Of a stretch of 24,232 bases of DNA, positions 1 to 24,232 are shown piece by piece. The notes beneath the pieces were generated by a model. It had not been told where the DNA came from. It saw nothing but the letters and a program-made list of their open reading frames with translations, and made no database searches. This DNA is from a virus. How positions within the stretch are numbered: the first letter of the stretch is position 1; each line of letters starts with the position of its first letter. The stretch lies in the IMG/VR virus record IMGVR_UViG_3300025168_000651, positions 1 to 24,232 of that record; one strand, 5' to 3'. The translations under genes and the position numbers were made by a program.

Positions 1-663
1 TACTATCCAGCTGCAGGTGAAGGGATTAAAGTGTGTGGCGTAGTTTGTTCTGACTTAACAATTTCTGGAGATGTTTCAGCTAATAATGGCTTATTATCTA
101 TTAGCGGTAATTACTTTAGCGGATTCAGTAATCCAGTATTGACTTCAACAAACTTAGAGCAGACTTTTGATGGAACTTGGGTTGCACCTGAAACAACTTA
201 CTTCAATATTATGGACGCAGATGTAAGGACTTTAGATGTTGAGGGCAACGATGATCAGGCGTTTATAATGAAAGCTTTTTCTTTTAGTATTGCTAATGGA
301 GTTAATAGAGTAGGCGCAGACACAAATGGAAATGCAGAGTTATACGCTATGCCTGAATATGCAGTTACAGGAAGTATTACAATTAAGTATGATGATGAAT
401 TTGATTATGGTGCTGATAATAACGTAATTCAGTCTTTTTTAGATGGAAATACTATGAGCCTAGCTATCAAGATTGGAGATGGAACTGTAAGCTCTGAAGG
501 TGAAGTAAATATCTTAGCTGAAATACAATTTACTGGAGACCCAGGGCAAGACTTGAGCGAGTCAGGTGTATTTCATACATTGGAGTTTGAGTGTGTTCAG
601 AACGCTACAACAGAAGCGTTTAAGATAAGCACGTTTAAAAACGAAGCCATAACAGCTTGGTAA
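1..663 (+). CDS. Phage tail tube (major tail) protein, 5' truncated by window
   Basis: The frame is open from base 1 and ends at TAA 661-663, so the gene begins upstream. A GTG at 31 is the first start-like codon in the window but has no ribosome site, and residues before it are in frame, so it is probably not the true start. About 220 residues are visible. They are rich in Gly, Asn, Thr and acidic residues with alternating hydrophobic beta-strand patterning (for example GSITIKYDDEFDY), as expected for a tail tube subunit that stacks into the hollow tail shaft. No catalytic motif is seen. The call rests mainly on position: the gene lies directly upstream of the frameshifted chaperone pair and the tape measure, the usual siphovirus order. 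It could instead be another minor tail protein. Confidence 0.6.
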   Translation, partial: YYPAAGEGIKVCGVVCSDLTISGDVSANNGLLSISGNYFSGFSNPVLTSTNLEQTFDGTWVAPETTYFNIMDADVRTLDVEGNDDQAFIMKAFSFSIANGVNRVGADTNGNAELYAMPEYAVTGSITIKYDDEFDYGADNNVIQSFLDGNTMSLAIKIGDGTVSSEGEVNILAEIQFTGDPGQDLSESGVFHTLEFECVQNATTEAFKISTFKNEAITAW

Positions 664-686
664 AAAATAAATAACGGGAGGTTATT

Positions 687-962
687 TTGATAGTAACAAC
701 AAAACACGGTGATTTTGACTGTAAGGATATTACAAGAAAAGAAAGACGTGAACTTTATAAAGATGTTAAAGCAACTTTTCAAGAATTAAAACCAGAAGAA
801 GTACACGACTTAGCAGATAAGTTTGCATTATTGGCTTTTGGTTCTGAAAAGAAAGTAGAGGAGGCTTTAAAAGGTCTATCTGCTTTAGCTGAAGATGAAG
901 TTTTAATGGAGATAATAAACTCTTATATGGGTTTTAATGACCCAAATGGACTTGGGGGCTGA
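687..962 (+). CDS. Tail assembly chaperone, short form (gpG-like)
   Basis: This 91-residue protein starts at TTG 687, supported by a GGGAGG ribosome site at 676-681 with a 5-base gap. It is helical and charged (RKERRELYKDVKATFQELK near residues 16-34) and ends in a Gly-rich tail just after a shift site. Proteins of this size between tail tube and tape measure act as tail assembly chaperones (lambda gpG), coating the tape measure and recruiting tube subunits; they are absent from the mature virion. The role is inferred from position and from the frameshift signals at its 3' end. Direct sequence resemblance to lambda gpG is not evident by eye, as usual for this divergent family. Confidence 0.72.
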   Translation: MIVTTKHGDFDCKDITRKERRELYKDVKATFQELKPEEVHDLADKFALLAFGSEKKVEEALKGLSALAEDEVLMEIINSYMGFNDPNGLGG

Positions 963-1354
963 GTTATGCTGTTTGGTGCCACGTTGAAGGATGTTCACCA
1001 AGATTTGCTAACCTCCCATATGAAGCTCAGTCCCCAATTAATGGAAAAAAGAAAGAGTTTAAAACGAAAGAACAGATATATGATGAAATAAAAAAAATAT
1101 TAGCTCTGCCCTCAACTAAAAAAATAGGTATTGGCGAAACTCTTTTTTTAAACTTACCATTTTTCTGTAATCCATATTTTGTTATTAAAGAGTGGCATAT
1201 TGAAATGATAAATGATTACAATATAAGTAAAAAATTTAATGTTCCTTTGGGTCAAGATTTAGACTCTTTAAATGCTTTTAAAACAGATTGCTTTATCTTA
1301 ATAGAAAACGAAATGAATAATATAAAAATATATAAGAGCAAACAAGATGGCTAA
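687..1354 (+). CDS. Tail assembly chaperone, -1 frameshift fusion (gpGT-like)
   Basis: Reading 687-947 in frame 0 and continuing in the -1 frame from base 947 gives an uninterrupted fusion of about 222 residues, ending at TAA 1352-1354. The -1 frame is closed upstream by TGA 938-940, and frame 0 stops at TGA 960-962, so the shift must occur within about 20 bases. A canonical heptamer lies exactly there. The extension (about 135 residues) includes GIGETLFLNLPFFCNPYFVIKEW and has no early start codon, so it is reached only by frameshifting. In lambda the gpT part binds tube subunits and the G part binds the tape measure. The last 8 bases overlap the tape measure start (ATGGCTAA). Without this product the interval 963-1346 would look non-coding. 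Confidence 0.85.
941..947 (+). promoter_or_regulatory. -1 ribosomal frameshift slippery heptamer C CCA AAT
   Basis: In the frame of the 687 gene the bases read C CCA AAT, a perfect X XXY YYZ heptamer that re-pairs as CCC AAA after a -1 slip. It begins immediately after the -1 frame stop (938-940) and lies 12 bases before the frame 0 stop. A 12-bp stem begins four bases downstream. Confidence 0.85.
952..1037 (+). promoter_or_regulatory. Frameshift-stimulating stem-loop downstream of the heptamer
   Basis: Bases 952-963 (TTGGGGGCTGAG) pair with 1026-1037 (CTCAGTCCCCAA) as a 12-bp stem with one G-U pair. Within the 62-base loop, 973-978 (TTGGTG) pairs with 996-1001 (CACCAA). The stem starts four bases after the slippery heptamer and contains the frame 0 stop codon. 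It is GC-rich in an otherwise AT-rich genome, which supports selection for structure. Confidence 0.75.
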
Positions 1355-3446
1355 AAATATAGTTTTAAAAATAACTCAAAAAGGTGCAAAGAAAACTGCT
1401 AAAGCTTTAAAAGGAGTAACTAGTTCCGCTGTAGGGTTAGCATCAAGAGTTGGATTAGTTTCAGCTGGTTTTGGAGTATTGTCTGTTAAACTTGCAGGTG
1501 ATTTTCAAAAGTCTTTATTAGAGGTATCTACCTTAATGAAGAATACAAACTCAGAAACTCTACCAAATCTAAGTAATGAATTAAGAAAGGTAGCAGGCTC
1601 TAGTGGATTAGCTCTTAGCTCTTTAAGTAAAGCAAAATATGATATTGTTTCTGCTGGTTTTTCTAAAGCAGCTGAGTCAGCAAAGATATTAGATGTATCT
1701 ACCCAACTTGCTGTCGGAGGTGTAACAAGTGCTGCAGCGGCAGCTGACTTGCTTACAACTTCTTTAAACGCTTTTGGATTTACTTCTGCAGACGCAGACA
1801 GAGTTTCAGACTCTCTATTTACTACAGTGAGACTGGGTAAAACAACAATGGATGAATTAGCGTCTAGTATGGGTCAGGTTTTGCCTTTTGCAAAGTCAAT
1901 GAATTTAAGCTTTGAGGATGTTGGTGCATCAATGGCTACTCTTACTGCTAGTGGTATTAGTACGGCAGAAGCAACTACTGCGCTAAGGGCTACAATTACT
2001 GCACTTTCAGCTCCTTCTGATGGTGCAAAAAGAGCTATGAACGAAGCTGGAATATCAGTTAAAAAGTTTGATGATGGAACAGTGGATTTAATTTCTACAA
2101 TAGAGCAATTTAAAGGATTAGACCAAGAGACAATAAAAAAGTTTATTCCTAACGTAAGAGCAATTTTAGGTGTTCAAACCCTAGCAAATAACTTTAATGT
2201 TCTTAAAGGCAATGTTAAAGAATTTGCCGACTCTTCGGCTGGAGCTACCGACACCGCTTTTAATAAAATGGCAAAAGGTTTTAACACTACTTTCAATAGA
2301 TTAAAAAACAATATTCAATCTGTTATGATTGAAATTGGTAATGTAATTATTGAAAAAATTCAGTCCCCTTTGGATTCTGTAAATGTAGAGTTTGAAAAAT
2401 TAGGAGAAATAGGCTTTAATAATTTAGGGGCATCTGTTAGGGAGGAACTCCCTTTAATTATGAACGCTTTTCAAGAAACAATGATGGTGGCTTTTAACCA
2501 TATTGAAAAAAGGTCTAAAATAATGGGGTTATCAATAAAAGAACATATCAGAGATGCTATGCCTTTTGTTGAAGGGGACTTTGAAAAAATAGCAGAGTTT
2601 TCAGATTTAATGAGCAAGAAGGCTGAACAAGATACTGAATATTTAGCCAATCTTTATAAAGAAATGTATGCAAAAATAACGGAAAATGCACAAGAACGTG
2701 CAAATGACGATTTTGATATAAATGATGTTATTGTTGAGAATTTTGAAAATAATTTAAATAATCAAGGAGAAATAGTACAAGAGCATTTAGATAACAAAAC
2801 TGACGCGGAAAAACAAGCTTCAGATGAAACTGTTAAGCATATCTCAATGGAGCAATTTCAGAGAAATCAATTAAAGCTAGATATGCAAAAACAAATAGAC
2901 CAATATGAAACTGCTAATGTACGTCAGCGAGACATAGATAAAATAACGACAAAAGCCAATCTTATGTTAAAACAAAAACAGAGAGAAGCAAATATGTCTT
3001 ACACTTCTGACGTTTTAAGTCTAAGTAAAACTTTAGCATCAAAAAATAAAGATTTTGCCCTAGTAGAAAAAAGGATAGCTCAAGGACAAGCTGTAATAAA
3101 TACATACCTTGCAGCGACTAAAGCATTTGCAAAAGCTGGAGGATATCCAGCAGGTCTACTTCCTGCCGCTCTTACTGTGGCTAATGGTATGGTTATGGTA
3201 GGAGAAATAGAAAAACAATCTTTTGCAGACGGAGGAATTGTTCAGGGTTCAAATACAGGTCAGGGAGATACAGTTCCAGCTATGCTTACGCCAGGAGAGG
3301 TTATTTTAAATCAAGCACAACAAGAAAATTTAACAGAGTCTATGGGAACAATAAATGTTAATATAAGTGGAAACGTAATAGGGACAGAAGAGTTTGTAAG
3401 GGATACGCTTATTCCCGAAATCCAAAACGGAATAAAATTTGCATGA
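1347..3446 (+). CDS. Tail tape measure protein (TP901 family type)
   Basis: This 699-residue protein sets tail length and occupies the tail lumen before DNA ejection. Residues about 50-250 resemble the TP901-type tape measure core (GDFQKSLLEVSTLMKNT, then Ala/Ser-rich helices with TTSLNAFGFTSADADRVSD and TMDELASSMGQVLPFAKS). The middle, about 400-590, is long charged helix likely to form coiled coil. The C-terminal part carries the typical FADGGIVQGSNTGQGDT...LTPGEVILN segment near residues 627-657. A weakly hydrophobic patch (AGLLPAALTVANGMVMVG, about 600-617) precedes it. At about 0.15 nm per residue the length predicts a tail near 100 nm (inference). The start overlaps the gpGT-like stop and the end overlaps the next gene by ATGA, indicating translational coupling. 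Confidence 0.92.
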   Translation: MAKNIVLKITQKGAKKTAKALKGVTSSAVGLASRVGLVSAGFGVLSVKLAGDFQKSLLEVSTLMKNTNSETLPNLSNELRKVAGSSGLALSSLSKAKYDIVSAGFSKAAESAKILDVSTQLAVGGVTSAAAAADLLTTSLNAFGFTSADADRVSDSLFTTVRLGKTTMDELASSMGQVLPFAKSMNLSFEDVGASMATLTASGISTAEATTALRATITALSAPSDGAKRAMNEAGISVKKFDDGTVDLISTIEQFKGLDQETIKKFIPNVRAILGVQTLANNFNVLKGNVKEFADSSAGATDTAFNKMAKGFNTTFNRLKNNIQSVMIEIGNVIIEKIQSPLDSVNVEFEKLGEIGFNNLGASVREELPLIMNAFQETMMVAFNHIEKRSKIMGLSIKEHIRDAMPFVEGDFEKIAEFSDLMSKKAEQDTEYLANLYKEMYAKITENAQERANDDFDINDVIVENFENNLNNQGEIVQEHLDNKTDAEKQASDETVKHISMEQFQRNQLKLDMQKQIDQYETANVRQRDIDKITTKANLMLKQKQREANMSYTSDVLSLSKTLASKNKDFALVEKRIAQGQAVINTYLAATKAFAKAGGYPAGLLPAALTVANGMVMVGEIEKQSFADGGIVQGSNTGQGDTVPAMLTPGEVILNQAQQENLTESMGTINVNISGNVIGTEEFVRDTLIPEIQNGIKFA

Positions 3447-5896
3447 GCTTAACTTTACCAGATTCATTTAAAATAGTAAATGATGTAATTGAAAACTGGG
3501 TCATTCTTTTAGGTTATAATAAAGGAGTTGTTTCCTCTGGAGTTAATACGGCAGAAGTTTTAAACACTACTGAAACAGATATTGATGTAGTAGACGGAAG
3601 TAAGTTTAGTGAAGGAGACTTTATTTTTATAAGTACCGAAAGGATGAAAGTCACTTCTGTTAGTTCTAATACATTAACAGTTGTTAGAGGAATTAATAAA
3701 ACACCTAGTTCTGATATAAATTCTGGTACATTGATAATGCACGATAATTTTAAGCCAATATCTTTTGCAGACACTAAATTTGAAGGCGAATACTCTAATG
3801 GAATAATTACATCAGAGCCAAGCATCAGGGAATCAATTAATTTAGAAAGCTCAACGTCTAAAACTTCTAATGTATCTTTATCTGTAGCAAATTTTAATTA
3901 TAAAGGAAACCCTTTTAGTAAAGAATTATTTGCTGGAACAAGAACCTATATAAATAGGGAATGTTTTATTTATTTAGTCCCGACTACAAAAACTCTGAAA
4001 GTCGATAGTTTATTAATGTTTAATGGTAGACTTCAAAGCGTAAGTCACGACAACGATTCTATAAAGCTATCTATTGCCTCAAAAAACCCTTGGGATGGCG
4101 TGGAAATACCTCAGACAAAGACAAGTAAGGGTAATTACTTTCCTATTGCATATGGAGACTATACACCTAATTCTGCTGGATTGGCAAGTTTTGGTGCGGG
4201 AGTAGATATTGATGACTATAGGAAAAGGAAAAGCCTTTACCCTATTCCAGTAGAAGAAAGGAGAAGAGACACTCTTTTTGCATTAACAGGGACAAGGAGT
4301 ACAAGTGCAAATGGATTTCCTCATTATTACGAAAAATCTACAGATACATTTCTACCTTTATCTAATGACGCAACCAATTATGGAACTGTAGATGTTGAGA
4401 ATGAAACTTATGGAGATGGCTACGCAATAAGATTTCATCAGAATTTATTAAAAAGAGGTCTTTACAAAGTTGTGGAGTTTGTTAGTAAAACCGCTGGAGA
4501 TAATCTTACGTGGGATAACAATACTGGAAATGCTTTTGATGGTGAATATATCAACACAAGCACTTATGTAGGTTGTACTGTCGATGATACTTTTGTCCCC
4601 AATGATTCTGCTAGTATTGAGTATTCACTACCTCAATTAACTGGTTATCCCAGTTTAATACTTGCCAACTTAGTCATTACTGGCTCTTTTACTCTAAGCG
4701 GTAACTCAAACTCAGGGGTATTACAACTTCAATTAATAGATAATAGTTTTGGTGCTTCGGATGTTAAAGGTTATTGGGATTTAAACAATAATGGTACAAC
4801 AACAACATTTCATAAAACTGCTGGCGGAAACTTAGACACTTCTAGTGTTGCTTATTTAAGTGATGCTTTTGATAATTCAAACGAGTATTTAGCATCAGGA
4901 AATGGTTGGGGCGAAACAATAAAATTTACAGTAAAACTTGTTAGAACTTCAGGAGCTATTGCTGGTAATGTTTCAGGTTTTGTTAGAATACATGACATTG
5001 CAATAGAAACCGCCACTCAATTAGATTTTGCAGAAACAACAAAAGCGGGTAAAACAGTAGCTTATCAAACTTTAGATAATATTAAAGATGTTTATACTGG
5101 TGCAAATGGTCTTACTGACAATGGTTGGGCTGGCAGTTCCGCAATAACAGAAATTCACGAAGCTCATAGGGACTTATTACAAAGATTTACAAATTTTACT
5201 AATAGCAACAACTCTGATTATTCTACTTCTATTAATCCTAAAAACTGGAGTTCAGGCACAAATATTAATAGCATCAAAGATTGGGATATAAGGTACTGGA
5301 TTAATAAGCCTGTTTTATTAAATAAAGTCCTTGAAGAATTGCAGTATAATGGCGGTTTTATTGGAAGATATAATGGACAGGGAAATTATCAATATGTTTT
5401 TATTCCAGACTCAATTACAACAAATTTTAATTTAACAAAAGCAGATATTAATAAAATAGATATTTCACTAACACCCTTTGATAAAGTAGTAACCAGTATG
5501 GATATAGAGTACGAAAAACACCCCGCCACGAGTGGATATGTTTCTGAAGTAAGCTCTAGTAATTCTACATCTATTTCAGCCTATAACATAAAATCTAAAG
5601 AAAACAAAAAAAGAGTTAGGCTTAACGCTTTAGTTTCTGCTCCAGCTACATCACCTTCAAGTAACCCAAATGATGATTTTTATACCTATTATGATAATAT
5701 TCTTGGAGGAGTTAAACATTTAGTCAGTTTTAACATAGTAAACCCTATTTATTTCGGAGTGGATGTAGGTGACTTTATAGCATTTAATAATTTAGGTGTT
5801 GAGCCTTTTGGTGGTAGTTGGTCGGGTAAAAATTTTATAATAGTTTCTGTAAACAGAAAAAGAGGAAGTTTAAAAATTAAAGCAAGGGAAATTTAA
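3443..5896 (+). CDS. Large tail-tip / baseplate hub-like structural protein
   Basis: This 817-residue protein starts at an ATGA overlap with the tape measure. Residues about 41-85 form a compact segment (DIDVVDGSKFSEGDFIFIS...VTSVSSNTLTVVRGINKTP) of a type recurrent in phage structural proteins. The middle, about 300-540, is Asn/Ser/Thr/Gly-rich and beta-rich, possibly one or more carbohydrate-binding-like modules. The C-terminal 170 residues (ISLTPFDKVVTSMDIEYEKH, then FNIVNPIYFGVDVGDFIAFNN and FIIVSVNRKRGSLKIKAREI) resemble hub-type tail proteins that cap the tube and anchor receptor-binding parts. Its place directly after the tape measure supports a distal tail or tail-tip role. No enzyme motif such as a peptidoglycan hydrolase was recognised. 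The specific family is not certain. Confidence 0.65.
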   Translation: MSLTLPDSFKIVNDVIENWVILLGYNKGVVSSGVNTAEVLNTTETDIDVVDGSKFSEGDFIFISTERMKVTSVSSNTLTVVRGINKTPSSDINSGTLIMHDNFKPISFADTKFEGEYSNGIITSEPSIRESINLESSTSKTSNVSLSVANFNYKGNPFSKELFAGTRTYINRECFIYLVPTTKTLKVDSLLMFNGRLQSVSHDNDSIKLSIASKNPWDGVEIPQTKTSKGNYFPIAYGDYTPNSAGLASFGAGVDIDDYRKRKSLYPIPVEERRRDTLFALTGTRSTSANGFPHYYEKSTDTFLPLSNDATNYGTVDVENETYGDGYAIRFHQNLLKRGLYKVVEFVSKTAGDNLTWDNNTGNAFDGEYINTSTYVGCTVDDTFVPNDSASIEYSLPQLTGYPSLILANLVITGSFTLSGNSNSGVLQLQLIDNSFGASDVKGYWDLNNNGTTTTFHKTAGGNLDTSSVAYLSDAFDNSNEYLASGNGWGETIKFTVKLVRTSGAIAGNVSGFVRIHDIAIETATQLDFAETTKAGKTVAYQTLDNIKDVYTGANGLTDNGWAGSSAITEIHEAHRDLLQRFTNFTNSNNSDYSTSINPKNWSSGTNINSIKDWDIRYWINKPVLLNKVLEELQYNGGFIGRYNGQGNYQYVFIPDSITTNFNLTKADINKIDISLTPFDKVVTSMDIEYEKHPATSGYVSEVSSSNSTSISAYNIKSKENKKRVRLNALVSAPATSPSSNPNDDFYTYYDNILGGVKHLVSFNIVNPIYFGVDVGDFIAFNNLGVEPFGGSWSGKNFIIVSVNRKRGSLKIKAREI

Positions 5897-6945
5897 TGGG
5901 CTATAATAGAATAAATACACCTAGAGTCTATACAGATTTGATAAGCCAGAGCCTATCTAATGGATGGCGTGACTTAGACGATATAACGATGCTACAGGAT
6001 GATGGCTCTACACCTGTTAGTTTTGATAGTGGAACAGAATCAGACTTGTACGACTTAAGACCCGCAAATTCTGTTAAAATAGCAAAAGAAAATCAGTCGT
6101 TTTATATTCAATTTAATACTGGATTAGGAACTAATGAATTAGCAGAAAGTAATTATTTAGCGATATTAAATCATAATTTTCATTCTGCCGATGTAGTTTT
6201 TACTGTAGAAATAGATGACAATGCTAGTATGTCTAGTGCTACTAAAGTTTCGACAACCGCAAACCATACAAAGTTAATTAATGCAGATGCAAATAATACT
6301 GCTGGTGAAATTGACCCCGCAAAGAATGGATGGACTTTAATTACGTGGAATACTCAAGAGTCGGACAATCAATATGTGAGGATTACTTTTAGTGATGATA
6401 ACGGAGCTGATCAAAACTTTAATAATGATATATATATTGGCTCAATTATGTATGGAGAGTTTTTTGAGTTTCCAAACGCTCCAGAAATAGGGGTAACCAC
6501 TAAGATAGATTATGATGGAATAAAATTAAATAAATCTCTGGGAGGAAATAGCTATGCAACCGCTACGAATTTCGGACAACCTGAATGGGCAAGTACATTA
6601 GCTTGGAATAATACCAGTCTAGACAATACGAATTTATGGACTTTTAACAAACGAACTGGAAGAATAAATCACTCTATAAAATTTAACTATTTAAGCGATA
6701 CAGATGTATGGTCTAATAATTCTAGCTCAGTAACTACGTCAGAATGGTTTGACACTTTAACAGCCCATAACTCTTTTTATAATAAAGTAATAGGTCAGTT
6801 TCACCCTTTTTTATTTAGTATTGATAAGGATTCTACTACAGAAGGAGATTATGGAATGTTTAGACTTAAAGACAAGAGCTTTAAAGCTACACAAGTTTCT
6901 GATAGGCTTTGGAGTATAGCTTTTAACATTGTTGAAACTTGGTAA
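5896..6945 (+). CDS. Tail protein, possible beta-sandwich (discoidin-like) domains
   Basis: The 349-residue product begins at ATG 5896, overlapping the previous stop as TAATG. Residues about 65-195 show alternating strands (KENQSFYIQFNT, NYLAILNHNFHSADVVFTVEI, TLITWNTQ, QYVRITFSD, IYIGSIMYGEFFEFP) compatible with a galactose-binding-like jelly roll. Residues about 195-349 are a second beta-rich half ending at W349. It is the last gene of the tail block and is followed by the non-coding interval, so it is likely a distal tail or accessory adhesion protein. No signal peptide, membrane segment or catalytic motif is seen. The jelly-roll suggestion is pattern reading only. Confidence 0.55.
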   Translation: MGYNRINTPRVYTDLISQSLSNGWRDLDDITMLQDDGSTPVSFDSGTESDLYDLRPANSVKIAKENQSFYIQFNTGLGTNELAESNYLAILNHNFHSADVVFTVEIDDNASMSSATKVSTTANHTKLINADANNTAGEIDPAKNGWTLITWNTQESDNQYVRITFSDDNGADQNFNNDIYIGSIMYGEFFEFPNAPEIGVTTKIDYDGIKLNKSLGGNSYATATNFGQPEWASTLAWNNTSLDNTNLWTFNKRTGRINHSIKFNYLSDTDVWSNNSSSVTTSEWFDTLTAHNSFYNKVIGQFHPFLFSIDKDSTTEGDYGMFRLKDKSFKATQVSDRLWSIAFNIVETW

Positions 6946-6985
6946 AATAGTTTATAAATAAATAAATATTTGTATTAAATTCCGT

Positions 6986-7053
6986 CTCTAGCTAGAGGCG
7001 TTCAGGGCGGTTCTCCTATCGTCCTTATTCACACATATAAAAACGCCTCTGGC
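6986..7053 (+). other. Foldable non-coding element between tail and early modules
   Basis: The 215-base interval 6946-7160 carries no gene. Bases 6991-7002 pair with 7042-7053 (12 bp, one wobble), and inside them 7004-7009 pairs with 7019-7024 (6 bp, one wobble). The remaining loop (7025-7041) contains TTATTCACA, the reverse complement of the repeated early leader core. An overlapping 12-base palindrome (CTCTAGCTAGAG, 6986-6997) offers an alternative hairpin. No U-tract follows, so it is not a classic intrinsic terminator. It could be a small RNA, a late-transcript end, or a protein-binding DNA element. Confidence 0.5.
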
Positions 7054-7064
7054 TCTCCTTTCAA
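7025..7064 (-). promoter_or_regulatory. Possible minus-strand promoter with the leader motif
   Basis: Read on the minus strand, TTGAAA (7064-7059), a 17-base spacer, TTTATA (7041-7036) and then TGTGAATAA (7033-7025) resemble the three + strand early promoters, except that the motif follows the -10 by two bases rather than four. No credible minus-strand gene lies downstream, so a product would be a short antisense RNA. It overlaps the foldable element, so the two readings compete. Confidence 0.35.
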
Positions 7065-7096
7065 ATACAAAGAGTTTTATAAGGGTTAAATAACTC

Positions 7097-7144
7097 TTGC
7101 AACTTTAAATTATATATACTATATTACGTTGTGAATAAAATAAA
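7097..7144 (+). promoter_or_regulatory. Early promoter A with TTGTGAATAAAATAAA leader
   Basis: TTGCAA (7097-7102), a 17-base spacer and TATATT (7120-7125) form a good sigma70-type promoter. Four bases later comes TGTGAATAA (7130-7138) within the block TTGTGAATAAAATAAA (7129-7144), shared with other early units. AAGGAG at 7149-7154 then serves the gene at 7161. The motif covers the expected transcription start, so a bound protein there would repress. Confidence 0.75.
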
Positions 7145-7160
7145 CAATAAGGAGTTTTAA

Positions 7161-7352
7161 ATGGATAATTTTAATGAAATGGATTTAAGCTTATTAGATT
7201 CTTTGCTAATGGAAAAGCTTGACAGCCTTAATAACAGATTGAATAATGAAGAGTTATCTGACTGGCAAACAAATAAACTTGAAGAAGAAAAAGCTAAATT
7301 ATGGACTTTAAAAACTAAGTTGTTTTCAGGTTTACTTAAAGGAGGCAAGTAA
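7161..7352 (+). CDS. Small coiled-coil protein, unknown function
   Basis: This 63-residue protein is the first gene of the early region, directly downstream of promoter A, with AAGGAG six bases before its ATG. The sequence is almost wholly helical and charged with regular leucines (MDLSLLDSLLMEKLDSLNNRL, then KLEEEKAKLWTLKTKLF), so a short coiled coil is likely. First early genes of phages often encode host-takeover or anti-defence peptides, but nothing here identifies a target. Its stop overlaps the next start as TAATG. I do not recognise the family. Confidence 0.7.
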   Translation: MDNFNEMDLSLLDSLLMEKLDSLNNRLNNEELSDWQTNKLEEEKAKLWTLKTKLFSGLLKGGK

Positions 7353-7552
7353 TGACAAAGTTGGAAAAAATAGAAGAAAAAATATTTGATGCAAAAAATA
7401 AAAAATATTCTTCACCTAGAGATTTTGATTTTGGAGATTGGATATGTACTAAATATATGACAGACCTTCAAATAAGATGGGAAAAAGAAGTTGAAGTTTT
7501 AGAAAAAACTGGTGAGTATATCGATTACAATTTTAGTGATTTACTTTGTTAA
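7352..7552 (+). CDS. Small early protein, unknown function
   Basis: The 66-residue product starts at ATG 7352 in a TAATG overlap, with AAAGGAGG at 7339-7346. It is charged, with an N-terminal helix (TKLEKIEEKIFDAKNKK) and a Trp/Asp-rich centre (FDFGDWICTKYMTD). There is no membrane segment or known motif. It is the second gene under promoter A and is followed after one base by copy B of the repeated leader motif. I do not recognise it. Confidence 0.65.
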   Translation: MTKLEKIEEKIFDAKNKKYSSPRDFDFGDWICTKYMTDLQIRWEKEVEVLEKTGEYIDYNFSDLLC

Positions 7553-7553
7553 A

Positions 7554-7569
7554 TGTGAATAAAACAAAA
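7554..7569 (+). promoter_or_regulatory. Repeated early leader motif, copy B
   Basis: TGTGAATAA (7554-7562) followed by AACAAAAAGG repeats the leader seen at promoters A, C and E. The position where a -10 would stand (7544-7549) reads CTTTGT, so no good promoter is visible here. The copy lies in the short gap before the gene at 7580, whose ribosome site AAGGAG overlaps its end. Confidence 0.55.
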
Positions 7570-7579
7570 AGGAGAAACA

Positions 7580-7885
7580 ATGTTAATACAAAAATACAAA
7601 ATAAAGAAAATATTAAAAGACGAAGATTGCAGATTAAGTCCTGAATCTTGGGATGGAATTAATAGAGCTGTTGAGTCTTTGATAAAAGGTATGGCAAATA
7701 ACGTGAAAGCAGACGGAATGAAAACTTTGATGGCTAAACATACTGTTGTATCTAAAAAGACTAAGGTGGCTAAAACTACAAAGTGTACAAGGTGTTGTAA
7801 TATAAAAGATGAGTTTGTGCGATTTGCCAAGAACACTCAAGACTATTGTCACGAACAAGCAGTGGTATTAAGTAGAAGAGTTTAG
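7580..7885 (+). CDS. Histone-fold-like protein with C-terminal Cys/His cluster
   Basis: This 101-residue basic protein has its own leader and an AAGGAG site. Residues about 7-57 read like a single histone fold as in archaeal and prokaryotic histones: a short helix (KIKKILKDEDC), loop RLS at 18-20, a long helix 21-46 (PESWDGINRAVESLIKGMAN), loop with MKTL at 47-50, and a short last helix. A Lys-rich linker (58-68) leads to C69, C72, C73, C90 and H91, a possible small zinc-binding unit. If right, it could wrap or bridge phage or host DNA early in infection. The comparison was made by eye. The third helix is shorter than in archaeal histones, and the similarity could be chance for a small helical protein. 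Confidence 0.5.
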   Translation: MLIQKYKIKKILKDEDCRLSPESWDGINRAVESLIKGMANNVKADGMKTLMAKHTVVSKKTKVAKTTKCTRCCNIKDEFVRFAKNTQDYCHEQAVVLSRRV

Positions 7886-7925
7886 GGGAACTCTTAGCTA
7901 AGTGTAAAAAAAATAAAATAAACCC

Positions 7926-7973
7926 TTTACTTTTTAAAAAAGCGTTATTAAGTTTAGTTGTGAATAAAATAAA
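7926..7973 (+). promoter_or_regulatory. Early promoter C with repeated leader motif
   Basis: TTTACT (7926-7931), a 17-base spacer and TAAGTT (7949-7954) are followed four bases later by TGTGAATAA (7959-7967), in the same geometry as promoters A and E but with weaker hexamers. The block TTGTGAATAAAATAAA spans 7958-7973. It heads the long gene chain from 8002 to 13794. The gap 7886-8001 also has a 10-base palindrome CTTAGCTAAG at 7893-7902, a possible operator. Confidence 0.65.
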
Positions 7974-8001
7974 TAATACAAACAAAACAGGGAGAAATCA
8001 G

Positions 8002-8190
8002 ATGATAAAGTTTGGAGACAAATTAGAATTAAACTATGAACATGATAATATTACTGTTGAAGTAATAGACATAGATACTTGCGAAAAAGGAAGAGGAACT
8101 ATTTATGTTTTTACTTTAGGCGGAAGTGCTGGTTTTGATTCATACGCTTATAGAAATCAAATTGTAAAAGTAAACGGAAAAAGGATTTAA
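8002..8190 (+). CDS. Small beta-rich protein, unknown function
   Basis: I place the start at ATG 8002, behind AGGGAGA (7989-7995), giving 62 residues. A GTG at 7960 is in frame but belongs to the repeated leader motif and would put 14 low-complexity residues in front. The protein alternates short strands (KLELNYEHD, ITVEVIDIDT, GTIYVFTLGG, QIVKVNGKRI), suggesting a small barrel such as an SH3-like or OB-like fold. It is the first gene of the unit driven by promoter C. No known family is recognised. Confidence 0.65.
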   Translation: MIKFGDKLELNYEHDNITVEVIDIDTCEKGRGTIYVFTLGGSAGFDSYAYRNQIVKVNGKRI

Positions 8191-8192
8191 TA

Positions 8193-8414
8193 ATGAATTT
8201 AATTACTATAATAAATAAGTTCTGTTTAGTTAATAGTTTTTTACCTTGGCAGTTGTATGGTTCTAGTTCAGAAGTCGTTGTTAGGTACAAAGCAAATGAA
8301 AAAAAAGAATTTACTAACTTTGCCAATCTAGTTTCTAATCTAAAGTTAGTATCTTTAAATACTACTGTTTTTGTAGAAGAAAATAAGTTAGTAATTACAA
8401 AAGGTATTAAGTAA
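8193..8414 (+). CDS. Small hypothetical protein
   Basis: The product has 73 residues. ATG 8193 lies two bases after the previous stop, consistent with coupled translation; the upstream AAAAAGG (8178-8184) is a weak ribosome site. It has a hydrophobic N-terminus (MNLITIINKFCLVNSFLPW), not long enough for a confident membrane segment, followed by alternating strands (EVVVRYKAN, LKLVSLNTTVFVEENKLVITKG). It sits in a run of four short unknown genes joined by overlaps. I do not recognise the family. Confidence 0.6.
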   Translation: MNLITIINKFCLVNSFLPWQLYGSSSEVVVRYKANEKKEFTNFANLVSNLKLVSLNTTVFVEENKLVITKGIK

Positions 8415-8656
8415 TGCGAACACCTTTTAACTTTAAATATCACGCTGAAATTAGATACGAAACAGAAGAGTCCTTTAATTTTACAAACGCTAATGGAAAC
8501 ACATTTGAAGAGCTAATGGAAGATATAAGAGAAAGACTAGAAAAATATAAAAACAGGATGCCTAAGGTTGTTGTAGCTCTTGAAAACCCCAATGAAAGTA
8601 ATTGCGAAGATGTTACGTATTCAGTTAAATTAAATCTTAAATATGGAGACGAATAA
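8414..8656 (+). CDS. Small acidic hypothetical protein
   Basis: The 80-residue protein begins in a TAATG overlap at 8414 and ends in another at 8656. Strand-like ends (FKYHAEIRYETEESFNF and DVTYSVKLNLKYGDE) flank a helix (TFEELMEDIRERLEKYKNRM), an alpha/beta arrangement. A single Cys (near residue 64) gives no metal site. The tight overlaps on both sides suggest co-expression with its neighbours. Function unknown. Confidence 0.6.
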   Translation: MRTPFNFKYHAEIRYETEESFNFTNANGNTFEELMEDIRERLEKYKNRMPKVVVALENPNESNCEDVTYSVKLNLKYGDE

Positions 8657-9060
8657 TGGTTCCTTTAAATAAAACTTTAGCCAAGCATACAGAAAAAGAA
8701 TATTTAGAATTAGAAACTAATTATTTAAACCTTTTTACTTTTATTCAAAGTCTTTTAACAATTACAGAAAACAAAGATATTAATTCAGACTCACAAAGAC
8801 TTAGCCACTTTAACGCCTTAACTATTCGCCTTAATGAAGGCATAAACAGATTTGAAAAATTCACAAAAGACCTTCGGAGTAATTTATTCACAAGGAACTC
8901 CGCATCTTCCGACTCCGAAGGCAAAGACTATGAAGTAAGGATATTGGCTACAAAGCAAGAAAAAAGGCTTATAATAGAGGCTTTAGAGCATATGGCTAAT
9001 AGTTATCCAGATATGAAAATTGCTGACGAATTTCAGCAAATAGCGAATGAAATAAAATAG
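8656..9060 (+). CDS. Helical hypothetical protein
   Basis: The 134-residue product is largely helical (AKHTEKEYLELETNYLNLF, then a C-terminal stretch TKQEKRLIIEALEHMANSYP), with a Ser/Asp-rich linker near residues 82-90. The linker region is encoded by DNA containing a perfect 10-bp inverted repeat (8871-8880 and 8912-8921) whose loop holds TTATTCACA, so this short stretch may be under DNA- or RNA-level selection. The start is in a TAATG overlap with the previous gene. No known family is recognised. Confidence 0.6.
   Translation: MVPLNKTLAKHTEKEYLELETNYLNLFTFIQSLLTITENKDINSDSQRLSHFNALTIRLNEGINRFEKFTKDLRSNLFTRNSASSDSEGKDYEVRILATKQEKRLIIEALEHMANSYPDMKIADEFQQIANEIK
8871..8921 (+). repeat. Perfect 10-bp inverted repeat enclosing a DnaA-box-like 9-mer
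   Basis: CCTTCGGAGT (8871-8880) and ACTCCGAAGG (8912-8921) are exact reverse complements separated by 31 bases. The loop contains TTATTCACA (8884-8892), the same 9-mer found in opposite orientation at the early leaders. It is inside a coding gene and is markedly more GC-rich than its surroundings. Confidence 0.6.
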
Positions 9061-9070
9061 GAGAAATAAA

Positions 9071-9307
9071 ATGAGTCAAACTAAAGAAATAAAACACTAT
9101 TTACAGTCGGGAGGAAAACTAACATCTTTAGATGCTTTAGATAAATTTAAATGTTTTCGATTGGCTGCAGTTGTTCATAATTTAAGACTAGAAGGATTAG
9201 ATGTAAAAACTAAAATGCTAAAGAATGGACAGAAGTCTTACGCTCAGTATTATTTAGAAAATCCAACAGGAAACAAAGATCAGTTTAAATTGTTTGGGAG
9301 TAAATAA
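9071..9307 (+). CDS. Helix-turn-helix protein (HTH_39 type)
   Basis: This 78-residue protein has an AGGAGA ribosome site and ATG at 9071. The segment KEIKHYLQSGGKLTSLDALDKFKCFRLAAVVHNLRLEGLDVKT (residues 5-47), followed by the strand pair KMLKNGQKSYAQYYL, matches the pattern I know for the phage helix-turn-helix family HTH_39 (a winged helix of about 70 residues). Such proteins bind DNA and are common beside phage replication genes. It may regulate this early region, possibly through the repeated leader motif, but that link is speculation. It ends in a TAATG overlap with the next small gene. Confidence 0.7.
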   Translation: MSQTKEIKHYLQSGGKLTSLDALDKFKCFRLAAVVHNLRLEGLDVKTKMLKNGQKSYAQYYLENPTGNKDQFKLFGSK

Positions 9308-9453
9308 TGATAGTTCTAAATATTGCAGAGTGGATTGCGAATCTATTAATTTTAGGTTTAGCTGGCGTAATCTGGTTTATTGTCATTTTTGGTTTTATGA
9401 TGTTGTTTTCAGTAATAGCTAGAGGCATTAAAGAGGTTACTGGAAATGAATAA
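9307..9453 (+). CDS. Single-span membrane microprotein
   Basis: The ORF encodes 48 residues from ATG 9307 (TAATG overlap) to TAA 9451-9453. Nearly the whole N-terminal 37 residues are hydrophobic (NLLILGLAGVIWFIVIFGFM and onward), followed by a short charged tail ARGIKEVTGNE. One long or two short membrane helices are possible. It could be a holin-like or superinfection-exclusion protein. It lies in the early block, away from any lysis gene, so the role is open. Confidence 0.6.
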   Translation: MIVLNIAEWIANLLILGLAGVIWFIVIFGFMMLFSVIARGIKEVTGNE

Positions 9454-9559
9454 ATATCAAAAGAAAATAAAATCATTCTTTAGTTTTATGGAAGTAATGT
9501 TTTTTATTTTAGTTGGAGTATCAATGTTAAATTTGTTTTTTCAATTAATAACAAAATAA
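9446..9559 (+). CDS. Second membrane microprotein, overlapping the first
   Basis: ATG 9446 overlaps the last 8 bases of the preceding ORF, and the frame runs to TAA 9557-9559, giving 37 residues. A basic N-terminus (MNKYQKKIKS) precedes a hydrophobic span (MEVMFFILVGVSMLNLFF), predicting the N-terminus inside. The pair of overlapping membrane peptides may work together. Support is only size, hydrophobicity and the overlap, so it might be spurious. Confidence 0.5.
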   Translation: MNKYQKKIKSFFSFMEVMFFILVGVSMLNLFFQLITK

Positions 9560-9568
9560 GGAGTAGTA

Positions 9569-10189
9569 ATGTTTTTACAATTAAAAAAATCCACTCATAT
9601 AGATAAAACTTTGAGTGTACAACTAAGGGAAGACCCCATACAAATTCAGGGTAAAATGAACAATTTTCAAAAACTAGAATATGAATTGCCAGTTACAAAT
9701 ATTGGTGATAATTATTCAGCAGAAAAATGGGGAGATAAAGACGCTATAACATTTAAAAAAGGAGACAATCTTAATTTAAAATGTACAGGTGCTTTATATT
9801 CAAAATTAGTTGATTATTCAAAAGCTGAATTAGTAGATATAACAATGATTCCAACTGATAAAGGAGTAACGTGGAGAGTTGCACCAAGTATAAGCCAATG
9901 GGAAAAACCTGTGGATGATGGAGGTGTAACTTCAAAACCTTATGGATATGATTCTGTTAAAAATAGAGATGATGGAAGAAGCTTAGAAATAAAATGGGGA
10001 ATGGCTTTTAATAATGCAACTAGATTATTTACTCATTCAAAAATGCCATATGAAGATAGGGTTGAAGCGATAGAAAAAATAATGCCAAAAATGTTTGAGA
10101 TTGCTTGTGGAATGAAACCATTAACTAGCCACGAAGTTCCTACGGAAATTAAAAAAGTAGAGGAGAATAATGATGACTTACCATTCTAA
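9569..10189 (+). CDS. Single-stranded DNA-binding protein-like
   Basis: This 206-residue protein has AAGGAG ahead of ATG 9569. The C-terminus is acidic and ends NNDDLPF, very close to the DDIPF tip by which bacterial SSBs recruit partner proteins. Residues about 30-115 are strand-rich (QKLEYELPVTNIGDN, AITFKKGDNLNLKCTG, AELVDITMIPTDKGVTWRVAP), compatible with an OB fold. The remaining part is polar with a helix rich in acidic and basic residues. It likely coats single-stranded phage DNA and may attract host replication proteins. Its location upstream of a nuclease and a replisome-organiser-like gene fits. The last 20 bases overlap the next ORF. Homology to a named SSB family was not established. 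Confidence 0.65.
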   Translation: MFLQLKKSTHIDKTLSVQLREDPIQIQGKMNNFQKLEYELPVTNIGDNYSAEKWGDKDAITFKKGDNLNLKCTGALYSKLVDYSKAELVDITMIPTDKGVTWRVAPSISQWEKPVDDGGVTSKPYGYDSVKNRDDGRSLEIKWGMAFNNATRLFTHSKMPYEDRVEAIEKIMPKMFEIACGMKPLTSHEVPTEIKKVEENNDDLPF

Positions 10190-10367
10190 AAAAATAACAG
10201 AACCAGCTATGGATAATCTTTTAAAAAAAAGTATGAAGCATAAAAAGACATTAAACTGGTATATAAAGTTCTATGAAAATTTATGGACAAGTGGAAAGAT
10301 ACTACCTAATGGAGGAGCTTACAGAAGATTGGTTCAGTTAAAAGAAAGATATATCAGTTCTTATTAA
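10170..10367 (+). CDS. Small basic hypothetical protein
   Basis: The 65-residue ORF starts at ATG 10170 (or 10173), with AGGAG at 10161-10165 embedded in the end of the SSB-like gene, and overlaps that gene's acidic tip in another frame. It is basic and helical (NLLKKSMKHKKTLNWYIKFYENLW) with a Gly-rich turn (SGKILPNGGAYRR). It ends in a TAATG overlap with the HNH gene. It is probably real given the ribosome site and the gap it fills. No known family is recognised. Confidence 0.6.
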   Translation: MMTYHSKKITEPAMDNLLKKSMKHKKTLNWYIKFYENLWTSGKILPNGGAYRRLVQLKERYISSY

Positions 10368-10732
10368 TGAAAAAACCTGAAAAAGTTAAATTAAATAAAC
10401 TTGTTAGGGAGTTATGTTTGCTTAGGGATAAGCATTGTTTGAGGTGCGGTAAAACTACTGCACTTCAGGCGTCTCATATTTATCCTAAAGGCAAATATCC
10501 AAAAATGCAATTTAATCCAGATAATGTGAAAATCCTTTGCTTAGGTTGTCACCTATATTGGTGGCATAAGCATCCAATAGAAGCACATAAATGGGCTGAA
10601 AAAACATTAGGCAAATCTAGATTAAATAGATTAAAAAAGCAGTCAAATACAATAAACAAAACACTTTGGGATTTTAAAGAAATACAGAGTGAATTAAAAA
10701 AACAAATAGGGGAATATAATGGAAGTTTCTAA
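10367..10732 (+). CDS. HNH-type nuclease, NinG/Rap-like
   Basis: This 121-residue protein shows a treble-clef HNH layout: CLRC at residues 24-27, ASH with H37, NPDN at 50-53, and CLGCH at 58-62. The order C-x2-C, then H, then N, then C-x2-CH matches small phage HNH proteins, including the NinG/Rap group that cuts recombination junctions. The C-terminal 40 residues are a basic helix (KSRLNRLKKQ). It may process replication or recombination intermediates, or nick DNA at packaging, as HNH proteins of other siphoviruses do. The substrate cannot be read from sequence. It lies between the SSB-like gene and the organiser-like gene. Confidence 0.7.
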   Translation: MKKPEKVKLNKLVRELCLLRDKHCLRCGKTTALQASHIYPKGKYPKMQFNPDNVKILCLGCHLYWWHKHPIEAHKWAEKTLGKSRLNRLKKQSNTINKTLWDFKEIQSELKKQIGEYNGSF

Positions 10733-10817
10733 TTGTTGTGGAGTAAAACTTTATGATGACTATGATATTTGCCCTAAGTGTTTAGAACATTGTGATAGAG
10801 AAAAAGAAGATAAATAA
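10719..10817 (+). CDS. 32-residue zinc-knuckle microprotein
   Basis: ATG 10719 follows AGGGGA and overlaps the end of the HNH gene; the stop is at 10815-10817. The peptide MEVSNCCGVKLYDDYDICPK continues with CLEHC and a charged tail, giving two Cys pairs (CCG, CPKC) and a terminal HC, enough for one zinc site. Peptides of this CCG...YGICPxC type occur in many marine phages, as I recall, but their role is unknown. It is separated from the next gene by 16 bases containing an AAGGAG site. Confidence 0.65.
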   Translation: MEVSNCCGVKLYDDYDICPKCLEHCDREKEDK

Positions 10818-10833
10818 CAAAAAGGAGAATATA

Positions 10834-11616
10834 ATGGCTAAAAGATTTATAGATACTAAAATGTGGGATAAAGCGTGGTACAGAAGATTGAGTCCAAAAT
10901 GTAAATTAATATGGATATACTTACTAACAAGATGCGACCATGCTGGAATTTGGGATGCTGACTGGGAGGCTATGAATTTTTTTATAGGAGAAAGTGTTGC
11001 CTATGAAGATTTACCAGACACAATAAAAGAAAAAATGCTTTCTATAAAAGAAGGAGATCAGTATTTTTTACCTTCATTTATTAGTTTTCAATATGGAGTT
11101 TTAAGAGAGAATAGCAAACCTCATATGAGTGTAATTAAGAGACTATCAGAAAAGAACTTATTAAACTCTTTAGAAAGTGTTCATAGAACTATTAAAGATA
11201 AAGATAAGGCTATAGAAAAAGGTAAATCTAAAGAACTAAGAGAGGCTGAATTTAGTAAAAACTCTTTTTTTATAGCTAGTAATATTGAAGATGTTAAAGA
11301 AAGAACAGTGGATAGTTTTATAGATTACTGGACTGAATCAAATACTACTGGTACTAAAATGAAATTTGAAATGGAAAAAACATTCGATATTAATAGAAGA
11401 TTAAAAAAATGGATTTCTAATGATAAAGATTGGAACATACAGAAAAAAGAAAAAGTTTCTTTTGAGTCTACTTTTAAGAAAACGCCTACAGGACTCTATA
11501 AAGCTTATTGCTCTAAATGTGGCAAAAGAGAAATGCCTAATGATAAATGGCAATTAAAAGAAGGCTCTAACTGCTGTAGAGTTGATTACGTTCCAGAGGC
11601 TTTAGATGGAGAATGA
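10834..11616 (+). CDS. Replisome organiser / replication initiator-like protein
   Basis: I place the start at ATG 10834, preceded by AAAGGAG. A GTG at 10792 in the same frame overlaps the zinc-knuckle gene and reads through the ribosome site. The 260-residue protein begins AKRFIDTKMWDKAWYRRLSP, then KLIWIYLLTRCDHAGIWDADW, a pattern I associate with the N-terminal winged-helix region of phage replication proteins that load host helicase (lambda O / DnaD-like organisers). A charged linker at about 125-150 follows. Near the C-terminus CSKCGKREMP and SNCC (about residues 228-248) may form a zinc site. Together with the SSB-like protein it suggests replication by the host replisome. An origin is often inside such genes, but no clear iterons were seen here. 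Confidence 0.65.
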   Translation: MAKRFIDTKMWDKAWYRRLSPKCKLIWIYLLTRCDHAGIWDADWEAMNFFIGESVAYEDLPDTIKEKMLSIKEGDQYFLPSFISFQYGVLRENSKPHMSVIKRLSEKNLLNSLESVHRTIKDKDKAIEKGKSKELREAEFSKNSFFIASNIEDVKERTVDSFIDYWTESNTTGTKMKFEMEKTFDINRRLKKWISNDKDWNIQKKEKVSFESTFKKTPTGLYKAYCSKCGKREMPNDKWQLKEGSNCCRVDYVPEALDGE

Positions 11617-11878
11617 TGAAAATATACATATAATTGATTATATATTAAGAAAAACAGATTCTAATAATTATCATTCTATAAAATTTGGACATTTAAAAAG
11701 TCCTCATAGAAAGTATAAAATAGATGACATTATAAAATACTGCAAAATGTGTGAAAGAACTTGGAGCAAAGTGCCTGATTGGGTTGATAAAAATATGATA
11801 AGAGTTTACCCTAAAGGCATTGTTCCTAAAATAGGGAAAGAAGTTAAAAAATGCCCAATATGCAAGGAGAAAAAATGA
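11606..11878 (+). CDS. Zinc-ribbon protein, unknown function
   Basis: The 90-residue protein starts 11 bases inside the previous gene. CKMC at residues 46-49 and CPIC at 83-86 form two Cys pairs 33 residues apart, a rubredoxin-like zinc-ribbon spacing, with a Trp shortly after the first pair (ERTW) and YPKGIVPKIGK before the second. The N-terminal 40 residues are polar with no motif. Such ribbons often bind nucleic acid or protein partners. It overlaps the next gene as ATGA, so translation is coupled. Confidence 0.6.
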   Translation: MENDENIHIIDYILRKTDSNNYHSIKFGHLKSPHRKYKIDDIIKYCKMCERTWSKVPDWVDKNMIRVYPKGIVPKIGKEVKKCPICKEKK

Positions 11879-12147
11879 ATAAAGATAAAAAACAACCTAA
11901 TTTATTCGGAGATAGCTTTGAAGAGCTAGACTGGTGGAAAGAGAGCTGGAAAGATATGCCTGAATTTAAATCAGAAAACTTACAACCAGAGTTCACGATA
12001 CTGGTTCATTTTAGAAATGCAAAAGATGTAGAAGAGTTTTCTGAATTACTAGAACAGCCTGTTTACAGTACAACTAAATCAATATGGTATCCTAAAATAG
12101 AAATTACAAGGTATATGAATAAAAGGTATATAGATGAAGAAAAATAA
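11875..12147 (+). CDS. Conserved phage protein with LDWWKESW / TKSIWYP motifs
   Basis: The start is placed at ATG 11875, in an ATGA overlap with AAGGAG at 11864-11869. An upstream in-frame ATG at 11851 would extend further into the preceding gene. The 90-residue product has two strong blocks: FEELDWWKESWKDMPEF (residues 15-31) and TILVHFRNAKDVEEFSELL (44-62) followed by TKSIWYPKIEI. I recall proteins with these blocks as a recurrent phage and mobile-element family near DNA-modification or ParB-like genes, with no established activity. The HFRNAKDVEEFSELL segment looks like a small ferredoxin-like alpha/beta unit. Here it directly precedes a methyltransferase and glycosyltransferase pair. Confidence 0.6.
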   Translation: MNKDKKQPNLFGDSFEELDWWKESWKDMPEFKSENLQPEFTILVHFRNAKDVEEFSELLEQPVYSTTKSIWYPKIEITRYMNKRYIDEEK

Positions 12148-12970
12148 TTTATTAAATGAAAAACCTAAAGCTTTATTAAAAGACTTTATTAATAATTATA
12201 AATCTTTATATGAAGTTGATGAAGAATTTTCTTTAAAACTTATAAATAAATGTATAAAACACTATCAGAATAAATCAAAACAACCTTTATATCTTAAAAA
12301 TTTAATGAAAAAATGGTATGATGGTCTAGATAAAGTAGAAAAAAACATAGTTGAAGATTTTAATTATTCTGTATATAACGACAGATATTATTTTGCTACT
12401 GATTTATGGCCTTGTTTTGTTTTATATAGTCGGAAATATATTTTAGGAGTATTGAAAAATGAAACTATATATAATCAAATTAAAAAATGTAATTCTATAA
12501 TTGACTTAGGTTGTGGATTAGGGTACTCAACTGCTATGCTAAAACAAGCTTTTCCAAATAAAGAAATAATAGGAACAAACTTAGAAGATACTGAACAGTA
12601 TAGTTTTTGTGAAAAAATGAGTAATATGTATAATTTTAAAATTATAGAATCTGAACAAAAGATAAATAAAAATATTGATGTAGTTTTTGCCTCTGAATAT
12701 TTTGAGCATATATTTGATGCCCCTATAAATATTCAAAGATTAATAGAGAAAATAAAACCTAAGTTTTTATTGTTGGCAAATACTTTTTCACAAAAATCAG
12801 TTGGGCATTTTAATTATTATGAATATAGAAATTATGATGCTAAACTTCTTCAGTTTGTAGATAATAAAAAAACATCTAAAATATTTAATAATGTTTTAAA
12901 AAGACTTGGTTATGAGTTAGTAAAAACAGGAATGTGGAATAATAGACCTAATTTTTGGAGAAAAAAATGA
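12134..12970 (+). CDS. Class I SAM-dependent methyltransferase
   Basis: The 278-residue protein starts at ATG 12134, 14 bases inside the previous gene. A helical N-terminal extension of about 115 residues precedes a Rossmann methyltransferase core: motif I SIIDLGCGLGYSTAML (DLGCGLG at 124-130), an acidic strand end at EIIGTNLED (144-152), and motif IV-like VVFASEYFEHI (183-193). The DPPY/NPPY signature of N6-adenine or N4-cytosine methylases is absent and no Pro-Cys motif of C5 methylases is seen, so direct base methylation is uncertain. A sugar, small molecule or modified base is possible. An ATGA overlap couples it to the glycosyltransferase gene, suggesting sequential action. Confidence 0.75.
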   Translation: MKKNNLLNEKPKALLKDFINNYKSLYEVDEEFSLKLINKCIKHYQNKSKQPLYLKNLMKKWYDGLDKVEKNIVEDFNYSVYNDRYYFATDLWPCFVLYSRKYILGVLKNETIYNQIKKCNSIIDLGCGLGYSTAMLKQAFPNKEIIGTNLEDTEQYSFCEKMSNMYNFKIIESEQKINKNIDVVFASEYFEHIFDAPINIQRLIEKIKPKFLLLANTFSQKSVGHFNYYEYRNYDAKLLQFVDNKKTSKIFNNVLKRLGYELVKTGMWNNRPNFWRKK

Positions 12971-13794
12971 ATCCTAATTATCCAGTTTATATAATATCTA
13001 AAGGAAGATGGGAAAAAAGAAAAACTAGTAGACAGCTAGAGGCTTTAAAAGTTCCATATCATATAGTAATTGAGCCACAAGAATATGATAATTATGCAGC
13101 TGTAATTGACCCAAAGAAAATATTAGTGTTACCTTTTAAAAATTTAGGTCAGGGGTCAATACCCGCCAGGAATTGGGTTTGGGAACACTCTGTTTCAATA
13201 GGGGCAAAACGTCACTGGATATTAGATGATAATCTATATATGTTTTATAGGCATAATAAAAATTTAAAAGTTCCAGTGACTTCTGGGACTATATTTAAAT
13301 GCGCAGAGGACTTTGTAGACAGATATGAAAATGTTGCTATCAGCGGTTTTGAATATTTTATGTTTATTCCAAGAAAAACAAAAAAAGCTCCATACAGATT
13401 AAATACACGTGTTTATAGTTGTATATTAATACAGAATGATATTCCATATAGATGGAGAGGTAGGTATAATGAAGATACTGATTTATCATTAAGAGCGTTA
13501 AAAGATGGTTGGTGTACTGTTTTATTTCAATCTTTTTTATGCGATAAGACAACAACAATGACTGATACTGGAGGAAATACAGAAGATTTATATGAAATTA
13601 AAGATGGAAGATATAAAATGGCTGAGTCTTTATATCTACAACATCCCGATGTAACTACAATTACAAAAAAGTGGGGTAGATGGCAACACCACGTAAACTA
13701 TAAGCCTTTTAGACATAATAAACTAAAGATGAAAAAAGGTTTAATAGTGCCAGATAGAGTTAATAATTATGGAATGGAATTAGTCAAAGTATAA
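12967..13794 (+). CDS. TET/JBP-associated-type glycosyltransferase (TAGT-like)
   Basis: ATG 12967 is chosen because it follows GGAG (12957-12960) and forms an ATGA overlap; the TTG at 12955 lies ahead of that site. The 275-residue protein has a GT-A-like pattern: VYIISKGRWEKRKTSRQLEA at the N-terminus, NLGQGSIPARN at 59-69, HWILDDN at 83-89 (DD likely binds metal and nucleotide sugar), RYNEDTDLSLRALKDG at 166-181, and TGGNTEDLY at 201-209. These match my memory of the TAGT family, predicted to glycosylate hydroxylated bases in phage DNA together with TET/JBP oxygenases. No oxygenase or hydroxymethylase is visible in this window. The C-terminus is basic (KKWGRWQHHVNYKPFRHNKLKMKK begins near 239), consistent with DNA contact. 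Confidence 0.75.
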   Translation: MNPNYPVYIISKGRWEKRKTSRQLEALKVPYHIVIEPQEYDNYAAVIDPKKILVLPFKNLGQGSIPARNWVWEHSVSIGAKRHWILDDNLYMFYRHNKNLKVPVTSGTIFKCAEDFVDRYENVAISGFEYFMFIPRKTKKAPYRLNTRVYSCILIQNDIPYRWRGRYNEDTDLSLRALKDGWCTVLFQSFLCDKTTTMTDTGGNTEDLYEIKDGRYKMAESLYLQHPDVTTITKKWGRWQHHVNYKPFRHNKLKMKKGLIVPDRVNNYGMELVKV

Positions 13795-13832
13795 ATTATA
13801 AAAAAAAGTTATTATTATTTAATTTTTTTAAG

Positions 13833-13858
13833 TAAGCTTAATGGTGAATTAAAATAAA
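13833..13858 (+). promoter_or_regulatory. Repeated early leader motif, copy D (diverged)
   Basis: GGTGAATTA (13843-13851) followed by AAATAAA aligns to the leader with two changes in the 9-mer. TAAGCT (13833-13838) occupies the -10 position four bases upstream, inside the palindrome TAAGCTTA (13833-13840). The -35 position (TATTAT, 13810-13815) is poor. The copy heads the single gene at 13874, with AGGAG at 13862-13866. Confidence 0.5.
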
Positions 13859-13873
13859 ATTAGGAGAAATTTA

Positions 13874-14389
13874 ATGAATATATTTATACTTGCAGATCAT
13901 CCTGAAACTTCAGCAAAAATGCAACATAATAAACACGTTGTAAAGATGGTCTTAGAATCTGCTCAAATGCTATGTAGTGCTTTTGAAAAAGGAATTGCAC
14001 CATATAAAAGAGCCTATTACAATCACCCGTGTACTATTTGGGCAAGAACAAGCAAAGAAAATTATGAGTGGTTATTATTACACGCTTTAGCTCTAGCTTT
14101 AGAATACACTCATAGATATGACAAGGTACACGCTTCAGAAAAAGTAATAGGTTGGTGTTTTAATAATTACGAATCACTTATAAGTTTTCCAGAAAAAGGT
14201 AAAACTAAAAACGCTTTAGCTATGCCGAATATTTATAAAACAGATAACGCTGTAGAGTCTTATCAAAGGTATTATTTAGGCGAAAAAGTAGAAAATGCAA
14301 AATATACAAAAAGAAAACCTCCTGCATTTTTAGAAGATGAATATTTAAAAGAAAGCGTAAAAAAAGCTAAAGAGTTAGAAAAGAGTTAA
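13874..14389 (+). CDS. Pyr_excise-like phage protein (possible DNA repair glycosylase)
   Basis: The 171-residue protein has AGGAG and its own leader copy D. It reads MNIFILADHPETSAKMQHNK, then HVVKMVLESAQMLCSAFEKG, and NHPCTIWARTSKENYEWLLLHALALALEYTHRY (residues about 50-82). These blocks match a phage family I recall being assigned to PF03013 (pyrimidine-dimer DNA glycosylase). The T4 enzyme relies on an N-terminal Thr2, which is absent here, so repair activity is doubtful and the Pfam label may be loose. All-helical content and conserved His/Trp/Tyr residues suggest a nucleic-acid enzyme or binder. The segment KTKNALAMPNIYKT (residues about 114-127) is also typical of these phage proteins. 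Confidence 0.5.
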   Translation: MNIFILADHPETSAKMQHNKHVVKMVLESAQMLCSAFEKGIAPYKRAYYNHPCTIWARTSKENYEWLLLHALALALEYTHRYDKVHASEKVIGWCFNNYESLISFPEKGKTKNALAMPNIYKTDNAVESYQRYYLGEKVENAKYTKRKPPAFLEDEYLKESVKKAKELEKS

Positions 14390-14407
14390 ATAAATGTTAT
14401 AAAAGTG

Positions 14408-14456
14408 TTGCATCTTTGAACTTGTTGTTTTAATATACATTGTGAATAAAATTAAA
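14408..14456 (+). promoter_or_regulatory. Early promoter E with repeated leader motif
   Basis: TTGCAT (14408-14413), a 17-base spacer and TAATAT (14431-14436) are followed by ACAT and then TGTGAATAA (14441-14449) and AAATTAAA. Geometry and leader match promoter A almost exactly. It drives the amidoligase, amidotransferase and cyclotransferase genes. Confidence 0.75.
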
Positions 14457-14474
14457 CAAACAAGGAGTTCAAAA

Positions 14475-15476
14475 GTGAAAAACAAATTTAATACTACAAA
14501 AGGTTACGGAATAGAAATAGAGTTTATAAGACCAAACGAATTAGAAAAAAGCACTATAGTTAATAAAATTAATTCAAATCTAACAGATGAAGGCTTTACT
14601 GGTTGCCAATTAGAAAGTTATAATCATATAACTAGACCAACGTGGAAGTTAGTAGGCGATAGTTCAGTACACGGACAGTATAATTATAGAGGCGGTAATG
14701 AATTAGTATCACCGATACTTAGAGGGCTTAATGGTAAGAGGCAACTAGAAATAGTTTTAAAAGTGTTAAATGATTTAGGTTGTAAAGTAAATAGAAGTTG
14801 TGGTTTACACGTTCATCACGATGTAACAGATACAATGGTAAAAGGTAAAAAAGAGGCTACTGTATTTTTAAACAACTTAATTAAGTTTACTTGTAAATTT
14901 GAGCATTTTATTTACAGACTTATATCTCCTTCAAGATTGACTGGTTCTTGGTGCCAACCTGCTAGAAGGTATTTCACTAACATGAGAAATTCAAATACAG
15001 CAAACTTATCACAAATTTCAAAAAACATTTTTAAAAACGTCAAAGAACAATGTGATGATAAATACAATAGATATGGAAGAGGTCAAACTAATAGCTATAC
15101 ACCTAGCACTTTGCAGAGAGGTAGGTATTGTGGACTAAATCTTAAAAACATCTGGACTAGAGGTTCTGTAGAATTTCGTTATCATCAAGGAACTTTAAGT
15201 TTTAATAAAATCTGGAGCTGGGTTGTTTTAACTCAAGCAATTATAAATGTTACAGAAGTAGCTAAAAGCGTTTCATTTAAAAATATACCTTATTCAAAAG
15301 ATGGGTTCTTTTATTTCCGTAAAGCTTTAGGTTTTATCGGTAGTAAAGAAAGATGTAGTGAAGTAAAGTTTGCTAACAAGACAACGAGCAAAAGATTTAA
15401 AGAAATGACAACAACTGAACACGAGGCAACAAGAACAAGAAGTTCATTTTATAATTTAATCAACTCAAGCAATTAA
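14475..15476 (+). CDS. Putative amidoligase (Amidoligase_2 type, glutamine-synthetase-like fold)
   Basis: I choose GTG 14475, seven bases after AAGGAG (14462-14467). The in-frame GTG at 14442 is part of the leader motif. The 333-residue protein has GIEIEF at 12-17 (metal-binding glutamates of the GS-like fold), GNELVSPIL at 74-82, CGLHVHHD at 109-116, and SVEFRYHQGT at 231-240, the ordered signature of the PF12224 putative amidoligases. Members are predicted to use ATP to join a carboxylate and an amine, making an amide or isopeptide bond. The next two genes encode a glutamine amidotransferase and a gamma-glutamylcyclotransferase, the partner set reported for this family. The substrate is unknown: cell-wall peptide, free metabolite or modified base are all possible. 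The stop lies within a hairpin. Confidence 0.8.
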   Translation: MKNKFNTTKGYGIEIEFIRPNELEKSTIVNKINSNLTDEGFTGCQLESYNHITRPTWKLVGDSSVHGQYNYRGGNELVSPILRGLNGKRQLEIVLKVLNDLGCKVNRSCGLHVHHDVTDTMVKGKKEATVFLNNLIKFTCKFEHFIYRLISPSRLTGSWCQPARRYFTNMRNSNTANLSQISKNIFKNVKEQCDDKYNRYGRGQTNSYTPSTLQRGRYCGLNLKNIWTRGSVEFRYHQGTLSFNKIWSWVVLTQAIINVTEVAKSVSFKNIPYSKDGFFYFRKALGFIGSKERCSEVKFANKTTSKRFKEMTTTEHEATRTRSSFYNLINSSN

Positions 15477-15485
15477 GCTTGAGTT
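15462..15485 (+). other. 9-bp hairpin spanning the amidoligase stop codon
   Basis: AACTCAAGC (15462-15470) pairs perfectly with GCTTGAGTT (15477-15485) across the loop AATTAA, which contains the TAA stop. No U-tract follows, so it is unlikely to terminate. It may be a processing site or set the level of the downstream gene, whose ribosome site AAGGAG lies about 10 bases later. Confidence 0.55.
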
Positions 15486-15506
15486 TGGGGAAAAGGAGAA
15501 AATAAT

Positions 15507-16397
15507 ATGTGTGGATTAGCAGGAGTAATTTTAAAACAAAAAGAAAGAACTACAGAAGAGACGAATTTTATTACAGATAATTTTTCTAGGATGTTAATTA
15601 GTGCAAACTCAAGAGGTGGTCATGCTACTGGATTTGCATTAATTGATAAATCTGGAGACCACTTAATATGTAAAAGACCTAAGAACTCTTATAAGTTCTT
15701 TAAGGATAGAGAAGTTTCAGAGGTTTTAGATATTGTATCAAGTTCTGTAACGTGTTTAATGGGTCATACTAGATATGCTACATTAGGAACGCCACAATTG
15801 AATTCTAATAATCATCCAATAAGAGCTGGTAAAACAATAGGCACTCATAATGGCTCAATACAAAACCACAAAGAATTGTTTAGCAAATACAATATGAAAA
15901 GATTTGCCCAAGTAGATTCAGAAGTAATATTTAGGCTTCATGATACATCAAAAGACATTTCAGATTTTGTAAATAACAGGATGCCAAAACTTAGAGGTCG
16001 TGTTGCACTTGTTTGGGCTGACTTAGACTATCCAGAATATATTTATTTATATAAAGGTAACAACCCTCTGGAATTAGTTTATGTCCCTAAGCTTGAGCTG
16101 TACGCTTATGGAAGTACCCAAGAAATACTAAACACTAAATTTTGGGGTGATATAGAGCGTGTAGAAGTAAAGCCTAATACACTATTAAGAGTAAACACTA
16201 GGACTTTTAGAACTAGAACTAAAAAAGTAGAAACACAAGCACCTGTTTATAAAAGCTTTGGAACTTATAATCCTAAAATAGGAGCTTATGAAAACACTGT
16301 TAAAAACTTTGTTCCTAGATTTAGTTTTAGTGAACAAAAAAATCTATTTAAAAACTATAAAGCTGAAGATGGCTCGACTATAAGGAAAATAAAATAA
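15507..16397 (+). CDS. Class II glutamine amidotransferase (Ntn hydrolase)
   Basis: The 296-residue protein begins MCGLAGVIL; removal of Met exposes Cys2, the nucleophile of Ntn amidotransferases. Supporting motifs are RGGHATGFALID (36-47), GHTRYATLG (86-94), NNHP (101-104), GTHNGSI (112-118) and VDSE (136-139), matching the glutaminase domain of GlmS/PurF-type enzymes. It would release ammonia from glutamine, or act as a related amidohydrolase. There is no attached synthase domain, so a separate partner must use the ammonia, most simply the amidoligase encoded just upstream. AAAAGGAG precedes the ATG, and the stop overlaps the cyclotransferase start as TAATG. Confidence 0.88.
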   Translation: MCGLAGVILKQKERTTEETNFITDNFSRMLISANSRGGHATGFALIDKSGDHLICKRPKNSYKFFKDREVSEVLDIVSSSVTCLMGHTRYATLGTPQLNSNNHPIRAGKTIGTHNGSIQNHKELFSKYNMKRFAQVDSEVIFRLHDTSKDISDFVNNRMPKLRGRVALVWADLDYPEYIYLYKGNNPLELVYVPKLELYAYGSTQEILNTKFWGDIERVEVKPNTLLRVNTRTFRTRTKKVETQAPVYKSFGTYNPKIGAYENTVKNFVPRFSFSEQKNLFKNYKAEDGSTIRKIK

Positions 16398-17029
16398 TGA
16401 ATTTTACTAAAGTAGGTAAGAAAACTTTTTATGTATTTGTATATGGAACTTTAAAGACAGGAGGAGGTAATCATTACCTTTTATCTAATTCTAGATTTGT
16501 AGAAAGATATGTTCTAGATAATCATGTACTTTATGATATAGGTCATGGATTTCCATATCTGACCAAAGGAGATGGAGCCGTATATGGAGAAATATACGAA
16601 GTAGATAAAAATACACTAGATAGGCTAGATGCTTTAGAGGGTTTAGGCTTATTATATAACAGAGACTATACCAACTATTATGATAAAGAAAAAAAGAGCG
16701 TTGTGGATTATCCATTAAGAGTAAACTTATATTTTTATACTGCAGTTATAAATGATTTTGGTAAATATGAAAAACTTCCTAATGGATTCTGGAGCAATGG
16801 ACAAGATAAAGAACTGCTTAATGTAATTGTAGATGGAAGAGAATATAGGGACACCGCAGATAAAATTGTATTTCATATGAGATTTTTTGATGGAGAGCGT
16901 ACACCCACAAATATTGATTATATGAAGTTGGTTAAAGCTAGGTGCCATATCGAGCATATAGACACAAATTCAGAGCTTATATTCGTGAAACAACTAATAA
17001 GTCATGGAGTAATTAAAGAAACTTTTTAG
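16397..17029 (+). CDS. Gamma-glutamylcyclotransferase (AIG2-like)
   Basis: This 210-residue protein starts in a TAATG overlap. FYVFVYGTLKTGGGNHYLL (residues 11-29) is the glycine-rich substrate loop of the GGCT/AIG2 fold. VYGEIYEVDKNTLDRLDALEG (72-82 holds the last part) contains E81, which aligns with the catalytic Glu of the family. Such enzymes cyclise a gamma-glutamyl group to 5-oxoproline and free the amine. Residues beyond about 125 form an extra C-terminal region not usual in minimal GGCTs (about 110-150 residues). In the trio it may remove or edit gamma-glutamyl amides made by the amidoligase. Confidence 0.82.
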   Translation: MNFTKVGKKTFYVFVYGTLKTGGGNHYLLSNSRFVERYVLDNHVLYDIGHGFPYLTKGDGAVYGEIYEVDKNTLDRLDALEGLGLLYNRDYTNYYDKEKKSVVDYPLRVNLYFYTAVINDFGKYEKLPNGFWSNGQDKELLNVIVDGREYRDTADKIVFHMRFFDGERTPTNIDYMKLVKARCHIEHIDTNSELIFVKQLISHGVIKETF

Positions 17030-17033
17030 ATAT

Positions 17034-17062
17034 TTTACAAAACATAAAAAATAAACTAAATT
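17034..17062 (+). promoter_or_regulatory. Possible late promoter upstream of the packaging genes
   Basis: TTTACA (17034-17039), a 17-base spacer and TAAATT (17057-17062) resemble a sigma70 promoter. The next ATG is at 17068, where transcription would be expected to start, so the first message could be leaderless. The string TAAACTAAAT recurs upstream of the scaffold gene. It lacks the early TGTGAATAA motif. Confidence 0.35.
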
Positions 17063-17067
17063 AAAGT

Positions 17068-17250
17068 ATGTCAAAAAGCAAAGAAGATGGAATAGTGATT
17101 ACTACTGAATTGGTAGGAATTAAAAATTTAAAGACTACTGGAAATTATAGACTAGAATTTGATGTATTTGAAATAGACTCTGCCAAGGTAGCAGATTTAA
17201 TATTAAAACTAAACAAAGCTTTTGTAATGGCTTTAGTAGAATATGATTAA
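17068..17250 (+). CDS. Small protein preceding the terminase genes
   Basis: The 60-residue product from ATG 17068 has no recognisable ribosome site (upstream reads TAAATTAAAGT). Alternating strands (GIVITTELVGIKNL, GNYRLEFDVFEID) and a C-terminal helix (AKVADLILKLNKAFVMALVEYD) suggest a small alpha/beta protein. It overlaps the small terminase gene by 8 bases. Its position hints at a packaging or regulatory role, but I do not recognise the family. A possible promoter directly abuts the start codon. Confidence 0.6.
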   Translation: MSKSKEDGIVITTELVGIKNLKTTGNYRLEFDVFEIDSAKVADLILKLNKAFVMALVEYD

Positions 17251-17581
17251 AAAACAAACGCAAAAGAAACGCTCAAATCATAAAGCTAATGGAGACTTTG
17301 CCAAAGGTAATAAAGTAGGTAATAGATGGAAGAAAGGCGAATCTGGAAACCCTAATGGAAGGCGTAACGCTTATACTGATTTAATAAAAGACTATAGTTT
17401 CACTAAGGTAAATGAAAAAGAACGCAGAGAAGTTGTTGTATCTAAGTTGTTTCAATTAGCAGAAAGAGGTGATTTAAGAGCTATACAGTTTATTATAGAA
17501 AGACTCGAAGGCAAAGCACTAGAAAGGCAAGAAAGAACAACTAAATCAGAACCAATACAAGTAATGGTGATAGATGATTAA
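17243..17581 (+). CDS. terS: Terminase small subunit-like (DUF5681-type N-terminus)
   Basis: The 112-residue basic protein carries FAKGNKVGNRWKKGESGNPN (residues 19-38) then GRR, the motif of DUF5681 proteins that commonly sit next to the large terminase. A helical region follows (ERREVVVSKLFQLAERGDLRAIQFIIERL), likely for oligomerisation or DNA contact. It would recognise the packaging site and regulate the motor. It overlaps both neighbours (8 bases each side). The assignment rests on the motif plus synteny; no helix-turn-helix is obvious. Confidence 0.72.
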   Translation: MIKKQTQKKRSNHKANGDFAKGNKVGNRWKKGESGNPNGRRNAYTDLIKDYSFTKVNEKERREVVVSKLFQLAERGDLRAIQFIIERLEGKALERQERTTKSEPIQVMVIDD

Positions 17582-18776
17582 TTGGACAGTTAATAGAACT
17601 AGAAAAGAAATATTGAATCACCCCTCCAGATTTAAAGTAATTGTGGCTGGTAGAAGATGGGGAAAAACAGTTTTAAGCTTAATGTATTTATTAAAAGATT
17701 CGTTCCAACCAGGTGAACGTAGATGGTATATTACACCAACTTACAGACAGGGAAAAATGATAGTTTTCCCAATATTAAGACAGATGTTTAATGGATTTGT
17801 AGGAGCTAAGTTAAATGAATCTGAAATGAGCGTTATCTTTGAAAATGGCTCTGAATTGGCAGTAAAAGGAGCAGACAACGAAAACAATTTAAGAGGTGTT
17901 GCATTAACTAAAGTTGTAATGGATGAAATGGCTTATATAAAACCAAACGTATGGGAAGAAATCGTATATCCTATGCTAGCAACAACAAAAGGCAAGGTGC
18001 TATTCATTGGAACTCCTAGCGGTTATGATATTATGTACGATCTGTATTCTAAAGGTCAATCAGATTCAGAATGGAAAAGCTGGCAGTTTAAAACTATTGA
18101 TGGTGGTTTTGTTCCTAAAGAAGAAATAGAAAGAGCTAAAAGAAGCATGGATGAAGTTATATTCAGACAGGAGTTTGAAGGTTCTTTTGAAACTACTGGT
18201 AACAGGGCGGCATACAATTTTGAACGTGAAGAGCATTGTAAAAAAGCAGAACAACTATCTAACAATCTTTGGTGGGGTGTAGATTTTAATGTAGACTTTA
18301 TGACTGCAGTTTTAGCCTGTCAATATACAGACGGAACAATACATTTCTTTGATGAACTAAGATTAAAAAATAGCAATACTGAAGAACTTTCAATAGAAAT
18401 GAAAAAAATAGCACCTAATATCGAGTGCTATCCAGACCCAGCTGGTAAGGCTAGAAGTACAACATCCAGGCGTTCTGATCATCAAATATTAAGAGACCAC
18501 GGCTTTTTAATTAGGGCTAAGAAATCTCACCCTAGTCATATAGATAGATTAAACGCTTTAAATAGAAAGCTGAAAGATGCAGATAACAATATAGGTATGA
18601 CCATTGACCCTAGTTGTGTACACTTAATAAAAGATTTAGAACAATGCCAAAGAGACAAGCGTGGAGGCTTAGACAAAAGCCAGATGGAATTAACACACGC
18701 TCTGGACGCTTGTTCATATGCAATTTCTCATAAATTCCCTATCCGCAGAATGATTGGGAAAAGTATAAACTGGTAA
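17574..18776 (+). CDS. terL: Terminase large subunit
   Basis: The 400-residue packaging motor has an ATPase followed by a nuclease. Visible motifs are the Walker A AGRRWGKT (25-32), adenine-binding region WYITPTYRQG (51-60), Walker B VVMDEMA (114-120, catalytic Glu in DEMA), coupling motif FIGTPSG (144-150), and nuclease acidic residues in GVDFN (D237), YPDPAG (D288) and ALDAC (D378). All catalytic groups are intact. It powers DNA entry through the portal and cuts the concatemer. The protein is at the short end for the family. Its TAA overlaps the next small gene as TAATG. Confidence 0.95.
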   Translation: MINWTVNRTRKEILNHPSRFKVIVAGRRWGKTVLSLMYLLKDSFQPGERRWYITPTYRQGKMIVFPILRQMFNGFVGAKLNESEMSVIFENGSELAVKGADNENNLRGVALTKVVMDEMAYIKPNVWEEIVYPMLATTKGKVLFIGTPSGYDIMYDLYSKGQSDSEWKSWQFKTIDGGFVPKEEIERAKRSMDEVIFRQEFEGSFETTGNRAAYNFEREEHCKKAEQLSNNLWWGVDFNVDFMTAVLACQYTDGTIHFFDELRLKNSNTEELSIEMKKIAPNIECYPDPAGKARSTTSRRSDHQILRDHGFLIRAKKSHPSHIDRLNALNRKLKDADNNIGMTIDPSCVHLIKDLEQCQRDKRGGLDKSQMELTHALDACSYAISHKFPIRRMIGKSINW

Positions 18777-18889
18777 TGCCAAATAAAAAAGCAAAAGAAA
18801 GAAAGCGAAAGCGTAATAAATTAAATAAAGAACTGAGCAATCTTGGGAGGACTGCAAAACAACGAAAGAGGAAAACAAAAGATGTATAA
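18776..18889 (+). CDS. 37-residue highly basic protein
   Basis: ATG 18776 lies in a TAATG overlap with the large terminase, and the frame ends at TAA 18887-18889, overlapping the portal start by 8 bases. The peptide is dominated by Lys and Arg (NKKAKERKRKRNKLNKEL, later QRKRKTKD). It fills an otherwise gene-free gap and resembles tiny basic proteins I recall between terminase and portal in marine phages. DNA or RNA binding is likely; a role in packaging is speculative. Confidence 0.6.
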   Translation: MPNKKAKERKRKRNKLNKELSNLGRTAKQRKRKTKDV

Positions 18890-20234
18890 TTTCGGTAAGT
18901 CTGTTAATAGAGTAGTAATTCCTGAAATGTCTGAAAGAATAGTTTTAGATAGTGTAAAAGAAGCTTATGATGGCTATTTACAAGAAGAAGATGCAAAGCT
19001 AATGGAATCTTTAGACTTTTACTATAATCAGAACCTAGATAATCATTTAGAGCAGTGGTTTGCTAGTGAGTCTTTAAGCCAAGTGCCTCCTTTTATTCAG
19101 TCTTGTGTTCCTAGATTTTCAAAAGCTCGAATGATGCTATATAAAGAAAACCCTAATAGATTTATAGGTGGCGAAATAAACGAACAGTATAACGAATTAA
19201 GCTATAAAATAAATTCTAAGACAAGAGAGTTTGCAGAGCTTTCGTGGTTACTTGGTCAATGTTGGATGAAAACAATATACAACGAAAGAAGGCAAAGACT
19301 AGAGTATGAAATACTGCCAAGCGTCAAAGAGTATTACTTTTATGGAGAGTCAGAGCCTTATGGCTATTCCTACGAAATAGAAAATGCAATAGCAGATAAT
19401 AAACGCTATGTATTCTGGAGTGAAGATAGGCAAGGTATCCAAGGAATGCACTTCGAGTTTGACCAAAAAGGAAACAGATATGCTATCAGAGATAATGAAG
19501 AAATGATAAACCCTTATGGACTAAATCCAATATCGAGTGTTATGTTTTCTTCTAACTCTTACGATGTAACACGTGCAGCACTTCATATGGCTATCGCTAT
19601 GACTGAAATTGCATTGGGTACTAGGTCAAGACTGGGGCAACCAGTATTCACAGGAATTGAAGAAGGGCAAAGCAAATTAAAATCAGGTATTGATTCTGCA
19701 ATAATACTACCTGAAGGTGCAACTTTTTCCTATGCTTCACCAAGCGGAAATATTAATGAAATGATTGATGCCGTAAAAGCTATGGCAAACCAAACAGCAG
19801 AAAACAACCAGCTAAGAATAAGATGGGGTGAATCGGGAGGAAACGCCCCAAGTGGAGAGGCTCTAAGGATATTAGAAATTGAGAACTTAGAAGCTAGAAA
19901 AAGCGATGAAGGCATATTTAGAGAATGGGAACATTCCAGATATGAAATAGATAGGAGGATATTAGAAGTTCATGGAGCTATTAATTTATCAGAAGATTAT
20001 GCAGTAGACTTCGGTGAGGTAAGTTATCCTATGTCTCCTAAAGAAGAGCGTGAATGGTTAGATTGGAAACTAGACCACGGAATAATGACTCAGAAAGAAC
20101 TTCTGTTATATTTTAATCCAGATATGACTGACCAAGAGATAGAAAGCAAATTGAGCGAAGTAAGAGAAGAGGCAAAAACTAACGCAGAGGCATCAACTCC
20201 TGAATCCCCATTTCAAAGACTACTAAATGCCTAA
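18882..20234 (+). CDS. Portal protein
   Basis: I prefer ATG 18882 (450 residues); an in-frame TTG at 18843 would add 13 residues unlike a portal. GAAAGAGG upstream (18864-18871) gives a loose ribosome site, and coupling from the 37-residue ORF may help. Features typical of siphovirus portals include an N-terminal helical region (EEDAKLMESLDFYYNQNLDNHLEQWF), a central wing (YEILPSVKEYYFYG, then NRYAIRDNEEMINPYGLNPISSVMF), the stem/crown helices around NQTAENNQLRIRWGESGGNAPSGEALRI and an acidic C-terminus ending SPFQRLLNA. Twelve copies would form the DNA channel at one capsid vertex. Synteny between terminase and minor head gene is decisive. Confidence 0.88.
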   Translation: MYNFGKSVNRVVIPEMSERIVLDSVKEAYDGYLQEEDAKLMESLDFYYNQNLDNHLEQWFASESLSQVPPFIQSCVPRFSKARMMLYKENPNRFIGGEINEQYNELSYKINSKTREFAELSWLLGQCWMKTIYNERRQRLEYEILPSVKEYYFYGESEPYGYSYEIENAIADNKRYVFWSEDRQGIQGMHFEFDQKGNRYAIRDNEEMINPYGLNPISSVMFSSNSYDVTRAALHMAIAMTEIALGTRSRLGQPVFTGIEEGQSKLKSGIDSAIILPEGATFSYASPSGNINEMIDAVKAMANQTAENNQLRIRWGESGGNAPSGEALRILEIENLEARKSDEGIFREWEHSRYEIDRRILEVHGAINLSEDYAVDFGEVSYPMSPKEEREWLDWKLDHGIMTQKELLLYFNPDMTDQEIESKLSEVREEAKTNAEASTPESPFQRLLNA

Positions 20235-20919
20235 TGTTCAAGTTTCAGTAGATTCTTTTATAAATGAAATAAAAGCTATAGAAGGTTCTTTTGATAAAGA
20301 CCTGCAAAGACTTGCTGTCACTTTAAAAAACGCAACTGAAACTGAAGTAATAAACGCAACTAGACAATTAAATTTCTTACAAGAGCTACAAGCTAAAGGA
20401 CTAGGAACTGCTTTAGACAATTTTGATGCTGAATACACTAAGATGCTACAAATAGCAATTAAAGAAGCTAAAAAAAGAGGGCTTCCTGCTTTTACTGGAG
20501 CAAGTGTTGAAGGGTTAGAGGTCTTAAGAGATATTAACTATGAAAGGCTTTTAGGTCAATTTAAAGAATATTCAGAAGCTACTAAATTTAGCTTATTTCG
20601 AGGTGTTTATGCTAACGAGTCTATTAGCTCAATTACTTCTGGATTAGCTCAAACTGGTATGGTTACACGCCAATTAAACCTAGTGGCTTACGATGGTCTA
20701 AAGATATTTGATGATATGTCTAGATATAAAGTATTTCAAGGACAAGATGTTAAGTGGACTTATGTGGGGCCACAAGACGCTTTTACTAGACCAGAATGCC
20801 AATCTACAAAAGATAATGAGCCTAAAGATGGTTATACAGAATCAGAGGCAAGTTCTTCAGATACTCCATTTGGAATACGTGGAGGCTTTAACTGTAGACA
20901 TAGCTGGGAAATAAAATGA
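20227..20919 (+). CDS. Minor head / head morphogenesis protein (Mu F-like)
   Basis: The 230-residue protein starts 8 bases inside the portal gene. The first 120 residues are helical. The C-terminal part (KWTYVGPQDAFTRPECQSTK, then GIRGGFNCRHSWEI) matches the Cys/His-containing end of Mu F-type head morphogenesis proteins, with C196-like and CRH residues possibly binding metal. Such proteins are packaged in small copy number and help capsid assembly or DNA delivery. No ADP-ribosyltransferase or other fused enzyme domain is seen. The ATGA overlap with the next gene indicates coupled translation. Confidence 0.75.
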   Translation: MPNVQVSVDSFINEIKAIEGSFDKDLQRLAVTLKNATETEVINATRQLNFLQELQAKGLGTALDNFDAEYTKMLQIAIKEAKKRGLPAFTGASVEGLEVLRDINYERLLGQFKEYSEATKFSLFRGVYANESISSITSGLAQTGMVTRQLNLVAYDGLKIFDDMSRYKVFQGQDVKWTYVGPQDAFTRPECQSTKDNEPKDGYTESEASSSDTPFGIRGGFNCRHSWEIK

Positions 20920-21401
20920 AAAACTTTAAACCTGAAAAGGTTATAAAACATAAAAAAAGTGAATGGCTAAAATTAGGCGGTAAGCTAGTTACTAGGATAG
21001 TATTAGATGCAGACAAAGGTATAAGCCAAGACCCTAATGGAAAAAAGTTTCCTCCATATAAAGAATCTTATGCAATAAAAAAGAAAGCAGGAAAAGCTAC
21101 ACCAAAAGGAGTTTCGTCAAGTAGGCAAATAAACCCACCAAATTTAAGAGCTAGCGGGAAAATGCTTGGCTCAATATCTGCCAAGAGAGCCACAAAAGAT
21201 TCTGTAGAAATACATTACAGAGAAGGTGAAAAAGTACAAGGAAACGCAAACCCTCCAGCAAGACTTAAAAAGAAAAAAAGAAATATCTATGGATTAAATG
21301 ATAATAATTGGGAATTTGCTAAAGATTATATTAATGAAATTATTGACAAGAAAATAACAAAGTTTAATAAAAAGAAAGTAATCTTAGAAGTCAAAGTATA
21401 A
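20916..21401 (+). CDS. Virion morphogenesis protein (Mu G / tail-completion type)
   Basis: The 161-residue basic protein begins at an ATGA overlap. The segment ISQDPNGKKFPPYKESYAIKKKAG (residues about 36-59), then PPNLRASGKMLGSISAKRATKDSVEIHY (about 73-100), is the pattern of small virion morphogenesis proteins (Mu gpG / tail completion, HK97 gp10-like). The C-terminus is Lys-rich and helical. These act at head-tail joining or tail completion. Its position before the scaffold is common in siphoviruses with Mu F-type head genes. Confidence is moderate because the family is short and divergent. Confidence 0.65.
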   Translation: MKNFKPEKVIKHKKSEWLKLGGKLVTRIVLDADKGISQDPNGKKFPPYKESYAIKKKAGKATPKGVSSSRQINPPNLRASGKMLGSISAKRATKDSVEIHYREGEKVQGNANPPARLKKKKRNIYGLNDNNWEFAKDYINEIIDKKITKFNKKKVILEVKV

Positions 21402-21477
21402 AATATATTTTACTTTCCCCTATTTTATAAAATGCAATTATCGTATTAAATTAAACTAAATAAAAGAAGAGGACAGA
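21402..21477 (+). promoter_or_regulatory. Intergenic region with possible late promoter before scaffold
   Basis: This 76-base gap is unusually long for the head operon. It contains several A/T hexamers (TATAAA 21426-21431, TATTAA 21444-21449) and TAAACTAAAT (21452-21461), the string also found before 17068. No hexamer pair with good spacing stands out. AAGAGG at 21466-21471 is the ribosome site. An extra promoter would raise scaffold and capsid supply. Confidence 0.35.
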
Positions 21478-22062
21478 ATGTCTGAAGAACAAACACAGAA
21501 CGTGGAACCCCAGCCAAAGGCTTATGTTGAAAGACCAGTGGTGGAAAAAAATACATCAACAGAAGTGGCTACCCAAAGCCAAGAAGCTGACTTGGATATA
21601 CCCGACTATGGACAGCTAGTACAGGAAAGTAAAAAGTATAGAAAAAGGGCACAGGATTCTGAAGCACGATTAGCTAAACTTGAAAAGCAACGTGAAACTG
21701 ATAGGCAAAAGCAACTGGAAGAGCAAAACGAATGGCAAACATTGGCAGAAGAAAGACAAGCTAGACTGCTAGAAATGGAGCCCATGGTAGAGCAATTCCA
21801 AGCAGATGAAGCAAATCAACGTGAAAAGATTCTTGGTGATTTAACTGAAGAGGATAGAGAGGCTTTTGGTGACTTACCATTGTCAAAATTAAGAGCTTTA
21901 CATTCTAAATTAATTAATAAAACTAATAGTATACCCGCAACAAGTGGAACTCCTGCACGTTCAATTAATCCAACGAATCAAGACTGGACTAAAATGAACC
22001 AATCCGAAAGAAGGGCGAAATGGAGCGACATAGTTAAGGGCTATGCTTTAAACAAAAGATAA
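21478..22062 (+). CDS. Capsid scaffolding protein
   Basis: The 194-residue protein is acidic and helical. A disordered N-terminus (EEQTQNVEPQPKAYVERPVV) precedes a coiled coil at about 45-115 (KYRKRAQDSEARLAKLEKQRETDRQKQLEEQNEWQTLAEERQARLLEME), and a short basic C-terminus (QSERRAKWSDIVKGYALNKR begins near 175) likely binds the capsid shell. It lies directly before the capsid gene, as scaffolds do, and would guide procapsid assembly and then be lost. No protease motif is seen in it or nearby, so removal may be by exit rather than cleavage, or by a gene outside the window. Confidence 0.85.
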   Translation: MSEEQTQNVEPQPKAYVERPVVEKNTSTEVATQSQEADLDIPDYGQLVQESKKYRKRAQDSEARLAKLEKQRETDRQKQLEEQNEWQTLAEERQARLLEMEPMVEQFQADEANQREKILGDLTEEDREAFGDLPLSKLRALHSKLINKTNSIPATSGTPARSINPTNQDWTKMNQSERRAKWSDIVKGYALNKR

Positions 22063-22075
22063 GAGGCTAATATAA

Positions 22076-22996
22076 ATGGCAAATTATTATGGATTTACTG
22101 GAGATGTTACTCAGAAATCTGATGTGGATGTATTCGTACCTGAGCTATGGTCGGATGGCGTTTACAGATATTTCGAGAAACAACTCATTTTAAAACCTTT
22201 CTTTGACGACTATTCAAGTTTGGTTCAAGGAAGAGGAGATGTTTTACACATACCAACTATGCAAGAAGTTGCAACTGCAGACAAAAGTGCAAACACTTCT
22301 GTTGATTTTACTGCTAATGTAGAAACAGATATAGATTTAGCAATAGACCAACACAAGTATGCCGCTAAGTTGTTTGAAGATATAGCAATGATACAGTCAA
22401 ATGAACAGTTATTTGATAAGTATGCTCAAAGTATGGCGTATGCACTAGCTAAAGCTGTAGACACTAAAGTTGAAGCACTTCTAAGAACTTTAGGAACTAC
22501 TCAAACCCTAGCTTCAGATAATTCATTATCTAACGCTGACGTTGAAACCGCTTTAGGTACTTTAATGTCTAACGATATTCCGCAAGACGAATGTGCATTT
22601 TTTGTTAATCCATTAATGTACGCAGACCTTATGAACTCCAAAGCATTTGTAGCTGCACCAAATAGTCCAGCTAATTTTGCTACATCTGGAGCTTTAGGGA
22701 ATATTGTTCCAACTGGTTTTGCTGACAATTCAGTTATGAATACTGGTCAAGTAGGGAATCTTTTTGGAATCCCAGTTTTTACTTCTAGTTTGATAGCTAC
22801 AGCAACTTCAACAGGTACTCACGCTGGTTACTTATGTCATAAGTCTAGTATTGCTTTAGCAGTACAACAGGATATTCGTGTACAGAGTGAATATGACGTG
22901 TCTTACTTAGGCACTAAAGTGGTAGCCGACATCATTTATGGTGGAGTTATTACTACTTCTAACCACGTTAAAGGAATTGAACTTTTAAATCCTTAA
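22076..22996 (+). CDS. Major capsid protein (HK97-like fold)
   Basis: This 306-residue protein builds the icosahedral shell. The N-terminus carries VFVPELWSDGVYRYFEKQLILKPF, then GDVLHIPTM (strand of the E-loop region), a long spine helix near LFDKYAQSMAYALAKAVDTKVEALL, and an A-domain-like end (NLFGIPVFTSSLI, SSIALAVQQDIRVQSEYDVSYLGTKVVADIIYGGVI). This layout is that of tailed-phage capsids with a short N-arm and no delta domain, fitting a separate scaffold gene. Only weak GAGG precedes ATG 22076. A hairpin follows the stop. Confidence 0.9.
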   Translation: MANYYGFTGDVTQKSDVDVFVPELWSDGVYRYFEKQLILKPFFDDYSSLVQGRGDVLHIPTMQEVATADKSANTSVDFTANVETDIDLAIDQHKYAAKLFEDIAMIQSNEQLFDKYAQSMAYALAKAVDTKVEALLRTLGTTQTLASDNSLSNADVETALGTLMSNDIPQDECAFFVNPLMYADLMNSKAFVAAPNSPANFATSGALGNIVPTGFADNSVMNTGQVGNLFGIPVFTSSLIATATSTGTHAGYLCHKSSIALAVQQDIRVQSEYDVSYLGTKVVADIIYGGVITTSNHVKGIELLNP

Positions 22997-23018
22997 ACCT
23001 AGTTAAGTAAAAGAATTT

Positions 23019-23041
23019 GGGGTGGTGTTTATTGCCACCCT
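23019..23041 (+). other. Stem-loop after the capsid gene
   Basis: GGGTGG (23020-23025) pairs with CCACCC (23035-23040), extended by wobbles on both sides. No U-run follows, so read-through is likely. It may protect the abundant capsid message from 3' decay or reduce downstream expression. Confidence 0.55.
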
Positions 23042-23060
23042 ATAATTCAAAAGGGACATT

Positions 23061-23222
23061 ATGATAATATTAAAGAAAGATAAGCATTATAGACATACTG
23101 GAGTAGCAGAAGAAGCTCTGGAACTAATCGAAAATGGCTATGAATTACTAAAGGGTGCATCTTTACTTAAGAGTGCTAAAATAAAGCCAAAAACAAAGAA
23201 AAAGCCTATAAAAAAGAAGTAG
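23061..23222 (+). CDS. Small Lys-rich protein downstream of capsid
   Basis: The ORF from ATG 23061 to TAG 23220-23222 encodes 53 residues, with AAAAGGG upstream. Residues 1-36 (KKDKHYRHTGVAEEALELIE then NGYELLKGASLL) form a short helix pair; the end is a run of Lys and Pro (KPKTKKKPIKKK). It fits the capsid-distal position of small head proteins, perhaps binding packaged DNA. I do not recognise the family. The 52 bases that follow carry no gene apart from a GAGGAAGAG ribosome site. Confidence 0.6.
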   Translation: MIILKKDKHYRHTGVAEEALELIENGYELLKGASLLKSAKIKPKTKKKPIKKK

Positions 23223-23274
23223 TAATTAACAGGCTCGTTCATGGTAACCATTAACCTTAGAGAGGAAGAGAAAA

Positions 23275-23559
23275 ATGGCAACATCAAACTTACATAAATA
23301 CTCGGCTCAAGAAGCCTTAAACAGACTTGGTGGAGGTGGCTACGATTACGTCACAAACGCTACAGTTAATTCTCACGTTTATTGTGCAATTCAAGCATTA
23401 TCTACAGATTGCGTTATTACCGCAACATCATCAGATACAGATATATGGGATACACTTTCTAGCGTAACAATTTTAGCAGGTCAAACGATATATGGAGAAT
23501 GGTCTTCAGTAGCAGTAGCTAGTGGAGATTTTGCCTTAGTATATAGAAAGTCTAGTTAG
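23275..23559 (+). CDS. Small structural protein with NLHKxSxQEALN N-terminus (copy 1)
   Basis: The 94-residue protein begins MATSNLHKYSAQEALNRLGG. The remainder is beta-rich and polar (HVYCAIQALSTDCVITATSS, TILAGQTIYGEWSSVAVASGDFALVYRKSS), with the look of a compact beta-sandwich carrying the LAGQTIYG turn seen in many small phage decoration proteins. It shares its N-terminal block with the next gene. The location among head genes suggests capsid decoration or a vertex or neck protein. A good ribosome site (AGAGGAAGAG) precedes the ATG. Confidence 0.65.
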   Translation: MATSNLHKYSAQEALNRLGGGGYDYVTNATVNSHVYCAIQALSTDCVITATSSDTDIWDTLSSVTILAGQTIYGEWSSVAVASGDFALVYRKSS

Positions 23560-23567
23560 GAGATAAT

Positions 23568-23912
23568 ATGGCAAATCTACATAAAAGAAGTGTACAAGAA
23601 GCATTGAACGCCACAGTAGGCGGTATATGGAGCGTAAATTCGGCTGGTACAGCTGGTTCTAGTGCAGACGTAGCAAATACTATTCATTTATCTTTAGCGA
23701 CTATGACAAGTACATTAGGCGTTTATAGTGCAGTAGAGATTTATTTCAATTTTGCTGTAGCTGAAACAAGCGTAAATGCTAGTAATGATATGATAATTCC
23801 TAAAAATACAATGGTCTACTTAACAGTGCCAAGAGGCTTAGGAAACGATATTCATTTTAACTACAACTCAACCAGTACAACTACTGGAGCGGTTAGAACG
23901 GTGGAGATTTAA
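23568..23912 (+). CDS. Small structural protein with NLHKxSxQEALN N-terminus (copy 2)
   Basis: The 114-residue protein begins MANLHKRSVQEALNATVGG, paralogous at the N-terminus to the upstream gene, and then diverges: VANTIHLSLATMTSTLGVYS, EIYFNFAV, NTMVYLTVPRGLGNDIHFNY. The second half is again a polar beta domain, with IPKNTMVYLTVP in the place of LAGQTIYGEW of copy 1. The pair probably arose by duplication; both may attach to the same site through the shared start. AGGAG lies before the ATG. Confidence 0.65.
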   Translation: MANLHKRSVQEALNATVGGIWSVNSAGTAGSSADVANTIHLSLATMTSTLGVYSAVEIYFNFAVAETSVNASNDMIIPKNTMVYLTVPRGLGNDIHFNYNSTSTTTGAVRTVEI

Positions 23913-24232
23913 ATGCAAAGTTCAATGGTTAAATCTATTACTGAGGACTTTGGTAATGGCGGTACAATAGATGGTGATATTACAATTACAGGAGACCTAC
24001 AAGTAAATGGAGGAGGTTCACTTAGCTTTGATGAGATAGTTCAAGGTACTCAGGTAATTGATGTAACCAACACAGAAGCTTTATTAGTACGCAAGAATGA
24101 TGATGGTGGAGATGTCTTTGTTGTTAATACTACTAATAAACGAGTTGGTATAAATTCTACGCCAAGCAGAACATTTCAAGTGGATGGAACTGCTAGTGCT
24201 ACAACTGCTACTGGTTATTTTTATACAAATGC
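23913..24232 (+). CDS. Fibre-like structural protein, 3' truncated by window
   Basis: ATG 23913 directly follows the previous TAA, and the frame is open to the window end (106 complete codons). GDITITGDLQVNGGGSLSFD (residues about 22-41) is the repeat type of trimeric phage fibres, and VNTTNKRVGINSTPSRTFQVDGTAS (about 71-95) matches beta-prism repeats (VGIN...P...FQVDG) in appendage and tail-fibre proteins. Many such proteins end in a self-cleaving chaperone domain, which would lie outside the window. Its place after the capsid genes suggests a head fibre or vertex appendage, but a tail fibre is also possible. Confidence 0.75.
   Translation, partial: MQSSMVKSITEDFGNGGTIDGDITITGDLQVNGGGSLSFDEIVQGTQVIDVTNTEALLVRKNDDGGDVFVVNTTNKRVGINSTPSRTFQVDGTASATTATGYFYTN

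Follow-up and report, generated by a model that had tools for sequence, protein, structure and literature searches.

A co-inherited amidoligase, glutamine amidotransferase and gamma-glutamyl(amine) cyclotransferase gene set in a phage clade, with a possible role in host modification

Layout of the gene set and sequence of its three enzymes

The DNA analysed here (the window; 24,232 nucleotides of IMG/VR record IMGVR_UViG_3300025168_000651) carries, head to tail on the + strand from 14475 to 17029, genes for a PF12224 amidoligase, a class II glutamine amidotransferase (GAT) and a gamma-glutamyl(amine) cyclotransferase of family PF06094 (GGACT), as judged from open reading frame calls and Pfam matches. 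This analysis confirms the three-gene set as genuine, as first noticed in an initial annotation of the same DNA. Its features are:

14408..14447, + strand: promoter-like element (TTGCAT, 17 nt, TAATAT, then GTGAAT), seen in clade upstream regions and repeat D2
14462..14467, + strand: Shine-Dalgarno sequence of the amidoligase gene, AAGGAG, from sequence
14475..15476, + strand: amidoligase, PF12224, modelled glutamine synthetase fold, 333 aa from GTG 14475; upstream GTG 14442 possible
15493..15498, + strand: Shine-Dalgarno sequence of the GAT gene, AAGGAG, from sequence
15507..16397, + strand: stand-alone class II glutamine amidotransferase (GATase_6), 296 aa
16397..17029, + strand: gamma-glutamyl(amine) cyclotransferase (GGACT), PF06094, 210 aa
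16796..17026, + strand: C-terminal extension of GGACT, about residues 134-210

The amidoligase reading frame may open at 14442 or at 14475 and ends at 15476; the GTG at 14475, which lies 7 nt past its AAGGAG, appears the more likely start. Downstream, the start of the GGACT gene overlaps the stop of the GAT gene (TAATG).

The initial annotation had assigned these genes a strong early promoter of their own. The promoter-like element has further copies at 7097 and 7926, and the surrounding repeat D2 matches 14380-14455 to 7069-7144 at 71%. Of 28 clade members, 15 (the window among them) have the element ahead of their amidoligase gene, against a shuffle mean of 0.03, for a pattern that was defined post hoc from those same sequences; a plain sigma-70 scan, in turn, showed no excess of sites (68 against 74 expected). 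What survives of the earlier claim is a promoter-like pattern recurring across the clade, with 'strong' and 'early' weakened to readings of that pattern.

Each protein scores well above the Pfam cut-off for its family. The amidoligase matches PF12224 with an E-value of 6.5e-25 (88.9 bits; curated cut-off 22), GAT matches GATase_6 at 1.6e-15 (57.7 bits; cut-off 27), and GGACT matches PF06094 at 4.3e-21 (76.1 bits; cut-off 22.8). The earlier statement that all three enzymes retain intact key residues was borne out by alignment. Both the ExE of the GIEIEF motif (E14, E16) and the H112/H114 pair are invariant in the 58 aligned amidoligases (alignment A2, 58 of 81 sequences, from which near-duplicates and L065, with a stop within its stretch, were excluded). 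The GAT nucleophile Cys2 is kept in 27/27 sequences and Asn115-Gly116 in 26/26, and the catalytic E81 of GGACT, which also bears the YGTLK motif, is found in all 14 of the GGACT proteins chosen for alignment A3. Beyond their catalytic domains, GAT ends in a tail of about 100 aa containing residues conserved across the clade, and the C-terminal extension of GGACT is mostly helical, clade-conserved and without a Pfam match.

A structure model of the amidoligase (pLDDT 94.1) finds its closest solved fold in YbdK (Z 13.4, 243 residues aligned, rmsd 4.7), followed by glutamine synthetases (Z 11-12.7), a plant glutamate-cysteine ligase (Z 12.5) and Dop (Z 11.9); in Foldseek, the top-ranking entries reach TM-scores of only 0.35-0.43. 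On the strength of this model, we assign the amidoligase the glutamine synthetase/glutamate-cysteine ligase fold. The predicted fold is thus shared with the YbdK/glutamate-cysteine ligase/glutamine synthetase superfamily, whereas sequence similarity to its solved members is not: a sequence-profile search of the PDB recovered no homologue of the amidoligase, just two chance-like matches to a designed protein. The ExE pattern on the first strand resembles that of the superfamily, and known members of the YbdK, glutamine synthetase, glutamate-cysteine ligase and Dop folds take glutamyl carboxylates as substrates. The GGACT model, for its part, aligns with human gamma-glutamylamine cyclotransferase over 125 residues (Z 13.7, rmsd 3.3).

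Co-inheritance and wider distribution

Conservation of the gene neighbourhood across phages, which had been suggested as a check, was examined in the best 80 of 435 viral amidoligase loci. All three genes are present in every one of the 24 dereplicated members of the window's own clade (window among them) that extend at least 2 kb downstream; by comparison, GAT or GGACT occurs in none of 74 amidoligase-free control contigs, taken from the best 80 of 398 glycosyltransferase contigs. The linkage of amidoligase, GAT and GGACT exceeds chance. These counts relied on profiles iterated on the collected loci, and the GGACT assignments in L005, L092 and L044 held when re-checked with Pfam. Four members with less than 2 kb downstream (L025, L028, L033 and L035) were excluded from the 24; L025 nonetheless has all three genes, and the L028 contig carries GGACT at its opposite end. 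The initial annotation had named two observations that would speak against it, loss of the ATP or metal site in the amidoligase and related phages in which the genes are never linked. Because the key residues are intact, the trio is co-inherited and the modelled amidoligase retains the glutamine synthetase fold, neither was borne out.

Outside the clade the association loosens. Among the best 80 of 435 viral loci, 18 of 22 representatives from other lineages pair an amidoligase with GGACT and have no GAT, and among the best 80 of 263 bacterial-genome loci, 31 of 60 representatives have an amidoligase with neither partner (these totals leave out 7 of 29 viral and 11 of 71 genome representatives whose flanks were too short). 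The trio is therefore not universal, since GAT is missing from many relatives and both partners from these 31 genome representatives. Within the same best 80 of 263, the bacterial-genome amidoligases reach no more than about 35% identity to that of the window across their length; the exception is a single short segment in L226, at 56%. A chromosomal, non-phage function was considered for such homologues and rejected, as a DUF4815-type gene lies upstream in five of the six bacterial-genome trio loci inspected (L232, L236-L238, L241 and L242; Pfam was run on the L238 copy). L242 begins inside the amidoligase region and its DNA matches L238, and L213 is a seventh bacterial-genome locus with all three families among the best 80 of 263. 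Distant homologues of the trio appear to mark a constant boundary within a prophage-like element, past which the defence genes vary. The terminase of the window matches phages of many hosts at less than 60% identity and points to no single host.

Relation to published phage gene sets

A 'peptidoglycan modification' module has been described for RIO-1-like, HP1 and LUZ24/tf-like podoviruses, and is proposed there, as a hypothesis, to act on peptidoglycan against superinfection or for lysis (PMC5498523; PMC11945000, citing Hardies 2013). In phage HP1, the genes predicted to modify peptidoglycan are reported to be 'expressed immediately' (PMC7082346). In an evolved Pseudomonas phage, missense changes at rounds 15 and 30 are reported to affect both gp22, an amidoligase, and gp23, a GAT-type gene (PMC11450229). 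The initial annotation had called the phage substrate unknown; this agrees with the papers searched, none of which was seen to test experimentally what an amidoligase-GAT-GGACT trio acts upon, but the literature already names a hypothesis, peptidoglycan modification, that the annotation did not cite.

Like the window, the podovirus module of Pseudoalteromonas and Pseudomonas phages clusters a PF12224 amidoligase, a class II GAT and GGACT in a non-structural region, and RIO-1, tf, Bjorn and MW202615 each have all three families. The module differs, however, in also comprising an ATP-grasp enzyme and a second ligase. Profile searches found neither an ATP-grasp enzyme nor a phiEco32-type COOH-NH2 ligase among the window ORFs or in 20 clade contigs, all of which may be incomplete; the models for these searches were built from RIO-1, tf and MW202615, and the positive controls were only these three and Bjorn. 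Protein sizes differ too: GAT has 296 aa in the window but 420 in RIO-1 and 531 in tf, while GGACT runs to 210 aa in the window compared with 136 in RIO-1. The gene order in RIO-1 and tf is likewise unlike that of the window. We therefore reject the presence of the full podovirus module, and with both of these enzymes missing as far as the searches reach, the published pathway does not carry over in full. The window trio is a reduced form of an already published phage gene set, and not new as a set.

Other phages carry comparably compact arrangements. In Arthrobacter phages Ottawa and Wheelbite, GGACT, amidoligase and GAT adjoin and neither the ATP-grasp enzyme nor the second ligase was detected; here GGACT, annotated 'hypothetical protein', precedes the amidoligase, which is about 28-31% identical to that of the window. 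Geobacillus phage GR1 and Bacillus phage 055SW001 have an AIG2/GGCT (GGACT) gene adjoining or near the amidoligase, but no GAT was detected at such loci (L004, L007). A pair of this kind is also reported for Tn6164 of Clostridioides difficile (PMC3485107). In phage C75C1, a GAT-like domain is fused to GGACT, with an amidoligase nearby.

A tentative function and its alternatives

From the genes and their folds, the residue conservation and the joint inheritance established above, we infer the reactions of the trio, a single common substrate and the identity of that substrate as an envelope peptide. In the reading that we tentatively favour, though with somewhat less than even confidence, the trio is a phage host-modification cassette. 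GAT, through its Cys2 nucleophile, would hydrolyse glutamine to supply ammonia; the amidoligase would use ATP to activate a carboxylate, probably glutamyl, and join ammonia or an amine to it as an amide; and GGACT, by opening gamma-glutamyl amides as 5-oxoproline, would trim the product or remove a blocking gamma-glutamyl group. The most likely target would be a cell-envelope peptide of the host (a peptidoglycan stem or precursor), whose alteration might hinder competing phages or prepare the wall for lysis. None of the window genes points to the envelope as target. A bolder version, which we consider rather unlikely, makes the trio itself a superinfection-exclusion (defence) device, in which an ATP-driven enzyme would write envelope marks and a gamma-glutamyl eraser would remove them; the device would form the constant edge of a BREX/type I restriction/DrmD-like exchange site in distant temperate elements and an obligatory three-gene minimum in this siphophage clade.

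The three targets that the initial annotation had offered were peptidoglycan peptides, a signalling or defence metabolite and a phage base. Editing of a soluble host metabolite or defence signal, such as a gamma-glutamyl compound, would shield the phage from the host response; each of the three families has a part in small-molecule metabolism as well (glutamate-cysteine ligase, PuuA, BtrG), and the variable defence genes bordering the distant trio homologues fit this idea. In the window, however, no known defence-signal metabolism gene was seen beside the trio and the three proteins matched no PADLOC model, and we regard such a role as unlikely. Of the three targets, the phage base has the least support. 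A glycosyltransferase (TAGT) gene at 12970, about 0.7 kb upstream of the trio, and the TAGT genes that precede the trio in 12 of 28 clade representatives, would suit joint synthesis of a hypermodified base; yet among 23 clade members with 3 kb of upstream sequence TAGT is present in 9 and absent in 14, all of them keeping the trio, and 74 of 80 TAGT contigs (best 80 of 398) have no amidoligase. This patchy linkage counts against base modification as the main role, which we judge the least probable of all the readings considered. It also upholds, for the glycosyltransferase, the earlier view that the trio has a role distinct from the methyltransferase and glycosyltransferase genes, on comparative grounds more than on the promoter from which it had been argued.

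The place of Dop among the structural neighbours of the modelled amidoligase could indicate a protein modifier that amidates or conjugates a protein of host or phage, in the manner of PafA/Dop and Pup. Equal or better matches, however, include the non-protein ligases YbdK, glutamine synthetase and glutamate-cysteine ligase, and no Pup-like gene was recognised on reading the window's ORF list, making this quite improbable. Use of the trio to scavenge glutamate or nitrogen by recycling gamma-glutamyl compounds during infection would accord with the chemistry of the GGACT and GAT families, which release 5-oxoproline and glutamate plus ammonia; but an ATP-spending ligase is fixed beside them throughout the clade members counted above (best 80 of 435 viral loci), which argues for synthesis and against scavenging, and leaves the idea very improbable.

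A role in modifying the cell wall has already been proposed for phage amidoligase clusters. The clade that always keeps exactly three enzymes presents a minimal set suited to expression and assay, and the C75C1 fusion, together with the defence-site lead, hints at which partners cooperate and at what to measure.

Arrangement and linkage of the three genes

Within the 24,232-base virus record, genes for an amidoligase (PF12224), a class II glutamine amidotransferase (GAT) and a GGACT (PF06094) are placed between a non-structural region and the terminase. Pfam and PHROGs assign the three families concordantly; in NCBIfam, the GAT has only sub-threshold GAT-type matches, and neither the amidoligase nor the GGACT has any.

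Features of the window
31-660: Phage_tube_2-like match scoring below the family cut-off (left part, tail genes)
1347: PhageMin_Tail profile match (left part, tail genes)
From about 7.1 kb: short ORFs and replication-type genes (non-structural region)
12970-13794: TET-associated-type glycosyltransferase (TAGT)
13874-14389: Pyr_excise-like gene, preceding the trio
14475-15476, + strand: amidoligase
15507-16397, + strand: GAT
16397-17029, + strand: GGACT
17574: terminase (right part)
22076: capsid gene (right part)

For the amidoligase, GTG 14475 is the probable start codon, and the GAT start at 15507 is preceded by AAGGAG; the GAT stop and GGACT start overlap (TAATG at 16395-16399), which suggests that translation of these two genes is coupled.

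Amidoligase loci were confirmed at 435 places in IMG/VR, and among the best 80 of these, which we read, 38 have a GAT and 68 a GGACT. Those belonging to the window's own clade, together with the window, collapse to 28 representatives at 95% identity, and all 24 with at least 2 kb of downstream DNA carry both partners, the GGACT adjoining the GAT in 21 and lying 1-3 kb further on in three (L032, L037 and L040); PF06094 was matched in 20 of the 20 clade contigs searched at full length. Among 80 control contigs fetched with the window's TAGT gene, which vary in length and are possibly fragmentary, 74 have no amidoligase, and none of these 74 has a GAT or GGACT; five of the six controls with an amidoligase carry both. 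Conservation of the neighborhood across phages, to which the initial annotation looked as a check, is borne out within the clade by these counts. Outside the clade, at least one partner accompanies the amidoligase in 20 of 22 viral representatives (18 GGACT only, one GAT only, one both; two neither) versus 29 of 60 representatives from bacterial genomes (21 GGACT only, five GAT only, three both; 31 neither), indicating that the genes are closely associated in phages but more loosely so across the wider family.

A protein of phage C75C1 (L006 6711-7604) joins an N-terminal GAT-like domain, which has an MC start and scores 21.9 bits against GATase_4, just under the cut-off of 23, to a GGACT part (76.8 bits); this fusion is evidence of partnership beyond proximity. 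The amidoligase gene lies upstream of it, separated by ~0.85 kb with four small annotated genes. The existing annotation is gamma-glutamyl cyclotransferase, to which the GAT-like N-terminus is additional.

Inspection of individual contigs revealed that L028 (33,764 bases) has the amidoligase and GAT at one end and the GGACT at the other, consistent with a genome that is circularly permuted and possibly complete. An IMG/VR contig (L056) and a Myxococcaceae MAG contig (L199), 75,335 bases each, have identical match coordinates and are probably the same DNA.

The surroundings of the trio vary. The Pyr_excise-like gene, which precedes the trio in the window, follows it in four loci (L009, L010 and L022 among them), and this neighbor has therefore relocated while the trio remained intact. 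Of the 23 clade members whose contigs reach 3 kb upstream, nine have TAGT; its viral relatives are 63-84% identical among the best 80 of 398, and no TET/JBP gene was found among the window proteins scanned, a subset of ORFs. As to the promoter of its own that the trio had been assigned, a leader resembling a promoter (TT[GT]nnn and TAnn[TA]T spaced by 16-18 nt, followed by GTGAAT) does occur at 14408, as well as at 7097 and 7926, on the + strand only; this pattern, written post hoc, recurs in 15 of 28 clade upstream regions (shuffle mean 0.03) and is missing from 13. A plain sigma-70 scan of the window found no excess of sites.

Integrity and folds of the enzymes

As initially annotated, all three enzymes retain their key residues. 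G12, E14, E16, W57, D62, E76, H112, H114, R154, N222, E233 and R235 are invariant in 58 aligned amidoligases, thus including ExE and HxH in 58 of 58. In the clade's GATs, Cys2 (27/27), Asn115-Gly116 (26/26) and Asp137 are invariant, and the protein matches the GlmS glutaminase domain (E 2e-06). GGACT E81 is kept in 14 of 14 aligned proteins, as is the YGTLK motif, in which T18 is the sole variable position.

Structure comparison of the predicted amidoligase (pLDDT 94.1, pTM 0.93) shows that the model keeps the glutamine synthetase/glutamate-cysteine ligase fold, matching YbdK (Z 13.4, 243 aligned, rmsd 4.7), glutamine synthetases (Z about 12.5), plant glutamate-cysteine ligase (Z 12.5) and Dop (Z 11.9). 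Kinship to members of solved fold is remote, since the best Foldseek rows (E 4.5e-05) reach TM-scores of just 0.35-0.43 and a sequence profile found no related PDB entry. For the GGACT model, the structural match is human gamma-glutamylamine cyclotransferase (Z 13.7), with the E82Q mutant of that enzyme also among the matches listed; the C-terminal addition of ~75 residues in the phage GGACT is conserved in the clade and matched no Pfam family.

A distant trio at a variable defense site

A distant trio lies in a prophage-like element on six bacterial-genome contigs, alongside DUF4815 and baseplate-type genes directly seen in five of the six. Compared with contig L238, the others keep about 89-96% DNA identity as far as roughly the GGACT end (near 10.72-10.77 kb), where identity breaks off in L232, L237, L241 and L242 and continues in L236.

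Genes beyond the GGACT-end breakpoint
L238 and L242: BrxA/BrxC (L236 has this same DNA in common with L238)
L232: BrxF/BrxC
L237: DrmD/HmaA-like helicase
L241: type I restriction pair

Because shared DNA ends near GGACT and different defense genes follow, the distant trio is the fixed border of a site with varying defense genes. This location fits an exclusion role, but could be mere position. The contig titles name five groups, Phycisphaerae (twice), Anaerolinea, Desulfobacterium, Ozemobacter and Desulfatitalea; DNA about 89-96% identical under five such titles could reflect wide transfer or misplaced MAG contigs, both being possible.

Relation to known modules and candidate role

Clusters that unite these three enzyme families are an already known kind in phages. 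The 'peptidoglycan modification' module of RIO-1-like, HP1 and LUZ24/tf-like podoviruses further includes an ATP-grasp enzyme and a second ligase, both absent from the window as far as tested; the window is therefore classed with the broader kind, apart from the podovirus module. A comparable trio occurs in Arthrobacter phages Ottawa and Wheelbite, where the GGACT is annotated hypothetical. By Pfam, proteins annotated hypothetical in Arthrobacter phage loci L005 (4195-4662, 52.6 bits) and L092 (2316-2768, 69 bits) are GGACTs, completing the trio in each.

Glutamine synthetase-fold ligases convert a glutamyl carboxylate to an acyl phosphate, to which ammonia or an amine is then joined. Class II GATs free ammonia from glutamine, and GGACTs cleave gamma-glutamyl amines to give 5-oxoproline. 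Acting jointly, the trio would make and trim amide or gamma-glutamyl bonds. By analogy, its target may be the peptidoglycan side chains that published interpretations of the larger podovirus module propose as that module's substrate, modified for superinfection exclusion or lysis (PMC5498523, PMC11945000, PMC10580990). Two reports bear on the target indirectly: predicted module genes of phage HP1 are described as 'expressed immediately' (PMC7082346), and for a laboratory-evolved Pseudomonas phage, missense changes are reported at rounds 15 and 30 in two genes, gp22 for an amidoligase and gp23 of GAT type; the phages of the two rounds may be non-independent, and they had also lost early genes and changed structural genes (PMC11450229). 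The trio of the window represents a minimal set, open to assay.
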